NCBI GenBank assembly: GCA_019310485.1
Contig: JAFDEF010000020.1
Span: 18,791-82,790 of the forward strand
Length of the DNA stretch: 64,000 nucleotides
DNA from: Deltaproteobacteria bacterium
GTDB taxonomy: Bacteria; Desulfobacterota; DSM-4660; Desulfatiglandales; HGW-15
Direction of reading: 5' to 3'
The notes beneath the pieces were generated by a model. It was not told the origin of the DNA and did not search any database. It was given only the letters and a program-made list of their open reading frames with translations. Every line of letters starts with the position of its first letter. Position 1 is the stretch's first letter. Shown here one piece after another: positions 1 to 64,000 of this stretch. A program made the position numbers and the translations under genes.

Positions 1-413
1 AAGGGCAATGCGACACCAAGCGATTTAAGCTTCTTATAGAATTTTCTCTTAAAGTCCGGCTTGTCTGAGACAAATATGACACATGTGGAATCGGAGGGGC
101 GTTCAAGATAAGGCAGAAATTTTTCTAGACTTTCTGTATCGAATTTCTCCGTTCCTCGCACAATTATCAGCCGAGTGTTCGCCAAGAAAGGAACTGAGCG
201 CGCACTCCCGATAATTTCTTCAGGCTGAGTTTCACCTCCATAAAAAATCTCCAGGTTAAAATCTCTTGCAGATTCAGTTAGTAGCGCATCTCTTATTCTC
301 CTGAGGGCCCTTTCAATGCGAAAATCGTCCTCGCCATGGAACAAGTAATATGGGGAAAGACGCCCCTCGTCTATGAGGTCGAGAATTTCCTCGGGAAGTA
401 ACGCCCGTGCCAT
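1..413 (-). CDS. holA: DNA polymerase III delta subunit, N-terminal part (runs off window)
   Basis: The ORF track missed this because it leaves the window. The minus strand reads MARALLPEEILDLIDEGRLS followed by PYYLFHGEDDFRIERALRRI, open to base 1 (about 137 codons). The YLFHGEDDFRIERAL stretch is the typical start of HolA, the clamp-loader subunit that opens the beta clamp. Its ATG shares a base with the lptE stop (TAATG), so the two are translationally coupled, and lptE-holA is a common gene pair. The remaining two thirds of the protein lie outside the window. Identification is from the N-terminal motif and the neighbour. Confidence 0.8.
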   Translation of the reverse strand, partial: MARALLPEEILDLIDEGRLSPYYLFHGEDDFRIERALRRIRDALLTESARDFNLEIFYGGETQPEEIIGSARSVPFLANTRLIIVRGTEKFDTESLEKFLPYLERPSDSTCVIFVSDKPDFKRKFYKKLKSLGVALP

Positions 414-979
414 TAAAACCTTTCCATTGTTTTCATGTAGATTCTCTTGGCCAGCCTTCGAGCTACAACCATAAGAGCTTGGTCCCGATAATAGCGCGTG
501 GCAAGAGGGTCTTCGCTAACAGCAAAACTGGCTTTATCCTCCATCGCATCTTCCTGCCATATCACTTTTCCTTTTCTCCTATCCACCAGTTTTACGCTAA
601 GCCTGACCCTGAGCTGACACCTGTTTGTAACAGCGTATGTTACAGTCCGCCCTCCCACGTTTTGCTGCCGTGATTCATAGCCCAAAACATCAGTATGGAT
701 ATCATGGATACTTGCCAGGAGCACTGCCTGGGCCCTGCTTTCAGAGACCAGGGGAACCCTTGCGTGGCTTATGAATTCTTCCCTGATTATCCTCGTAAAT
801 GTTGATTCAAACCCAAGGTGCGAGGAGGTACTTTTTGCCAAGGGTATGGCAAGACTTTGTAATTCTATGCCAACGGGTTCGCCACTCGCCTTCAGGCTAT
901 AGCCGCAGGCTGAAACCAGGCAGCTGGAGAAGAAAAGGCCAATGGTAAGAAAAAAAAACCTTTTGGACGCAGAAACCAT
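413..979 (-). CDS. lptE: LPS-assembly lipoprotein LptE
   Basis: Outer-membrane lipoprotein that plugs and assembles LptD, the channel inserting lipopolysaccharide in the outer leaflet. The ORF track starts at a TTG (1003), but an ATG at 979 preceded by GAGGAG gives a cleaner product: MVSASKRFFFLTIGLFFSSC, then a lipobox ending VSAC around residue 26. The mature part begins CGYSLKASGEP, typical of the LptE/RlpB family, and 188 aa is a usual length. It follows leuS by 39 bases and overlaps holA by one base. LptE is poorly conserved, so the call rests on signal, length, GYSL motif and the leuS-lptE-holA order. Confidence 0.82.
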   Translation of the reverse strand: MVSASKRFFFLTIGLFFSSCLVSACGYSLKASGEPVGIELQSLAIPLAKSTSSHLGFESTFTRIIREEFISHARVPLVSESRAQAVLLASIHDIHTDVLGYESRQQNVGGRTVTYAVTNRCQLRVRLSVKLVDRRKGKVIWQEDAMEDKASFAVSEDPLATRYYRDQALMVVARRLAKRIYMKTMERF

Positions 980-1018
980 TTCCTCTCCTCGCAGAATTAC
1001 CAAGGATTCACATTACCC

Positions 1019-3595
1019 CTAAACTACTATGTTTACAAGTTTGTCACGCACCACGATGACTTTCTTAATCTGAGCCCCGGCGACAAAACTCTGAACTCTT
1101 TTGCTCTTTAATGCCTCAGCCTGAATTTCGTCCCTGCCAAACGAAGCTGGCACTTCGATCCTGTCTCTCACTTTTCCATTTACCTGCAAAACCACGAGCC
1201 TCTTGTCCACCTCGAGAGCCTTTTCACTATACTCCGGCCACGACACTGTCAGCAAGCTCTCCCTGTGGCCAAGCATTTGCCAGAGCTCCTCGCAAATATG
1301 TGGGACAACAGGGGAAAGGAGTAGCACCGTTACTTCTATGGCCTCCCTTATCACCGCCCAGGCAAGATTATCCTTTTCCCCAGAACCAGAGAGATACTGA
1401 TTAACTTCATTAACAAGTTCCATAACTGCACTTATTGCTGTGTTGAAATGGAAGCGATCTTCAATATCTGCCGTCACTTTCTTAATGGTCTGGTGAGATT
1501 TTCTGTGAAGCTTCCTCAGATTCCCTGAAAGTTCTTCCTTTCCGCCATAGACAGGTACGTGAAGTACGTTTTCGAGGTTCTCAGTTACCAGGCGCCAAAC
1601 CCTATTCAAGAACCTAAAGGAGCCCTCCACCCCCTGATCACTCCACTCCAGGTCGCGCTCCGGTGGAGAAGCAAACAGGCAAAACATGCGAACCGTATCC
1701 GCCCCGTAGCGATCGATGAGTTCTTCGGGATCAACGACGTTCTTTTTCGACTTAGACATCTTGACGCTATTGCCCACAATTATCTCTGAGCCACAATGAA
1801 CACACTTTCCGTCCCTCACCTCGTGGGGATAAAGGTAGCCGTGCCTGGGGCATTCCTGAGTTTCTTTACATACCATTCCCTGAGTCAGGAGATTTGCAAA
1901 GGGCTCATCCACCTTCAGCTCGCCAAAGTCGCGCAGCACCCTCGTGTAAAAACGAGAGTAAAGGAGGTGAAGAATCGCGTGTTCTATGCCCCCTATATAT
2001 TGATCAACAGGCATCCAGTAATCGGCCTTTTCATGATCCAGCGGCCCTCTGTCATAATCAGGGCATGTATAGCGGTCGAAATACCAGGAGGATTCAACGA
2101 ATGTATCCATCGTGTCTGTTTCCCTCCTGGCCTTGCCATTACATACCGGGCAGGTTGTCTCAAAAAAAGAGGGCTCAAAAGGCAGGGGGGACCCACCATT
2201 CGGCCTCATTTCCAGATCCAGGGGCAGCACCACGGGAAGATCTTTTTCAGGAACAGGGACAGTACCACACCTATCGCAGTATATGACCGGTATGGGAGCA
2301 CCCCAATATCTTTGTCTTGAAATGTTCCAATCGCGCAACCTGTAATTGACGGTCCTGTAACCCATGCCCTTTGATTCAAGATAGTCAGCAATACTCTCGA
2401 GCGCATCAACGTTGCGCATTCCGTTAAAAGGGCCCGAATTGACAAGGATACCTTCTTCCACGTATGCCTCCTCCATGGTTTCTTCAGTAAGGTCACGGTC
2501 CGGAGGCTTTATGACAACCCTCAAAGGAAGCTCATACTTCTTGGCAAACTCAAAATCTCTCTGGTCGTGGGTAGGGACACCCATGACAGCACCAGTGCCG
2601 TAATCGAAAAGAACAAAATTTGCAACGTAGATGGGGATCTCTTCCTCTGTAGCAGGATTAATGCAGTATCTGCCCGTAAAAACACCCTCCTTAACTGAAA
2701 AATCCGCCGTCCGGATAAAACTGTCTACCTTGAGTGTTCGCTCTATGAAAGACAGGACTTCTTTTTCCTGCGGTTCCCCCGCGACGAGCTCTCTAAGCAT
2801 TGGATGTTCGGGCGCAAAGCACAGAAAAGTAGCCCCAAAAATAGTATCCTGCCTTGTGGTGTAGACATCGATCACGCTCTCCGAGCCCGCCACCGGAAAC
2901 CGAATGATGGCCCCGTGGCTCTTGCCTATCCAGTTTCTCTGCATGGTCAGTACCCTCTCGGGCCATCCCGGAAGTTTGTCGCAATATTCCAATATTTCCT
3001 CAGCATAGCTGGTAATCTTGAAAAACCAGCTGTCCATTTCCTTTATGGTCACCTCTTGCTCAGGATGCCGCCAGCAACGACCATTCTCTACTTGCTCCTT
3101 GGCCAGCACAGTCTGGCAAGCATCACACCAATTGACAAAGGTTCTTTTCTTATAAGCAAGGCCTTTTTCAAGCATCTTGAGAAAAATTAGTTGCTCCCAC
3201 CGGTAATACTCGGGGTCGCAGGTGGCAAGCTCTCGATCCCAGTCATAGCTGAAACCCATCCGCTTCAGTTGCGATTTCATATTCTCTATGTTTTCATATG
3301 TCCACTTGGCCGGATGGCTATTATTTTCAATGGCAGCGTTCTCAGCGGGAAGCCCGAAGGCGTCCCATCCCATTGGATGAAGCACGTTTTTGCCGCGCAT
3401 CCTCTTGTATCTGGCAACCACATCTCCTATCGTGTAGTTCCTCACATGACCCATGTGTATCTTTCCGGAGGGATATGGAAACATCTCCAGAAGATAGTAT
3501 TTCTCCTTTTCCGGATCCTCAGTAACCTTGAACAAGCCCTCCTTTTCCCAGCGGGCCTGCCATTTCAGTTCCAACTCTTTGGGGTTGTATTTCAT
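1019..3595 (-). CDS. leuS: Leucyl-tRNA synthetase
   Basis: Class I aminoacyl-tRNA synthetase that charges tRNA-Leu. The Rossmann fold has the HIGH-type signature HMGH at about residues 47-50 and the KMSKS loop as [10 protein letters not shown] at about 620, with the CP1 editing insertion between and the C-terminal anticodon-binding and LeuRS-specific domains after. The track opens at 3616, but the second Met (3595, [13 protein letters not shown]) matches the family N-terminus and is preceded by GGAAGAAAG, so I prefer it (858 aa). It lies in the long minus-strand operon between nusB and lptE. Full length, no broken motif. Confidence 0.96.
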
Positions 3596-3656
3596 CTTTC
3601 TTCCATCATGCAGCATCCCAAGCCCTCGACTACCACGAGCAGGAGGGCTCGAAAGA

Positions 3657-4088
3657 TCAGCCAGCCTCTCCTTCCATGTTTTTTGATTCTAGCTGTAAAT
3701 ATATTTTATCTAAAATCCCGTTAACAAAAGCCCCTGACTCCTCTGTTCCATACTTCTTCCCCAGTTCAACAGCTTCGTCAATAGAAACTTTTGGCGGGAT
3801 ATCGTCCATAAATAGAATCTCATATACGGCAATTCTTAGAATGTTTCGGTCCACTCTGGACATCCTTTCAATTCTCCAATTTATCGAAGCCTTGCTGATA
3901 ATCTGATCCAGTTCTTCCTTCTTTTCGCAAACACCACAGACCAGCTGGATGGAAAAAGCCTTTATCGAGTCCGGCGAACCGAAGCTGTTACAAACAAGCT
4001 CAAAGCTTTCCATTGGATCGCCTTGATTGAATTCCATATGAAAAAGAACTTGAAGAGCCAGCTCTCTGGCACGACGTCTTTTTCCCAT
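3657..4088 (-). CDS. nusB: Transcription antitermination factor NusB
   Basis: Small all-helical RNA-binding protein that with NusE (S10) recognises boxA and supports rRNA antitermination. The 143-aa product starts [20 protein letters not shown] and carries the conserved late segment [20 protein letters not shown] and a FVNGILDKI end, all NusB hallmarks. It is downstream of ribH, an arrangement found in very many bacteria, and upstream of leuS with a gap of about 60 bases. No unusual features. Confidence 0.95.
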
Positions 4089-4232
4089 AGCCCCTTAAAG
4101 AAACCCTGCGTTGTTGGAGACTTGTCAAAGTGAGGTCTTCGGGCCCCGACAACCCTTAGCCATCACCTCAATTTTCCAAAAGGCGGACCCTCTGCCGAGG
4201 AAATCTCCCGGAGGTAGAAAAAGCGAGATCAG

Positions 4233-4700
4233 TTACTTCAACTCTTTGAACAGGTTTGCCATTTCCATGGCTGCCATGGCGGCATCCCACCCCTTGTTGC
4301 CTGACTTGGATCCAGCCCTTTCAATGGCCTGTTCCAGATTATCGGTTGTTAACACTCCGAATGTGACCGGCACCTTGGATTCTAGAGCCACTGCCGCTAT
4401 CCCCTTGGATACCTCCGCTGCCACGTAATCAAAATGGGGAGTGGATCCCCTGATTACCGCCCCCAGGCAAATGACAGCATCGTAATTTCCGCTCTCCGCA
4501 AGCTTTTTTGCAACCAAGGGTATCTCGAATGCTCCCGGGACCTTGACCAAGGAAACTTGATCCTCCTTGGCTCCGTGTCGAACCAGAGCATCCATGGCTC
4601 CTTCCATCAATCTTGAACTGATGAAATCGTTGAACCTGCTCACAACAATGGCAAAACGCAAACCTTCTGCCGAGACCTTCCCTTCAACTGTTTTGAGCAT
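4233..4700 (-). CDS. ribH: 6,7-dimethyl-8-ribityllumazine synthase
   Basis: Penultimate enzyme of riboflavin synthesis, condensing 5-amino-6-ribitylamino-uracil with 3,4-dihydroxy-2-butanone 4-phosphate; typically forms pentamers or icosahedral shells. The 155-aa protein shows [18 protein letters not shown] near the N-terminus, the substrate loop VPGAFEIPL, the phosphate/active-site segment [16 protein letters not shown], and [17 protein letters not shown]. It follows ribBA after a 258-base spacer containing a dispersed hairpin repeat and precedes nusB. No FMN riboswitch was seen in front of it. Confidence 0.96.
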
Positions 4701-4869
4701 GTGAACACCTCTCAGTCTGTGTTAGATAAAAAAAGACCATTATGGGATAACACCTCTCGGTTCTTTGTTTGATTTCTTTGCCCATGGTTCTTTTGCTATA
4801 CCGAAGCGCCACTGGTTTTTTGCTTGCCCCAGAGATAATACTTCAAATAGAGGTTTACCCCGTAGGATT

Positions 4870-4891
4870 GCCCCGGGCGGGAGCACGGGGC
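4870..4891. other. GC-rich hairpin between ribBA and ribH
   Basis: GCCCCG and CGGGGC form a 6-bp stem with a 10-base loop inside the 258-base ribBA-ribH spacer. There is no T-run on either side, so it is not a canonical terminator. It could stabilise or separate segments of the rib operon mRNA. Confidence 0.35.
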
Positions 4892-4914
4892 TGGTAAATA
4901 AAGTTTTCTTCCGC

Positions 4915-4949
4915 TTTTTTGCACGGAGTTCAATGCCCTGTGCGAAATT
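4915..4949 (-). repeat. 35-nt dispersed hairpin repeat, copy 1 (after ribBA)
   Basis: Read on the minus strand this is AATTTCGCACAGGGCATTGA then ACTCCGTGCAAAAAA. It matches the sequence after jag (56885-56920) at about 31 of 35 positions. It begins just 9 bases after the ribBA stop, in the same orientation to the gene as the jag copy. The stem GCAC..GTGC is followed by an A-run rather than a T-run, so it is not an ordinary intrinsic terminator. Confidence 0.6.
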
Positions 4950-4958
4950 CCAGGGGGT

Positions 4959-6164
4959 TTACTTCTTCAAGTTCAAAAGGTGACCCAGTTTTTCGCACTT
5001 AGTCACCAGATATTTCAGGTTTTCCGGCCTTGGTTCCGTTTCAATGGGCACGCGTTCAACAACCTCCAGACCGTAACCCTGGAGCCCGATGATCTTTTTG
5101 GGGTTATTCGTCATGAGCCTCATTTTTCTTACCCCAAGTGTAGAAAGGATCTGTGCGCCAACCCCGTAGTCTCTCAAATCAGCCTGGAATCCGAGCTCTT
5201 CATTTGCTTCAACCGTATCTCTTCCTTGGTCCTGCAGGGCATAAGCTCTGATCTTATTTGCAAGGCCAATGCCTCTGCCTTCTTGCTGTAAGTACAGGAT
5301 AACGCCCAGGCCCTCTTTTTCAACCATTTCGAGTGCTTTCTCCAGCTGGGACCCACAATCGCAACGATATGACCCAAACACATCGCCAGTAAGGCATTGA
5401 GAATGTACCCTTACCAGCACTTCCTTCTCAGGGTGAATCTCCCCCTTGACAAGGGCCAGATGCTCGTAGGAATCGATATCGTTAACAAAGGCGATGGCCT
5501 TGAATTCCCCGTAAGGTGTCGGAAGGACGGTTTCAGCCACTTTGTGCACAAAGGACTCATTCTGCATCCTGTACGCAATAAGGTCAGCCACGGTGGCAAT
5601 CTTCAGCCCGTGCCTTGCAGCAAATTTCTCCAGGTCAGGCATTCTGGCCATTGTGCCGTCGTCATTCATGATTTCACATATCACGCCTGCAGGTTTCAGG
5701 CCTGCCAGCCTGGCCAGATCCACGGACCCTTCTGTTTGCCCTGTTCTGAAAAGAACTCCACCGCGCCTCGCCCTCAAAGGGAAAACATGCCCTGGCTGGA
5801 CAAGGTCTTCAGGCTTTGCGTCATCAGCAATGGCTGTAAGGATTGTGTGAGCGCGATCCGCTGCTGAAATACCGGTTGTTACGCCGTTTCGTGCTTCAAT
5901 TGAAACCGTAAAAGCAGTCTTGAAAGGTGATGTGTTGTCATGAACCATCAACGGAAGCTTCAGCCTGTCCACAATTTCCGGGGCCAGGGAAAGACAAATA
6001 AGACCTCTTCCATATTTAGCCATAAAATTGATTGCCTCAGGTGTTACCTTTTCAGCAGCCATCGTTAGATCACCCTCGTTTTCCCGGCCCTCGTCATCAA
6101 CGAGAATGATCATTTTGCCCTGCTTCAAATCTTCAATAACATCTTCTATTTTGGAAATACCCAT
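4959..6164 (-). CDS. ribBA: Bifunctional DHBP synthase / GTP cyclohydrolase II
   Basis: Supplies both precursors of riboflavin: 3,4-dihydroxy-2-butanone 4-phosphate from ribulose 5-phosphate (N-terminal RibB domain, residues about 1-200, with the acidic loop [11 protein letters not shown]) and the pyrimidine from GTP (C-terminal RibA domain, about 205-400). The RibA half has the zinc cysteines in [17 protein letters not shown], the catalytic loop [17 protein letters not shown], and [16 protein letters not shown]. 401 aa is normal for the fusion. It sits between ribE and ribH in the rib block. Both active sites look intact. Confidence 0.96.
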
Positions 6165-6300
6165 ATTTAGATCTCAAACTTATTCTTTATTTATCTCCTG
6201 ATCTGGAAAGACCATTCGGCCTCGACAATTACTCATCTACCGCCCAAGCGGTGCGCGCAAAACGGAGCCCACCGCTTTTGACCAAGTCACACAAAGACTA

Positions 6301-6963
6301 TCAGTCCTCAAAACCGTAGTCCCTTAACATTTTTTCGTCAATACGGGAACCTTTCGCCTGATCATAAACTGAGTCACGGTTTGAAAGAAATTTTTCAACA
6401 TATTTTCCAATAATGTCTGTTTCAATGTTTACAAGGTCCCCGCTCTTTTTTTTCAAAATACCCGTCACCGCTGCCGTCTCCGGTATAATGTTAACTTCAA
6501 AATCTGAGCCGTCACACCGATTTACAGTCAAGCTTATGCCGTCCACCGCTACGGACCCTTTATTAACTATGTATCTGGCCAGATCTTCTTTAATCTCGAT
6601 TCTTAGGGCCCAGGAATCACCAACCCTTTCTTTACCGGCTATCTTTCCGACTCCATCCACGTGGCCGGAGACGAGGTGGCCCCCAATCCGATCTCCTACC
6701 TTCAACGACCTTTCAAGGTTTACCTCATCACCTTGTTTAACCAAACCCAGTGTGCTCCTCAAAAGGGTTTCACTTGAAACGTCCACGCTGAAAAAGCCCT
6801 TATTCACCTCCGTCACTGTAAGACAAACCCCCTCCACAGATACGCTGTCCCCAACTTGCAAGTCAGACATGTCAAGCAAGGGGGAAACCGTAAGTCGCAT
6901 ATCCTTTCCCCTTCGAATGGCATCTCTTATCTTGCCTCTACCTTCGACAAGTCCGGTAAACAT
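6301..6963 (-). CDS. ribE: Riboflavin synthase alpha chain
   Basis: Last step of riboflavin synthesis, a dismutation of two lumazine molecules. The 220-aa protein contains the expected tandem lumazine-binding repeats: first MFTGLVEGRGKIRD with GDSVSVEGVCLTV, second GHLVSGHVDGVGKI with KGSVAVDGISLTVN. A short C-terminal tail (YDQAKGSRIDEKMLRDYGFE) extends slightly past the usual end. It follows ribD, from which it is separated by a palindromic repeat element, and precedes ribBA. Start chosen at the canonical MFTG. Confidence 0.95.
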   Translation of the reverse strand: MFTGLVEGRGKIRDAIRRGKDMRLTVSPLLDMSDLQVGDSVSVEGVCLTVTEVNKGFFSVDVSSETLLRSTLGLVKQGDEVNLERSLKVGDRIGGHLVSGHVDGVGKIAGKERVGDSWALRIEIKEDLARYIVNKGSVAVDGISLTVNRCDGSDFEVNIIPETAAVTGILKKKSGDLVNIETDIIGKYVEKFLSNRDSVYDQAKGSRIDEKMLRDYGFED

Positions 6964-7019
6964 CTCTAGTTTCTCTCACCCATATGGAGTCCCATGGAAA
7001 AGCCGGCGCCATCACTTAG

Positions 7020-7129
7020 TTTCGCCGAATTGTTTCGCAGTCAGCAGAACTTAGTGCTGCGACATCCGGCCCGCCTTTGACCTCTTTCATCCCCGGCTAA
7101 AGCCGTGGCCTTCTGCGGGTGGGGTTAAA
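7020..7129 (+). repeat. IS200/IS605-like palindromic element, copy A
   Basis: About 110 bases beginning TTCGCCGAATTGTTTCGCAG and ending TTCTGCGGGTGGGGTTAAA, with the core hairpin CCCCGGCTAAAGCCGTGG. It aligns over its full length to the reverse complement of 17552-17660, and over its right half to 56971-57035. The architecture (a GC-rich outer pairing around a short hairpin with a TAAA loop) resembles the ends of IS200/IS605 and TnpB elements. No transposase is present, so this would be a non-autonomous derivative. Its right 33 bases overlap the 3' end of ribD and provide the stop codon. Confidence 0.7.
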
Positions 7130-8260
7130 GTACTCAGGATAACCTACTATCAAAACGTCATCTCCAAATCTTCTGACACTGACATCTTTGATACGGATGC
7201 TCTGATCCATGCTTTCCGCCCCCCGTCCCCTCGCCATCGGAATACCGTCATCTCCGCCGAGTATTCTAGCTCCCTTGAAAATGTAGAATTTATCCAGCAG
7301 CTTTTCCCTTAGCATCGCACCCATTAGCGTTGCCCCACCTTCCAGAAGAACCGAGCTAATGCTCCTTTGACCCAGCAGTCCCATAAGGGTGTTAAGGTCT
7401 ATCCGTCCTCCCCTCTTCGGGCAAATCAGCGTTGAAACGTTATCTTTTTGAATCGCTCTAAGATGATTCTCAGGCACTCCTTCTCCCACAACTATCAGCG
7501 TGCTTGAAGGGGAATCAATATTCAGAACTTTCGCATCCGGGCTAATCCTGAGGTTTGTATCAAGGATGACCCTGACAGGATCCTGTGCGTTTCGATTCCC
7601 GAGGCGGACGGTAAGCATTGGGTCATCGGCAATCACCGTTCCCACCCCCACCATTACCGCATCGACACCGTCTCTAAGGCGGTGCACAAATCGACGTGAC
7701 TTTTCATTCGTAATCCAGCGGGAATGACCGGTTGATGTTGCTATCCAGCCGTCCAGGGTCAATGCGCACTTTGCACTTACAAAAGGCGTGCCGCTCGTTA
7801 CGAATTTAAAAAAAGACTCATTCAGGCGCCGGCACTCTTCCTCCAGTATCCCCGTTACAACCTCCACGCCCTTGGCCGCAAGAAACTCGCTTCCCCCTCC
7901 CTTTACTGCCGGATTCGGGTCTCTTGCTCCAACAACCACCTTCCCAAGTCCACTTTTGAGGATTGCTTCTGTGCAGGGAGGCGTTTTGCCGTGATGATGG
8001 CACGGCTCGAGCGTAACATACATGGTGTCACTCCTTCGAGCCTTGCCTCCCAGTTTTGACAGTGCTTCTACTTCGGCATGATCTCCACCGGCATATTTGT
8101 GGTATCCGGATGCAATCACCTTCCCATCGCGTACCACAACCGCTCCCACTGCAGGGTTAGGCGAAGTTCTGCCCAGGCCTCTCCTTGCCAGGCGAAGAGC
8201 TTCTTTCATAAATTTTTCGTGATGCCCGTCCACCTTACGCCCTGATCTTTCTCCAGGCAT
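7097..8260 (-). CDS. ribD: Bifunctional pyrimidine deaminase / uracil reductase RibD
   Basis: Catalyses the second and third steps of the GTP branch of riboflavin synthesis. The N-terminal deaminase domain has the zinc ligands in DHAEVEAL and PCHHHGKTPPCTEAI. The C-terminal NADPH-dependent reductase domain includes SAKCALTLDGWIATSTG, VDAVMVGVGTVIADDP and LLEGGATLMGAML. The start may be the track ATG or the internal MKEALRLARRGLG Met at residue 18; the first 17 residues are not family-like. The final residues NPTRRRPRL and the stop codon come from palindromic element copy A, so the native C-terminus has been replaced or extended. Core motifs are intact. Confidence 0.94.
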   Translation of the reverse strand: MPGERSGRKVDGHHEKFMKEALRLARRGLGRTSPNPAVGAVVVRDGKVIASGYHKYAGGDHAEVEALSKLGGKARRSDTMYVTLEPCHHHGKTPPCTEAILKSGLGKVVVGARDPNPAVKGGGSEFLAAKGVEVVTGILEEECRRLNESFFKFVTSGTPFVSAKCALTLDGWIATSTGHSRWITNEKSRRFVHRLRDGVDAVMVGVGTVIADDPMLTVRLGNRNAQDPVRVILDTNLRISPDAKVLNIDSPSSTLIVVGEGVPENHLRAIQKDNVSTLICPKRGGRIDLNTLMGLLGQRSISSVLLEGGATLMGAMLREKLLDKFYIFKGARILGGDDGIPMARGRGAESMDQSIRIKDVSVRRFGDDVLIVGYPEYFNPTRRRPRL

Positions 8261-8269
8261 AATACCTGG

Positions 8270-8755
8270 CTACCTGCTGCCGCCCTGCTCCCCACCTTCC
8301 TTTCTCGACCTCAGGATTTCCTCAAGCTCTGCCATGAACTCGCTAATATCCTTAAACTGCCTGTAGACTGAAGCAAACCGGACGTAGGCAACTTCATCCC
8401 ATTCTTTGAGACTGTTGATGACTTTTTCTCCGATCTCCTTGCTTTCTACCTCCTTCTTTCCAAGCTCTTGAAAGTACAGCTCAAGAGAATCCACAAATTC
8501 CTCTATCCTGGTAATACTAACCGGCCTTTTCTGGCATGCCTTCTTGATCCCTTCTATAATCTTTTCCCTGCTGAAAGGCTCTCGCCTACCGTCCTTTTTT
8601 ACCACAAGGGGAAGAATCTCTTCGAGTTTTTCGTAGGTGGTAAATCGTCTGCCGCATGCAGTGCATTCCCTTCGCCTGCGGATGGTCCTGCCGTCCTTGC
8701 TTAGCCGGGAATCAATCACCTTATTCTCAATCATGGAACAGTACGGACACTTCAT
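8270..8755 (-). CDS. nrdR: Transcriptional repressor NrdR
   Basis: Represses ribonucleotide reductase genes by sensing ATP/dATP. The 161-aa protein has the N-terminal zinc ribbon ([30 protein letters not shown]) followed by an ATP-cone domain ([20 protein letters not shown] and [19 protein letters not shown]). Its ATG overlaps the deaminase stop by four bases (8752-8755), indicating translational coupling. The pairing with a dCMP deaminase and ribD fits nucleotide metabolism. A slightly longer acidic/basic tail ([12 protein letters not shown]) ends it. Confidence 0.96.
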
Positions 8756-9198
8756 ATCTTCAACCTCACAGTTTCCAGACCCGCCTCAGCGAGCATTTGG
8801 TCCGAGAGGGGATCATCATACCCTTCCTCATAGTAAATCTTCTTGATCCCCGCATTGATTATCATCTTGGTACATATAACGCACGGCTTGTTGGTACAAT
8901 ACAGAGTTGCCCCCCTGATAGATATGCCGTGATATGCTGCCTGGATAATCACATTTTGTTCCGCGTGAAGACCTCTACACAATTCATGACGGGTGCCTGA
9001 AGGTATTGATGAGCTCTCCCGCAAACACCCTACCTCCTCACAGTGTTTCAAACCCGAGGGTGCGCCATTATAACCGGTAGCCAGGATCCTTTTATCCTTT
9101 ACCAGTATAGCCCCTACCTTTCGTCGAAGACAAGTAGATCTCTCGGCAACCAGCTTGGTGATTGCCATAAAGTACTCTGGCCATGATGGTCTTGGCAA
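8752..9198 (-). CDS. dCMP deaminase (ComEB-type)
   Basis: Zinc-dependent deoxycytidylate deaminase, making dUMP for thymidylate synthesis. The 148-aa protein begins [20 protein letters not shown] and shows a cytidine-deaminase fold with HAEQNVI (zinc His and catalytic Glu) and PCVICTKMI (zinc Cys pair), plus the extra His/Cys residues in [10 protein letters not shown] typical of dCMP deaminases. It lies between glyA and nrdR and overlaps nrdR by four bases. The glyA neighbour supplies methylene-THF for the next step, dUMP methylation, so the order makes sense. ComEB is the name used in competence operons, but competence is not implied here. Confidence 0.93.
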
Positions 9199-9218
9199 TA
9201 AATTCTTCCTTTCATGCC

Positions 9219-10496
9219 CTATGATACCACTATGTGTGGCTGCCAGCCTTCCTTTTGCTCCAGGTGTTCATAAATCGGGAATGTGCGGCAGAGTTCCAGG
9301 ACAATCCCCTTCACCTTCTCTATGTTTTTTTCATCCGAGGGCTTCTCAAGCACTTTTCCTACTAGATCCGCGATCACTTTCATCTCCTTCTCTTTCATCC
9401 CTCTGGTAGTCAGCGCAGGAGAGCCCAGTCTCAACCCGCTGGTAACTTTCGGACCTTTCTTGTCAAAGGGGATAACGTTCTTGTTCACAACGATTCCTGC
9501 CCGGCCCAGAGCTATTTCTGCTTCAGCGCCGCTAATCCCCCTAGATGTGAGATCAATCAACAAAAGATGGTTGTCCGTGCCGCCTGTAACAAGCTCAAAG
9601 CCGGAGGCTGTCAGCCCTTCGGCAAGCGCCCTTGCGTTGTTTATTACTTGTTGCTGGTAAGCTCTAAATTCCGGTTTCAAAGCTTCAGCGAATGCCACGG
9701 CCTTACCAGCTATGATCTGCATGAGGGGACCACCTTGAATGCCTGGAAATACCCCCTTGTCCAGTTTTGCCCCATATTGCTCCTTGGCCAGTACCAGCCC
9801 TCCCCGAGGGCCCCTCAGAGTTTTATGGGTTGTAGAGGTTATAAAGTCCGCTACCCCCACGGGCGATGGATGAAGGTCCGCGGCCACAAGCCCTGCAATG
9901 TGTGCTATGTCAGCCATGAGGTAAGCGTCCACGCTGCTGGCGATATCTTGGAATTTTTCAAAATCTATGGTTCTCGGGTAAGCGCTGGCACCGGCGATAA
10001 TGATTTTCGGCCTGTGCTTTTTGGCAAGATCACTGACCTGTGTGAAATCAATAATCTGGCTTCCCTGCTCAAGCCCGTAAGCCACACTGTCAAAAAAGGA
10101 CCCTGAAAAACTGACGCGGCTCCCATGGCTCAGGTGGCCTCCGTGGGAAAGATCCATGCCGAGAATCGTGTCCCCAGGCTTGAGGAATGAAAAATACACA
10201 GCCATGTTCGCTTGTGATCCGGAATGGGGCTGGACGTTGACATATTCAGCCCCAAAAAGTTTTTTTGCCCGGTCAATGGCCAACTCCTCAACAATATCTG
10301 CATATTCACAGCCACCGTAATATCTCCTTCCAGGATAGCCTTCCGCGTATTTATTGGTCAGCACATTGGCCTGAGCTTCAATAACAGCTGGCGAGGCATA
10401 GTTTTCGGATGCAATCATGTTAAGGGTGTATTTCTCTCGGATAACCTCACTCTGGATCGCCTGATATACATCCGGGTCATCCATTTTCAAACTCAT
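9219..10496 (-). CDS. glyA: Serine hydroxymethyltransferase
   Basis: PLP enzyme interconverting serine and glycine while charging tetrahydrofolate with a one-carbon unit. Signature segments are [36 protein letters not shown], and the PLP-lysine motif [14 protein letters not shown]. The track begins at a GTG (10520); the ATG at 10496 ([12 protein letters not shown]) lies 10 bases after GGAGG and is preferred (425 aa). It is the first gene of the long minus-strand operon, with a strong candidate promoter at 10619-10647. Full length and unremarkable. Confidence 0.96.
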
Positions 10497-10844
10497 CAAG
10501 GCTAAATCCTCCGAAATCACAAATTACGCGCTCCATGCTCCAGAAGTGGCTGTGTTTTCTTCTTCTGCAAAGCATATACTTTGCTGCCTGAAGATTCTAC
10601 GAAATCAGGATAGCAGCGAATATAGTAGAAGGCCTCTTCACTGTCAATTCATAATTTTATCGATATGATATCAACTAGAGCCGAAGAACAAAGGGAACTG
10701 CTTTCTGCTTAGTTCTAGCGGAGATGATGCTACCCGCAGCAGGTAAATATCTTCTTGACTTCCAAGACTCACTGCGATTAACTAATCAGCTTTTGGAACC
10801 TGGCCGCAAATGGGTATCGCGGGCGGTGTCTTAATCTGGGGCCA
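10497..10844. other. Divergent intergenic region glyA / MFS transporter
   Basis: 348 bases without a gene. It holds the glyA promoter described separately. Towards the transporter there is only a weak candidate, TTGACT at 10755-10760 with TTAACT 17 bases later. No tRNA, riboswitch or long inverted repeat was recognised. Confidence 0.5.
10619..10647 (-). promoter_or_regulatory. Sigma70-type promoter for the glyA-rib-leuS operon
   Basis: On the minus strand TTGACA (10647-10642) and TATATT (10624-10619) are separated by exactly 17 bases, about 120 bases before the glyA ATG. The -35 is a perfect consensus and the -10 matches five of six. It is the best promoter seen upstream of the operon. Confidence 0.68.
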
Positions 10845-12077
10845 TTGAAGATAGGGCCAAATTCGTTGGTGAAAAAGAAGAAAGGCTACCCGTTGGAAGA
10901 ACGAGATGCAGACATCAAAGCAATTCTAGCTCTTGCCCTTATACATTTCACCGGAGATTTCTATGCCTCCTTTGTAAACCCTTTGATTCCAGTATTTGTG
11001 AAAAAGCTCTCGCTTACAATGACGCAGGTGGGCCTGATCGCCGGAATAGGTCGCTTTTTCGCATTTGTTGTCCAGCCCTCAGCCGGCTACCTTGCAGACC
11101 ACTACCGAACTCGTGTGTTTATGCTTGGTGGTCCGTTGCTTGCTATGCTTTTTATTCCGTTGGTGGGAATCGCACCCTCCTTCCTGACTTTGCTTATCTT
11201 CATATCGCTGGGGTCCGTGGGCTCAGCAATGTTTCATCCCACTTCTGCGGGGCTGGTGACAACCTATGCAGGTTCCCACCCCAGTTTCTCCATGTCCGTA
11301 TTCACGCTGGGCGGGACCCTTGCCTTTGGCGTAGGCCCGATCTTTATTACCTATTTTGTGCGCTTCTTTGGCCTGGAGGCTTCTCCTTTTACCATGGTCA
11401 TCGGCTTGCCGCTAATGATTCTTCTTTTTAGACTGGTCCCTGCTCCGAAAGGTGAGGGGCTGAGTAGTTTTGGTTTCCTGGGTTCTATTAAAGAAGCGCT
11501 CGGAGGCGTATGGAAGTGGGTCGGGCTGCTCTGGGTAGTGATGGTTCTGAGAGCCTTTGCGGGCCAGTCGTTCTTGACCTTTGCGCCCGTTCTCTATTCT
11601 GAGAAGGGTTATTCCCTTGTTTCAATCGGGGCCTTTGTATCTATATTTACTGTTGCAGGAGCAGGCAGCGGGCTCCTGGCAGGGCATTTTTCCGACAGGT
11701 TCGGGTACAAGCCAATCTTCTATGTTTCCCATGCCTTGGCAACCCCCAGCCTGCTCCTGATGCTGCATCTTCCCGGGCGGTGGATACATCTGGGCGCTCT
11801 TTTTGCAGGCTTTTTCCTTCTAGCAACACTTCCGGTAGGAGTGTCAACGGCCCAAGAATTTGCACCGCGCGGCAAATCCATGGTTTCAAGCTTGATGATG
11901 GGGCTGGCTTTTGGAACGGGCGGGATGATGACCCCCCTTGCCGGCAAGGCAGCGGACGTGCTCTCAATCAGGCCTGTCCTTTCCTTACTGGCTTTTCTGC
12001 CTTTGCTGACAGTCGTAGTTATTGCATTGCTTCCTTCAAAAGGATATAGCCACCACAATGGGGTCAAGCTGAACTAG
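10845..12077 (+). CDS. MFS transporter, fosmidomycin-resistance (Fsr) type
   Basis: Major facilitator superfamily permease of 410 aa with 12 predicted membrane segments, likely a drug or small-molecule exporter. The early segment LALIHFTGDFYASFVNPLIPVF and the loop GRFFAFVVQPSAGYLADHYRTR resemble Fsr-type proteins (family knowledge), and GHFSDRFGYKP is the second-half MFS loop motif. The track start is TTG; a GTG eight codons on (LVKKKKGY) is equally possible, since no strong ribosome site is visible. It is a lone plus-strand gene between two minus-strand blocks. The substrate cannot be told from sequence. Confidence 0.85.
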   Translation: MKIGPNSLVKKKKGYPLEERDADIKAILALALIHFTGDFYASFVNPLIPVFVKKLSLTMTQVGLIAGIGRFFAFVVQPSAGYLADHYRTRVFMLGGPLLAMLFIPLVGIAPSFLTLLIFISLGSVGSAMFHPTSAGLVTTYAGSHPSFSMSVFTLGGTLAFGVGPIFITYFVRFFGLEASPFTMVIGLPLMILLFRLVPAPKGEGLSSFGFLGSIKEALGGVWKWVGLLWVVMVLRAFAGQSFLTFAPVLYSEKGYSLVSIGAFVSIFTVAGAGSGLLAGHFSDRFGYKPIFYVSHALATPSLLLMLHLPGRWIHLGALFAGFFLLATLPVGVSTAQEFAPRGKSMVSSLMMGLAFGTGGMMTPLAGKAADVLSIRPVLSLLAFLPLLTVVVIALLPSKGYSHHNGVKLN

Positions 12078-12137
12078 AGGCTGTCGCGCACCGGGAGCAC
12101 CCGGCTTACTCTTCAATGAGATGAAACTTGGGATCTT

Positions 12138-13058
12138 CTATGTTTGGACACGGGCAGGCGTCTTTTTCTCGGACCTGGCGAGGAATGCATTTTCAATAGC
12201 AACAGCGGCCGGGCTACTCAACGCTGTCAGGAGGTCCAGATCCTCCTTTCTGAACCCATGAGGTTTCTTCACGGAATCAACATATATCACTCCCCTGACC
12301 TTTGACTTGCTTATCAGGGGAACGCACATAATAGATCTAATCCTTTTAATCTTTATGCTCTCTGAGAGATCCGCCTCATCCTCGGTAAAAGTGTCCAGCA
12401 TGGTGATCGGCTTGCCTTCCTTCATGACTCGATTCACTATGCTTCTGCTGTAAGGAACACCGGATTTAGGGTCCCCGCCTTTAAAAATGGATATTACATC
12501 TGAAATCTCTCCTGTCTCCTTGTTAGTCAGGATGATGACTCCGCGGTCAATTCGCTTTAACAGTTCCATTATGTAATTCAGGATTCTTTCCAGAACTTCT
12601 TTTATGTTCAGAGACTGCATCAAAACATTTGAGACTTTATAGATCAGTTCCATGTTTTTTTGAGCCGTCATAGGCCTGTCTTTTATGGCAACCTCCCCGC
12701 CTTCTTCTTCCAATTCCTTGAAAAGGTCAACTGAATCTAATATTGCCAGCACATCCTCTGGATAGGCCTTACCCAGGGAGAAAAAGGTCTTGCCAATGGC
12801 TATAGGGACCCCTTCCTTTATTTCGTATTCTGTACCTGATTTTATGCGCAGCCCGTCAACGAAGGTTCCATTCTTGCTTTCTAGATCTTCAACAAAATAC
12901 TTATCTCCGCGCCTGAAAATTCTCGCATGCCTTCGAGAGACCGACCTGTCGTTTAATTGAATATCGTTTTCAGTAGCACGCCCTATGCTGATTGCATTTG
13001 CTTTGATCTCGAAAGAGCGTCCTTTATCAGGACCATTCATGACATAAATTCTTTGCAT
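12138..13058 (-). CDS. FHA-GAF domain signalling protein
   Basis: Predicted cytoplasmic sensor. Residues about 20-90 form a forkhead-associated phosphothreonine-binding domain with the key motif ISIGRATENDIQLNDRSVSR RH and NGTFVDG. After a linker, residues about 140-300 form a GAF domain (VLMQSLNIKEVLERILNYIM, MCVPLISKSKVRGVIYVDS). No output domain such as kinase, cyclase or sigma-54 AAA follows, so it may act through protein binding. The track starts at 13100; the internal ATG at 13058 (MQRIYVMNGPDKG) has AGGAGAAGGGG before it and fits the FHA start, giving 306 aa. Function in this organism unknown. Confidence 0.88.
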   Translation of the reverse strand: MQRIYVMNGPDKGRSFEIKANAISIGRATENDIQLNDRSVSRRHARIFRRGDKYFVEDLESKNGTFVDGLRIKSGTEYEIKEGVPIAIGKTFFSLGKAYPEDVLAILDSVDLFKELEEEGGEVAIKDRPMTAQKNMELIYKVSNVLMQSLNIKEVLERILNYIMELLKRIDRGVIILTNKETGEISDVISIFKGGDPKSGVPYSRSIVNRVMKEGKPITMLDTFTEDEADLSESIKIKRIRSIMCVPLISKSKVRGVIYVDSVKKPHGFRKEDLDLLTALSSPAAVAIENAFLARSEKKTPARVQT

Positions 13059-13151
13059 ATCCCCTTCTCCTTCTTGGAGATATTTTAACAAAACAACCAA
13101 TAATAATCTATATTTACAAATTTTATTACTAAATTATCCTTAAAGTCAATT

Positions 13152-13643
13152 CTATTTTTCTTCCTTTATTAGTAAGGAGATCAAGCTGAGCAATAAGCCC
13201 ACTGCGAACACAACGCTCCCCCACAAAAACACATCAAGGGTGAGATATCTCCTCTTGATGGCTCTCCTGATCCCCTCTATATCCCAGACCTGCTTCGTTG
13301 AATTTGAAAATGTTATTTCAAGCCTCAGCCTGTTAGCGAATTTGCTTGGCGCTGGAAGTGTCAGGAAATCTCCCCCGCCCCTTAAGGGCCTTATCTGCGT
13401 GATCTGAGGGGTAAGATCTCTGGCCATCAGTATCTCAATGACCTCGGAGATCTCTTGAAACCCCCTGTCCCCTTTTTTCAATACCTGCCCTTTCTGCTCC
13501 ATTAGCTCAAGCGCGTTCAGGGAATTCACATATTGAGGGGCAACAACCATGTATACAAAGGGAAAATGATTGGCACCCAAGACAACCCATCCAATAATAG
13601 ATATTATAATACCGAGAATTCCCAGGTAATGCTTGTCTTTCAC
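13152..13643 (-). CDS. Small membrane protein of unknown function
   Basis: Not recognised. A membrane segment lies near the N-terminus (YLGILGIIISIIGWVVLGAN) and another near the C-terminus (FLWGSVVFAVGLLLSLISLL), with an extracytoplasmic domain of about 95 residues between. The track begins at 13706, but a GTG at 13643 (VKDKHYLGIL) with GAAGGAATT upstream is a better start and removes a cysteine-rich lead unlike the rest; this gives 163 aa. It lies between the FHA-GAF gene and a pilin-like gene, each separated by about 100 bases, so operon membership is uncertain. Confidence 0.6.
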   Translation of the reverse strand: MKDKHYLGILGIIISIIGWVVLGANHFPFVYMVVAPQYVNSLNALELMEQKGQVLKKGDRGFQEISEVIEILMARDLTPQITQIRPLRGGGDFLTLPAPSKFANRLRLEITFSNSTKQVWDIEGIRRAIKRRYLTLDVFLWGSVVFAVGLLLSLISLLIKEEK

Positions 13644-13751
13644 AGCAATTCCTTCTTCTACGCTTCCATTTTGTTTAACCGTTTGCCGGCAACAAAGGTG
13701 ACGCACGCCTGTCTTGCGGAAAAAAATAAAAGGATTCGCTAAACTACATGT

Positions 13752-14174
13752 TCACGGAACCACGCTGCCACCAGGACCGGGCAAAGTGTAGACAACATTT
13801 CCGGAGGAATGAGAGGCTGTCATCAGGTAGTTGGTCTTGCTGGCTGAAACGATTCCCAATCTAACCCCATTGCTGGTGAAGAAATTGTAGGGGTGGCTCA
13901 TGAGAGCGCTCAGCGTTGCGCAGTATTGCTGCTTATCCGCAAAATACGCTTCCTGTGCTATTGCGGCATTTTTTAAGTCCTCAACCGAAGATGTATTATA
14001 AGACCTGGTCCTGTGTCTGGATAGTTGCGGGATTGCAATTCCGGCAAGCACTGCAATAATGGCCACGACCATTAATATTTCGATCAGGCTAAATCCGTTT
14101 CTACTCAGTACTGCTCTATTCTTTGCGCTAATCGCTGGCTCCCCTGTGTTTTCTAGAATTTCCCAGCATCCCAA
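13752..14174 (-). CDS. Type IV pilin-like protein
   Basis: Prepilin with the class III/type IVa signal: GFSLIEILMVVAIIAVLAGI, where peptidase would cut after Gly and methylate the Phe, followed by an AIPQLSRHRTRSYNTSSVED helix and a short globular part, about 113 mature residues. The fifth-position Glu is present. The leader is unclear: the track start is TTG (14174) and no ATG lies between it and the cleavage site; an ATT codon preceded by GGGGAG is another possibility. No pilus-assembly genes are in the window, so it could be a major pilin, minor pilin or a T2S-like pseudopilin. Confidence 0.82.
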   Translation of the reverse strand: MGCWEILENTGEPAISAKNRAVLSRNGFSLIEILMVVAIIAVLAGIAIPQLSRHRTRSYNTSSVEDLKNAAIAQEAYFADKQQYCATLSALMSHPYNFFTSNGVRLGIVSASKTNYLMTASHSSGNVVYTLPGPGGSVVP

Positions 14175-14477
14175 AAGTCCCTAACATCAGAGCCTGAAGA
14201 AAAAATAGTTATGTCTAAAATACTAGCAAAAACGATAATCTCTGTCAATGAACCCACAGTCCCGCTCCAAATCAATATTTGGCACTAACCAGTTTACAAT
14301 CTAAGAATAACATATTGAAGCGTGAAACCAACGAAACCAGGAGATTACGGGGTCGCAAACTGTGGCGCACCTCACCTACAATCCCGCAGAGTTACCCACG
14401 GATTGACCTAGCTGAAATGAGCTTTGTATTTGAAGGGGCAGTGCGCAGATTGAAAAAAAGCCTTTTGTGGGTAATAG
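14175..14477. other. Intergenic region, nothing recognised
   Basis: About 300 bases between the pilin and TraB genes. The plus-strand ORF of 71 codons here (14279-14494) runs into the TraB gene on the other strand and has no family-like sequence. This gap would contain the pilin promoter, but no convincing -35/-10 pair was picked out. Confidence 0.4.
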
Positions 14478-15638
14478 TTAGGTTAATACCTTGAGCATCA
14501 GGGGGATAGCAACGAAAGTACCTACCGAGCTGCCGAGATTCGTAAAAACAACAACCATCAGGATACGCGTAATCTTGTTTCTCCAGAATCCTCTCACCGA
14601 AGAGATATCATCGGCCAGGGTTTCAAAGTCCTTCACTTTCGGCTTGGCCACAAGTACCTCAACAAGCCCCGCCACCCATCCGGCTGCAATCATTGGATTA
14701 AGCGATGTAAGGGGTGAAGCAAGAATAGCGGCAAGAATGGTTAAGGGGTGCCCTAATGCCAGTGCTGCCCCGGCACCGGAGAGGCTGGCATTGGCAACAA
14801 CCCACCACTTCACCATATGAGCAACTTTCACCTTGCCGGACATGAAAAACCCCAGCACAACGATACCTATAATAAGAACAGGAATAGCCCACTTCAGCAC
14901 AGAGGAAAACCTCCCTTTTGGAGGCACTTGCTCTAAGGGGAGCAGGTCAACAGGCTCATTCCAGTATTTTTGAATCCCCGGCACATGCCCGGCTCCAACA
15001 ACGGCAATGATTTTTTGCCCGGGTGCCGACTGGATCTTGCACGCCATGTACTGGTCTCTCTCGTCAATGAGAATTTTCCTAAGTTCTGGAAGGCTCTTCC
15101 CTATTTCAGAAATAAGCGCCTCAAGAACATCTTTTTTCTTAAGCTCTTCAATGTCTTCTTCCCTGATATCGCCCACCTCCCAAATAGTGCTTATCAATTG
15201 CCCCAGAAGCTTGATTTTTGACCAAAAGCTCATAAGACGCCATGTCCTTGACAGGGTAATGCGAATGTCCCGGTCAGCAAGATAGATAGAAGCCCCAACA
15301 GAGTGCGCAGCCTCAACGGCAGCGAGAATTTCCTGGCCCGGTCGGATACCCAGTTTCCGGCCAATTCGCCTCTGAAAGCTTGCAAACATAAGGTTTGACA
15401 GGAGAAGAAAGGCCTTTTTTTCTCTTATTATCTTTATTAGGTCAGTATCCTGCCATTTCTTCTTTTGCACAAGGGATTCATACCTTGCCTGGCATAGTTC
15501 CACGCTGACAGTGTCAGGTCTTTCTGCATTGATAACCCTTGTTACCAACTCTACGCTTTCCTGAGAGACATGGGCCGTCCCGATGAGTATGATTTCTTTT
15601 CCCCCACCCTTCAGCCTCAATATGTTCTGTTCATCCAT
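14478..15638 (-). CDS. TraB/PrgY family membrane protein
   Basis: 386-aa TraB/PrgY/GumN-family protein. The N-terminal domain has the family signature IILIGTAHVSQESVELVTRV (GTAHVS) with DTVSVELCQARYESL, and later a second conserved motif, IIAVVGAGHVPGI. The C-terminal third holds several membrane segments (WAIPVLIIGIVVLGFFMSG, LGHPLTILAAILASPLTSL). In enterococci, PrgY/TraB lowers pheromone signalling, and the fold is related to metal-dependent peptidases. The role in deltaproteobacteria is not known to me. The gene lies next to a membrane M48 protease, 47 bases downstream of it. Confidence 0.88.
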   Translation of the reverse strand: MDEQNILRLKGGGKEIILIGTAHVSQESVELVTRVINAERPDTVSVELCQARYESLVQKKKWQDTDLIKIIREKKAFLLLSNLMFASFQRRIGRKLGIRPGQEILAAVEAAHSVGASIYLADRDIRITLSRTWRLMSFWSKIKLLGQLISTIWEVGDIREEDIEELKKKDVLEALISEIGKSLPELRKILIDERDQYMACKIQSAPGQKIIAVVGAGHVPGIQKYWNEPVDLLPLEQVPPKGRFSSVLKWAIPVLIIGIVVLGFFMSGKVKVAHMVKWWVVANASLSGAGAALALGHPLTILAAILASPLTSLNPMIAAGWVAGLVEVLVAKPKVKDFETLADDISSVRGFWRNKITRILMVVVFTNLGSSVGTFVAIPLMLKVLT

Positions 15639-15685
15639 TTTGCTCGTATGCCGACTTGCAGCTAGAAGATTTGCTGAGTGGTGTA

Positions 15686-17524
15686 CTACGGGAGATTGTT
15701 TTTTCCTCCCGGGTGTGCTGAAAATCTTTTCAGTTGTTTTTCATAGTAAGATTTTCGTTCTCTTGCAAGGGAGAGGGCCTCCCTGGCAGCCCTGACCGCT
15801 TCTGCAACCCTTCCGTTAGCATACAGGGCCTCCGCCAGGGTGTCCAGGAAAATGGGAGATTTTTGGAGAGCCACCGCTCTTTCAGCCAGAACGAGTGCAC
15901 AGGCGGGGTCCCTCAGCCTTTTCTCTGGCACTGTAACCAGGAGCCAGGCCAGGTTGTTCAAGGCAATTGCCCTGTTCTTGTCCACTTTGATTACTTTCTC
16001 ATACGCCTTGATAGCCTTATTGTATTTCCCTGCCTCGTGATACAGGAAGGCGAGTCTCTCAGTTAGTTCAATGTCTTGTGGATTTTTCTCTACACTGGCC
16101 TCCACGCTTTTTGCCACCAACCCCAAGATGATCATTTCTTTTTGAGGGCTGAAATCAAGAAAATATCCAGCGCCAATCATGCACACAAGGTAAATGCTGA
16201 AACAGACGGCTACAAACCTGCTATGTCTTTTTGCCAAAGATGGATCTTCGAGCAGGCGCCACAGGGTTTCCACTCTCTGTTTTATGCTAAAATGGTGCCA
16301 ACTCGGCAGGTCCCTGATTTTACCGCTCAACATGGCGATCTTTTCCAGCGAGCTTATCGTAGGACGTGGTGTGCCCATCACTCTGGCCGAGTAAAGATCA
16401 GCTTGACGTTCAAAGTGGCGCATAAAAAATCCCATCAAGTAGCGGAAATAGAAAAAAATACTCAGCAATATAGGAATGGAGAGCAATAGGTAAAAAAGAC
16501 TCGTGCCCTGTGGCCTGGATCCCCCAATCACGCTGCTGAAGTACGGCTGGGTCGCAAGGGAATAGAAAAAAATATCAAACAGCCCAAAGGACAACACGAC
16601 GAACCCAAGGAAAAAGAAAAAATATAAAAACATGTGACGATACTTTGCATGTCCCATCTCGTGCGCCACTACTGCCTTGAGTTCCTCCGTACCGAGCATC
16701 TCCATCAGAGAATCTGTTATGAGTATATAGCGAAACCTTGGCAAAAACCCCATGATGCCGGCTGTCATCATGCGGCCTTCGAAAACACTCCACCTAAGAA
16801 GGCCTCGGTACTTGAAGCCCTTTTCCCTCAAGAAATTTTCCACTTCTCTTACTTTTTGAGATGGGGCGAAAGGCCTGCATCCCCAGAAGTACTGGATAAT
16901 AAGAGGCAGGAAAACCATAAGAAGCACAAGAAAAGCAGCAAAAAAAATAAGCTCTCCCGCGGGTGTGGCAAAAAAACGCAATGAGCCTATCCCTGTTGCA
17001 AGCGATATGAAGTCATAAATCAGCGAGATGGCAAACCACGGGAAAAGGATAGGCGCATTCAACCTGAAGTTTGAAATGATTAGCGATTTTCTGGAAATTA
17101 CGGTGTGAAAAACGGCTACATAAGCCGAGTGAGAAAAATACCAAATGGTCACCAGGTAACCGAGAAAGACTCCAATGGCTGCCAGCCCTTGGAGCACAGA
17201 AAATGTTCTGAAACCAGGGATAATCTGAACCCAATACTTTAGATGAAATAAATACACGTCTAGCGCAAACAAGAAGATTGCCAGAATCGAGAGCCTCAGG
17301 ACCAGCCCGTGATATTCTGCAACCGGGCTTCGTCCCCTTTCATCCTCTTCTCCTGCCCGCTCTTCAAGCCTCTGAAAGCCAAGGCGGCAGTAAACGCCAA
17401 AGACTACCCACGTAGTAGAAAGCATAAGGACGGTGTAAGCGAGCGACTCTTTGGGGACGGTTTCCTGATAGCTTATATTGAAAATAAGCAAGACCACTAT
17501 GAAATAAATTATATTGTTAAACAT
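15686..17524 (-). CDS. Membrane M48 family metalloprotease with TPR repeats
   Basis: Polytopic membrane protein with a zinc-protease domain and C-terminal tetratricopeptide repeats. The catalytic motif is VVAHEMGHAKYRH (HExxH, about residue 287) and the third zinc ligand is the Glu in FERQADLYSARVM. At least eight hydrophobic segments flank the active site, as in HtpX/Ste24-like proteases. Residues about 490-600 form TPRs (AFLYHEAGKYNKAIKAYEKV). The track start at 17575 adds 17 residues encoded within palindromic element B; the ATG at 17524 (MFNNIIYFIVV) has GGTAGGAGCC before it and is correct. A membrane-protein quality-control role is inferred. Confidence 0.88.
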   Translation of the reverse strand: MFNNIIYFIVVLLIFNISYQETVPKESLAYTVLMLSTTWVVFGVYCRLGFQRLEERAGEEDERGRSPVAEYHGLVLRLSILAIFLFALDVYLFHLKYWVQIIPGFRTFSVLQGLAAIGVFLGYLVTIWYFSHSAYVAVFHTVISRKSLIISNFRLNAPILFPWFAISLIYDFISLATGIGSLRFFATPAGELIFFAAFLVLLMVFLPLIIQYFWGCRPFAPSQKVREVENFLREKGFKYRGLLRWSVFEGRMMTAGIMGFLPRFRYILITDSLMEMLGTEELKAVVAHEMGHAKYRHMFLYFFFFLGFVVLSFGLFDIFFYSLATQPYFSSVIGGSRPQGTSLFYLLLSIPILLSIFFYFRYLMGFFMRHFERQADLYSARVMGTPRPTISSLEKIAMLSGKIRDLPSWHHFSIKQRVETLWRLLEDPSLAKRHSRFVAVCFSIYLVCMIGAGYFLDFSPQKEMIILGLVAKSVEASVEKNPQDIELTERLAFLYHEAGKYNKAIKAYEKVIKVDKNRAIALNNLAWLLVTVPEKRLRDPACALVLAERAVALQKSPIFLDTLAEALYANGRVAEAVRAAREALSLARERKSYYEKQLKRFSAHPGGKNNLP

Positions 17525-17551
17525 GGCTCCTACCCGGTTTCTACCTCTGCC

Positions 17552-17660
17552 TTTACCCCGCCCGCAGAAAGCCACGGCTTTAGCCGTGGATGAATGCGGT
17601 TAAGGGCGGGCGGGATGTCGTACCACTAAGTCCCGCCGATTGCGAAGCAATTCGGCGAGA
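17552..17660 (-). repeat. IS200/IS605-like palindromic element, copy B
   Basis: Best-preserved copy. On the minus strand it reads TCTCGCCGAATTGCTTCGCA through TGGTACGACATCCCGCCCGC to CTGCGGGCGGGGTAAA. It has a first hairpin (CCGAATTGC/GCAATCGG) and a second perfect one, CCACGGC-TAAA-GCCGTGG, bracketed by CCCGCC and GGGCGGG. It lies immediately upstream of the M48 protease gene and overlaps the spurious N-terminal extension of that ORF. Confidence 0.72.
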
Positions 17661-18012
17661 CCTCTTCGCAAAGCGTGCACAAAAACCATCGCATACCCCA
17701 TCATCCTGGGACTCTCTTGCTTATAATTTTTATAGTCCATGACGCTAGCAGTGTCCATATTGTTTTAAGCCCGGATCAATCATGTACATGAAGTAAGGCT
17801 TGCCCCGCATGGTCCAAGGAGAGCTCTGGATTTAGTCAAGACCACATGGGCTAGACTTCTTTTAGCGGGTAGTTAGAGAAGGATACGAGGCATACAAATA
17901 TCCTTGAAATTTGCGAAAGCATGGAGAGGAATATTAGCAAGAAAGATCACGTTTTTGCGGGCCAGGGAGAGCCGGTGTTGGCAGGAGAAAATATACCCGT
18001 AACTACCATGAC
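17661..18012. other. Intergenic region with possible decayed sequence
   Basis: About 350 bases between element B and the CGGCNP gene. I recognise no gene. A 31-codon plus-strand frame near the right end (MERNISKKDHVFAGQGEPVL) is the only stretch with protein-like composition, and it is too short to support. A TATAAT-like string occurs near 17730 without a clear -35 partner. Confidence 0.35.
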
Positions 18013-18324
18013 TTAATCAGCGCTTCCGCCCTTGACTTCCTCTTTCAAGAGGGGCTCAATCCCTTTAATAAACTTCTCAACATCATCAGGCCCAGTCAGA
18101 ACCCTTACTTCCTTACCTTCAAAGGAAGCTGTATCGGCACAGGCAGTTGCGCAACCCTCAACAACCAGAATAATGTCAAGATCCTTGTTGCCTGGAGGGC
18201 AAAACTCGGCCTTTCCTTGAAGTCTTTCAGTTATTTGCTCAACCCCCCTAACGCGATCATATTCTGGGTTGCAACCGCCACAGTATTTGAGCCCTATCTT
18301 GAGCCCCTTTCTAGCGCTACTCAT
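18013..18324 (-). CDS. Small CGGCNP-motif protein of unknown function
   Basis: 103-aa cysteine-containing protein starting MSSARKGLKIGLKYCGGCNP, with EYDR right after the motif and a second conserved-looking segment DIILVVEGCATACAD. The five cysteines suggest metal or Fe-S binding. The track start (18333) is three codons upstream; the ATG at 18324 overlaps the stop of the decayed 4-hydroxybutyryl-CoA dehydratase gene (GATGAGTAG), which shows the two were once one operon. I know of similar short CGGCNP proteins in anaerobes but not of an assigned function. It may be a surviving orphan. Confidence 0.7.
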   Translation of the reverse strand: MSSARKGLKIGLKYCGGCNPEYDRVRGVEQITERLQGKAEFCPPGNKDLDIILVVEGCATACADTASFEGKEVRVLTGPDDVEKFIKGIEPLLKEEVKGGSAD

Positions 18325-18785
18325 CAATGCCACACAGTTTCTTTGCGGCTCTCTTCTTCTCCTCCATGTTGATACGCCGCGAGATCATAATTCTTTGTGC
18401 CTGCGGGGAGCCTGCGCCATGCATGCATTCAGTCAGATATCCCACGGCTGCCGATCCACTTACCGGTCACCTTAGATCTAAAGTCCTGCTCCGAGGGCAT
18501 GGTCACCAGCAAACCGCCGGCAATACCCTGAGCAAGTCTCGCGATTTCATAAGGAAAACGGGTCACATTGTGCTTGTGGACATTAGCCAGCAGGGTGTTG
18601 ACTGCGTATGTACCGCTTGGCTCCCTGTGCCCTTCGGATGCACAGGCAATGCAGCCGCAGTAAAGGGTTTCATTAAGGTGGTTCATTTCCACTATCTTGT
18701 CTTTAACGTGAGAAGCACCGGCCACTCCGTTGTACTCTGCAACGCTTTGAGCTGCCCCTATTAAGCCCGGATTCCGCAAGTATGG
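18317..18785 (-). pseudogene. abfD: 4-hydroxybutyryl-CoA dehydratase / vinylacetyl-CoA isomerase, C-terminal remnant
   Basis: The minus strand encodes AGASHVKDKIVEMNHLNETL, CGCIACASEGHREPSGTYAV and NVTRFPYEIARLAQGIAGGL, which match the C-terminal part of AbfD, the [4Fe-4S]/FAD enzyme dehydrating 4-hydroxybutyryl-CoA. After FRSKVTGKW the frame ends, but the true C-terminus continues in another frame as GYLTECMHGAGSPQAQRIMI to KKLCGIDE and a TAG at 18317. Compared with the family, about 30 residues around this joint are missing. The 5' two thirds of the gene are absent, cut at about 18785 where transposon sequence begins. Clearly a dead fragment. Confidence 0.82.
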
Positions 18786-18839
18786 TTATATAATTCTATG
18801 TACGAACTTTGTTCTAAGTGTTAAAACCCTTATAAAAAA

Positions 18840-18898
18840 GGCTCCTCCCGTGGTATAATTGCTAATCATCACAAAGAAACTACCCCAAGGAGGAGCAC
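18840..18898 (+). promoter_or_regulatory. Inverted repeat covering the transposase-fragment ribosome site
   Basis: GCTCCTCC (18841-18848) can pair with GGAGGAGC, which contains the Shine-Dalgarno sequence AAGGAGG before the GTG at 18906. A TATAAT sits at 18853. Such pairing would limit translation from read-through transcripts, a known strategy of insertion sequences. The loop is about 42 bases, so this is tentative. Confidence 0.3.
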
Positions 18899-18905
18899 GA
18901 AAAAC

Positions 18906-19012
18906 GTGAAACAGCTGAAATTGAGCATAGAACCTGATGATGGAATAGTCAACAAGAAGATTAAGGAAGAGTTCAGCCTTAAGAATGCGACTATATATGG
19001 CGGATATAATCT
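18906..19012 (+). pseudogene. Transposase N-terminal fragment (IS1380-like?), interrupted by ISL3 element
   Basis: GTG start after AAGGAGG encodes VKQLKLSIEPDDGIVNKKIK then EEFSLKNATIYGGYN, at which point the ISL3-family inverted repeat begins; translation would run on to a TGA at 19037. The KLSIEPDD start and ATIYGGYN segment resemble the N-terminus of IS1380/IS4-group transposases, but this is from memory and only 35 residues are available. The rest of this gene is not found on the far side of the insertion. Confidence 0.45.
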
Positions 19013-19037
19013 GGCTCCTCATGAGAATCTGTGCTGA
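19013..19037 (+). repeat. Left terminal inverted repeat of the ISL3 element
   Basis: GGCTCCTCATGAGAATCTGTGCTGA; it also contains the last codons and stop of the transposase, QHRFS-stop, read on the minus strand. Confidence 0.88.
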
Positions 19038-20245
19038 CAAATTGGTAGTTGAAGCTTACCGAGGCTATGAATCAAGGCCAGTGAGAATGTTTTCTCAGAC
19101 CTATATCCACGTGCGCGGTGGCTGATCACTTTGGCGTTATTATTCATCGCTTCGACTATGCCGTTGTCAATTCTCAAATCAAAATATGCAAGGATACCTT
19201 CTTCATGATTTCTCAGCATCCATGCAAAGTCTCGCAAGGGTTTCAATCTACTATGGGTAGCCCACCAAAACCACTGCTTCAGATACCTTGCTGCCCACCC
19301 TTTGCGTTTATAGCTCCACAGCTTTCTGAAGAGTTCTTTAAGGAGATAAGCTTTAACCACTTTCAGGTTCATCTTGAGGAGTTCACTTGAACGGATTTTC
19401 TGTTTGTCACTTAGATTCCAGGGGTTTTTGATCCACATATACTTGGTCCCCTTAAGGAGTTGAGGATCAGTTTCCTGGAGGGCCTTAGCTTCCATTTTCC
19501 GGACCTTGTCCACAGCTTCTATGAGATGTCGGACGATGTGGAACTTATCAAGTACGGTGACGGCTTCAGAGCAGTACTCATGAATCACATCAATATAGTT
19601 TTGCCACATGTCACAACAGATTCCCTCGATGCCCGCTGTGCGCTCTTTTCCCCACCACTGGAAAAACCGGCGCAAGGAATCTTTATCTCTATGGGCGCCG
19701 CTCCAGAGGAGCCGCTTTCGTTCAAGATCGTAAACATTGGTATGGTACGTATGGCCTCTTTTTCTGCTGATCTCGTCAATGCCAATGAATCGGACCCCTT
19801 TATAGTTTTCCCTCTCCCTTCCATACTCCACCGCCGCTTCCACTGCTGCACTGACAGTATTCCAGGAGACATTGAACAGCCCAGCCACCTGTTCCCATGG
19901 CAGCAATCTACTCCAGAAGGCAAGCACAGTGATAAGGGGAAAACTGATGGGTCTTTTTCCCAAGCTCCAGGGAATTGCCTCCACCTTAATCCCATGTTCT
20001 GGGCAGTTGACCCTCCTGGGTTGATAGTAAAGGAAGACGGGAATGCCCCACAAAGACACATGAGCCCATTTCCTCATTTTGAGCTTATCCTTAACATAAG
20101 AGCGTCTGCCACACAGACCACAAGGCAGTTTTCGTCTCTTCCTGGCATCCAGGCTGATCCTCAGTTCGTTGCCTTCAAATTTGACGGAAACTACACGATG
20201 ATCCTTGATTCCAAGAGTAAAACGTACGATACTTTCTATGAGCAT
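19019..20245 (-). CDS. ISL3-family transposase
   Basis: 408-aa DDE transposase of the ISL3 (IS204/IS1001/IS1096/IS1165) group. It has an N-terminal zinc-ribbon/HTH region (LPCGLCGRRSYVKDK, CPEHG) and the catalytic core with candidate acidic residues in VRFIGIDEISRKRGHTYHT, GIEGICCDMWQNYIDVI and DNGIVEAMNNNAKVISHRAR. An ATG at 20245 with GGAGG seven bases upstream is a good start. No internal stop or frameshift, so the element may be active. It fills most of the 1343-bp IS. Confidence 0.92.
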   Translation of the reverse strand: MLIESIVRFTLGIKDHRVVSVKFEGNELRISLDARKRRKLPCGLCGRRSYVKDKLKMRKWAHVSLWGIPVFLYYQPRRVNCPEHGIKVEAIPWSLGKRPISFPLITVLAFWSRLLPWEQVAGLFNVSWNTVSAAVEAAVEYGRERENYKGVRFIGIDEISRKRGHTYHTNVYDLERKRLLWSGAHRDKDSLRRFFQWWGKERTAGIEGICCDMWQNYIDVIHEYCSEAVTVLDKFHIVRHLIEAVDKVRKMEAKALQETDPQLLKGTKYMWIKNPWNLSDKQKIRSSELLKMNLKVVKAYLLKELFRKLWSYKRKGWAARYLKQWFWWATHSRLKPLRDFAWMLRNHEEGILAYFDLRIDNGIVEAMNNNAKVISHRARGYRSEKTFSLALIHSLGKLQLPICQHRFS

Positions 20246-20330
20246 GAGTCAACCTCCGTTACCGGGTATTTGGGTGAACACCCTAACTAACGGATTTGGC
20301 CCATGCTTTCAACTATTAAGACCTCCTCAT

Positions 20331-20355
20331 TGAGCACAGATTCTCATGAGGAGCC
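20331..20355 (-). repeat. Right terminal inverted repeat of the ISL3 element
   Basis: TGAGCACAGATTCTCATGAGGAGCC, the reverse complement of the left end except for one base near the inner edge. Confidence 0.88.
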
Positions 20356-20945
20356 AATATTTATTGCGAAGAATCCTGCCATTTGAAGCGTGACCACCAA
20401 AAGGTAATGGTTTTAAGAATGATAAAATGCTCTCATGGTTTGGCCAAGGATTTTGAAATCAAGTGGGTCAAGATATCTCCAGCCAGGACTGATTCTTAGG
20501 TGGAGACAGTAGCCTGCTTCTTTGTTAGGAAAGAAGACCAGTTCAGAGCTGTTGCGCTGCCTGATAAAGGGAAAAGCTGTGTGGAATAGCGGGCAAGATT
20601 GTATACAGGGGAAGTATGTTTATCTGAAGGTAAGCCACTGTTTGAGGGAATTATTCTCCGACGTTAGGTTGAGGAGCTGAGAGTTTGCGCAGGCATGAGG
20701 TTAGTATCCTTAGCAGAATTTGGGAAGGATATTTGACTTGTCTAAATGTTTAAGGATTGGCATAATGCGACGGCAGCGCTTTGATTGGTTAAAGGCATTG
20801 GGAAGCAATTACGGAGACACATTGAAGTAGCAAGGGACAACCTGAAAGTGCCCAATTTTTTACGAGTTCATCAAGTTCTTACGCGGAAATTGTGATTAAC
20901 TCCACGGGGCGGCACAGACCGGTTAAGCTTATCTGAAATATATTT
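20356..20945. other. 590-base gap, decayed sequence between the IS and the Hsp70 cassette
   Basis: No intact gene. Short open stretches without stops occur on the plus strand, for example CHLKRDHQKVMVLRMIKCSH and more up to a stop near 20498, which could be transposase debris, but I cannot assign a family. The region contains the candidate promoter at 20738-20766. No CIRCE operator (TTAGCACTC-N9-GAGTGCTAA) and no heat-shock sigma32-type promoter was seen. Confidence 0.45.
20738..20766 (+). promoter_or_regulatory. Candidate promoter for the Hsp70 cassette
   Basis: TTGTCT and CATAAT separated by 17 bases, about 180 bases before the first ATG of the cassette. Four and five of six consensus matches. 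Being sigma70-like, it argues against classic heat-shock control, though weakly. Confidence 0.38.
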
Positions 20946-23417
20946 ATGGGAAAAAGGAAGAAAAGGAAAAGACAAAAAGGTCCAAATAAAACTGCGCCGA
21001 TAGAGGTCTTGGAAAAAAAGGCAAGTGATGCCTTGCAGGCTAGAAAATACCGGCAGGCTAGAGACTACCTTAAAGAGCTTTGCAAGCGTGACAGGGAAAA
21101 GTATCTGCCTGAGCTCATTGCGGCCCACGAAGGCCTTGCCCTCCAGATGATAAATGAGGGTCGATTCAGCGATGCAAAACAAGTGGTGGATCATTTAACC
21201 GATCTCGGGGCCACTGGGAAAAAAGGCTGGCTTGAGTTTATTGTCTCTTTTAAGCAAGGTGATTTCGTGAAGGCCGCTTGCGCAGCACTGCGATTGCTTG
21301 AGGAAGATGATAATATAACTGAATCAGGCGAAAAACTATTAATGTATGATTCATTGGTCCTTCCCTTTGAAGCTCTTGATATTGCCAAAACACCTAAACA
21401 ATTTTCAATCATCAGGGAGGCCAACCAGGTTCAAGCAGCCCTGAAGCTTGTGAGTGAAGAGAAATATGAAGAGGCAATGGCCTGCTTGAGGGCTGTTTCG
21501 TTGAGTTCTCCATTTTCACACTGGAAATTGTTCGTGAAGGGATTGATCGCCTTTTACAAAATGGAAGAACAAAAGGCCCAAAAGGCCTTCAGCAAGTTGC
21601 CTGACGAGTCGATTCCTGCCAAGGCGGCCGAGCCTTATATGCTGCTACTTGGTAGTCGGGAGGGCTTGAAGAAGTATCAGAAAAGGGCAGATGTGCTCGG
21701 GCTAGCATGCTGGGTGGCTGCAAGGAAAGATCTGGAGTCAGTGTTGCCCAGGGCGGAGTATCTTTGGGGGGTAGGCCGGTTTCGGGACTCTTATGCCCAT
21801 GTCAGGCGAAACATTGAGGGATTTCCCTCTGAGGACCAGGGGATAATTCAGGGCCTTTCGGATTTCTATCTTAATGCGGTTTTCCAGATGAAGGAAAGGG
21901 ACGCGGACAGGTATATTGACTTTTTGGACAAGATGGTGGCCAGAGGCAAGACAGATGGAGCTGAGAAGCTGATGATTCTGCGGACCATAGGCCTTTGGCT
22001 TGAGGATGTGGGGGCCGATGATCCCATGGTGTTGGGGGTTTGGAAGGAGTTTCTACGCTGGCATCGTGAGGTCCACGGGGAGAACAGGGATCTCCAAGCG
22101 CTTGTCTGTGTCCACCTTGGTGACCTTTTCTCAAGAGAGGTAATCAGGCATCCCCCATTTTTCCCCTTTTCTGGAGGAGCAACGTCAAGGCGGCCCGTGG
22201 TGCATAATGAGCGGCTGGCCCAGTACTGCTATGATACATGCCTCGAAATTGATCCTACCAACAAACAAGCCCATTTTTCCCTTCTGGCTCTCTATGAAAA
22301 GACGGGGCAGAAATCCAAAATAAACAAGAAGCTTGATGAAATCATTGAGCTTTTTCCAGAGGATAAGGATACGCTTTACAAGGCGGGCCTTAGGTGTGTG
22401 GACCGCAAGGCTTTTATAAAGGGCATGAAGTACCTGGAATGGGCCGCTAAACTTGACCTTCTGGATATGAGGGTGAGGGAGGCGTTAATTGTTTGCTGTA
22501 TCAAAGCTGCCCTGGAGTATGCAAAGAGGTCCAAGGTTGAGCAGTACAGGCCCCTTCTTTCCAAGGCACTGGAGTATGGAGAATCAGATTCAGATGATTT
22601 CAATCTTGGACATGCTTATCTGTACGCCCGATGGGCAACCTTTGAGCTTCTCAACAACAATGTGACTGATGCCGAGCAGTTGTTGGACAAGGCCTCAGAG
22701 CTTGGTCGTCATGAGCCAAGATTTTTATATTTTAAATTCCTTGTTGGAAGGCTCTATCAAGTTCCGTCCAAGTACATGAGTAGTATTGAGAAGAGGGTAA
22801 AGAAGGAGTTTTCAGGCCGGGCCTCTCCTGAAAAGGCGATAGCCTTTGCTGATGTAATATCTTATTTCCAACGTGCCTCCCGCACAATTCCCAAGTGGTT
22901 TAAGGAAGAACAGAGGAGGGTTAATAGGTATATTCGAAAGACGGCCAAAGGGGAATTTTCACAGGCGCAGGCAAGGGTGTTTGTCGAATATGCGCTTCAG
23001 AACACGGACGAAGATCTGGCCTGGAGCTATATAAATAAGGCCCTTGAGCAAAACCCGGATGATCCCTACTTTCTTTTCGTGCGCTTTCAGTTAGAGGTTG
23101 GTTCCTTCTATGGCTTTGTGGACGAAGAGGAATTGGACGAACTTAAAAGGATCCTGAGTCTTGCACAAAAGCAAAGGGATCAGGAACTGATCCCCAGGAT
23201 AAGAAAGACTATTGAAGAGATAGAGAAAATGGGCTCTGTTCGTGACATCTTTGACAACCATGATGAAGAGTTGGACGAGGAGGAAGAAGATCTTGATGAA
23301 GCGGTGGATATATTTGTGGAGAATCTGTTGAGGGAGGCCAATAAAAAAAGGCCCGGGAGACAAAGGAAAAAAAGAAATAGTCCTTCAGGTGCCACACAAT
23401 TAAATCTTTTTGATTAA
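20946..23417 (+). CDS. Large tetratricopeptide-repeat protein of the Hsp70 cassette
   Basis: 823-aa soluble protein, nearly all helical, with TPR-like pairs throughout (ARKYRQARDYLKELCKRD, AHFSLLALYEKTGQKSKINK, DTLYKAGLRCVDRKAFIKGM, AWSYINKALEQNPDDPYFLF). It has a very basic start (MGKRKKRKRQKGPNK), an acidic run near 775 (EELDEEEEDLDEAVD) and a second basic patch before its end, SGATQLNLFD. QLNLF fits the QLxLF beta-clamp-binding consensus, which may be chance. No enzymatic motif is seen. There is no clear ribosome site before the ATG. It leads a five-gene plus-strand set and is the likely client- or partner-binding subunit. Confidence 0.85.
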   Translation: MGKRKKRKRQKGPNKTAPIEVLEKKASDALQARKYRQARDYLKELCKRDREKYLPELIAAHEGLALQMINEGRFSDAKQVVDHLTDLGATGKKGWLEFIVSFKQGDFVKAACAALRLLEEDDNITESGEKLLMYDSLVLPFEALDIAKTPKQFSIIREANQVQAALKLVSEEKYEEAMACLRAVSLSSPFSHWKLFVKGLIAFYKMEEQKAQKAFSKLPDESIPAKAAEPYMLLLGSREGLKKYQKRADVLGLACWVAARKDLESVLPRAEYLWGVGRFRDSYAHVRRNIEGFPSEDQGIIQGLSDFYLNAVFQMKERDADRYIDFLDKMVARGKTDGAEKLMILRTIGLWLEDVGADDPMVLGVWKEFLRWHREVHGENRDLQALVCVHLGDLFSREVIRHPPFFPFSGGATSRRPVVHNERLAQYCYDTCLEIDPTNKQAHFSLLALYEKTGQKSKINKKLDEIIELFPEDKDTLYKAGLRCVDRKAFIKGMKYLEWAAKLDLLDMRVREALIVCCIKAALEYAKRSKVEQYRPLLSKALEYGESDSDDFNLGHAYLYARWATFELLNNNVTDAEQLLDKASELGRHEPRFLYFKFLVGRLYQVPSKYMSSIEKRVKKEFSGRASPEKAIAFADVISYFQRASRTIPKWFKEEQRRVNRYIRKTAKGEFSQAQARVFVEYALQNTDEDLAWSYINKALEQNPDDPYFLFVRFQLEVGSFYGFVDEEELDELKRILSLAQKQRDQELIPRIRKTIEEIEKMGSVRDIFDNHDEELDEEEEDLDEAVDIFVENLLREANKKRPGRQRKKRNSPSGATQLNLFD

Positions 23418-23432
23418 ACCGGAGGAAGGGTA

Positions 23433-23738
23433 ATGAATCCTTTTGAAGTCCTTGGGGTAGGGGTGGATGCTGATGATGTTTCTGTGAGGAAAGCCTATCT
23501 TGACCTGGTAAGACGTTATCCCCCGGAGAAGCATCCCGAAAAATTCAAACAAATTACTGATGCCTATGATCGCTTGAAGGATAAAAAAAGCCGCCTGGAA
23601 TATTACCTCTTTAACCGGGAGACTCCTTTTAGGTCTCCCTTTGAGGTCTTGATTTCACATTTTTCAGAGGCAGATGGGAGAAGGCCTCCTAATTTTGAAG
23701 AAATTAAGGAGTACTTGAGAAGATGTGCGATTCAATAA
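23433..23738 (+). CDS. Degenerate J-domain protein (PPE instead of HPD)
   Basis: 101-aa protein consisting of little more than a J domain: MNPFEVLGVGVDADDVSVRK, then AYLDLVRRYPPEKHPEKFKQ and ITDAYDRLKDKKSRLEYYLF. Helices I-III align with DnaJ (DPYEVLGV..VRKAYLDLVRRY..EKFKQITDAYDRL), but the HPD tripeptide that triggers Hsp70 ATP hydrolysis is PPE, and the loop to helix III is short. No zinc-finger or substrate domains. GGAGGAAGG precedes the ATG, 15 bases after the TPR gene, and the grpE-like gene overlaps its 3' end by 16 bases. It presumably partners the DnaK two genes downstream. Confidence 0.85.
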   Translation: MNPFEVLGVGVDADDVSVRKAYLDLVRRYPPEKHPEKFKQITDAYDRLKDKKSRLEYYLFNRETPFRSPFEVLISHFSEADGRRPPNFEEIKEYLRRCAIQ

Positions 23739-24448
23739 CTACGCCTGAGATACACCCTGATGAGGGTGTATTAAAAAAGGCGGACAGCGGCGCCCAGGAA
23801 TGGCAAAAGACCATCAGAGAGAATCTTGATCTTTGGCTCAATGAGGTTACCAACCTTGAGGATATTGAGCCTGCAGATGACGAACCACCGGATCTTGAAT
23901 CATTCTTTTCGCAATTGTGTATCCTGAGCGCCGAGTTTCGCAAAGCGAGCAGGCGGAGTCATGATACATTTGTCCAGATGGGTGAGACCCTGGCTGAATT
24001 TGATGGAGCGTTAAAGAGGATCTCAGCCAAGCTTTCGGAATTTGAGAAAGAAAAACAGGCCGAGGATATCCTTTCAAAAAAACGGATCTACCTCCCGTTG
24101 GTGGAGATGTTCCAAAGATTCAAGCGCATACAAGAGAGGCTGAACCGGCCGCCTAGATCTCGGTTTCTTTTCTTAGCCACTTCCTGGCAAAAGGCATGGA
24201 AGGAATTACGGGAAGGCTTTAACATATTATGTGCCCATTTTGAGGCCCTGCTTGGCAGTGAGGGCATAACGCCCGTGGAGGCCCTAGGCAAGGCCTTTGA
24301 TTCCACCCTCATGACGGCCGTTGAAGCAGAAGAAACTGATTCCGCCCCCCCGGGTACAGTAATAGAAGAATTCTCAACCGGATTTTTGTATAAGGGCTAC
24401 CCCCTGAAACTGGCAAAAGTCAAGGTAGCAAAAGGGAAAGGAGTATAA
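23723..24448 (+). CDS. GrpE-like nucleotide exchange factor
   Basis: 241-aa protein. The C-terminal quarter is recognisably GrpE: FEALLGSEGITPVEALGKAF, then DSTLMTAVEAEETDSAPPGT and VIEEFSTGFLYKGYPLKLAK, matching the beta-domain that opens the DnaK nucleotide cleft. The N-terminal half is a long charged helix region (LAEFDGALKRISAKLSEFEK) instead of the usual paired GrpE helices with NLRKR-type sequence, and a middle segment RFKRIQERLNRPPRSRFLFL is unlike GrpE. It starts within the J gene and ends two bases before dnaK, so translation is coupled. Function as exchange factor for the neighbouring DnaK is inferred. Confidence 0.82.
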   Translation: MCDSITTPEIHPDEGVLKKADSGAQEWQKTIRENLDLWLNEVTNLEDIEPADDEPPDLESFFSQLCILSAEFRKASRRSHDTFVQMGETLAEFDGALKRISAKLSEFEKEKQAEDILSKKRIYLPLVEMFQRFKRIQERLNRPPRSRFLFLATSWQKAWKELREGFNILCAHFEALLGSEGITPVEALGKAFDSTLMTAVEAEETDSAPPGTVIEEFSTGFLYKGYPLKLAKVKVAKGKGV

Positions 24449-24450
24449 GA

Positions 24451-26184
24451 GTGGAGGTAATTGTAGGAATAGATTTGGGTACCACAAACTCTGAAATCGC
24501 GGTGATCAAGGACGGGAGGCCCGAGGTGATCCCCGTAGATGGAGAGTTGATCATGCCCTCATGCGTGGGAATAGACAGAAACGGGTCATTGATTGTGGGA
24601 AGGCCTGCAAAGAACCAGATGGTTTCAAATCCGGAATCCACCATTTTGTCCATCAAAAGGAAAATGGGCCAGGACACGAAGGTCAGGCTTGGCGACAAAG
24701 ACCTAACCCCGGAAGAGGTCTCAGCCCTTATCCTAAAGAAGTTGAAGGCAGAGGCAGATGCCTATCTGGGAGAAGAGGTAAAAAAGGCGGTCATAACAGT
24801 CCCCGCATATTTTGATGATAGCCAGAGAAAGGCCACCAAAAATGCGGGTGCCCTGGCCGGCCTGGAGGTGATGAGGATCATAAATGAACCTACCGCAGCA
24901 GCCCTGGCCTATGACAGCAAGCTGGAGGAAAACCAAACTATTCTGGTCTATGACCTTGGGGGAGGCACCTTTGATGTTTCATTGGTGACAGTGGAAAATG
25001 GGGTGGTTGAGGTGAAGGCCAGTCACGGCGATACTCACCTTGGGGGAGATGACTTTGACAACCTTTTGATGGAACATGTGGCCAGGATATTTCGTAGGCA
25101 GCATGGGGTTGATTTGTTGGCTGACCTTCGTTCTCGAAACAGGTTGTGGTCTGCTGTGGAAAAGGCCAAAAGGGAACTATCCGATATGCCCTATGTTTCA
25201 ATTAAGGAAGAATTTATCCATGGCGATCATCACCTTGATGTGGAGGCCTCTAAATCCGAGTACGAGGCTATGATAACTCCTCTGTTAAAAAAGACCATTC
25301 ATTCAGTTCACCAGTGCCTGAAGGATGCCAATTTACTTCCCCGCGACATTGATAAGATCATTCTTGTGGGAGGGGCCACCCGCACACCCCTGGTCGCCAA
25401 AATACTACAAAACGAGGTGGGAGTAGAGCCCAGGCATGAAATCAGTCCAGATCTGATTGTGGCCATGGGTGCCGCCATACAGGGCGGCGTGATCGGGGGT
25501 GTAGAAACCGACTCCGTTTTAGTGGATATTACCCCATACACCTTTGGAACCAGCGCGGTGGACTTTCGTAAGGGGGATTTTTGTGAGGATGTGTTTGTTC
25601 CTATTATCAAGCGAAATACCCCTCTTCCGGTCACCAAGGCCGAGGTATTTGCAACCCTTTTTGACGGGCAGGAATCAGTGGATGTGAGGATCTATCAGGG
25701 TGAAAAACCAATTGCCTCAGAGAATATATTTATAGGCAATTTTATCATAAATGGCCTGAGCGATGTTCCTGCCGGAAACCAGATAGTGCTGAAGCTGCAC
25801 CTGGATCTGGACGGCGTCCTGGAAGTGACGGCAGAGGAAAAGAGGACAGGTTTGTCAAAAACGGTCAGGATGGACACCGGAAAACCGGGAAGTGTTTTTG
25901 ACCTCCAGAAGGCAAGAAAAAATATCGCCGCCTTGCTCAATGAAGAGGAACTCGCGCAACAGGGCAAATCCGTTGAAGGTGAAAGTAGAGAGGGGCTTGT
26001 GGGAGAGGCCAAGGAGCTTCGCAAACGGGCTGAAAAGATAATGGATATCATTGATGAGACAGATGCCTATGAGCTTCAGGCGCTTATTAAGCAAACCAAG
26101 GATGCCATTGCCGGGGGGGACATAGAAAGAGTGGCCGAACTGAACGAATCACTCTCTGATATGCTTTTTTATCTGGAGGATTGA
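24451..26184 (+). CDS. DnaK-like Hsp70 chaperone, short form
   Basis: 577-aa Hsp70. All three actin-fold signatures are intact: VGIDLGTTNSEIAVI near the start, VYDLGGGTFDVSLV at about 170, and IILVGGATRTPLV at about 308; INEPTAAALAYD is also present. The substrate-binding beta domain follows (LVDITPYTFGT, FIINGLSDVPAGNQIVLKLH). The lid is cut to about 110 residues and ends LSDMLFYLED, without the disordered tail of housekeeping DnaK (about 630-640 aa). Start is GTG with AAAGGAG before it. It is a dedicated paralogue rather than the main DnaK, judging by length and partners. Confidence 0.93.
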   Translation: MEVIVGIDLGTTNSEIAVIKDGRPEVIPVDGELIMPSCVGIDRNGSLIVGRPAKNQMVSNPESTILSIKRKMGQDTKVRLGDKDLTPEEVSALILKKLKAEADAYLGEEVKKAVITVPAYFDDSQRKATKNAGALAGLEVMRIINEPTAAALAYDSKLEENQTILVYDLGGGTFDVSLVTVENGVVEVKASHGDTHLGGDDFDNLLMEHVARIFRRQHGVDLLADLRSRNRLWSAVEKAKRELSDMPYVSIKEEFIHGDHHLDVEASKSEYEAMITPLLKKTIHSVHQCLKDANLLPRDIDKIILVGGATRTPLVAKILQNEVGVEPRHEISPDLIVAMGAAIQGGVIGGVETDSVLVDITPYTFGTSAVDFRKGDFCEDVFVPIIKRNTPLPVTKAEVFATLFDGQESVDVRIYQGEKPIASENIFIGNFIINGLSDVPAGNQIVLKLHLDLDGVLEVTAEEKRTGLSKTVRMDTGKPGSVFDLQKARKNIAALLNEEELAQQGKSVEGESREGLVGEAKELRKRAEKIMDIIDETDAYELQALIKQTKDAIAGGDIERVAELNESLSDMLFYLED

Positions 26185-26492
26185 TGAAAATAACATGTCC
26201 TGCTTGCAAAAAGGCCAGTCAGACCGGCGATAAGTGCCTGCGGTGCGGATGCGATCTATCCATACTTCGGCAGATTCGTGAGGCTGCAACATATGAACTG
26301 GGAAGAGCCGCAAGGCAGTTGAGGAATAATAATGGACAAGTGGCCCTGGCACATGCAAAAAGGTCATGGAGCCTTAAAAACAGCGCATCTGCAGCGAGAA
26401 CTGCCTTCATGGCCTGCCTATTGATGAAGAAATTTGATGAGGCGACACAGTGGTATTCCCACTTGCTGAAATTGAAGCATCCTGTTCCTTAA
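26184..26492 (+). CDS. Small zinc-ribbon / TPR-like protein ending the Hsp70 cassette
   Basis: 102 aa. An N-terminal treble-clef or zinc-ribbon is evident in MKITCPACKKASQTGDKCLR then CGCDLS (CxxC..CxxC), followed by helices that look like one or two TPR units (HAKRSWSLKNSASAARTAFM, FDEATQWYSHLLKL). Its ATG overlaps the dnaK stop (TGATG) behind CTGGAGG, so it is co-translated. The zinc ribbon recalls that of type I DnaJ proteins, which the cassette's J protein lacks, so it may supply that part in trans; this is inference. Confidence 0.75.
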   Translation: MKITCPACKKASQTGDKCLRCGCDLSILRQIREAATYELGRAARQLRNNNGQVALAHAKRSWSLKNSASAARTAFMACLLMKKFDEATQWYSHLLKLKHPVP

Positions 26493-26806
26493 AAATCTAA
26501 CCTAGCCATTTCCACATTTCACGGAATATTTTTGATGAATTCATAAAAAACCGAATTCATCACATTTTAGGTGTTACGTGTTATGTTTCAGGAATTAACG
26601 ATTGATAAGCCCGTAAAAAGCCAGATCTTTTAACTTACTGATATAGTTATAAATACGGCTATTTTTAGCTTGTTTTTCGCCTTACAATTTGGGGGACCCG
26701 ATAACCGATTAAATTGGGTTCATCCGGTTAATGAGTACGCATAATTGAAAAGAGGTGGGGAGATTGCTATCTTCCTGAGTATCCCAAACAAAGGAGGAAG
26801 CAACCC
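26493..26806. other. AT-rich gap after the Hsp70 cassette
   Basis: About 310 bases with no gene. It contains the palindrome listed at 26534-26561 and a second weaker one, TAACCG..CGGTTA around 26701-26730. The last 60 bases (TATCTTCCTGAGTATCCCAA, AAGGAGGAAGC) look like the leader of the ISL3-type transposase fragment that follows. Confidence 0.45.
26534..26561 (+). terminator. Palindrome after the Hsp70 cassette, possible terminator
   Basis: GATGAATTC and GAATTCATC form a perfect 9-bp stem with a 10-base loop, 42 bases after the last stop. It is AT-rich and followed by CACATTTTAG rather than a clean T-run, so termination would be weak. Confidence 0.35.
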
Positions 26807-26998
26807 ATGTCCACCTCATTGCTCTATCATGCTTATGGTTTAGAAGAAGTCAAGTATAATTCCACCAGGTACAAGAAAGGCACTGTTATGTGCCATGGCG
26901 AAGTCACCTCCTCTGTGGAATGTTGTCCGGTCTGTGGGAGCTGGAAGAATTTCAATTACCGGTCGGCTCAATTCGGTAAAAACAATCAGGATAGCTAG
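26807..26998 (+). pseudogene. ISL3-family transposase, N-terminal fragment
   Basis: MSTSLLYHAYGLEEVKYNST then RYKKGTVMCHGEV and ECCPVCGSWKNFNYR correspond to the start of a large ISL3-subgroup transposase, whose N-termini read MSTSLLYHGFGL with a CxxCGS zinc knuckle (family knowledge). The frame then drifts to a stop and no catalytic core follows. The start has AAGGAGG upstream. It is a different ISL3 subtype from the intact element at 19-20 kb. Confidence 0.7.
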
Positions 26999-27043
26999 GT
27001 AAATAACACTAGAGTGGCTCATTTTTAAATGACCCTTTTGGGC

Positions 27044-27202
27044 TCATTTTATCACGACCATTTACAAGAGGAAGTAATCCGGGCCAGACTTGCCAAATGG
27101 CACAGGCCTGAGACCAAGTTCAAGAAAGGTTATCTTGCTCTCTATTCCAGGCTTGCTGAATCCGCGGACAAGGGCGCAATTATTAAGCACAGAATTGAGT
27201 AA
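27044..27202 (+). pseudogene. ilvD: Dihydroxy-acid dehydratase C-terminal remnant (probable)
   Basis: The frame EEVIRARLAKWHRPETKFKK then GYLALYSRLAESADKGAIIK ending at TAA 27200 resembles the C-terminus of IlvD/Edd proteins, which end with a pattern like RR..WKPP..KV.RGYLA.YA.LV.SA..GAV. Nothing upstream belongs to the gene; the preceding sequence is IS debris. Call made from memory of the family pattern. Confidence 0.55.
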
Positions 27203-27239
27203 TGTTAAGGTGGAACATCATCATTGTGCTCAGAAAAGG

Positions 27240-28787
27240 TCAGGCTTTCTCTCTTTTACTGGAGATAAATTTTTCGTCGCTAAATTTCAACATGTGAGTA
27301 ATGGAGGACGGGATGTCTTCTTGATGGTGCGTTACATAGATAAGGCTCGCGTCTTCGTCCATTCCATAGCCATCAATCACCTTTAGAAGTTTGTATCTGT
27401 TGGCAATGTCTAGCCCCTCGCAGGGCTCGTCCAGTATCAACAACTCAGGAGATTTTACCATGGCCCTTGCAATCAGGACCATTTGTCTTTGCCCGAATGA
27501 AAGCATCTCAAACGTTTCTTCAGCAAGAGCTTCAATGTCCAGCTTCTTCATCCATTTAAGTGCAGTTTGCCTTTGTCGCCGATCAGAGTTTCGGTAAAGC
27601 CCCAAAGAGTCGAAAAAACCTGAGCACACTACATCAAGTGCCTTAACACTCTTAGGATAATCTGATTGAAGTTCTGAGGAAAAAACACCCATTCTCCTTT
27701 TAACATCCCATATACTCTCGCCGCTTCCTCTTTTCTTACCGAAAAGGAAAACATCATTAGCGTACGATTGCAGGTTTTCGCCTGTGACTAGCTTAAGGAT
27801 AGTTGACTTGCCACAACCGTTCGGGCCAAGTACAGCCCATTTTTCTCCAGGCCTAACGGTCCAATCCAGATTATCCAGCACTATGCGTGATCCATACTTT
27901 ACTGTTGCTTTTTTTATTTCAATTACCGGCCTATCCCCCGCTCCTGCCGATATACTGTGTTCGCCCTTTGCACCTGGGTAAATTTCGTCAGGAGCCGGAG
28001 ACACAGCGTTCGCGCCTGTCTCCCTAAATAAGTAAAATTTTCTTGCATTCCCCGGGGTAAAGATTTCCTCTTTCTTGCCTGAAGCACCAATACGGCCGTT
28101 TCTCAAATACAGAACATGGGAAACTCCATCAAGCATCTCTTCAAATCTATGTGTAATCAGGACCACCTGGCTGTGATTAGACATCAACTCATTGATCATC
28201 TTTGCAAGCGATGCATGAGATGACTGATCCAGGCCGTCAAAGGGTTCATCCAGTATCAAGAGTTTTGGGTTTTTCATAAGAGCCCGGGCAATAATGGCCT
28301 TTCTCATTTCGCCCGTTGAAATCCTCGTTATGGACCTATTAAGCAAGTGCTTGATTCCAAGCTTTTTTGCAAGTTGCTCCAAGATTTGTCTTTTCTCACC
28401 TTCGTTGCCAACTCCACTCATCCCGCTTTCCAGGATGGATCTCACGGGAGTAATCTCGTCAATCCTGCCGCTAAAATCACGGCACTCTTCCCTAAAGCGC
28501 TCTGCTTCCATTAGCTCTCGCTGAAACTCAAGGGACACGTAACCAAAATAGTGCTCCACCCCAGCGGACGTAGTATTGGGCTCCTTGTCCAGAAAATGGT
28601 GCACAAGTTTTCCTTTAACCACGGGTAGGGTGCCTGTAAGGGCCCTTGCCAGCGTTGACTTTCCTGACCCATTGGGGCCCAGAATGGCCCAGTTTTCCCC
28701 TTCTTTTATCTGCCAGGAGATATCTTTGAGGAAAACTTTTCCCTTCAACCGAATTGACACGTTGTCTAGTGTGACTAAAGTCGCCAT
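27240..28787 (-). CDS. Tandem ABC ATPase, ModF/PhrA-like
   Basis: 515-aa fusion of two ABC nucleotide-binding domains with no membrane part. Walker A motifs are LGPNGSGKST (about 36) and LGPNGCGKST (about 325); Walker B motifs are LLILDEPFDGLD and LLILDEPCEGLD. The signature motifs are ISTGEMRK and LSFGQRQ. This two-domain layout and sequence style match E. coli ModF (PhrA), linked to molybdate and photorepair genes, but no mod genes are here, so the role is unassigned. The last residues (KREKA) end 38 bases after the probable ilvD remnant, on the opposite strand. Confidence 0.88.
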   Translation of the reverse strand: MATLVTLDNVSIRLKGKVFLKDISWQIKEGENWAILGPNGSGKSTLARALTGTLPVVKGKLVHHFLDKEPNTTSAGVEHYFGYVSLEFQRELMEAERFREECRDFSGRIDEITPVRSILESGMSGVGNEGEKRQILEQLAKKLGIKHLLNRSITRISTGEMRKAIIARALMKNPKLLILDEPFDGLDQSSHASLAKMINELMSNHSQVVLITHRFEEMLDGVSHVLYLRNGRIGASGKKEEIFTPGNARKFYLFRETGANAVSPAPDEIYPGAKGEHSISAGAGDRPVIEIKKATVKYGSRIVLDNLDWTVRPGEKWAVLGPNGCGKSTILKLVTGENLQSYANDVFLFGKKRGSGESIWDVKRRMGVFSSELQSDYPKSVKALDVVCSGFFDSLGLYRNSDRRQRQTALKWMKKLDIEALAEETFEMLSFGQRQMVLIARAMVKSPELLILDEPCEGLDIANRYKLLKVIDGYGMDEDASLIYVTHHQEDIPSSITHMLKFSDEKFISSKREKA

Positions 28788-28794
28788 GTTGCAA

Positions 28795-28829
28795 AATCAA
28801 AAATCCACGCCCTGATGAAAAAGGCGTGG
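28795..28829 (-). terminator. Intrinsic terminator after rng
   Basis: On the minus strand CCACGCC and GGCGTGG form a 7-bp stem, followed by ATTTTTGATTTT. It lies 30 bases after the rng stop and just before the ABC gene start, so the two are separately transcribed. Confidence 0.62.
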
Positions 28830-28858
28830 GATAAGTAGGAAAGTCTCTCTTATCAAAA

Positions 28859-30361
28859 TTACTGGGCGTCTTCTTCCTCTCTAACAAAATCAATAACGCC
28901 CCCTGTACGGGGCAGTGAGGGGTCTTCCTGAAGGACTATGCTCACACCATATCTTTCTTCAATCTCAGCCAGCTCTTTCCTCTTTACATTCTGAAGGTAA
29001 TCCGCCACATCTGCAGCGAGCGTTCCATTCACTGTTCTCACGTCTCCCTTGGAAGCACCAACCCAAATTCTGCGCAAGTAAGACAAGGCTGCGGACTCCA
29101 CGGACATTACCAGCCCCCTTCCGTTACAAAAATGGCAAGTCTGGTAGCTCCTTGATTCGATCGAAGGCCTCAATCTCTGCCTGGACAGTTCCATCAATCC
29201 GAACTTGGAAATGTGAGAGGTATCTGTTTTTGCACGGTCCTTTTTCAACTCCTCACGAAGGGCGCGCTCTACTTGTCGCAAGTGATTCCGGTCCTTCATG
29301 TCAATAAAGTCAATAACAATGAGTCCCCCAATATCCCTAAGCCTAAGCTGTCTGGCTATCTCTTTCGCAGCCTCCATATTTGTCTTAAAGGCCATGCTCT
29401 CAACATCGCTTCCGGTCCTTCCACGACCCGAGTTCACATCGATCGAATAAAGCGCCTCAGTAGTGTCAAAAACGATAGAGCCTCCTGACTTGAGTTCCAC
29501 CTTGTTGCTGTATATTGTTTCTATTTGCTTTTCAATGTTATAATAGTCAAAGATCGGTTGGTTGCCTTTGTAAAGTTTTACTCGCCTCTGATCCCTGGGT
29601 GAAATAACTTTCATGTACTCTTTGATCTTGGACAGGGTCTCCTTGTCATCAACCAGAATCTCTGAAACATCGTCCGTGTAATAATCCCTCAGGGTTCTCA
29701 GGCAAATGTCCTGTTCCTTATGGATCAGGGAGAATGGCGGAGCCTCTGCTACCTGGTCTCTTATCCTTTTCCACATTCTCAGGAGCCGGCTCAAATCCTT
29801 CGAGAGATCCTTCTTGCTCTGGCCTGCAGCCATTGTTCTGACAATGCACCCTATTTCCTCAGGCAGCTTCAATTTTGCTAAAATGGATTTGAGCCTTTGC
29901 CTTTCTTCCTCATCCTCGATTTTCCGGGAGATACCGCGAACACTCCGGCCCGGGGTAAGAACCAGAAACCTGCCGGCAAGCGAGATATAAGTGGTAAGCT
30001 GGGCACCCTTCCGTCCAGGCATCTCTTTTGTGACCTGCACAAGAAGCTCCTGACCTTTGGATAGAACCTTCTCAATAGGCGGGATTCCCTGCCCTTCTAC
30101 AACTTTGCTCCTCTCTTTATAATATTCAGGGTGGACATCTGTTGCAGCCAGGAAGCCGTTCTTGTCTGATCCAAAATTCACGAAGCATGCCTGGAGCCTT
30201 GGTTCGATTTTTTGAACCACACCTTTGTATATGTTCCCGACTTTTTGCTCGGCAGTGGATGTCTCGATTTGAAATCCGTCCAGCAGGCCCTCTTTTACGA
30301 AAGCCACTCTGAATTCTTCAGGCTCAACTGCGTTAATGAGCATCTTTGTTTCTCTTTTCAT
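28859..30361 (-). CDS. rng: Ribonuclease G/E family endoribonuclease
   Basis: 500-aa RNase G-type enzyme for rRNA maturation and mRNA turnover. An S1 domain (about 35-125; GNIYKGVVQKIEPRLQACFV) precedes the catalytic domain, with the Mg-binding Asp motif YSIDVNSGR and GGLIVIDFIDM, and the zinc-link CHFCNGRG at about 408. There is no long acidic scaffold tail, so it is G- rather than E-type. Its ATG overlaps the TGA of the DUF2229 gene by four bases, tying it to the CoA-activase operon; MLINAVEPEE (30343) is an alternative start. Ends with a terminator. Confidence 0.93.
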   Translation of the reverse strand: MKRETKMLINAVEPEEFRVAFVKEGLLDGFQIETSTAEQKVGNIYKGVVQKIEPRLQACFVNFGSDKNGFLAATDVHPEYYKERSKVVEGQGIPPIEKVLSKGQELLVQVTKEMPGRKGAQLTTYISLAGRFLVLTPGRSVRGISRKIEDEEERQRLKSILAKLKLPEEIGCIVRTMAAGQSKKDLSKDLSRLLRMWKRIRDQVAEAPPFSLIHKEQDICLRTLRDYYTDDVSEILVDDKETLSKIKEYMKVISPRDQRRVKLYKGNQPIFDYYNIEKQIETIYSNKVELKSGGSIVFDTTEALYSIDVNSGRGRTGSDVESMAFKTNMEAAKEIARQLRLRDIGGLIVIDFIDMKDRNHLRQVERALREELKKDRAKTDTSHISKFGLMELSRQRLRPSIESRSYQTCHFCNGRGLVMSVESAALSYLRRIWVGASKGDVRTVNGTLAADVADYLQNVKRKELAEIEERYGVSIVLQEDPSLPRTGGVIDFVREEEDAQ

Positions 30362-31722
30362 CTGGCCTTGAGGTCTTTCCTTCCATTCCGCCTGAAGTGC
30401 TGCTGAGCCTGATACATAAAAGTCCTTATGGCTGCCTCTCTTCCCGGTTGATATGAGCCGTCATAGGGTGCATCCAGATAAGGAACCTTCATGCGGTTCA
30501 TGATGGGTTTAACAATAGAGGAGGTGATGGTGCTTGGCATGCATGTAAAAGGATATACGTTGACCACACCGTTATATCCCTCCCGCGCGTATTCGATCAT
30601 ACCTGAAATGCTCAAACAAGCCTCAGTGCCAACATCAAAAGAGTAGATGTTGTCTTCTTTCAGAATTTTTTCCAGGTGGGCCAGGCGGTGATCTTCAGGG
30701 AGCTCGATAAGGGTTTTGACCCTCTTGTACACCTTTTTTTGTTTAAGTTGTTGGTAGGAAAGATCGACACCATAGCCCAGTATTTTCTTGAGATATTTCT
30801 TCATCTCGTTGATCCTGAGCTGCTTAAGGCTCAGCCGAACTCCTATCTTGGCCTCTCTCATCCTGTCGTAAGTTGTATAGTTGACCCACTCCGCGATGGA
30901 AGCGTTGACAACTTCGGCCCCATATTTTTCAAGCACTCTTATGATATCCTGGTTTGCATGAACATGAGTTCTGAGGTAAATTTCACCCACCACCCCTATA
31001 AGAGGTTTTCGCGGAATACTGGGATCAATAATGGATTTTCCTTCCGTCACGATTTCTTCAAGTTTTTCAAGAATGCCGTCAAAGTCACCCTCAGGACCCA
31101 AAGTCTCAAAAGCATCAGACATTTTCGCCATGGCTCTTTCAATGAATTGATCCGCCTCTCCCGGCTTTCTCTCGTAGGGCCTTATCCTCCACAAAAGCCT
31201 GTCCAGCACATCTGCCACTACTACCGAGAGATATGCAACTTTTCTAAACTGTCTGCTTTGCTCTTTGTCAAACATACCTTCTAAAGAATATGAATTCTTT
31301 GAGGTAAGAGCACCGATCTTTAACTTCTCAAGCTCCGGAAAGGAGTCAAGAACAATCCTTTGATATTTGTTATACATCCCAAAGCGGCAAGGGCCGTCAG
31401 CCTCAGGCATAAAATAGATGTAGTTTTCCGGGTCAAAACGCTCCCCCAGCCTCTCTTTCTCCTTTTTCATAAACAGAAGTATGTCACCTGTAGTTACCTG
31501 GCAGGGAAAGCACTCTTTGCCAGAGGTGAACTCTTTGCCCAGGTCAAGGCCTGCATAGGTTTTCATCACAACGGCATTAACGCCAAAACCCCTGAAAGTG
31601 CCTGCCAGAAGATGGCAGCCTATCCTGTTCATCTCGGGAATCAGGAAGATCTTGTCGCGGACCCTGAACCGGCCCACCTTTTGAGAAAGAGACTGAAAAG
31701 TTTGCCTGGTTTCTGCTTCCAT
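30358..31722 (-). CDS. Acyl-CoA dehydratase activase-related protein (DUF2229/HgdB-like)
   Basis: 454-aa protein related to the 2-hydroxyacyl-CoA dehydratase component fold that accompanies BadF/HgdC activases. Conserved segments include SGKECFPCQVTTGDILLFM, FMPEADGPCRFGMYNKYQRI, IGVVGEIYLRTHVHANQDII and NVYPFTCMPSTITSSIVKPI; several of the cysteines may bind an Fe-S cluster. It follows the double activase gene by seven bases, and the two often occur together. The substrate of this anaerobic system has not been defined to my knowledge. Strong conservation suggests a housekeeping role in anaerobes. Confidence 0.85.
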   Translation of the reverse strand: MEAETRQTFQSLSQKVGRFRVRDKIFLIPEMNRIGCHLLAGTFRGFGVNAVVMKTYAGLDLGKEFTSGKECFPCQVTTGDILLFMKKEKERLGERFDPENYIYFMPEADGPCRFGMYNKYQRIVLDSFPELEKLKIGALTSKNSYSLEGMFDKEQSRQFRKVAYLSVVVADVLDRLLWRIRPYERKPGEADQFIERAMAKMSDAFETLGPEGDFDGILEKLEEIVTEGKSIIDPSIPRKPLIGVVGEIYLRTHVHANQDIIRVLEKYGAEVVNASIAEWVNYTTYDRMREAKIGVRLSLKQLRINEMKKYLKKILGYGVDLSYQQLKQKKVYKRVKTLIELPEDHRLAHLEKILKEDNIYSFDVGTEACLSISGMIEYAREGYNGVVNVYPFTCMPSTITSSIVKPIMNRMKVPYLDAPYDGSYQPGREAAIRTFMYQAQQHFRRNGRKDLKAR

Positions 31723-31729
31723 TTCTCCC

Positions 31730-34700
31730 TCAGTTAGATGCTTTTCTGAAAAGTTCTGATTTTAGTTTTTGCATGGTGTTTTCAATCACGTTTTCAAAGG
31801 CCTCAAGTCGAGTCATCATGCCGGCCACCGCGCTGTGCTCATCCAGCTCCAGGATGAGATAGGGCTTGTCATCCATTATGTACTTGTAGAAGTGTTCGAT
31901 AAAGGAATCCGCACCGCAACTAAAATTGGTCATGTGAAGGCCAAAAAAATTGGGGCGGCTTTTTATAAACTTGGCCGTTCGTAGTATTTGGGCCCCAAAT
32001 CCCCAGTACATTGAGGGGAAGTCAGAAAGATCCACGAAAGACACATCCAGAAAATCCATTGGCAAGGCTGCCACCCCTATCTTAGAAAGGTTCAGACCAA
32101 GCCTCAGGTTTAGCCTTTCATCATATAGGTTGTATGGCCTACCGGTAACCACTACGAGCGGCTTTTCAGGGTCATAGGCATCAATAATAGCCTTGCCTTT
32201 TCGGAACATCTCTTGCATAAAAGCCTGGTGTTTTTCAAGCGCGTACTCCACCGCCTCCCTGATCTGGGCCCTGCTGCGGCCCAGCTTTCTTGAGAGCTGC
32301 TCGCTCAGCTCCACTGCCAGAGTTGAGGCATCGTATTTAAGGTGAACGATAGGGTTCAGAAGCTTGTCTTCTTCTAGATCCAGCGCAATTCTCAGCATGT
32401 ATTGATTTGCCTGCACCATGGGACAGTAAAAGCCCGTTTCATGTTCTTCGGGTGTCGGCATTGAAACGATGCTGGGGAGAAACAAGTAGCTTGTGCGCCC
32501 TACAAGTTCTTTCACGTGACCATGCGATACCTTTACTGGGTAACATGTCTCTGCAGTCACGGCTTCAATGCCTGAGCTCGAGATCCGGCTGTCAGTCGGA
32601 GGCGTCAGTACAAGTCTGAAACCAAGCCTGTCAAAAAAATGAGCCCAGAGTACCCCGGTTTGAAGCGTGTAAAGCGCACGTTGCATTCCCACGGTTGGCC
32701 TGCCGTCAACCTCCATCAACGGCCCCTCTCCCAGTTCATTGCACACCCCTGAGAGATGGTCCCTCCATATCAGCTCTCTCATCTGAAAATAGTTCTTCTC
32801 TTTTTTCCCTTTGCCCCTCACTATTTCATAACGTCCGCACTCTCCACCCCAGATACTTTTCCGTCCGTCAAAGTCATATATTTTCAGCTTGCATTGGTTG
32901 TGACACTTAGGATCAGCCTTGCAGACCTTTTCCGTGTATTTCATTCTATCGTTTATTGCACTCTCCAGGCCCCTAAATGTTGTATCTTTGCTCTTATCAA
33001 TCATCTTTTTTTCTTGCAGGCTGATTGCTGCTCCATAAGCACCCAGCACTTCTCTGTGCTTGGGTACTACAAGGCCGCGTCCGAGGACATCTTCAAAGGC
33101 AGCCACCACTCCTTTGTTCAAGGACGGGCCGCCAAGAAACATGACTCTCTTGCCTATCTTCCTTTTCCCCACTACCCGGTTCAGATAGTTATGGACAATA
33201 GCGTAGCAGAGGCCAGCTATAAGATCCTTCTTTGAAACCCCTTTCTGGTGGTACGATACCAGGTCTGATTCCATAAAAACAGTGCATCTCTCTGCGAGTT
33301 TTACAGGGCGCTCAGAGGAGAGTGCTATTTCCTGAAATTCGCCAACGATATTAATTCCATACTTGTTTGCGAGTTCATGAAGAAAGCTACCGGTGCCTGC
33401 TGCGCACACCTTATTCATGTCAAAATCAAGGGGATATGCATTGGCTATGTATATGTACTTCGAGTCTTGACCTCCTATCTCAAAAATAGTGTCAATTGAG
33501 GCATCTATCTCAACCGCACCTCGCGCATGGGCGGTAATCTCGTCGATGATCAAATCGGCATTCAAGAAATCTCCAACCACGTTCCGGCCTGATCCTGTAG
33601 TAGCAACACCAAGGATCTCGATCCGGTCTCCAACCTCATCTCTTATAGTTCTCAACAGTTTCTGTGTTACTTCGATAGGTTTTCCCTGCGTGTGAACATA
33701 GCTCTTGTGGATGATCTCGCGATCCTCGCTCATCAATGCATATTTCGTTGTGGTTGATCCAATGTCGATTCCCAGGTATACGGGCATCCTTGAGGTCAAC
33801 ATTCTTTTACTTACCTCGTTATCCTCCGGAAAAACAGTTTCCTTGAGCTCAAGTCTCGCCGCAGTAGGTAGAGCTAGGTTCGCCAAAGATTCCGACTTCT
33901 TCAAAGCATCAATATCGGGGTGATTCTCCACGCCCGTATCCAAGGCATGGAGTGCTACACCTAGGGCACCCGCCGAAGTGTTACGTTCCGGAACGATCAA
34001 ATCGGGGAAATACGCCTTGAATGCGCGCACCTGAAGTTTATTCATCGAGAGCCCGCCGATAAAGACAATGGGTTCTTCCAGAACGCGATTCGATACAATC
34101 GTGCTCATATAATTTCTGGCATTACCCACATGAAGGCCGTAGATAATGTCCTCAAGCTTCTCTCCTTTGTTTTGCAGGTGGATCATATCTGATTTAGTGA
34201 ACACCGTGCAGCGGCAGGCAACATTGGCCGGCTTCCGGCTCCGTAGGCCGAGTTCAATAAAGTCAGCCAGGATCTTGTCAATCTGATCCTGGGAGATGTC
34301 CACTTCTGAATCATAGATCGATGTGGCAAGGCGCTGCGCCTGTTGATCGATAAAGGAACCTGTCCCTGACGCACATGGGCCATTGGTGTTAAAATACTCC
34401 AGCTCCCAGTCGCTTTCACTGTGACTGATTTGAAAAAGAGCGGTATCTTGTCCTCCCATGCTTATAATAGTTCTGGCATCAGGCCTCATGAAAAGAGTTC
34501 CCAGGACCTGACTTATCGTTTCAAACTCGTAAAAAGCTCCTACCTTTTCGCTTATTGTCTTTCCATGATTGCCCGTAAAAGCAATCGCTGTTATACGCTC
34601 CGGCCCGAATTTTTCATAAAGATATGGAATGAGCGACAGAATTTCTTCTTCCACCTTTCCAAGGTGGCGCTTGTACGGCAGCTCGAAAACGACCTTTCTA

Positions 34701-34795
34701 TCCTGATTGATCACAACACAGTTAATGCTGACAGAGCCTGCATCAATCCCAACATAATACCTCTCAGCTTCTGTTTTTGTTTCTGACTTGGCCAT
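31730..34795 (-). CDS. Double-domain acyl-CoA dehydratase activase (BadF/BcrA/HgdC family) with DUF2229
   Basis: 1021-aa protein. Two ASKHA ATPase domains occur in tandem: the first (about 14-300) has YVGIDAGSVSINCVV, MGGQDTALFQI and CASGTGSFIDQQ; the second (about 339-590) has YLGIDIGSTTTKYAL, EIGGQDSKYIYI and CAAGTGSFLHELA. Each has an ERCTVF- or CRCTVF-type cysteine for the bridging 4Fe-4S cluster. The C-terminal third (PTVGMQRALYTLQTGVLWAH, FYCPMVQANQYMLR) is a DUF2229/HgdB-like region. It heads the operon with DUF2229 and rng behind a good promoter. It probably drives ATP-dependent low-potential electron transfer to a partner; the partner is unknown. Confidence 0.9.
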   Translation of the reverse strand: MAKSETKTEAERYYVGIDAGSVSINCVVINQDRKVVFELPYKRHLGKVEEEILSLIPYLYEKFGPERITAIAFTGNHGKTISEKVGAFYEFETISQVLGTLFMRPDARTIISMGGQDTALFQISHSESDWELEYFNTNGPCASGTGSFIDQQAQRLATSIYDSEVDISQDQIDKILADFIELGLRSRKPANVACRCTVFTKSDMIHLQNKGEKLEDIIYGLHVGNARNYMSTIVSNRVLEEPIVFIGGLSMNKLQVRAFKAYFPDLIVPERNTSAGALGVALHALDTGVENHPDIDALKKSESLANLALPTAARLELKETVFPEDNEVSKRMLTSRMPVYLGIDIGSTTTKYALMSEDREIIHKSYVHTQGKPIEVTQKLLRTIRDEVGDRIEILGVATTGSGRNVVGDFLNADLIIDEITAHARGAVEIDASIDTIFEIGGQDSKYIYIANAYPLDFDMNKVCAAGTGSFLHELANKYGINIVGEFQEIALSSERPVKLAERCTVFMESDLVSYHQKGVSKKDLIAGLCYAIVHNYLNRVVGKRKIGKRVMFLGGPSLNKGVVAAFEDVLGRGLVVPKHREVLGAYGAAISLQEKKMIDKSKDTTFRGLESAINDRMKYTEKVCKADPKCHNQCKLKIYDFDGRKSIWGGECGRYEIVRGKGKKEKNYFQMRELIWRDHLSGVCNELGEGPLMEVDGRPTVGMQRALYTLQTGVLWAHFFDRLGFRLVLTPPTDSRISSSGIEAVTAETCYPVKVSHGHVKELVGRTSYLFLPSIVSMPTPEEHETGFYCPMVQANQYMLRIALDLEEDKLLNPIVHLKYDASTLAVELSEQLSRKLGRSRAQIREAVEYALEKHQAFMQEMFRKGKAIIDAYDPEKPLVVVTGRPYNLYDERLNLRLGLNLSKIGVAALPMDFLDVSFVDLSDFPSMYWGFGAQILRTAKFIKSRPNFFGLHMTNFSCGADSFIEHFYKYIMDDKPYLILELDEHSAVAGMMTRLEAFENVIENTMQKLKSELFRKASN

Positions 34796-34861
34796 GATTT
34801 ATTACCTATATCCTGTGCAAAGTTGAGAATCTCTCAAGTCCTTCGGTCAACTTTTTCTCCT

Positions 34862-34889
34862 ATTATAAGGTTTTTTACTATTATGTCCA
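34862..34889 (-). promoter_or_regulatory. Sigma70-type promoter for the CoA-activase operon
   Basis: On the minus strand TGGACA and a perfect TATAAT are spaced by 16 bases, about 65 bases before the activase ATG. Five and six of six consensus matches. Confidence 0.62.
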
Positions 34890-35003
34890 TAGCTTCTTCA
34901 ATTCCAACTTTCCTTCACATTTCAAGAATTGACTCGACAATAAGATCAATTTAAGCTTCGCTCAACAACCCGGCCCCATCCTGCGCCTTGCTGAATCGCC
35001 CCT

Positions 35004-37688
35004 TTAATGCGCCTCTCCCCAATTCCTACCGACATGTATGTCAACCCGCAGGGGTACTTCGAGTTTGTACACTCCCTCCATTTCCTTCTTTATCAACTCT
35101 GAAACCAGTGGGACTTCATCCTCGGGGACATCAAACACGAGCTCATCATGCACCTGTAACACCATTTTGGCCCCCAGATTCTCTTCTGCCAACCGGGCGT
35201 GAATGCTAATCATGGCCATCTTGATCAAGTCCGCCGCCGTTCCCTGAATGGGGGTGTTTATAGCCATCCGCTCAGCTTCTGCCCGCAAGACCCTGTTCTT
35301 GTGGTGAATGTTCGGCAGATATCTTTTCCTGTTAAACAAAGTTAGCACGTATCCCTTTTCACGCGCAAAAGCTATCGTCTCTTCTCGATATTTACCAACC
35401 CCCCGGTATCTTTTGTAGTAAGCTGAGATATAATTCCTTGCCTCACCAAGGCTTATGCCCAATTCATCACTTAGTTTCTGGGCGCCCATCCCATATATAA
35501 TTCCAAAGTTGATAGCCTTGGCAATTCGTCTCATTTCAGGAGTTATCGTCTCTGCAGCGACTCCAAGAATCTCGGAGGCTGTGCGCGCGTGTATGTCCTC
35601 ATTCTCTTGAAATGCCCTTATAAAGGCAGGATCTCTGGAATAGTGCGCAAATACCCTGAGCTCAATCTGGCTGTAATCTGCGGAAACAAGGTAGCAGCCT
35701 TCACTGGCTACAAATGCTTTACGAATGTCTTTCCCTTCTTCCCCTCTTACAGGGATGTTTTGAAGGTTAGGCTCGCTGCTGCTCAGACGGCCAGTGGCCG
35801 TGGCAGTCTGGTTAAAGGAGGTGTGCACACGACCTGTAGCAGGGTCAACCATTTTCACAAGAGCGTCAAGGTAGGTGGACTTCAGCTTGGACAGCGTTCG
35901 GTAGCGCAGCAAAAGCTTCGGAATTCTGTATGGCAGAGCAGACAGCTTGGTCAGCACTTTCACGTCAGTTGAATACGACCCGGTTTTGGAAGTCTTTTTC
36001 TGAGGAGGAAGCTGAAGTTTCTCGAAAAGAACGAAGCTGAGCTGTTGGGGTGAATTAATGTTGAACTCCATCCCGGCCTCAGCATAAATTTCTTTTTCAA
36101 TGTGCCCTAGTTGCTCTGAAAAACGATGGGACATAGCCTCCAGAAATGCTCGGTCAACCTTGATCCCCTGCCATTCCATATCAATAAGCACTGGAAGGAG
36201 TTTCATTTCTAAATTCTCAAATAGATCAAGGTTCTCGTCCAAAAGAAGCTTTTCTTTCAAAACATTCATTAGGCGAAACGTAATGTCTGCATCTTCGCAG
36301 GAATATTCCATGGCTCTTTTCACATCAAGCTGGGAGAACTTGATGCGGCCCTTGCTGCTCTTAGTCAATTCCTTATATGAAACCATCCTGTGGTTAAGGA
36401 ACTGGTGAGCAAGGTAGGCAAGGTTATGTTGTCGCAGACCTGGATTGATTACATAAGAAGCCACCATAGTATCGAAACAAATCCCCTTGAGTTCGATTCC
36501 ATGGTGCCTCAGCACCAGTGCATCGTACTTTATGTTCTGCCCTATTTTGGCAATTTTTTCATCTTCAAGGATTTCTTTTAAAACCCTCAAAGCATCTCTG
36601 CGTTCTATCTGCCGCGGTGCCCCGGGATATTGATGTGCCAGTGGCAGGTAGTAAGCCTCACCGCTTTCACAACAAAAAGATATTCCAACAAGTTCTGCAC
36701 GGTGTGGGTTCTTACTCGTTGTTTCGGTATCAACCGAGACTATGCCCTTCTCTTTTATCATCTTCTTTAAAGAGAGCAGTGCGTCCATGGACAGGCATAA
36801 GTTATATTTTCTCCCTTCGCTTTTCTCCCTGGATGCAAAACGGTCCCAGAGCTCTTTGAATTCGAGTTCGTGGAAAATTTTGGCCAGTTTCCTCCTGTCC
36901 GGTTCACCAAGCTTGAGAGCTTCAACGTCCTTTTCAATTGGCACAAATAGATCTATTGAAACAAGTTTCTTGCTCAGCATTGCATCAGGGTATGAAGCTC
37001 GTAGGTTCTGCTTCAAACGCTCTTTCCTTATCTCATTGAGTTTCTCGAAAACATTTTCAAGGCTTCCAAACTTTCTTATCAGCTCTAAAGCCGTCTTTTC
37101 CCCTATTCCGGGAACACCAGGAATATTATCCGATCGATCACCTGAAAGAGCCATAACATCAACCATCTGGCCCGGTTGCACACCATACTCTTTTATAAGG
37201 CTTTCATAATCGGTGAATTTGTCTTTCATAGTGTCCCACAAAGATACCTTGGGAGAGAGAATCTGCCTGAAGTCCTTGTCGCCTGTGACAACAATTACCT
37301 CAAAACTCTTTTCCTCTGCCCTCCTGGCCAGAGTCCCTATGACGTCATCAGCCTCGAAGCCTTCTTTTTCAAGGACCTCTGTTTTCAGAGCCTCCGCTAT
37401 TTCCCTGATATAGGAAAGCTGCACCACGAGTTCCTCAGGCATCGGCGGCCGTGTTGCCTTATAGGCTTTGTAAAGGGTGTGTCTGAAATTGGGGCCCTTG
37501 GCGTCGAACACAACAGCCATATATTCGGGCTTTTTTTCTTCAATCAGCTTCAAGAGCATTTTTGTAAAACCAAATATTGCATTTGTCGGAAAGCCTTTTG
37601 AGTTAGAAAGGTGTCTTATCGCATGGTAGGCACGATGTATGTAGGAGGTCCCATCCACCAGATACAAAATCTTGTTTTCACTTTCCAT
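35004..37688 (-). CDS. polA: DNA polymerase I
   Basis: 894-aa replication/repair polymerase. The 5' nuclease domain (1-290) shows VTGDKDFRQIL and SGDRSDNIPGVPGIGEKTA; the 3'-5' exonuclease domain (about 300-490) keeps the acidic DTETTSKNP motif and GQNIKYDALVLRHHG; the polymerase domain has motif A SADYSQIELRVFAHYS, motif B RRIAKAINFGIIYGMG and motif C VLQVHDELVFDV. All three activities appear intact. It is a stand-alone minus-strand gene downstream of the 4-fold beta-flower gene with a 260-base spacer. Confidence 0.97.
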   Translation of the reverse strand: MESENKILYLVDGTSYIHRAYHAIRHLSNSKGFPTNAIFGFTKMLLKLIEEKKPEYMAVVFDAKGPNFRHTLYKAYKATRPPMPEELVVQLSYIREIAEALKTEVLEKEGFEADDVIGTLARRAEEKSFEVIVVTGDKDFRQILSPKVSLWDTMKDKFTDYESLIKEYGVQPGQMVDVMALSGDRSDNIPGVPGIGEKTALELIRKFGSLENVFEKLNEIRKERLKQNLRASYPDAMLSKKLVSIDLFVPIEKDVEALKLGEPDRRKLAKIFHELEFKELWDRFASREKSEGRKYNLCLSMDALLSLKKMIKEKGIVSVDTETTSKNPHRAELVGISFCCESGEAYYLPLAHQYPGAPRQIERRDALRVLKEILEDEKIAKIGQNIKYDALVLRHHGIELKGICFDTMVASYVINPGLRQHNLAYLAHQFLNHRMVSYKELTKSSKGRIKFSQLDVKRAMEYSCEDADITFRLMNVLKEKLLLDENLDLFENLEMKLLPVLIDMEWQGIKVDRAFLEAMSHRFSEQLGHIEKEIYAEAGMEFNINSPQQLSFVLFEKLQLPPQKKTSKTGSYSTDVKVLTKLSALPYRIPKLLLRYRTLSKLKSTYLDALVKMVDPATGRVHTSFNQTATATGRLSSSEPNLQNIPVRGEEGKDIRKAFVASEGCYLVSADYSQIELRVFAHYSRDPAFIRAFQENEDIHARTASEILGVAAETITPEMRRIAKAINFGIIYGMGAQKLSDELGISLGEARNYISAYYKRYRGVGKYREETIAFAREKGYVLTLFNRKRYLPNIHHKNRVLRAEAERMAINTPIQGTAADLIKMAMISIHARLAEENLGAKMVLQVHDELVFDVPEDEVPLVSELIKKEMEGVYKLEVPLRVDIHVGRNWGEAH

Positions 37689-37949
37689 AAAATCGCCAAC
37701 AGATCACAAAAGCATAGTAAAGGCCGGTTGGGGCACGGCATGCATCAGTCTTTAAACATTGAATGCTCAGGGATTTGACTAGCCTTTGTTTGTTCTCATG
37801 TATCACTCTTAACTTATTTGGAACAGCCCGGGAATAGAAAGGACCACTGCAAAATGCCCTCTTTTCATCAAAGGCCTCGAAGAAACAAAGCGAGCACTAA
37901 AATCTCGCACCCGATCACGTACGGGAAGGGTTTTATAAGGTCTCGACTG

Positions 37950-38366
37950 TCAAGATTTCTTCTCATGAGGCTCTTCCTTTCCCGGGTATTTCTTCTGGCG
38001 GGAAACGAGGCCCTCCTTTAATAAATCCGACAGTTCGCCTTCGGCAATTTTGAAGCCGAAGTTTGGTGATGGTGGAACGCTCCACCTTGGGCGAGGTTCG
38101 TCCGCAAAAGACTTATTGCCCTTAGCTGGCCGCTTTGCGACGGACACGGGACATGTTGAAAAAGTGAAGCCTATTCTCTCCCCCTCATTATTGTAAAAAA
38201 TGTCGTCTTTGAACCATCCCAGATGCCGGCCGTTAATTCCGTAAACATGTTCCCCCTCGTGCATATACCCTACTGGTACCCCTTCCCACAGGTATATGGT
38301 CTCTCTGAAATCTGATGTGAGATAAGCAACAGGCTCCCCTTTTTTGTTGTACAAGATTGTTTCCAT
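37950..38366 (-). CDS. 4-fold beta-flower domain protein, unknown function
   Basis: 138-aa conserved hypothetical. Residues 1-70 consist of four short aromatic-rich beta units (ILYNKKGEPVAYLTSD, TIYLWEGVPVGYMHEGEHVY, INGRHLGWFKDDIFYNNEGE), as in the 4-fold beta-flower domain found in many bacteria. The rest is proline- and lysine-rich and probably disordered (PRPRWSVPPSPNFG, KKYPGKEEPHEKKS). It follows rny by about 115 bases. No enzymatic residues are evident. Confidence 0.72.
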   Translation of the reverse strand: METILYNKKGEPVAYLTSDFRETIYLWEGVPVGYMHEGEHVYGINGRHLGWFKDDIFYNNEGERIGFTFSTCPVSVAKRPAKGNKSFADEPRPRWSVPPSPNFGFKIAEGELSDLLKEGLVSRQKKYPGKEEPHEKKS

Positions 38367-38480
38367 GAGAGACTCTCGTTTATCCGAACTTACTGAGTGC
38401 TTCGACTCGCAAATATCCTTGCTGTATACTCAAACACTGTATGATCAGTAAAAGACACCCAACGCTTAGTGCTGCTTGAA

Positions 38481-40043
38481 CTATTTAGCGTAATCAACGG
38501 CTCTTAGCTCCCGGATGACGGTCACCTTGATCTGGCCTGGATAGCTCAACTCTTTTTCTATCTTCTTGGCGATGTCCTTGCAAAGAAGAAAGGCATGATC
38601 ATCATCAACGCTCTTTTCCTCGACCATGATCCTTATCTCCCGCCCCGCCTGGATTGCATAAGATTTTGTTACTCCTTCAAAAGACATGGCAATCTTTTCC
38701 AGATCTTCGAGCCTCTTTACGTAAGATTCGAGCATTTCTTGCCGGGCTCCCGGCCGAGCGCCCGAGAGCGTATCGGCAGCCTGAACCAGAACAGCAAGAG
38801 TTGTCTCAGGCTGAACTTCTTCATGGTGAGCTGCAATGGCGTGCACAACATCTGCCGACTCCCCGTATTTCTTGGCAAGTTCTGCCCCAATCAGGGCATG
38901 GGGACCCTCCATCTCGTGATCAACCGCCTTGCCGATATCATGAAGCAAACCAGCCCTTTTCGCCTTTTTCACATTTAGACCCAACTCTGCTGCCATCATG
39001 CCACAAATGAATCCCACTTCCCTGGAATGCTGAAGCACGTTCTGCGCATAGCTTGAGCGATATTTCAGCCGCCCGATTAACTTCACGAGCTCAGGGTCTA
39101 TACCGTGCACGCCCAGATCGAAAGTGGCTTGCTCGCCGGCTTCTTTTATGCTTGCTTCAATCTCTCTGTTCACCCTTTCTACCATTTCCTCTATGCGTGC
39201 AGGATGAATCCTCCCGTCATCAATCAGTCTCTCCAGAGCAATCTTTGCCACCTCACGGCGAACCGGGTTAAAACCAGATAGTATCACAGCCTCAGGCGTG
39301 TCATCTATAATTACGTCTATGCCTGTAGCAGCTTCAATAGCGCGAATATTGCGACCTTCTCGACCTATAATTCTCCCCTTCATTTCTTCATTGGGAAGAC
39401 TTACTACTGAAACGGTTTTCTCGGCCACATAGTCACCTGCGTACCTTTTGACGGCAAGGGCCAGTATTTCCTGAGCCTTTCTCTGCGCCTGCTCCTTCGT
39501 CTCGTTTTCGATCTTGCGCAGCACCTTCGCAGCGCTATGCCTGGCCTCAGATTCCATAGAGCGGATCAATATGGCTTTGGCTTCTTCACGCGATATTCCT
39601 GCAACCCTTTCAAGCTCGCGGCGCTCCTTTGCGAGCAGTTCATCATACTCAGCTTGCTTTGATCTCAAGTTGGCTTCAGCTTTCTCTATCTCCTTTTCTC
39701 GCCTGAACAGCTCCTTCTCCTTTTGTTCATACTGTTCGATCTTTCTATCAAGATTCTCTTCTTTATTAAAAAGCCTCTTCTCCAGGCTCTGTAACTGCTC
39801 CCTTTTTTCCTCCGTTTCCTTCTCAAACTCCAGTCTCATTTGATAGAAGGTATCCTTGGCCTTAAGGGCAGCCTCCTTCTTAATGGTCTTTGCTTTTTGA
39901 TGCGCCTCGTTAATAATCTTTTTCGAATAATCTCTTATGGAGTCAAACTGGTTTTCAACGATTCTTTTGCGGGCCCAAAATCCGATCAAAATGCCTATTC
40001 CCAGCCCCGCCAGAATCAGTAAAATAATTTTCACCACTAACAT
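38481..40043 (-). CDS. rny: Ribonuclease Y
   Basis: 520-aa membrane-anchored endoribonuclease starting mRNA decay. The N-terminal membrane segment ([20 protein letters not shown]) is followed by a long coiled coil (about 40-200), a KH domain with [20 protein letters not shown], and an HD domain with [19 protein letters not shown] and [20 protein letters not shown]. The length is exactly typical. It lies downstream of zapB-zapA and a 519-base non-coding stretch. RNase Y alongside RNase G is common in Desulfobacterota (family knowledge). Confidence 0.97.
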
Positions 40044-40239
40044 GGTATGCCATCCTTTTTCGATATAGTCTTAACAAGGGAGAAAGGCCCTTGTGTTGAA
40101 TCCAAGCCCACAAGCAAACCCGGAGTCATCCCCAGCTAATAGCCCGCCTTCGCTTCCGCCATGTGCAAAACCGTGGCTTTCTTGGAAGTCGGATAAAAGG
40201 TACATCAAATCGGCGGTTGCAGTTGCTGAAAAGAAAGCG

Positions 40240-40288
40240 CTATTCTCTTTCTCGGGCTTCTTCAGAAAGCCACTAATCTCGAGAATAG
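40240..40288 (-). other. Nested hairpin in the zapA-rny gap
   Basis: CTATTCTC and GAGAATAG form an 8-bp outer stem, enclosing a second stem GGCTT/AAGCC with a 7-base loop. The two-tier structure suggests an RNA element or processing site just upstream of rny. Confidence 0.42.
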
Positions 40289-40299
40289 ACAGCCAGAAA

Positions 40300-40555
40300 A
40301 GGTAAGAGCATAGGAGGAACTAATTTTATTCGGAGTGTAAAGGCGAAAGCAAAAGGCCGGAAACCTGAATCCCACCTTTTGATAGAGCCTCGTCTAATAT
40401 CTTTTCTTATTTCCCGCATAAAGCACACAATGCTCCTCAGGAAAACTAAGTATCAATAAGTCTGACTTAGCGTATTTAGTCCTCTTTTTCTTACCATTCA
40501 GGCGTCTATCTGCTTGCCGGACTCTTACCCAGCGACTAGATTTCTACGTGAAAAA
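40300..40555 (-). ncRNA. ssrS: Possible 6S RNA (position-based candidate)
   Basis: Proteobacterial 6S RNA genes commonly follow zapA in the same direction, and this is that location (established knowledge). The sequence after zapA contains TTTTCCTGAGGAGCATTG, reminiscent of a 6S central-bubble segment, and a CAAAAGG/CCTTTTG stem near 40352-40383 that could end the transcript. I could not fold a full 6S structure by eye, so ends are approximate. Confidence 0.33.
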
Positions 40556-40562
40556 CACTACG

Positions 40563-40844
40563 CTATTCGTTTATCACAGAATCAATATTATATATGAGTG
40601 TCTTGGTTCTTTGCCGAATCTTGTTCAATATTTCGTCTCGTTCTTTCAAAACCCTAAAATAGTCGCTGGCAATGTTTAGAGCGCCCAGTATAGCCACCTT
40701 TTTTTCAGAAAGCCCCTCTTCGCTTTCCTCGACTTCTTTCAATTTCTTGTTCACATACTCGGCAATTTCATTAACGTGCCCTTGGTCATCTTCACTCAAG
40801 ATAAGGTACTCGTGGTTACGAATCTTTACCCTTATCTGTTCCAT
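40563..40844 (-). CDS. zapA: Cell division protein ZapA
   Basis: 93-aa FtsZ-associated protein that bundles FtsZ protofilaments. RVKIRNHEYLILSEDDQGHV matches the ZapA N-terminal fold, followed by ADY-type motif AILGALNIASDYFRVLKE and a short C-terminal coiled coil. It follows the ZapB-like gene by about 50 bases. Identification is supported by this pair and by the likely 6S locus downstream. Confidence 0.9.
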   Translation of the reverse strand: MEQIRVKIRNHEYLILSEDDQGHVNEIAEYVNKKLKEVEESEEGLSEKKVAILGALNIASDYFRVLKERDEILNKIRQRTKTLIYNIDSVINE

Positions 40845-40897
40845 TTTAAAGCCTATTCGGTGATTGCGCTCTGTCGTTTGTTTCCAGCCGGGATTTC

Positions 40898-41134
40898 TCA
40901 GATCTCCAGCTGTTCAATTTTCTCAAGGAGCGAAAGAATTCTCTGTTTCGCCATGTCACGGCTTGCCCTCAGGTTCTCGAGCTCTTTGCTGAGGTCGGAG
41001 ATTCTTTCCTCTTGAATCTGTATTTTTTCAATCAAGGATTCTTTTTCTTTTTTGAATGCACCAACAATTTTTATAAGAGAATCCACTTTCTCTTCGAGTT
41101 TGTCAAAATGATTCATTTCTTCCGCCTGCTCCAT
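40898..41134 (-). CDS. ZapB-like coiled-coil cell division protein
   Basis: 78-aa protein made almost wholly of one coiled coil (NHFDKLEEKVDSLIKIVGAF, KEKESLIEKIQIQEERISDL). Its position directly upstream of zapA and its length fit ZapB, the FtsZ-ring scaffold partner of ZapA. MNHFDKLEEK (residue 7) may be the true start. Coiled coils align to many families, so the name depends mostly on context. Confidence 0.75.
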   Translation of the reverse strand: MEQAEEMNHFDKLEEKVDSLIKIVGAFKKEKESLIEKIQIQEERISDLSKELENLRASRDMAKQRILSLLEKIEQLEI

Positions 41135-41257
41135 TGTTCTGCTTACCTACTGTAGCAAGAGTTGTCCCTGCTTCCTGGCAGTTGCTTTCCACGTCCTTTA
41201 ATGGCTTTTTCTCCAGACTTTTTATTGTATACTATCTCTTGAGTCAAGAAAGGTCAA

Positions 41258-41290
41258 TAAAAAAGACAAGCCCGCGGCTTGCCTTTTTAT
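41258..41290 (-). terminator. Terminator of the atp operon
   Basis: On the minus strand AAAAAGGCAAGCC-GCG-GGCTTGTCTTTTTATT gives a G+C-rich stem of CAAGCC/GGCTTG, a three-base loop and a T-run, 27 bases after the atpC stop. Its symmetry (A-run on the other side) means it could also act bidirectionally. Confidence 0.82.
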
Positions 41291-41317
41291 TTTAAACTAC
41301 AAACACTTACACAACAA

Positions 41318-41728
41318 TCAGGCAGCTTTTTCTGCCACCTTGATTCTGGCCATAGCTCTCTGGAGCGCAGCCTCTGCTCTTTTAAAATCTATCTCCTCTG
41401 TTCCTCTTTGCTTGGAAAGCCGCTCTTTTGCCCTTTGCATCGCACGCCTGGCTCTTTCCACATCTATATCAGCGGCCTTTTCGGCAGCATCTACCAAAAT
41501 CGAGACCCTGTCATTCGATATCTCCGCAAATCCATTTGTGACTGCTAGATATGTTCTTTCAGACCCGGAATTATAAGAGAGCTCGCCCGGAACAATTCCG
41601 GAGAGAAAAAGCATATGCCCCGGTAAAACCCCAAACATGCCTTCTGTTCCCGGTGCGACAACCATATCCACTTCTTCTTTTACCACGCGCCTGGCCGGTG
41701 TCACTACTTCCAAAATCAGTTTACCCAT
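41318..41728 (-). CDS. atpC: ATP synthase epsilon chain
   Basis: 136-aa central-stalk subunit of F1 that regulates hydrolysis. The beta-sandwich start KLILEVVTPARRVVKEEVDM and PGTEGMFGVLPGHMLFLSGI are typical, with the C-terminal helical hairpin DVERARRAMQRAKERLSKQR and AALQRAMARIKVAEKAA. Last gene of the operon, 16 bases after atpD, followed by a terminator. Confidence 0.96.
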   Translation of the reverse strand: MGKLILEVVTPARRVVKEEVDMVVAPGTEGMFGVLPGHMLFLSGIVPGELSYNSGSERTYLAVTNGFAEISNDRVSILVDAAEKAADIDVERARRAMQRAKERLSKQRGTEEIDFKRAEAALQRAMARIKVAEKAA

Positions 41729-41744
41729 TGCCTAGTACCCCTGC

Positions 41745-43175
<1,431 letters not shown>

Positions 43176-43279
43176 TTAAATTAATCTCTGATCTCTTAAA
43201 TTGCTTCACTCTGGTGTACACCAAATGCTTTTTCGGGCATGCTCCCGGAAATCCCACGACACTCCCCGCTGGCAACCAC

Positions 43280-44149
43280 TCACCTAAGGGCTTCAGCACC
43301 CCCCACTATGTCCATCAGCTCCGCAGTGATCGCAGCCTGCCTGGCCTTATTGTAGACCAGCGTCAAATTGTCCACCATTTCCGAGCAATTCTTGCTGGCA
43401 TTGTCCATTGCAGCCATGCGTGCAGCGTGCTCGCTGGTTTCCTGCTGGAGAAATGCGTTTAAAATCTGGACACTTATGTGTTTAGGGAGCAAATCCTTCA
43501 GCAGTTCCTCGGCGCTTGGCTCACAAAGATAGTCTGTGGCCTCTTCTGCTTTCTCCTCCACTTTGGGTGGTTCAATGGGAAGCAGCTTAACCAGAGTAGG
43601 CTCCTGCTTCACCATGCTCACAAAGCGGGAATAAATCATGTAAACTTCATCTGTTTCTTCCCTCAAGAATCTCTCTATGAAGGCTCCGGTCATTTTATTT
43701 ACAAAGGATATATCCACGGAGCCGTAAATGTTGGTATGTGCTTCGGTGATATTAAAATTTCGTTTTCGAAAATAATCCCTTCCCTTCTTTCCCACGAGGG
43801 TCAGGGCGCACTCAACGCCTCTTGCCTGTTGATCTTTAACCCATTGTTCAGCTTTCGTGATGGAGTTCGTGTTAAAGCTTCCACAAAGTCCGCGGTCAGC
43901 GGTGAAATGAAGCAATTCCACCCTGGATATGCTGCTTCTCCTCACAAGCAAGGGATGAATTTCGGGATCCAATCTGTTTGCCAGACTTCCGAGAACTTCT
44001 GCAAACTTTTCGGCATAAGGCTCAAAATTTTCCATTCGGCCCTGAGTGCTCCTCAACTTCGCTGCGGCCACCATGTTCATGGCCCTCGTAATTTGTCTCG
44101 TTTTCTTGACGGCAGCTATTTTGCGCTGGATATCTCTTAAGGTTGCCAT
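43280..44149 (-). CDS. atpG: ATP synthase gamma chain
   Basis: 289-aa rotor subunit. MATLRDIQRKIAAVKKTRQI and TRAMNMVAAAKLRSTQGRM form the N-terminal helix; FTADRGLCGSFNTNSITKAE is the conserved Rossmann-like core; the C-terminal helix contains ARMAAMDNASKNCSEMVDNL. A modest charged stretch (EPPKVEEKAEEATDYLCEPS) is longer than in E. coli but usual outside gammaproteobacteria. It lies between atpA and atpD with a 122-base spacer before the latter. Confidence 0.97.
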   Translation of the reverse strand: MATLRDIQRKIAAVKKTRQITRAMNMVAAAKLRSTQGRMENFEPYAEKFAEVLGSLANRLDPEIHPLLVRRSSISRVELLHFTADRGLCGSFNTNSITKAEQWVKDQQARGVECALTLVGKKGRDYFRKRNFNITEAHTNIYGSVDISFVNKMTGAFIERFLREETDEVYMIYSRFVSMVKQEPTLVKLLPIEPPKVEEKAEEATDYLCEPSAEELLKDLLPKHISVQILNAFLQQETSEHAARMAAMDNASKNCSEMVDNLTLVYNKARQAAITAELMDIVGGAEALR

Positions 44150-44177
44150 TTATATCCTCTTATGTTCACTTCAACTT

Positions 44178-45692
44178 TCAGGTACCTGGATGGAAGAGAG
44201 TCTTGAATTCGTCAAGGACCTTTTTCAGCTTCTCCTCCATTTCATCATCTATGTCTTTCTTCTCTTCTATTTCGTCCAGGAGCTCTCTGTGTCTGCTTTC
44301 CATAAAGTCAAGCATTTGTTTTTCATAGTCTCCTATAGATTCAACCGGCCATTCATCCAGGTAACCCTGAGCGCCCGCAAATAGAATCATTACTTGCTTT
44401 GCAGCAGGCATAGGTTGGTACTGAGGTTGTTTCAAGACTTCAACCAATCTTCGACCGCGTTCAAGCTGACGCTGAGTCGCCTTGTCCAGGTCACTCCCAA
44501 ACTGGGCAAAAGCCTCCAGCTCACGGAATTGGGCCATGTCGAGGCGAAGGCTTCCAGCAACTTTTTTCATTGCTTTTGTCTGCGCAGCGCCTCCCACTCG
44601 CGAGACCGAAAGCCCCACGTTAATGGCAGGCCTTACGCCTGAGAAAAACAGACCGGGCTCTAGGTACACCTGTCCGTCTGTAATGGAAATAACGTTGGTA
44701 GGAATATAGGCCGAGACATCGCCTGCCTGTGTTTCTATGATCGGCAGAGCCGTCAGAGAGCCTCCCCCAAGTTCATCGTTTAACTTTGCAGCGCGTTCAA
44801 GCAGCCTGGAGTGGTTGTAGAAAATATCTCCCGGGAATGCCTCACGGCCGGGTGGCCGCCTCAGCAACAACGATACCTGGCGATATGCCGCGGCCTGCTT
44901 GGAAAGATCATCGTAAATAATCAAGGCGTGTTGACCCTTGTCCCTGTAATATTCACCTATTGCACACCCCGCATACGGGGCAATATATTGCTGCGTGGCA
45001 GGGTCGCTTGCGCATGCGGAGACAACCGTCGTGTACTCCATCGCACCGTGTCTTCTGAGTACATCCACAACCTGGGCTACCGTCGACTTCTTTTGGCCGA
45101 TTGCCACATAAATACAAAAGACATCGGTATCTTTTTGGTTGATAATAGCATCAACACAAATGGCTGTTTTCCCTATCTGCCGGTCACCTATTATCAATTC
45201 CCGCTGTCCCCTGCCAATCGGGGTCATGGCATCAATGGCCTTGATCCCGGTGTACATGGGCTCGCTCACCGGCTGACGGGCAATCACGCCAGGGGCCACC
45301 ATTTCAATTCTGCGGTACTCCTTGGCCTCAATTGGTCCCTTTCCATCCAGCGGATTCCCCACGCTGTCCATCACTCGGCCCAAAACAGCCTCGCCTACCG
45401 GTATTTGAGCGATTCGCCCGGTTCGCTTTACCGTGTCTCCCTCCTTTATACCGGTATCGTCTCCCATAATAGCAACACCGACGTTATCCTCTTCAAGATT
45501 AAGGCAAAGGCCGTAGATTCCTCCCGGAAACTCGAGCATCTCCATGGCCATGGCGTTCTCAACACCATAAACGCGAGCAACACCATCGCCAACAGACAAA
45601 ACTGTCCCAGTTTCACTCATCTCGACCCTTCTTTCATAATCCTTAATCTGGCCGCGGATCACCTGACTGATTTCTTCTGCTCTTATTTCCAT
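44178..45692 (-). CDS. atpA: ATP synthase alpha chain
   Basis: 504-aa non-catalytic nucleotide-binding subunit of F1. [20 protein letters not shown] opens the crown domain; Walker A is [40 protein letters not shown] is the alpha signature. Its ATG shares a base with the atpH stop (TAATG). Complete and normal in length. Confidence 0.98.
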
Positions 45693-46243
45693 TATCTGTA
45701 CTCACCCCTTTTTAATGATTCTTTAAGCCCCTCAAGTTGGGCTCTGATACTCCCGTCCAAAACCAAATCGCCGACTTTCACAACAATACCGCCAATAAGG
45801 CTTTCATCCTGCTTGATCTCCATCTTGATCTTCTTGGAAGTAAAGCTTTCAAGCACCTTTTCGAGAGACTCTGTGGCATCTTCTTTCAAAGGCCGTGGTG
45901 TTATCACTTCCGCTCGAGCAATGTTCAAAACTTCGTCTGTGAGTCTTCCGTAATAGTCGCTGATTTCCTGGATTCCCGCAATTCTATCCTTATCCACAAG
46001 AAGATTCAGGAAGTTCTTTATCACATCTGAATACTCGCTCTTGTCCAGAATTGCACGAAGAATACCCTTTCGCTCCTCCAAGGTAAAAACCTTGCTGGAA
46101 ATGGCCTGCAATAGCTGTTCATTTTCCCGACACAAACGGGCAAAATCATTCAATTCTCTGCCATAGCGCTCAAAATTGCCATCTTCCTGTCCAATACTCA
46201 GTAGAGCCTTTGCATATCTTTTGGAAAGCCTTGAGCTTATCAA
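45692..46243 (-). CDS. atpH: ATP synthase delta chain
   Basis: 183-aa OSCP-type peripheral-stalk subunit. [20 protein letters not shown] begins the N-terminal six-helix domain; [20 protein letters not shown] marks the middle, and [33 protein letters not shown] is the C-terminal signature. It overlaps atpF by four bases (ATGA) and atpA by one base. Confidence 0.95.
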
Positions 46244-46845
46244 TGTATCTTTTCCACCCTTTCTAAAAACTCATTAACTAAGTGCTCTTGATCTTTATCA
46301 GTAATCTTCCTTGATATTATCTGCTGGGCTTTTTCAGCTGCCAAATCCACAACGTCTTCTTTTAGCCTTTCCTTTGCAGAATTCATCTCTTGCTCAATAG
46401 TAAGCTCCGCCTGCTCTATGATTTGCTTCACTCTCTGTTTGGCTTCAGCAATAATCCTTTCCTTTTCCGCAATTCCTTCTTTCCTGAACCGCTCCAGGAT
46501 ATTCTCCTTCTCCTTCTCAAATTCTTGGAGCTTCTTTTCTATCTCTCTGTACCTTTTTTCAGCCTCCTCCTTGCCCCTTTTGAGACTATCGAGTTTCTTT
46601 TTTATCTCTTCGCTCCTTGAAGAGAAAAAATCCTTGACTCTGGCTTTCTTCAGCCCCCAAATGAGGATAACCAGCATAAGGGCAAAATTTATAAAACGGT
46701 AGAGGAGATCCTTCAAGTCTGCCTTCCGATCCCTGCCCTCATGCACCTCGGCGGCAAAGCAAAGAGGAGAAAGCAAAAAGAAAAGGGCTGCTAATATGAC
46801 GAAGAACCGAAATTTCCTGCTTTTCTCAATTCTTGCAAGCATCAA
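46240..46845 (-). CDS. atpF: ATP synthase b chain with N-terminal signal-like extension
   Basis: 201-aa peripheral-stalk subunit. Unlike the classic b subunit, it has a first hydrophobic stretch, FRFFVILAALFFLLSPLCFA, that reads as a signal peptide with an A-E cut site, and then the usual membrane helix YRFINFALMLVILIWGLKKA followed by a long charged coiled coil to the end. The same layout is usual in deltaproteobacterial b subunits as far as I recall. It overlaps b' upstream and atpH downstream, each by four bases. Confidence 0.94.
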   Translation of the reverse strand: MMLARIEKSRKFRFFVILAALFFLLSPLCFAAEVHEGRDRKADLKDLLYRFINFALMLVILIWGLKKARVKDFFSSRSEEIKKKLDSLKRGKEEAEKRYREIEKKLQEFEKEKENILERFRKEGIAEKERIIAEAKQRVKQIIEQAELTIEQEMNSAKERLKEDVVDLAAEKAQQIISRKITDKDQEHLVNEFLERVEKIH

Positions 46846-47267
46846 ATGCTCCTTCCAAGAATCTTTTCAGCCAGTTCTTTAGAAAAATCCGCCAGCTCTC
46901 TTTCCAGTGAGTGGCGCGCATTAAGTACTGATTCCATAATCTCCTTTCTCGCCTGATCTATTTTCTGAGCAGCCTGAGAACTGGCTTCCGCCAACATCCC
47001 TCTTTCGTATTCATATCCGGAGCTTTTGAGAGTCTCTTTTTCCCGGAGTCCTTCTTTCGTAGCACCGACCACATTTTCTTCGATCTCCTTGGCGACCTGC
47101 TCCGATTTGCTCTGCAGGGTCCCAATCTGGTTCTGAATGCCGTCCATTTGCTCTCTTCTCTGGCTCAATATTCGACGCACCGGTCTATAGAGAACGAGAT
47201 TCAGAGCAAATAAGAGAAAGAGAAAGTTAATTATCTGGATGATGAGCGTATAATCAAGCTTTAGCAT
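46842..47267 (-). CDS. ATP synthase b' chain
   Basis: 141-aa second peripheral-stalk subunit (commonly called AtpF' or AtpG'). One membrane helix at the N-terminus (YTLIIQIINFLFLLFALNLV LY) with RPVRRILSQRREQMDGIQNQ right after, then a helical stalk (EILGRSI end). First gene of the operon. The a and c subunits are not here and must be encoded elsewhere, as in many deltaproteobacteria. Confidence 0.93.
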   Translation of the reverse strand: MLKLDYTLIIQIINFLFLLFALNLVLYRPVRRILSQRREQMDGIQNQIGTLQSKSEQVAKEIEENVVGATKEGLREKETLKSSGYEYERGMLAEASSQAAQKIDQARKEIMESVLNARHSLERELADFSKELAEKILGRSI

Positions 47268-47293
47268 GGAACCTCTTCCCTTTCAGCATATCG

Positions 47294-47323
47294 CTTTTAC
47301 AAGAAGAGAATTCTTTTTGTCAA
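47294..47323 (-). promoter_or_regulatory. Candidate promoter of the atp operon
   Basis: On the minus strand TTGACA and TAAAAG lie 18 bases apart, about 27 bases before the b' start. A perfect inverted repeat, GAGAATTC/GAATTCTC (47306-47313 and 47336-47343), overlaps the spacer and could be an operator or the terminator stem of the bactofilin gene. Confidence 0.48.
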
Positions 47324-47368
47324 AGTTTTTTTGTTGAATTCTCGAAAACTTCTCCTTCTTACTTGAAC

Positions 47369-47746
47369 TTAACCCTCTGTAGCAGTTTCCTTTTCCTCCA
47401 CTCCGCTAAGTTCCCTCCTCGCTGACATACTGCACTCCCCTTCAAAAACAACACCCTCCTCGATCCCAAGAAGGGGGCAGTCAATGTTGCCGAAAACTTT
47501 GGCCGGCGCATGTATCTCAATTTTGCGCTCGGCTGCGATGCTCCCGTGGACTTCACCGCTAATTATCACATAGGAGACCCTAATGTCGGAGTGCAACACT
47601 GCTTTCTCACCCACAACAAGAGTACCGTCAGAGTGAATTTCTCCCTTAAAACGACCGTCGATGCGGACTGCGCCTTTAAAAGAAAGCTTTCCTTCAAACT
47701 CGGTATTCTCTCCCAAAAAGGCATTGATTTCGTTAGTTTTTTTCAT
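47369..47746 (-). CDS. Bactofilin
   Basis: 125-aa beta-helical cytoskeletal protein. The conserved DUF583 core is visible as INAFLGENTEFEGKLSFKGA, VRIDGRFKGEIHSDGTLVVG and GEVHGSIAAERKIEIHAPAK, with flexible tails. The ATG at 47746 follows a GTG used by the track. It lies between rodA and the atp operon; bactofilins take part in cell shape and polar organisation, in keeping with the rodA-mre cluster next to it. Confidence 0.93.
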   Translation of the reverse strand: MKKTNEINAFLGENTEFEGKLSFKGAVRIDGRFKGEIHSDGTLVVGEKAVLHSDIRVSYVIISGEVHGSIAAERKIEIHAPAKVFGNIDCPLLGIEEGVVFEGECSMSARRELSGVEEKETATEG

Positions 47747-47857
47747 CACTCTCTATGCGACAAACAGCAAAAACAACTATCATAATGAGAATACCTTTGC
47801 AAGCAAAATCAGCTTCGCCAAACGCAGCCCAGAAGCGCAATGTGCGCCCTTGCCTTC

Positions 47858-48961
47858 TTACTGGAACATAAAGCGTCTCATGCTGATATTCATCAATAGG
47901 CCCATTCCGGCCATGGTTGAGACGATAGATGAGCCTCCATAACTAAACAAAACAAGCGGGATACCTACCACGGGCAGCAACCCGGTCACCATGCTTACGT
48001 TTATTGCCATTTGCCAGAATATGATGGCAACAACACCCAGAGATATGAGAGCCCCGAATTTGTCCTTGGAGGTTCTTGCTATGTTTATCCCCCACAGCAT
48101 CAAAAATAGATAGAGCAAGAGCAATATCAGGGATCCTGCAAATCCCCATTCCTCCGCCAGCACGGAAAAAGCGAAATCCGTATGTTGCTCAGGCAAAAAA
48201 TGCAACCTGGTCTGGGTTCCCTGCAGAAAACCCTTACCCCATACCAGGCCGGAGCCTATTGCAATCTTCGACTGATTAATATGGTAGCCGGCTCCAAGGG
48301 GATCCATTTCCGGGCTAAGATAAGTCAAGATCCGCTTCTGCTGATACTCCTGCAGATTAACCCAGATGAACGGGGCTGCCAGGAAGGCCCCGATAACAAG
48401 AATCAACAAGGATTTCAACCTTACCTTGGCGAAAAGAATCACTGAAAAGCAGACTATCCCAATGGTCAGGGCTGTTCCAAGGTCAGGCTCCTTTATAATT
48501 AATCCGCACGGCAGCGCCATGAGCAGAAAAGGCCGCCACAGGTCCCGCAGCCTGTATCCGTTAGGGTGGTCGTGTTCACTGAAAAACCTGGCTAGAGCGA
48601 TAACGAGGGCTATTTTCATCAGCTCTGCCGGCTGAAACATCACCCCGCCAAGGCTTAGCCACCTTTGGGAACCTGAGCGCACTTCCCCTTTTAGCAAGAC
48701 CACTATGAGCAAGGCTAAAGCGAAGAAGTAGGCTGGATAAGCCAGCCTACCAAGCAGGTGATAATCAAAGGTTGTCATGAATAGCAAAGCAGCGAATCCG
48801 ATAATAAACCAGTAAATCTGCTTCATAAAAATCACTGACCCGCCGGCTTGCCTCAGGGGATAGGTAGCACTGTACAGATTGAGCACGCTAATGGCGGAAA
48901 TAATTATGAGCAAAAGCAGAAGAATCCAGTCAAAATTCTTTAGCAGTCGCCTATCAAACAT
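47858..48961 (-). CDS. rodA: Peptidoglycan glycosyltransferase RodA
   Basis: 367-aa SEDS-family membrane protein that polymerises lipid II for the elongasome. About ten membrane segments; family motifs include FQPAELMKIALVIALARFFS, LIIKEPDLGTALTIGIVCFS (with the catalytic-site Asp), LPEQHTDFAFSVLAEEWGFA and LPLVLFSYGGSSIVSTMAGM-like GIPLVLFSYGGSSIVS near the end. It follows its partner PBP2 (mrdA) by about 60 bases. Confidence 0.96.
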   Translation of the reverse strand: MFDRRLLKNFDWILLLLLIIISAISVLNLYSATYPLRQAGGSVIFMKQIYWFIIGFAALLFMTTFDYHLLGRLAYPAYFFALALLIVVLLKGEVRSGSQRWLSLGGVMFQPAELMKIALVIALARFFSEHDHPNGYRLRDLWRPFLLMALPCGLIIKEPDLGTALTIGIVCFSVILFAKVRLKSLLILVIGAFLAAPFIWVNLQEYQQKRILTYLSPEMDPLGAGYHINQSKIAIGSGLVWGKGFLQGTQTRLHFLPEQHTDFAFSVLAEEWGFAGSLILLLLYLFLMLWGINIARTSKDKFGALISLGVVAIIFWQMAINVSMVTGLLPVVGIPLVLFSYGGSSIVSTMAGMGLLMNISMRRFMFQ

Positions 48962-49023
48962 ATTTCACCTCTTCCTGAACACATTCTCCGGCCCCCTTGT
49001 TAGGAAACGCGTTGGAACACCTG

Positions 49024-50847
49024 CTAGCCTTCCTCCAGGTAAGCTTTAAACAATCTCTTCGCTATTGGCGCTGCTGCGCTTCCCCCGTGACCGCCGTTTT
49101 CGATCAGTATTGCCAGGGCCAGGACAGGATGCTCTGCGGGCGCCACGGCCACAAACCATGCATGGTCCCTCAGCCCAGAGGGAAGGTCCGCTTTTTTTCC
49201 GAGTCCTTTCTCTGTTTCAAGGTTTATTACTTGAGCCGTGCCGGTCTTGCCCGCCACAATCACCCGTTTTAACCTTGCCCTCCGCCCGGTGCCATGAGGC
49301 TCGTTGACCACACCAATGAGAGCTTTTCTGACCAGCATTAGGTTTTCTTCCTTTATTTGTAAGTGCCCCATGGGATCGGGCTTGAAATGGTAGACATCCT
49401 TTCCATTCTTACCGACTCTTTCAATGACCTTCGGCCTGTAAAGATATCCCCCGTTAAAAACGGCCGATATCATGCTTGCCATCTGCAAAGGCGTGACCAG
49501 CAAAAAACTCTGACCAATGGCCATAGAAATTGTCTCACCAGCCTGCCAAGGTATGCCCCATCTTTTAAGCTTCCACTCCCTAGTTGGCACCAACCCTTGC
49601 TTTTCAAAACCCAGCTCAAACCCGGTTGGCCTCCCAAGACCCAGCATTTTTGCATAATAGGCCATTTTATCGATGCCAAGACGCCTTCCCATGGTGTAGA
49701 AATATACATCGCATGATTCGACAAGACCCCTGTGAAGCGAAACTTCTCCATGGCCCCATTTCTTCCAGCACCGATAGGTATGGTCTCCCAGCCTGTATCT
49801 ACCGTTGCAAAAAACTTCTTCCTCAGGATCAAGCAGACCTTCCTGCAGTCCTGCTAGTGCAACAACAATCTTGAAAACCGAGCCTGGGGGATACAGCCCT
49901 GATATGGCCCTGTTTTGAAGAGGATAGTCCTTACTCGAGACCATTTTATTCCATTCGGTTCTGTCTATGCCTGCAACGAACCTGTTCGGGTCAAATGTCG
50001 GGCTGCTCGCCATTGCCAGGACCTCTCCGTTGTTCGGGTTCATTGCCACAATAGCGCCCTTTTTCCCTTTCAGGTTTTTTTCCGCTAAAAACTGAAGCTT
50101 ACTATCAATGGTGAGAAAAATATTCTGCCCCGGTACCGGAGGCTTTCTTGAAACAACCTTCAGTGTTCGACCGGCAGCATCCACCTCAACCTGCTCTCCT
50201 CCTCTGAGGCCGTTCAAGTACTTTTCCCATTTTTTCTCCACACCGCACTTTCCGATAAGATCCCCTGCCTTGTTCTCCGGATACTTCCCGCTTTTGAGCT
50301 GGTTTTCACTGATCTGCCCCATATAGCCTATCAGGTGGCAGGCGGAGGGCCCAAATAAATAGTGCCTTTTGGGTCTGACCTGAATAAGCACCCCCGGCAG
50401 GTTGAATAGATGTGTCTCCACTAGCGCAAGTTGTTCGGAAGTGATGTCTTTTTTTAACAGCACCGGCTTGAAAGGATATCTCAGGTTATTCCCGTCCAGC
50501 CTCTTCTCAACTTGCTCTGGAATAATTCCTACCAGATATCTTAAATTGGAAAAAAGCTTGACCGGATCCTGGATTTCCTCGGGTATGACGTAAAGGTCAA
50601 AAGATGGTTCATTGGCCACAAGCAGCCGGCCGTTACGATCCAGTATCAACCCTCTCAAAGAAGGTATATCCTGGAGATGAATCCGATTGTTTTCAGACTG
50701 GATTCTATATGAAGGCCCGTTGACTATCTGAAGCAGCCAAAGCCTCATTACCAGGGCAACTGTGACGGCGATGATCAAGAATCCCACTATTCTAAAACGC
50801 TTGCTAAATGCTTCTGCTGAGACTGGATCAAAGCCTGATCGTTTCAA
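49024..50847 (-). CDS. mrdA: Penicillin-binding protein 2
   Basis: 607-aa transpeptidase partner of RodA. An N-terminal membrane anchor (FRIVGFLIIAVTVALVMRLW) is followed by the PBP dimerisation/pedestal region and the transpeptidase domain: SxxK as SGLYPPGSVFKI (about residue 324), SxN-position SCDVYFYTMGRRLG, and KTGT in IVAGKTGTAQVINLE (about 531). All catalytic motifs present. Located between mreD and rodA in the conserved shape cluster. Confidence 0.96.
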   Translation of the reverse strand: MKRSGFDPVSAEAFSKRFRIVGFLIIAVTVALVMRLWLLQIVNGPSYRIQSENNRIHLQDIPSLRGLILDRNGRLLVANEPSFDLYVIPEEIQDPVKLFSNLRYLVGIIPEQVEKRLDGNNLRYPFKPVLLKKDITSEQLALVETHLFNLPGVLIQVRPKRHYLFGPSACHLIGYMGQISENQLKSGKYPENKAGDLIGKCGVEKKWEKYLNGLRGGEQVEVDAAGRTLKVVSRKPPVPGQNIFLTIDSKLQFLAEKNLKGKKGAIVAMNPNNGEVLAMASSPTFDPNRFVAGIDRTEWNKMVSSKDYPLQNRAISGLYPPGSVFKIVVALAGLQEGLLDPEEEVFCNGRYRLGDHTYRCWKKWGHGEVSLHRGLVESCDVYFYTMGRRLGIDKMAYYAKMLGLGRPTGFELGFEKQGLVPTREWKLKRWGIPWQAGETISMAIGQSFLLVTPLQMASMISAVFNGGYLYRPKVIERVGKNGKDVYHFKPDPMGHLQIKEENLMLVRKALIGVVNEPHGTGRRARLKRVIVAGKTGTAQVINLETEKGLGKKADLPSGLRDHAWFVAVAPAEHPVLALAILIENGGHGGSAAAPIAKRLFKAYLEEG

Positions 50848-50957
50848 TGGTTAAACTTCCCGTTAGACTATGTTCTGCCGGGCGTCCCCGCACCCGTGTT
50901 GAGACCCTCAGCTACTTTGATTAGAACGGGGCTTCTACATTCTCGAGAACACGTTTG

Positions 50958-51452
50958 CTATACCCTGCGCGCCGGAGTTCTTTCCAGGCGATCGAAAACT
51001 ACAAATACCGGGACTGCTACTATCCCCGTTGCAATTGCAGATATTGCAAACAAAGTAATAGAAGAAAAGGACAGGGTCACTTTTAAGGAAAAGGCTTCCA
51101 AAATAAGCACGAAAACAATCCGTCTTAAGAAAACCGCTGATGCCACCAGTATAACCTGACCTCTTGGAGAAAGGAGATCCAGTAAGCGGCAGCCGAAATA
51201 TACACAGAAAAAGGCTATCAGATAAAGCAAAGCCGACATTCCAAGCAACCCTGCTGAAAAAACATCAATCAGGATTCCCTGGACGAAGGCAAAAACCACG
51301 GCAGCAGTACTTCCGTGGCGAACCAACAGATAACACATGAAAATCGTTACCAGGTCTATATCCAGAAAGCCCGGACCGCCACCTTTTATCAAGTTACCCT
51401 TGTTCAAAATATAAAACAAAGATATAACCCAGGCAATGATGGGGATAATCAT
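50958..51452 (-). CDS. mreD: Rod shape-determining protein MreD
   Basis: 164-aa integral membrane protein with five to six hydrophobic segments (IIPIIAWVISLFYILNKGNL, TIFMCYLLVRHGSTAAVVFA FVQGILIDVFSAGLLGMSAL). The FVQGILIDVFSAGLLG segment is characteristic. It overlaps mreC by four bases and precedes mrdA. Its identity rests on hydrophobicity, motif and position. Confidence 0.9.
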   Translation of the reverse strand: MIIPIIAWVISLFYILNKGNLIKGGGPGFLDIDLVTIFMCYLLVRHGSTAAVVFAFVQGILIDVFSAGLLGMSALLYLIAFFCVYFGCRLLDLLSPRGQVILVASAVFLRRIVFVLILEAFSLKVTLSFSSITLFAISAIATGIVAVPVFVVFDRLERTPARRV

Positions 51453-52291
51453 TCTTTTTTCTTGGCTTGGCTTAATAACGGATCCTCCTTAAGGATAACC
51501 AGAACCTCTTCCAGCTTCGCAAAATCAACCAAAGGCTTTACCTTGATATCCTTGAATAACTTCCATGAAATGTCGGCAATTTCAGTGACCTCGCCAACAG
51601 GGAGCCCTTTTGGAAAAATACGCCCCATCCCGGAAGTAACGACCCTGTCCCCTACCCTCACGTCGCTTCTCTTGACCACGTAGTCCAGTTCGCAGAGCTT
51701 TAGTGAAAGGCCTTTTAGAATGCCCTTTTCCCGAGAGCGCTGAATAAGGCAGTCTACAGCGCTATTTTGATCAACAATGAGAAGGGCCTTGGCATAATTT
51801 GGCGATACCGAAACCAGTCGCCCTACAACACCCCTGGAGTTGACCACAGGCATATTTACCTTGAGACCCGAACTCTTCCCCTTATCTATTATAATTGATT
51901 CAAACCATCCGGAAGGATCTCTGCCAATTACCTGAGCAGCCACCACTGGCCAATGAATCTTCTTCTTGAATTGGAGGAGCTCTCTGAGTCGCTTGTTAGT
52001 CGACACAAGCTCTCGGTAGCGATCGTTCTCCATCCTTAGCTTATTTATCTCGTTTAGCAACTTGACATTCTGGCTACGCAGATTCACGAGGGCAAAATAC
52101 TTTAACCAGATACCCTCTACGCTCTTTACCGTCTTGTAACTTAATTCTTGAATAGGCGCTGCCACTTCGACAAGGAGCTGCTCAGCAGGATTCCACGATC
52201 GGTGCTTGCCCAAATTTGATGAAACCAAGAAGAGTGCAATAAAGAGGAAAACGATCCATATCCAAAAAGTTTTAATTCGTCCTGGTGTCAA
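51449..52291 (-). CDS. mreC: Rod shape-determining protein MreC
   Basis: 280-aa bitopic protein linking MreB to PBP2/RodA. Membrane helix FWIWIVFLFIALFLVSSNLG, coiled coil (LRSQNVKLLNEINKLRMEND), then two beta-barrels with AAQVIGRDPSGWFESIIIDK and NMPVVNSRGVVGRLVSVSPN, VTSGMGRIFPKGLPVGEVTE. Follows mreB by 34 bases and overlaps mreD. Confidence 0.95.
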   Translation of the reverse strand: MTPGRIKTFWIWIVFLFIALFLVSSNLGKHRSWNPAEQLLVEVAAPIQELSYKTVKSVEGIWLKYFALVNLRSQNVKLLNEINKLRMENDRYRELVSTNKRLRELLQFKKKIHWPVVAAQVIGRDPSGWFESIIIDKGKSSGLKVNMPVVNSRGVVGRLVSVSPNYAKALLIVDQNSAVDCLIQRSREKGILKGLSLKLCELDYVVKRSDVRVGDRVVTSGMGRIFPKGLPVGEVTEIADISWKLFKDIKVKPLVDFAKLEEVLVILKEDPLLSQAKKKE

Positions 52292-52325
52292 CGATTACCT
52301 TGTTAAGCTCCCAAAGAAAACTAAC

Positions 52326-53372
<1,047 letters not shown>

Positions 53373-53397
53373 TCATAAGTCTCAACTTTTAGCAGTA

Positions 53398-53427
53398 ATT
53401 ATCCAGAATAACTGCAGGTAAAGTCAA
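53398..53427 (-). promoter_or_regulatory. Promoter of the mreBCD cluster
   Basis: On the minus strand TTGACT and GATAAT are 18 bases apart, about 40 bases before the mreB ATG. Five of six matches at each box. Confidence 0.62.
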
Positions 53428-53662
53428 CCAGTAAAACCATGGGAGCCATCAATTCCTCAGTTCTCTGAGGCTAGAATGGTTTCCTGGGCGGCTCTTCTCT
53501 GGGTTGGGCTGATGCTCTGCCATTTAATTCAGGGAGATCATGGGGGAAATGGCTGGAGGGGTGAGGTAAAAGGTTTAAGGCAGCCCTGTTTGTGGAGTTG
53601 ATCGCAGGCATAGAGGTGCCGGCGATGGCCATATAGGCAGAATAAAGGATAATTTAATGGTC

Positions 53663-53691
53663 TTGACATGGATAGATTTTTTTGCTTAAAA
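53663..53691 (+). promoter_or_regulatory. Promoter of rpmH
   Basis: TTGACA is a perfect -35; TTAAAA follows after 17 bases in an AT-rich stretch, about 37 bases before the rpmH ATG. Confidence 0.55.
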
Positions 53692-53727
53692 GAAAATTTA
53701 TGCCTATTTCTTGAGGTGCAATAGACT

Positions 53728-53862
53728 ATGAAAAGAACATTTCAACCTAGTAACATAAAAAGGGCCCGCACGCATGGGTTCAGGGCAAGAATGCGTTCAA
53801 ACGGGGGCGTGAAGGTCCTCAAACGCAGAAGGGCCAAGGGACGAAAACGTCTGACAGTATAA
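53728..53862 (+). CDS. rpmH: 50S ribosomal protein L34
   Basis: Too short for the ORF track. 44 codons reading [20 protein letters not shown], then [24 protein letters not shown] and TAA. This is the standard L34 sequence, with TTGAGGTG before the start. It opens the plus-strand rpmH-rnpA-yidD-yidC-jag-mnmE series. Confidence 0.97.
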
Positions 53863-53899
53863 TTGTTGTCCTAACCCTTTAGAAAGCATTATAATATTT

Positions 53900-54256
53900 A
53901 TGCCCTCTTCCTCATTCCCAAAGACTGAGAGGTTATTGAAAAGAAAGGACTTTGTAAATGCAAATCGGGCGGGGAAGAAGTTTTTTACGGAGCATTTCCT
54001 GATCATTGTTTCAAGAAATGGGCTGGGCATTACGAGACTGGGAGTTGCGGTCAGCAAAAAGACGGGAAATTCAGTAATCAGAAATAGGGTCAAACGGCTA
54101 ATCAGAGAATATTACAGACTTAATAAGACCCACTTCCCTCGTGGCTATGACGTGGTTATTTCGGCCAGAAAAGGAGCTGGTGAGCTGAATTACTGGAAAG
54201 CAAAAGAGGAATTAGATGGATTTTTCTTGGAAAAGGATTTTGGTGTATTATCCTAG
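53900..54256 (+). CDS. rnpA: Ribonuclease P protein component
   Basis: 118-aa protein cofactor of RNase [14 protein letters not shown]-type start ([20 protein letters not shown]), the central [20 protein letters not shown] and [10 protein letters not shown] signature and [16 protein letters not shown] all fit. Overlaps yidD by about 40 bases, a normal arrangement. Confidence 0.95.
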
Positions 54257-54461
54257 GTATATACCTATAGCCCTTATTGCCGCATATCAGAATTTCATAT
54301 CACCCTCTTTTTCCCCTTCCTGCCGTTTTTACCCCACGTGCTCGACCTATGCCCGCCTTGCTATCAAAAGGTATGGCATTTTCAGGGGAGGCATTATATC
54401 ATTAATTAGAATTTGCAAGTGCCACCCGTTTCATCCCGGAGGGTACGATCCTCTGCCATAA
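54216..54461 (+). CDS. yidD: Membrane protein insertion efficiency factor YidD
   Basis: 81-aa protein assisting Yid[21 protein letters not shown] and [20 protein letters not shown] with [14 protein letters not shown] at the end are diagnostic. The first few residues overlap rnpA; an internal start near the [10 protein letters not shown] segment cannot be excluded. Confidence 0.94.
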
Positions 54462-54547
54462 AAGGGCGTTCATTGGACCACTGGTTTGCGAATCCAGTTG
54501 AGATCGAAGAAATTATCAATATGCAGAGTGGAGACCAGGTTTTCTGA

Positions 54548-56218
54548 ATGGAAAAACGAACTATAATCGCCTTTGTGTTATCTTTTCTGATACTTTTGAT
54601 TTGGTCGTACATGTATGCACCTAAGAAACAACAGCCACCTCCAAAGGTGCAGCCCGAAAAACCAGCCACAGGAGTGGCCAGGCCTGCTGAAACGCCCGGT
54701 GTTCAAGTGGAACCGCTGGCAGAGGCTGGAAAGCCGGCCCCCTCTGCCCTCACCCCGGCACCGGAAAGCAAGGAAAAGCTGGTAACAGTTGAAACTCCTT
54801 TGTATAAGGCAGTTTTTTCAAATGCAGGAGCTACTCTGAAAAGCTTCAAGCTCAAGAAATATCATGTGACAGCTGATCCAAACTCACCCTTCGTGGAACT
54901 TGTACATCCTGGGCAGGACTCCAGAGGTTTTCTAGATATAAGCTTTGGTACAAGGCCAGGGCAGAATGGTTCCAAGATTCTTTACCATACAAACGCAGAT
55001 TCCCTGGTCCTTGGCCCTGATTCAAAGCCGCAGGATGTGGTCTTTACAGCTACAACGGATGAAGGTGTCTCCATAAAGAAGGCTTTTCGCATTTACCCTG
55101 ATAAATACCCTATTGAATTATTTGTGAGCTTTTCAAACCCTACAGAGAAAAACATGGAGGGGACTCTTAGCGTATCAATAGAGAATATCCCTGCCAGCAA
55201 AACCAAGAGGTATTACTCATTTACCGGATTGTCCCTTCTTCTTAATGGGAAGCTAAAGGAGGTAAAACAAAAAAAGCTCAAAAAAGAGCAAAAGGCCTTT
55301 TCCGGTCACATTGGGTGGATTGCCTATGAGGAGAGCTATTTTATCACGGCCCTTATCCCCGACAACCCTGGCGAGGGGGTTTTTTCCGGCCGTTCGCTGC
55401 CCTCGGGTGATCTGGTGGCAACCTACACCGCCCCGCCCATTTCTCTTAAACCTCAAGGCGAACTTTCTTCCCGTTTCACACTGTACCTTGGACCGAGGGA
55501 TTTGACCATACTTAAACAGCTCGGTAAAAAGTTGGATCTTGCCATCAATTTCGGCTGGACAGATATCATTGCTAAGCCACTTTTATATGTTTTGAGGTTT
55601 TTCAATCAGTATATTCATAACTACGGTGTCTCCATTATACTGCTCACGGTCCTGATCAAGATTCTGTTTTGGCCTCTCACCCACAAGAGCTATAAGTCAA
55701 TGAAAGAAATGCAAAAATTGCAACCCCTGATGGCCAAAATCAGGGAAAAATACAAAAACAACAAAGAACAGATGAACAAGGAGTTGATGGGGCTTTACAA
55801 AACTTACAAGATTAATCCAATGGGCGGATGTCTTCCCATGATCATTCAAATTCCCGTTTTCTTTGCACTTTATAGAATTCTGGGAGGGTCTATAGAATTG
55901 AGACACGCTCCATTTGTTCTCTGGATAAACGATTTGTCTGCCCCTGATCGGCTATTCCATTTCCCGTTTAAGATACCCTTTATGTCGCCCCCCTATGGTA
56001 TCCCGGTGCTGACACTGCTTATGGGCCTTTCCATGTATATTCAACAAAAAATGACTCCCACACCGGGAGATCCGACCCAGGCCAAATTCATGATGTTTTT
56101 GCCCATAATTTTCACGGTTATGTTCATCAATTTCCCCTCCGGCCTGGTGCTTTACTGGCTTGTGAACAACATCCTTTCAATAGGACAGCAATATCGAATT
56201 GTTAAAAGACTATCTTAG
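54548..56218 (+). CDS. yidC: Membrane protein insertase YidC
   Basis: 556-aa inner-membrane insertase of the Gram-negative type: first membrane helix TIIAFVLSFLILLIWSYMYA, a large periplasmic beta-domain (about 60-340), then five C-terminal helices with VSIILLTVLIKILFWPLTHK, SYKSMKEMQKLQPLMAKIRE and GGCLPMIIQIPVFFALYRIL. The periplasmic linker is Pro/Ala rich. Located after yidD and 16 bases before jag. Confidence 0.97.
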   Translation: MEKRTIIAFVLSFLILLIWSYMYAPKKQQPPPKVQPEKPATGVARPAETPGVQVEPLAEAGKPAPSALTPAPESKEKLVTVETPLYKAVFSNAGATLKSFKLKKYHVTADPNSPFVELVHPGQDSRGFLDISFGTRPGQNGSKILYHTNADSLVLGPDSKPQDVVFTATTDEGVSIKKAFRIYPDKYPIELFVSFSNPTEKNMEGTLSVSIENIPASKTKRYYSFTGLSLLLNGKLKEVKQKKLKKEQKAFSGHIGWIAYEESYFITALIPDNPGEGVFSGRSLPSGDLVATYTAPPISLKPQGELSSRFTLYLGPRDLTILKQLGKKLDLAINFGWTDIIAKPLLYVLRFFNQYIHNYGVSIILLTVLIKILFWPLTHKSYKSMKEMQKLQPLMAKIREKYKNNKEQMNKELMGLYKTYKINPMGGCLPMIIQIPVFFALYRILGGSIELRHAPFVLWINDLSAPDRLFHFPFKIPFMSPPYGIPVLTLLMGLSMYIQQKMTPTPGDPTQAKFMMFLPIIFTVMFINFPSGLVLYWLVNNILSIGQQYRIVKRLS

Positions 56219-56234
56219 GTCTTGGAGGATAGAA

Positions 56235-56873
56235 ATGGAAACATACGAATTTGAAGGAAAAACCACCGAAGAAGCAATTGAAAATGCCTCACGTGAATTG
56301 AACTTGCCCGTCGAAGACCTGCGTATTGATGTAATAGAACCGGGATCAGCAGGCATTTTCGGACTGGTCGGGAGCAAGAAGGCAAAAATCAGAGTGCGAG
56401 TTAACAGGCTACCGGATATAGAAGAAGGCACCCGACTTGCAAAGGAAACTTTAAGTAATATTCTGGCCCTTATCCCCGTAGAGGCTACTGTCAGGGCCGA
56501 GCAAAGTAACGGCAGAATTAATCTCCACATAGAAGGGGATCGCTCCGGCTTGCTAATTGGCCGCAAGGGAAGGACCCTGGATGCACTGCAGTTCATAGTG
56601 AATAAAATCGTGTACAAGGCCCTCGACAAGAAATTGAACATCGTCCTGGACTCTGAGAACTACAGGCAAAGAAAAAAAGACTCTCTGACGCAACTCGCTC
56701 TCAAGATGGGAGAAAAGGCCAAAAAGACCAAGAAACCTGTTACAACAAATCTCCTGAACCCACACGACAGGAGGATAATACACCTCGCGCTTAAAAACGA
56801 CGAGGATCTGGACACGAAAAGTCGAGGTGAGGGGCTTCTTAAGAAAGTCGTCATCATCCCCAAAAACAAGTAA
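56235..56873 (+). CDS. jag: RNA-binding protein Jag/KhpB
   Basis: 212-aa protein with Jag-N (METYEFEGKTTEEAIENASR), KH (SGLLIGRKGRTLDALQFIVN) and R3H (LNPHDRRIIHLALKNDEDLD) domains in the usual order; involved in mRNA binding and envelope control in other bacteria. The track starts upstream inside yidC, but the ATG at 56235 has CTTGGAGG before it and is right. Followed at once by the 35-nt hairpin repeat. Confidence 0.95.
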   Translation: METYEFEGKTTEEAIENASRELNLPVEDLRIDVIEPGSAGIFGLVGSKKAKIRVRVNRLPDIEEGTRLAKETLSNILALIPVEATVRAEQSNGRINLHIEGDRSGLLIGRKGRTLDALQFIVNKIVYKALDKKLNIVLDSENYRQRKKDSLTQLALKMGEKAKKTKKPVTTNLLNPHDRRIIHLALKNDEDLDTKSRGEGLLKKVVIIPKNK

Positions 56874-56884
56874 TCTTCTGTGCC

Positions 56885-56920
56885 AATTTCGCACGGGGCA
56901 TTGATCCCCGTGCGAAAAAA
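56885..56920 (+). repeat. 35-nt dispersed hairpin repeat, copy 2 (after jag)
   Basis: AATTTCGCACGGGGCATTGA then TCCCCGTGCGAAAAAA. The stem TTCGCACGGGG/CCCCGTGCGAA is perfect over 11 bp with a 7-base loop. Same orientation and distance from the preceding stop (11 bases) as copy 1 after ribBA. Lacks a T-run on the plus strand. Confidence 0.62.
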
Positions 56921-56970
56921 TGGAGGATTTGGCAAAAGCGAAACCTTTATGATCCGAGTGGAGCCCCACA

Positions 56971-57035
56971 GGCGGGCCCGCCCTTAACCGTATTCATCCC
57001 CGGCTAAAGCCGTGGCCTTCTGCGGGCGGGGTAAA
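56971..57035 (+). repeat. IS200/IS605-like palindromic element, copy C (half-length)
   Basis: GGCGGGCCCGCCCTTAACCG then TATTCATCCCCGGCTAAAGC to GCGGGCGGGGTAAA. It matches the right half of copies A and B. The left hairpin is absent or eroded; AGTGGAGCCCCACA before it may be its trace. It lies 60 bases before mnmE. Confidence 0.7.
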
Positions 57036-57094
57036 TCACATCTTTCATTTTTTATGCCTTAAGACTGTAAATGACTTGACGCCTTTTTTATCCT

Positions 57095-58492
57095 ATGATT
57101 CAGAATGGTTCCAGCGAGGATACGATTGCTGCCATTGCCACGCCCGTAGGGCAGGCCGGAATCGGCATCATACGCATAAGCGGCCCCCGATCCCTGGAGA
57201 TTGCCCGCAAAGTTTTTTGCCCTAAAAAAGACATACAAACCTTTGAAAGCCACCGGCTGTACCTGGGCCATGTAAAAGACCCTGCCTCTGGTCGGGTGCT
57301 GGACGAAGTCCTCATTTCTTTTATGAAAGCCCCTCACACTTATACAAGGGAAGACGTTGTCGAGATAAACTGCCACAGCGGCTATCTTCTCCTTGCCAAG
57401 GTTCTGGAAATCATCCTAAATCAGGGGGCCAGGCTGGCCAAACCCGGGGAATTTACTTACAGGGCATTCATGAACAACAGAATTGACCTAACCCAGGCTG
57501 AAGCAGTAGTGGATCTCATAAATTCGCACTCGGAGAGAGGCCTGCAACTTGCATCAGAGCAAATAAAGGGCGGGCTTCGAACTCAAATCCGAGAACTGAG
57601 AGAAAAGGCACTGGAAATCCTCGCCAGCATAGAAGTAGCGATAGATTTTCCGGATGAAGAAGTGGAGTTTCTTCCCAGGGACAAAACCGCTGACAAAATA
57701 GAAGGTGAACTCATCGAACCCATTGAAAAAATCCTGGCTGCCTATGTGCAGAGAAAAATCTGGATGGAGGGTATACGCACCGTGATTGTCGGCAGGGTCA
57801 ACGCCGGGAAATCAAGCCTTTTGAACAGACTCTTAAATGAAGAGCGCGCTATTGTAACGCCTATCCCTGGGACAACAAGGGATGTCATTGAGTCCACCAT
57901 CTACATAGAAGGCTTACCCCTTCGCCTTATTGATACTGCTGGCTTTAGGAAAGTGAAAGGGAGGCTGGAGGGAATAGGCATCCGCTTAACGCATAAAAAA
58001 TGGGCTGAGGCTGATCTGGCCCTTGTCGTTATTGATCAGAGCCGCCCTGTGAACAGGGATGATCTGGATCTCATTTCCAAATCACGTGAAAAGAAAAGCC
58101 TGATCCTTTTAAACAAGAGCGACCTTCCTGGCAAAATAAGCGAAGAAAGATTAGACGGGTTGCTGGAGGGCTTACAGGTTGTCAGAATATCGGCACTAAC
58201 AGGAGAGGGGATTGATGATCTTCGAAGAGCAATCAGGGACCTGATCCTTAGCCCGGATACTGATATTGCCACTTCTTTATCCGTGGCCCCCAATCTCAGG
58301 CACAAACAAGCTCTTCAAAAAGCAGGCCAGTTTTTCAAAACCTCTGCTCAAAACGCAAGGAACGGCTTACCTCTTGAAATAATAGCAATGGATATTAACA
58401 GTGCCCTGGAAGCCCTGGCCGAAATTACCGGCGAAATAACAACCGATGACTTGCTGGATAAGATTTTCAGCCAATTCTGCCTCGGCAAATAA
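57095..58492 (+). CDS. mnmE: tRNA modification GTPase MnmE
   Basis: 465-aa GTPase acting with MnmG on wobble uridines. N-terminal folate-binding domain (DTIAAIATPVGQAGIGIIRI), helical domain, and an inserted G domain with GRVNAGKSSLLNRLLNEERA, PIPGTTRDVIE, DTAGFR and LNKSD. The C-terminal CLGK keeps the functional Cys. Preceded by palindromic element C. Confidence 0.97.
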   Translation: MIQNGSSEDTIAAIATPVGQAGIGIIRISGPRSLEIARKVFCPKKDIQTFESHRLYLGHVKDPASGRVLDEVLISFMKAPHTYTREDVVEINCHSGYLLLAKVLEIILNQGARLAKPGEFTYRAFMNNRIDLTQAEAVVDLINSHSERGLQLASEQIKGGLRTQIRELREKALEILASIEVAIDFPDEEVEFLPRDKTADKIEGELIEPIEKILAAYVQRKIWMEGIRTVIVGRVNAGKSSLLNRLLNEERAIVTPIPGTTRDVIESTIYIEGLPLRLIDTAGFRKVKGRLEGIGIRLTHKKWAEADLALVVIDQSRPVNRDDLDLISKSREKKSLILLNKSDLPGKISEERLDGLLEGLQVVRISALTGEGIDDLRRAIRDLILSPDTDIATSLSVAPNLRHKQALQKAGQFFKTSAQNARNGLPLEIIAMDINSALEALAEITGEITTDDLLDKIFSQFCLGK

Positions 58493-58521
58493 CACTCCCT
58501 GCCCCCTAGGTTTCAGAAGCA

Positions 58522-59805
58522 TCAGCTCTTGAAATACTCTTTGACAGTCTTTATAGCACAATATTTCCCGCACATCGTGCAGACATCCTCTTCAGAGGGA
58601 GGATTTGCTTCCCTGAGTCGCTTCGCCTTTTCCGGGTCAATCGCTAGCCTCAGCTGAGAATCCCAGTCCAGATTCTTTCTCGCTATGGACATCTCCCTGT
58701 CCCTTTGTATTGCAAGCCTGTTGCCCCTGGCTATATCAGCGGCGTGAGCTGCAATCTTTGTCACTATGACCCCCTCTCTTACATCTTCAACATTAGGCAG
58801 ACAGAGGTGCTCTGCGGGTGTGACATAACACAGGAAGTCAGCTCCTGCCTCTGCGGCCACAGCCCCTCCAATAGCGCACGCCACGTGGTCGTAGCCTGCT
58901 GCAATATCAGTTACCAGGGGACCTAACACGTAAAATGGGGCATTATGACACAACTTCTTCTCCAGCAAAACATTGGCCCTTATCTGGTCAAGAGGCACAT
59001 GCCCTGGGCCCTCGATCATTACCTGCACTCCATGCTCCCAGGCCACCTGGGTGAGTTGGCCCAAGGTCATCAGCTCGTGCACCTGAGCCCTGTCCGTTGC
59101 ATCTGCGAGACACCCAGGTCTCAAACCGTCGCCCAAACTGAGGGTCACGTCATACTTTTTGGCTATCTCCAAAAGCCGGTCGTAATTCTCGTAGAGTGGA
59201 TTTTCCCTGTCATGGTGAAGCATCCAGGTTGTGAGGAAAGCACCTCCCCTGCTTACAATATCCGTGATTCTACCCTGGTTTTTCAGCATTTCCAGCCCAG
59301 CCCTCGTCAACCCGCAATGCACAGTGATAAAGTCAACCCCGTCAGCAGCCTGGGCTTCAATGACATCAAACAGCTTATCCACGGTGAGGTGTATCAATCC
59401 CCCCTTTTCATTTACAGTCTCAACCACCGCCTGGTAGATTGGAACTGTTCCCAAAGGGACAGGGCATTTTTCAAGGATCTTTCTCCTGAAAAAGCTGATA
59501 TCCCCGCCAGTTGAAAGATCCATTACCGTGTCCGCGCCTGCACCAAGAGCAGCCTCCAGTTTCTTTATCTCTTCCTCAAGGACGGCTCTATCAGAGGAGG
59601 TCCCAATGTTTGCATTTACTTTGACCGTGAGTCCTTCTCCGATTCCACAGGGTGAAAACCGACCGTGCCCGAGATTCGCCGGAATAACCACCCTGCCCTC
59701 GGCAACCCGGTCTCTGAGCCACATGGGCTCGACATGCTCCTTTTCCGCCACTGCTTTCATCTCGGGGGTAACAATTCCGTCAATTGCTTTTTCGCGTTGA
59801 GTCAT
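58522..59805 (-). CDS. thiC: Phosphomethylpyrimidine synthase ThiC
   Basis: 427-aa radical-SAM enzyme turning AIR into HMP-phosphate for thiamine. Motifs include IPANLGHGRFSPCGIGEGLT VKVNANIGTS, MDLSTGGDI, GLRPGCLADATDRAQ and the C-terminal cluster CTMCGKYCAIK (CxxCxxxxC). It follows thiD by 93 bases. No TPP riboswitch was seen in front of it. Convergent with mnmE. Confidence 0.96.
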   Translation of the reverse strand: MTQREKAIDGIVTPEMKAVAEKEHVEPMWLRDRVAEGRVVIPANLGHGRFSPCGIGEGLTVKVNANIGTSSDRAVLEEEIKKLEAALGAGADTVMDLSTGGDISFFRRKILEKCPVPLGTVPIYQAVVETVNEKGGLIHLTVDKLFDVIEAQAADGVDFITVHCGLTRAGLEMLKNQGRITDIVSRGGAFLTTWMLHHDRENPLYENYDRLLEIAKKYDVTLSLGDGLRPGCLADATDRAQVHELMTLGQLTQVAWEHGVQVMIEGPGHVPLDQIRANVLLEKKLCHNAPFYVLGPLVTDIAAGYDHVACAIGGAVAAEAGADFLCYVTPAEHLCLPNVEDVREGVIVTKIAAHAADIARGNRLAIQRDREMSIARKNLDWDSQLRLAIDPEKAKRLREANPPSEEDVCTMCGKYCAIKTVKEYFKS

Positions 59806-59898
59806 TTCAAACGATCCCTTTTAATTCCTTTTTTCTATATCTATACCACTATACTCTAATTACACAGGGTGTCCAGTAAAACTCTTAGCGACCTTTGA

Positions 59899-60687
59899 TC
59901 AGAGAGTGCCGGCCGCCTTTTCAGGACACAGAGTTCCCGTTCCCCTGCCGCTGGGGTACCCCTCCTTTATGGCCTGCCTTGTAAAATCATGCGCTTTCTT
60001 TGCCGAAGAAAAAGTATCATACCCCAATGCCAGGAATGTGGCCAGGGCAGAGGAAAAAACGCATCCGGTTCCATGCGTATATTTTGTCCGTATCTTCGAA
60101 GATCGAAAACGGTGAAACTCTTTTCCATCGTAGAATAAGTCTACGCATTCTTTGCTCAAGTGCCCTCCTGTAATCACCACATCGGGTCCCATAGCCTTTA
60201 TAAACTTCGAGGCCTCTTCCATGTCCTTCAAGTTCTTGACTCTTTTGCCGGTAAGCGCCTGTGCCTCATCAAGGTTGGGGGTAACCACACTTACCACCGG
60301 CAGTAGTTCTTTTTTTAAGACCGACAAAGCAGCAGGCTCAAGCAGCGCTTTGCCGGTTGAGGCCCTGAGAACAGGGTCCAGCACAACACAGGAAAGTTTG
60401 TTTCGCTTAACAACTCTTGCAACCTCCCTGGCAGTTGTTCCGCTAAGTAGCATTCCGATTTTTACAGCATCAGGTGCTAGATCATGAAGTACAGCCTGAA
60501 TCTGTTCTAAAACGACACGTGCAGGAACCCGATGGATTACTAAAACCCCGCGGGAATTCTGAGCAGTCACAGCCGTTGCCGCCGTAAAAGCATGCGCTCC
60601 CAGGCTGGTTATTGTGCGGATGTCAGCCTGAATACCAGCACCACCTGAAGAATCCGATCCCCCTACGGCAAGTACGTACCTTTTCAT
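59899..60687 (-). CDS. thiD: Hydroxymethylpyrimidine (phosphomethylpyrimidine) kinase
   Basis: 262-aa ribokinase-fold enzyme that phosphorylates HMP-P, the product of ThiC. LAVGGSDSSGGAGIQADIRT is the signature start, VVLDPVLRASTGKAL the substrate part, and YTHGTGCVFSSALATFLALG the anion hole with catalytic Asp/Cys position (here TGC). The SGGAG motif and length are normal. No ThiE is fused. Confidence 0.95.
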   Translation of the reverse strand: MKRYVLAVGGSDSSGGAGIQADIRTITSLGAHAFTAATAVTAQNSRGVLVIHRVPARVVLEQIQAVLHDLAPDAVKIGMLLSGTTAREVARVVKRNKLSCVVLDPVLRASTGKALLEPAALSVLKKELLPVVSVVTPNLDEAQALTGKRVKNLKDMEEASKFIKAMGPDVVITGGHLSKECVDLFYDGKEFHRFRSSKIRTKYTHGTGCVFSSALATFLALGYDTFSSAKKAHDFTRQAIKEGYPSGRGTGTLCPEKAAGTL

Positions 60688-61003
60688 AACCTAGCACCTG
60701 AGGCTACCCCCCCTGAAACTAGCAATCATCACCCTTCAGATTTTTCTCTTCAGTGCCGGGGAAGAACCTCCTCACCAGTCAAAGTCAATATACTAATCAA
60801 AACCTAATAATGGGCCCCCGTAGTGTCAACATAAATTGCAGCCAGAGGGTCGGATTCTTGACTTTCTCTAGCGCACCGACTAATTATGGTATGAGCAACA
60901 GTCAAGCGGATAAGCTTTATCTCTTACCCAATCAGCACCAAGCCTAAACTGGAGACCGGGCATTGACCATACTGAAAGTGCCCGACTACCGGGGGGCACA
61001 CTA
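60688..61003. other. Divergent region thiD / adenylate cyclase
   Basis: 316 bases. No TPP riboswitch core (CTGAGA..ACCTGA) found on the thiD side. Near the cyclase lie a weak TTGACT (60858) and the hairpin at 60957-60984. Confidence 0.45.
60957..60984 (+). promoter_or_regulatory. Hairpin in the cyclase leader
   Basis: CGGGCA and TGCCCG pair across a 16-base loop, 20 bases before the start codon. It could affect translation; there is no ligand-binding fold that I recognise. Confidence 0.35.
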
Positions 61004-63262
61004 ATGAAAAAACTGGCACGAATTCTGACTTCCTTGAACCCCACATCCATAACTATCTACATGACCGCCCTTGTCATGGTTCTTTTTCTCGTAGGAGTTC
61101 CCTTCCTCGATCTTGTGGAATTGAAAACCTATGACCTTCGATTCAGGTCCAGGGGGACCACGCCCCCCTCACCTGCGGTAGTCCTGGCCGTTATTGATGA
61201 AAAGAGCATAAAAGCGGAAGGCCGCTGGCCGTGGCCGAGGGCGAAAATTGCGCGGCTGATTGATATTCTTTCGCGCGATGGGGCAAAGGTAATCGCTTTT
61301 GATATTATTTTTGCCGAGCCTGACAAAAACCCAAACCTCGAGCTCATTAATCGCCTTGACCGGGAAATTGGGGCCTCTCATCTTGACGATGAAGGCCTCA
61401 AAACCTTTCTGCGGAAGATCCAACTGGAGGGTGACAATGACAAAAAGCTTGCCGAATCCATAATGCGCTCTCGCGCAAAAGTGGTGCTAGGGTATTTCTT
61501 TCACATGAGCGAGGCCGATCTCGGCTTCAGCATCACTGAAAAAGAGATGAATGAAAGATTAAGGAAAATTGCTTCAAGCAAATATCCTATCACGATTTTT
61601 GAACAGGAACGAATGCAAATTGACCCTTTCATTCACGCCTATGCCCCTCAGCCCAATATTGAAATTCTAAGCCAGACAGCCCACTCTACGGGCTTTTTTA
61701 ACATGCTTCCTGATCAGGACGGCGTGGTCAGATGGATTCCCCTGGCTATAAAGTGCGGGCATGATATCTTTGCCCCGCTTTCGATCGAGTCAACATGGAA
61801 CTATCTCGGCCGTCCTCAACTGATTTTGAAAGTGGCTGCCTATGGCGTTGAAGGCATCATGATGGGCAAGGAGTTTATCCCGACTGATGAAAACGGCCAG
61901 ATGCTCATAAATTATCTTGGGCCCGAAAAAACTTTCCCTCATTACCCCTTAACGGACATCTTGCACGAGAAAGTCCCAAAAGGCACTTTTAACAACAAAA
62001 TCGTTCTGGTCGGCAGCACGGCAGTGGGCATATACGATATGAGGAACACACCATTTTCATCCGTGCACCCCGGCCTTGAAGTCCACGCCACGGCTATTGA
62101 CAATATCCTGCAAAAAACTTTCCTGAAAAAACCCAAGTGGACCAGCATTTATGGTGCACTGTGCATTCTTGCGTTCGCTATTTTGGTGGGTGCAATGGTT
62201 CCCCGACTCAGTGCTGTTAAGGGAGTTTTTCTTGTTTCAGCCCTTTTCGGTCTCCAAATCTACCTGGCTCAGTGGCTTTTCACGCATGCAGCCCTCTGGA
62301 TAAATATTGTATATCCTTTGTTGGCTCTGCTGCTCCTTTACATATCCCTGACAATATACCGCTACTTTACCGAGGAACGGGAACGCAAGAAAATCAAACG
62401 GGCATTCAGCCACTACGTATCCAAATCGGTCGTGAATGAAATGCTCAAGGATCCCTCGAGGCTTAAGCTGGGAGGTGACAAGAAAGACCTTTCCGTGCTT
62501 TTTTCCGATATCAGGGGCTTTACCACGATCTCTGAATCCCTCTCCCCTGAGGAACTGGTAGGCCTGCTGAATGAGTATCTGACCGTAATGACGGATATTG
62601 TTTTTAAGTACGAAGGAACCCTTGATAAGTACATGGGCGATGCTATCATGGCCATTTACGGAGCCCCCCTTGAGCTTCCTGATCACCCTCAAAGGGCATG
62701 TAATTCAGCGCTTGAGATGATCGAGAGTTTAGGCAAGCTTAACGAGAAATGGATAAAAGAACAAAAGACACCCCTGGATATCGGGATTGGTATTAACACA
62801 GGGGTCATGATGGTTGGCAACATGGGATCACAGCAGCGTTTTGACTATACCGTCATGGGGGATGCGGTCAATCTTGGCTCCAGGCTCGAAGGGGCCAACA
62901 AGAGTTACCAGACAAACATTATCATCAGCGAATCTACTTACCAGCGGGTAAAGGACGACTTTTTCTGCATGGAGCTTGACAGCGTGAGGGTAAAAGGCAA
63001 AAAAGTTCCGGTTAAGATCTACCAGCTGCTTGGAAAGGATAATATCCCCGGAAGCAGGAAAGAAGCAGTGAATTTTTTTCATAAGGGTCTCGAATTCTAC
63101 AAAAAACAGGAATGGGATAGTGCCGTGGAAAGCTTTCAGGAGGTCCTTGCAAAGGATCCAGAGCTTTTAGCCGCGAAGCTTTATATCCAGCGCTGTTTTG
63201 ATCTCAAAATAGATCCCCCGCCTCCTGACTGGGATGGAGTTTTCAGCATGAAAACGAAGTGA
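61004..63262 (+). CDS. CHASE2-domain adenylate/guanylate cyclase with TPR
   Basis: 752-aa membrane receptor. One N-terminal membrane helix (SITIYMTALVMVLFLVGVPF), an extracytoplasmic CHASE2 domain (about 35-370; VVLAVIDEKSIKAEGRWPWP, NKIVLVGSTAVGIYDMRNTP), three membrane helices (about 385-460), a class III cyclase domain with VLFSDIRGFTTISESLS, GTLDKYMGDAIMAIYGAPLE and YTVMGDAVNLGSRLEG, and a C-terminal TPR (FFHKGLEFYKKQEWDSAVES). Metal-binding Asp residues are intact; the Lys in DKYMGD favours ATP. The signal sensed is unknown. GGGGGG precedes the ATG at -8. Confidence 0.93.
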   Translation: MKKLARILTSLNPTSITIYMTALVMVLFLVGVPFLDLVELKTYDLRFRSRGTTPPSPAVVLAVIDEKSIKAEGRWPWPRAKIARLIDILSRDGAKVIAFDIIFAEPDKNPNLELINRLDREIGASHLDDEGLKTFLRKIQLEGDNDKKLAESIMRSRAKVVLGYFFHMSEADLGFSITEKEMNERLRKIASSKYPITIFEQERMQIDPFIHAYAPQPNIEILSQTAHSTGFFNMLPDQDGVVRWIPLAIKCGHDIFAPLSIESTWNYLGRPQLILKVAAYGVEGIMMGKEFIPTDENGQMLINYLGPEKTFPHYPLTDILHEKVPKGTFNNKIVLVGSTAVGIYDMRNTPFSSVHPGLEVHATAIDNILQKTFLKKPKWTSIYGALCILAFAILVGAMVPRLSAVKGVFLVSALFGLQIYLAQWLFTHAALWINIVYPLLALLLLYISLTIYRYFTEERERKKIKRAFSHYVSKSVVNEMLKDPSRLKLGGDKKDLSVLFSDIRGFTTISESLSPEELVGLLNEYLTVMTDIVFKYEGTLDKYMGDAIMAIYGAPLELPDHPQRACNSALEMIESLGKLNEKWIKEQKTPLDIGIGINTGVMMVGNMGSQQRFDYTVMGDAVNLGSRLEGANKSYQTNIIISESTYQRVKDDFFCMELDSVRVKGKKVPVKIYQLLGKDNIPGSRKEAVNFFHKGLEFYKKQEWDSAVESFQEVLAKDPELLAAKLYIQRCFDLKIDPPPPDWDGVFSMKTK

Positions 63263-63311
63263 CCGTCCCGGCGCAAAACCTCTTGTGTACCTTTTCCCAG
63301 CAAAGGCCCTT

Positions 63312-63761
63312 TCAAAAAGTTTTTTTGCTGTCTAAAAGTAAGGTCACGGGTCCGTCATTGATAAGGTGGACTTCCATCTGTTCCTGGAAAATGCCGGTGG
63401 CCACCTTAACCCCCTTTCCCCGGAGCGCCCCGACAAATTTAAGGTAAAGCTCTTTGGCTTTCTCCGCAGGCGCTGCCCGGCTGAAAGAGGGGCGCCGGCC
63501 TTTATGGCAGTTCCCCCAGAGGGTAAACTGCGAGACCACCAGCACACCTCCACCTGTCTGCAACAGGGAACGATTCATCAAGTCGTTGTCATCAGGAAAA
63601 ATCCTTAGATTCGCTATTTTCCCTGCCAGATACTCTGAGTCTTCCTCGCAGTCTTCCTGTCCCACGCCCAGAAATACTAGCAAGCCCTTCCCTATATCTC
63701 CAACACAATCCCCACGCACCTTAACCATTGCCTTCTTAACTCTCTGCACCACCGCCCTCAT
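63312..63761 (-). CDS. dtd: D-aminoacyl-tRNA deacylase
   Basis: 149-aa proofreading enzyme removing D-amino acids from t[18 protein letters not shown] is the canonical start, with [14 protein letters not shown] and the [11 protein letters not shown] motif (Gly-cisPro active site). The track starts at 63848 with 29 unrelated residues; the ATG at 63761 follows GAGAGGTG and is right. Confidence 0.95.
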
Positions 63762-63987
63762 CTTACACCTCTCAAAGATAAAGATTGTTCCTCGGGAACT
63801 CCTCTGGATGCCCCATCTGTGAAGCTCATCATAAGAAGGTGGCATCACACCTTTTGTGGTGTTTTCAGCTTTGCCATTATTTTATTTGGTCCTTCACAGT
63901 TTTCCGTGGGTGAATCTATATATTGTGGTTAATTTTACTCCTGTGTTGTAGTATCGCATTGGCCAATTCTTTCGAAGGAGGATGCCA

Positions 63988-64000
63988 ATGCGAGATACGG
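63988..64000 (+). CDS. Start of an unidentified gene (runs off window)
   Basis: A strong ribosome site, GAAGGAGGATGCCA, precedes ATGCGAGATACGG (MRDT...). Only four codons are visible, so nothing can be said of function. The 226 bases between dtd and this start have no other gene. Confidence 0.4.

Follow-up and report, generated by a model that had tools for sequence, protein, structure and literature searches.

Five open reading frames, read from the sequence, lie on the forward strand between positions 20,946 and 26,492 of the window, the 64,000-nucleotide stretch of DNA that was analyzed. In order, they encode a TPR protein, a J-domain protein, a GrpE-like protein, an Hsp70, and a zinc-ribbon protein (Table 1). 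The TPR and J genes are separated by 15 bases, the J and GrpE-like genes overlap by 16, and 2 bases precede the Hsp70 gene, whose stop codon is overlapped by the ATG of the last gene (TGATG). Since every junction is an overlap or a short gap, the five genes appear to form a compact operon with translational linkage. The original prediction described five linked genes in one direction at this position, and the reading frames and junctions are present as it described them.

Table 1. Coordinates of the cassette genes and their sequence features in the window
Feature	Position	Strand	Details
TPR/alpha-solenoid protein, proposed scaffold	20946..23417	+	823 aa; disordered N- and C-terminal tails; Pfam TPR families
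QLNLF codons, then D-stop; putative beta-clamp-binding motif	23397..23411	+	read from sequence
J-domain-only protein	23433..23738	+	101 aa; Pfam DnaJ E=6e-12
Pro-Pro-Glu codons at the HPD position, histidine absent	23520..23528	+	homologue alignment
GrpE-like nucleotide exchange factor	23723..24448	+	241 aa; Pfam GrpE E=1e-18, residues 153-237
HscC-type Hsp70 (by tree and indels)	24451..26184	+	577 aa, GTG start; Pfam HSP70 E=3e-151
LFYLED codons, near-invariant Hsp70 C-terminus	26164..26181	+	ending common to cassette Hsp70s
Zinc-ribbon protein with TPR-like helical tail	26184..26492	+	102 aa from ATG 26184; TTG 26181 is an alternative start

The NCBIfam assignments agree with those of Pfam for the TPR, DnaJ, GrpE (C-terminal half), and HSP70 domains. 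The zinc-ribbon protein gives weak Pfam matches only, including a weak TPR_2 match; its relatives share four invariant cysteines (CPAC...CxRC) and a helical tail with conserved W, L, and F residues. A promoter scan found sites no more frequently than in shuffled sequences.

An ISL3-family transposase (19019-20245, reverse strand; NCBIfam NF033550, above the cut-off) lies about 700 bp upstream of the cassette. Directly downstream is a short ORF that encodes a CxxC pair (MSTSLLYHAYGLEEVKY...; 26807-27230, forward strand). The 63-aa product has no Pfam match, and our impression is that it resembles a decayed ISL3 transposase N-terminus. Farther along the window, at 61004-63262 on the forward strand, a CHASE2 sensor is fused to an adenylate/guanylate cyclase catalytic domain.

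Distribution and genomic context

A scan of genome contigs with single proteins found nothing, and the profile scan found 18 loci. In these profile searches, the five-gene order on one strand was present in the window and in 18 other genomes; therefore, the cassette is not a chance arrangement. Its carriers belong to at least three phyla and comprise Deltaproteobacteria/Syntrophales, anammox Planctomycetota (Scalindua, Jettenia, and relatives), and Verrucomicrobia. The cassette is rare throughout. It was found in 6 of 395 genomes of the phylum sample (one of the six having only a broken TPR fragment), 5 of 155 Syntrophales, 5 of 294 Planctomycetota, and 2 of 289 Verrucomicrobia, and some contigs are cut. 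This patchy distribution suggests horizontal transfer or repeated loss. No relatives of the TPR protein were detected in the viral contigs and plasmids searched, and an origin from viruses or plasmids is therefore not favored.

One planctomycete locus (L072, G559:C124, 6269-12635) is rearranged and very divergent, with the order Hsp70-zinc ribbon-TPR-J-GrpE. A broken cassette TPR gene is located at a contig end in another genome (L034, 67-721; G097:C62), where it is split into overlapping fragments in different frames; the first of these is 56% identical to the window protein.

An all-against-all comparison of the cassette flanks revealed no conserved sixth gene. ABC proteins are common to some flanks, and we read them as ordinary ABC ATPases. 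As no flanking gene beyond the five is shared, the module is self-contained.

The cassette was originally predicted to be a dedicated chaperone machine, distinct from the housekeeping DnaK system. The window genome (3.64 Mb, 94% complete) encodes two further full-length DnaKs, on contigs C60 and C87, and a canonical DnaK is present besides the cassette Hsp70 in all 15 other cassette genomes searched. With these additional DnaKs, and with TPR and zinc-ribbon genes that accompany the chaperone genes in the same order in the 18 other genomes, the prediction is borne out, and it is close to certain that the cassette is a dedicated Hsp70 machine.

The Hsp70 and its co-chaperones

In a maximum-likelihood tree of 37 Hsp70s, the cassette proteins form one clade (support 100/96) and group with HscC of E. 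coli, Rahnella, and Erwinia (100/99), apart from HscA and from DnaK, including the DnaKs of the same genomes; the tree is rooted at its midpoint, and the claim is limited to this bipartition. The hallmarks described for HscC are a gap at residues ~76-101, a shortened GrpE-signature loop, an insertion of 4-8 residues in SBD-beta, and an altered lid (PMC8215388). A 24-residue gap at about DnaK residues 79-102 occurs in all cassette rows of the alignment shown, and likewise in E. coli and Rahnella HscC. The cassette Hsp70s also carry an insertion of ~8 residues in SBD-beta loop L1,2, after the linker region, and, compared with E. coli DnaK, have a shortened GrpE-signature loop and an altered lid. 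Their length (577 residues here, 576-590 in relatives) falls in the HscC range of 550-580 or, in some, slightly above it. Judged by the tree and the hallmark indels, the cassette Hsp70 is of the HscC type and not of the DnaK type, an assignment that the original prediction missed.

Throughout the main cassette set, every row of the alignment retains the J-docking residues R167, N170, T173, E217, V218, Q378, L391, P419, and D393. The C-terminus follows the pattern [LIV]FYL[ED][DE] in nearly all cassette Hsp70s examined, with the rearranged G559 locus as the exception. By analogy with the EEVD terminus, this acidic ending might serve as a docking peptide for TPR repeats. The alternative that the protein is a truncated ordinary DnaK was ruled out by the tree and the indels.

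The cassette J proteins lack the histidine of the HPD motif in 16 of 16 sequences (an alignment of 15 sequences plus that of locus L033), a second feature overlooked in the original prediction. The motif position is occupied by P, S, or T; the next residue is P in all but one sequence, which has A, and the third is D or E. Under the scheme of a 2026 review, such proteins would be classified as type IV, or pseudo-JDPs (PMC13254874). Replacement of the HPD histidine by glutamine abolishes function in every system tested, and HPE alone seems to be tolerated, in the HscC partners DjlB and DjlC (PMC8215388, PMC13254874). On plasmid pKM12v1 of Rahnella aquatilis (L086, 7697-9641), the hscC gene is followed by two J-domain proteins that read RPD. 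Based on these Rahnella proteins, the PAH of a Nostoc J protein (see below), and the cassette J proteins, HscC-type systems as a whole seem less strict about the HPD motif, a generalization from few cases.

The Pfam match of the GrpE-like protein covers its C-terminal half only, the N-terminal half being family-specific. Its AlphaFold2 model (pLDDT 76) consists of helices at residues 79-140 and 152-179 followed by six strands, that is, the long helices and beta wing of a GrpE fold. All 12 PDB matches obtained with Foldseek at E<=0.001 are GrpE or GrpEL1 chains (including 9a81, 9bls, 4ani, and 1dkg). The GrpE-signature loop of the cassette Hsp70 is shortened, yet the operon encodes a GrpE-like protein with a predicted GrpE fold.

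The cassette resembles E. coli HscC (Hsc62) in its Hsp70, which belongs to the same clade and shares the gap relative to DnaK, the short GrpE-signature loop, and the L1,2 insertion. Both also have J partners that deviate from HPD and neighbors encoding repeat proteins, which in E. coli are the Sel1-repeat genes ybeQ and ybeT. However, GrpE is not an expected partner of E. coli HscC (PMC8215388), whereas the cassette Hsp70 has its own GrpE-like partner. The operon further differs in including a short histidine-less J protein, a long TPR solenoid, and a zinc-ribbon/TPR protein.

A plasmid of Nostoc sp. UHCC 0302 (NZ_CP151103.1; L074, 2209-8211) carries the same five-part order, TPR-DnaJ-GrpE-Hsp70-TPR(zinc), for which we found no name in the literature. 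Its Hsp70, J, and GrpE proteins are 45%, 32%, and 30% identical to those of the window, and its last protein likewise combines CxxC pairs with TPR repeats. In contrast, the Nostoc TPR scaffold is not recognizably homologous and ends in GGFQELF, and the J protein reads FPAH at the HPD position. Since the architecture is shared despite the divergent TPR protein, the plan is broader than the family described here.

Two other systems share parts of this arrangement. Myxococcus xanthus MxDnaK2 is a second Hsp70 whose operon also encodes a dedicated GrpE homologue, the nucleotide exchange factor MXAN_6672 (PMC11019930). Compared by description, that operon is bicistronic, unlike the cassette, and TPR or zinc-ribbon partners go unmentioned in the part of the source considered (PMC11019930). 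The AtcJABC operon of Shewanella likewise encodes a short J protein of its own together with its partners, AtcA-C, which have no known domains. However, AtcJ has a functional J domain and uses the housekeeping DnaK, and the operon contains neither Hsp70 nor GrpE (PMC6715715). In the open-licence literature, we found no paper that names the five-part system, in line with the original prediction, or that describes such a peptide as connecting an Hsp70 machine with the sliding clamp.

The C-terminal tail of the TPR protein

AlphaFold2 models the TPR protein (pLDDT 85, pTM 0.57) as one long alpha-solenoid spanning residues 19-772, with pLDDT mostly between 80 and 95. A Foldseek search with this model was uninformative, returning generic TPR solenoids only (Ctr9, Ski3, Naa15, APC/C; TM ~0.2). 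Residues 793-823 form a disordered, charged tail, in which the sequence QLNLF occupies residues 818-822, in a segment with pLDDT below 50, and is followed by a terminal D.

The TPR homologues are 25-53% identical, and their tails are otherwise hardly alignable. Nevertheless, many of these tails end in related peptides: QLNLFE, QLDLFDELET, QQNLFD, QRNLFDDQ, QTSFFDDLD, QALLFDD..., QASLFDD..., QMDLF, QLDLFNL, and QLDLF. The loose pattern Q-x-x-[LF]-F is found at the tail of 13 of 22 homologues and the strict pattern in 10, against 0.17 and 0.04 expected in 22 from shuffling of the tails; the expression was fixed after some tails had been seen, and the 22 sequences are not independent. Among 217 background ORFs of the same loci, there were no loose matches and one strict match, which comes from a split TPR gene and is one of its overlapping fragments. 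Mapped onto the Hsp70 tree, the motif occurs in three separate clades; the anammox cassettes, L033/L043, L049, and G559 lack it. Inspection of the other cassette proteins in the motif-less lineages gave no convincing case of relocation.

The consensus Q-phi-x-[LM]-[FL], often C-terminal in a disordered tail, is an established beta-clamp ligand; its strongest form is QLDLF, and QLNLF is the version found in Pol V (PMC11139829). The window tail thus carries the same peptide as Pol V and, in its placement, resembles the clamp clients Pol V/UmuC, Pol IV, transposases, and RecBCD. The words "chaperone" and "DnaK" have 0 occurrences in that review (PMC11139829). The window genome has one dnaN gene. 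Its product keeps the pocket residues L155, T172, G174, H175, R176, L177, P242, V247, N320, and Y323 and the C-terminal MPMRL, and R152 and S346 are changed. The original prediction, which saw the TPR protein as a client adaptor, missed this tail motif, which by its sequence is clamp-binding-like. The role of localization scaffold fits the protein at least as well.

As a control, 297 genomes of the phylum were scanned for a terminal QL[ND]LF[DE]-stop, using a DNA pattern in which F may also stand in place of L. Besides the TPR gene of the window, the scan recovered three ORFs with a length of 70 aa or more, namely, an IS4-family transposase, a PHP protein, and a 73-aa protein. The PHP protein (L097, 1504-2832, reverse strand), which ends in RQLDLFD, matches TIGR00375 below the curated cut-off, a family that we take to be EndoQ. 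It may be a variant of a repair enzyme that binds the clamp; archaeal EndoQ is reported to work with PCNA (PMC4858679). The 73-aa cysteine-rich protein (L096, 1504-1722, reverse strand) ends in NQLDLFE and is a candidate clamp ligand. Transposases bind the beta clamp through a terminal peptide of this kind (PMC4549789). Because the scan ties the terminal peptide to DNA enzymes, it argues for the clamp reading.

Several observations count against clamp docking. In the flank comparison, the cassette had no conserved neighbor with a function in replication or repair. The motif is not universal, being missing in several lineages that retain all five genes; the variants QQNLF, QRNLF, and QTSFF fall outside the canonical consensus; and the Nostoc cassette, with its identical five-part order, has a TPR terminus that is not canonical. 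These points on the motif favor the strongest alternative, in which the same dedicated HscC-type machine uses the TPR peptide to dock elsewhere (on a cassette subunit, a client, or RNA polymerase), and the likeness to clamp ligands is coincidental. Conversely, the exact QLNLF and QLDLF sequences are those of the best-known clamp ligands (PMC11139829), and the control scan recovered DNA enzymes that end in such a peptide. Docking within the cassette is further disfavored, since the motif is lost without loss of any cassette gene, which argues that the cassette can assemble without it. We regard docking elsewhere as possible, at rather less than even odds. For docking of the TPR tail on the beta sliding clamp in most lineages, judged from these sequences, we consider the odds to be about even.

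Proposed mechanism and significance

Because the TPR tail ends in a clamp-binding-type peptide, we propose that the cassette encodes a replication-clamp-tethered machine in which the HscC-type Hsp70 has a dedicated exchange factor and a J protein lacking the HPD histidine, and we assign this reading a probability of roughly 45%. The Hsp70 would be the motor, and the GrpE-like protein would reset its nucleotide state. Despite lacking the HPD histidine, the J protein may occupy the usual J site, acting probably as a weak or conditional activator or as a positioning subunit. The TPR solenoid, as the scaffold, and the zinc-ribbon/TPR protein would serve as assembly and targeting subunits, and the five proteins would form a physical complex. 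In most lineages, the disordered QLxLF-bearing tail would recruit this machine to sliding clamps at replication forks or at sites of repair, and the Hsp70 could then remodel or clear protein complexes there. Hsp70 action on replication complexes has precedent in lambda O-P-DnaB and RepE, and loss of hscC in E. coli causes sensitivity to UV and cadmium, for which a mechanism is lacking (PMC8215388).

The cadmium phenotype would also suit a general stress or proteostasis role, a stress role having been raised in the original prediction, in which a second Hsp70 set serves the envelope, metal, or cold response with the TPR protein as client adaptor. Hsp70 paralogues often specialize by client, and Shewanella AtcJABC pairs its dedicated J protein with partners for growth in the cold (PMC6715715). 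However, the flank comparison found no conserved stress-gene neighbor, and such a role leaves the terminal peptide unexplained; we consider it improbable. A mobile or anti-phage module in a defense island, the defense role raised in the original prediction, is very unlikely despite the rarity and patchiness of the cassette and the nearby ISL3 transposase, since PADLOC returned only marginal Hsp70-like and spurious matches, the TPR relatives are absent from the viral contigs and plasmids searched, and the flanks share no mobile or defense gene.

The cassette belongs among the HscC-type Hsp70 systems. HscC is the least understood bacterial Hsp70, and the cassette looks like a complete HscC-type system. 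In addition, its J proteins lack the HPD histidine recurrently and in a conserved manner; the purpose of such proteins was called enigmatic in the 2026 review (PMC13254874). The TPR tail offers a concrete, mutable link between an HscC-type system and DNA replication, and clamp docking, if true, would add a new mode of Hsp70 targeting. The function of HscC and the purpose of histidine-less J proteins both become directly testable with one operon.

Follow-up and report, generated by a model that had tools for sequence, protein, structure and literature searches.

The window analysed here, a stretch of DNA of 64,000 nucleotides, contains a cassette of five genes that encode, in this order, a TPR protein, a J-like protein, a GrpE-like protein, a short Hsp70 and a zinc-ribbon protein (Table 1). 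The genes run head to tail, the TPR gene first; neighbours overlap slightly or lie no more than 15 bases apart. No replication genes are found among the window genes around them. Just upstream of the cassette lies a full-length transposase-like gene (19019-20245, minus strand, 408 amino acids, with CxxC pairs near the N-terminus), which may bear on the patchy spread described below.

Table 1. Features of the cassette and of the tail of its first product, in window positions
Feature	Position	Strand	Basis
TPR/alpha-solenoid scaffold protein (putative scaffold), 823 aa, cassette gene 1	20946..23417	+	Open reading frame; TPR_17 and TPR_14 over Pfam cut-offs; helix-pair model 19-767; 33 homologous C-termini
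Disordered tail (predicted), residues 768-823: acidic stretch, basic stretch, putative clamp motif	23247..23414	+	pLDDT <50; sequence
QLNLF pentapeptide (residues 818-822), with D823 as the only residue between it and the stop; putative DnaN-binding motif	23397..23411	+	Qxx[LF]F in 21/33 homologues; consensus QL(S/D)LF (PMC9690074)
J-domain protein, 101 aa, PPE in place of the HPD triad	23433..23738	+	DnaJ domain, E 5.9e-12
GrpE-like protein, 241 aa, with N-terminal extension	23723..24448	+	Pfam GrpE, E 1.1e-18 at 153-237
Short Hsp70, 577 aa, ending in FYLED	24451..26184	+	HSP70, E 2.8e-151
Zinc-ribbon protein, 103 aa, CPAC..CxRCGCDL at its start, cassette gene 5	26181..26492	+	Homologue at the same place where the locus sequence extends there

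The same gene order is found in loci of Desulfobacterota (including Syntrophales), Planctomycetota (anammox) and Verrucomicrobiota, as far as the sequence extends, and the zinc-ribbon gene adjoins the Hsp70 gene in cassettes of all three phyla. The sole departure noted is at locus L083 (G1169:C4), where a fragment of the TPR gene continues into the GrpE reading frame and the J gene is absent: this looks like an internal deletion. The cassette is patchy: it is present in 5 of the 85 genomes of the order and in 6 of the 395 of the phylum, and the figures are 16 of 293 for a Verrucomicrobiota order and 7 of 75 for the anammox class. A known anti-phage defence system was rejected, since PADLOC gave no convincing family and only weak matches of the Hsp70 and of the zinc-ribbon protein.

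The third product scores 68 bits with the Pfam GrpE model, whose cut-off is 25.8, and is taken as a GrpE-like exchange factor. The Hsp70 stays under the NCBIfam cut-offs for DnaK and HscA; with the DnaK equivalog models it reaches 541.7 against 648 bits (NF001413) and 536.9 against 822.55 (TIGR02350). Two further DnaK-like proteins are present in the same genome, on C60 and C87: the Hsp70 of the cassette is thus an additional one. Its acidic end FYLED is conserved in 17 cassettes, with the variants FYLDD, FYLEE and FYMED, unlike the ends of the two other DnaK-like proteins. Eukaryotic TPR co-chaperones read the C-terminal EEVD of Hsp70, and here too a TPR protein is encoded with an Hsp70 that has a conserved acidic end; the sequence of that end is different, and it is by analogy only that TPR proteins may dock on FYLED. 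The zinc-ribbon protein matched no Pfam or NCBIfam family over its cut-off.

The histidine of the HPD triad is absent from all 33 J proteins of the cassette family, which reads [S/P/T]P[D/E]: its position is held by serine in 14, by proline in 12 and by threonine in 7, while the central proline is kept in 32 and the acidic residue in 33. Without this histidine the usual stimulation of Hsp70 should be impossible. The cassette may switch its Hsp70 in an unusual way, or use a J protein that is not its own. A corrupted HPD is also seen in the Pam16-type J-like adaptor of the mitochondrial import motor, which brings in a J protein and modulates Hsp70 at a set location (PMC10939069). The likeness is one of logic only; the cassette is bacterial and has no HPD-bearing J partner. 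Another comparison is with DnaK-DnaJ-GrpE, where genes for an Hsp70, an exchange factor and a J-domain protein likewise stand side by side; the cassette departs from that system in its short Hsp70, in the small J protein without the histidine, and in the addition of a TPR scaffold and a zinc ribbon.

The TPR protein and its tail

Apart from TPR repeats, Pfam found no domains in the first product. An AlphaFold2 model built on eight homologues folds residues 19-767 into an alpha-solenoid, with mostly high confidence, and leaves residues 768-823 at a pLDDT below 50. A Foldseek search with the solenoid returned generic TPR and alpha-solenoid matches only (Naa15, Ctr9, Ski3, IFT-A), with TM-scores of at most about 0.26: a specific solved homologue was therefore rejected, and no function is taken from the fold.

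The last 23 residues, 801-823, are KRPGRQRKKRNSPSGATQLNLFD, encoded at 23346-23414 on the plus strand with TAA next, and the tail peptide is KRNSPSGATQLNLFD. The earlier note had drawn attention to the end GATQLNLFD, which follows a basic stretch, as a match to the clamp consensus at an exposed C-terminus. The sequence and the model bear out this description, since a tail predicted to be disordered would leave the motif exposed. A single DNA pattern search of the genome for Q-x-x-[L/F]-F-[D/E]-stop, on which the following count is based, gave four matches. Those at L033 and L034 differ in frame or strand from the open reading frames at their sites, and at L035 the place of the stop codon is taken by TGG; the match in the window alone is thus a real gene end.

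The pentapeptide among homologues

An alignment-based scan found homologues where a single-protein scan of the genome contigs had found none. The comparison covers 33 homologues with an intact C-terminus, which belong to Desulfobacterota, Verrucomicrobiota and Planctomycetota. The set contains a few close relatives, namely three Syntrophales (QASLF or QALLF) and three near-identical anammox rows, but most of its members are not close: in an alignment of 13 rows, identity to the TPR protein of the window is 26-53%. The pattern Q-x-x-[LF]-F is present in the last 16 residues of 21 of the 33, when shuffled tails predict 0.09, and the third position is D, N, S or E in 18 of these 21, when shuffled tails predict 0.03. 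The homologues contain 30 matches over their whole length, and 21 of them fall inside the last 16 residues. Among 253 proteins of the same loci that are outside the family, none has Q..[LF]F at its C-terminus. The pentapeptides kept in Desulfobacterota and Verrucomicrobiota are QLNLF, QLDLF, QQNLF, QRNLF, QTSFF, QASLF, QMDLF, QLELF, QQDFF and QTTLF; Table 2 gives them in context.

Table 2. C-termini of TPR proteins that bear the pentapeptide
Source	C-terminus
Window	TQLNLFD
G006	EQLDLFDELET
G018	IQQNLFD
G066	RQLNLFE
G068	VQRNLFDDQ
G189	QQTSFFDDLD
Syntrophales	SQASLFDDSECPF
Pedosphaera	NQMDLF
Verrucomicrobiales	AQLDLFNL
Other homologues	DQLDLF, RQMDLF, DQLELF, NQLDLF, NQQDFFE, RQTTLF, SQPELF, TQMDLF

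In rows anchored on the motif, the search pattern itself dictates positions 1, 4 and 5, and the informative columns are positions 2 and 3 and the linker. The linker upstream of the motif has a mean pairwise identity of about 0.1 and has diverged past alignment. The linker thus drifts and the peptide stays, and selection on the motif is, on these comparisons of sequences, well supported. The tree has long branches, with motif-bearing rows scattered over deep branches, and its well-supported branches require that the state of the motif changed four times or more. Free variation of the last residues, which would have refuted the proposal of the earlier note, was not seen; its reservation that so short a motif could be a chance match gives way before the shuffled tails and the 253 background proteins, by which chance is ruled out.

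The remaining homologues lack the pattern. It is absent from all six rows of the anammox class (L048, L065-L069; Planctomycetota), where the cassette is kept. Five of these rows have basic ends (GRGRRKR, KKKK), and the sixth, L069, ends in QLEFDFS, which resembles a hexapeptide variant. Degenerate ends are seen in G164 (TPSLLDLLDD) and G193 (VSSLFDFLDD), and in four Verrucomicrobiota rows the motif is missing or altered to QFNLL. Reading past the TPR stop in three frames, in nine homologues without the motif, ruled out a motif hidden by a frameshift. Nor has it moved to another member of the cassette: in 17 cassettes, the J, GrpE, Hsp70 and zinc-ribbon proteins contain neither Q..[LF]F nor QLx[LF]x[LF]. 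The cassette is thus able to persist without the motif, and the clamp link would be a common feature, not an obligatory one, which in some lineages was perhaps replaced or lost.

A possible tether to the sliding clamp

The motif by which bacterial proteins bind the sliding clamp has the consensus QL(S/D)LF and is usually close to the C-terminus (PMC9690074; PMC4549789). The TPR tails share with proteins that carry it (DnaE, Pol II, Y-family polymerases, IS transposases) the residues Q1, L4 and F5, a small polar or acidic third residue, and a place in a disordered tail at the end of the protein. The difference is in the carrier: this putative binder is the TPR scaffold of a chaperone cassette, and not a polymerase, a repair enzyme or a transposase. 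The window tail combines the pentapeptide pattern, a predicted disordered and accessible end, and a motif kept while its context varies.

The genome of the window has one DnaN locus, at L037:1067-2203 on the minus strand. Its product contains TDGHRL, FPDY..V and MPMRL, which we take to line the DnaN groove as they do in E. coli; bacterial clamps share such stretches widely, and they are hence weak evidence. The DnaE of this genome carries DPNQLNMFAL, thus the pentapeptide QLNMF, and the DPNQ context recurs in several Verrucomicrobiota TPR tails. Elsewhere, at L094 (G000:C53), three adjacent genes recall an ImuB-DnaE2 mutasome operon: they encode a LexA-like protein, a Y-family-like protein and, third, another DnaE. 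The middle one of these proteins carries QLCLF close to its end, and we take it for a Y-family-like polymerase candidate by its place and size only.

The invariant glutamine, the polar position 3 and the Leu-Phe end match the clamp consensus, and from this we strongly infer that the TPR tail docks on DnaN. The order of the genes suggests, in turn, that the five products form one machine, in which the TPR solenoid would gather the J-like protein, GrpE and Hsp70. The long disordered tail, to judge from the conservation of its motif, would then dock the set in the hydrophobic groove of DnaN. Such a tether would place Hsp70 activity at the clamps of replication forks and repair patches, where the system could remodel or protect clamp-bound proteins. 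It is thus probable, as far as sequences can tell, that a dedicated Hsp70 system has the TPR protein for its scaffold and is tethered by its tail to DnaN at forks or repair sites. Against this reading count the patchy spread of the cassette, the lineages that keep it without the motif, and the lack of replication genes among its neighbours in the window. A role of the cassette in replication or repair is proposed less firmly than the binding to the clamp.

The best placed of the alternatives, an unlikely one, is that the peptide is a conserved short linear motif read by a partner other than DnaN, for example the substrate site of Hsp70, the J-like protein or the zinc-ribbon protein. Hsp70s prefer short hydrophobic peptides with basic residues nearby, and a basic tail followed by LNLF suits this preference; the fixed order of the cassette also makes partners from within it plausible. 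However, an invariant glutamine, D, N, S or E in third place and a terminal Leu-Phe are the consensus of the clamp and not a generic Hsp70 site, the DnaE of the same genome has a nearly identical peptide, and the cassettes that lack the motif retain their four other genes.

It is slightly less likely again that DnaN is bound as a client instead of an anchor, and that the cassette serves to fold, assemble, unload or clear sliding clamps. The evidence of the motif is the same, and a peptide for one abundant partner would fit a dedicated chaperone equally well. Yet the cassette is missing from most relatives, a groove used to recognise the client would set the cassette in competition with all other clamp partners, and, to our knowledge, the DnaN of well-studied bacteria folds and dimerises without a dedicated chaperone. 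Finally, that the motif has no function, and reflects chance or plain common descent, is very improbable: the motif has just five residues and is missing from 12 of the 33 homologues, but the counts above are far from those of shuffled tails and background proteins, and Q1, L4 and F5 stay although the linker has diverged beyond alignment.

A chaperone with a proposed place at the clamp

Coming back to the preferred reading, a TPR scaffold tethered to DnaN, the clamp motif and the Hsp70 systems are each of a known kind, and the new part is a chaperone cassette in which such a motif has become fixed. A literature search, in open-licence papers, found no paper on a clamp motif in such a cassette. 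DnaK, DnaJ and GrpE were discovered through the DNA replication of lambda, P1 and mini-F. We know of no bacterial Hsp70 system with a docking peptide of its own for the sliding clamp. In the replication of mini-F and P1, DnaK-DnaJ-GrpE is required, as far as the reference list of PMC4980987 indicates.

The broader claim, that the cassettes of Desulfobacterota and Verrucomicrobiota are a class of fork-bound Hsp70 machines anchored to DnaN by a TPR protein, with a J-like partner without the HPD histidine, has in our view about an even chance of being right, given the sequences. The loss of this histidine in all J proteins of the cassette poses a mechanistic question of its own, namely how the Hsp70 of the cassette is switched. 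If the peptide does bind DnaN, it would give a direct genetic and biochemical handle on the action of chaperones at forks or repair sites, a chaperone would join the list of clamp partners, and an uncharacterised five-gene family of three phyla would obtain a cellular location.
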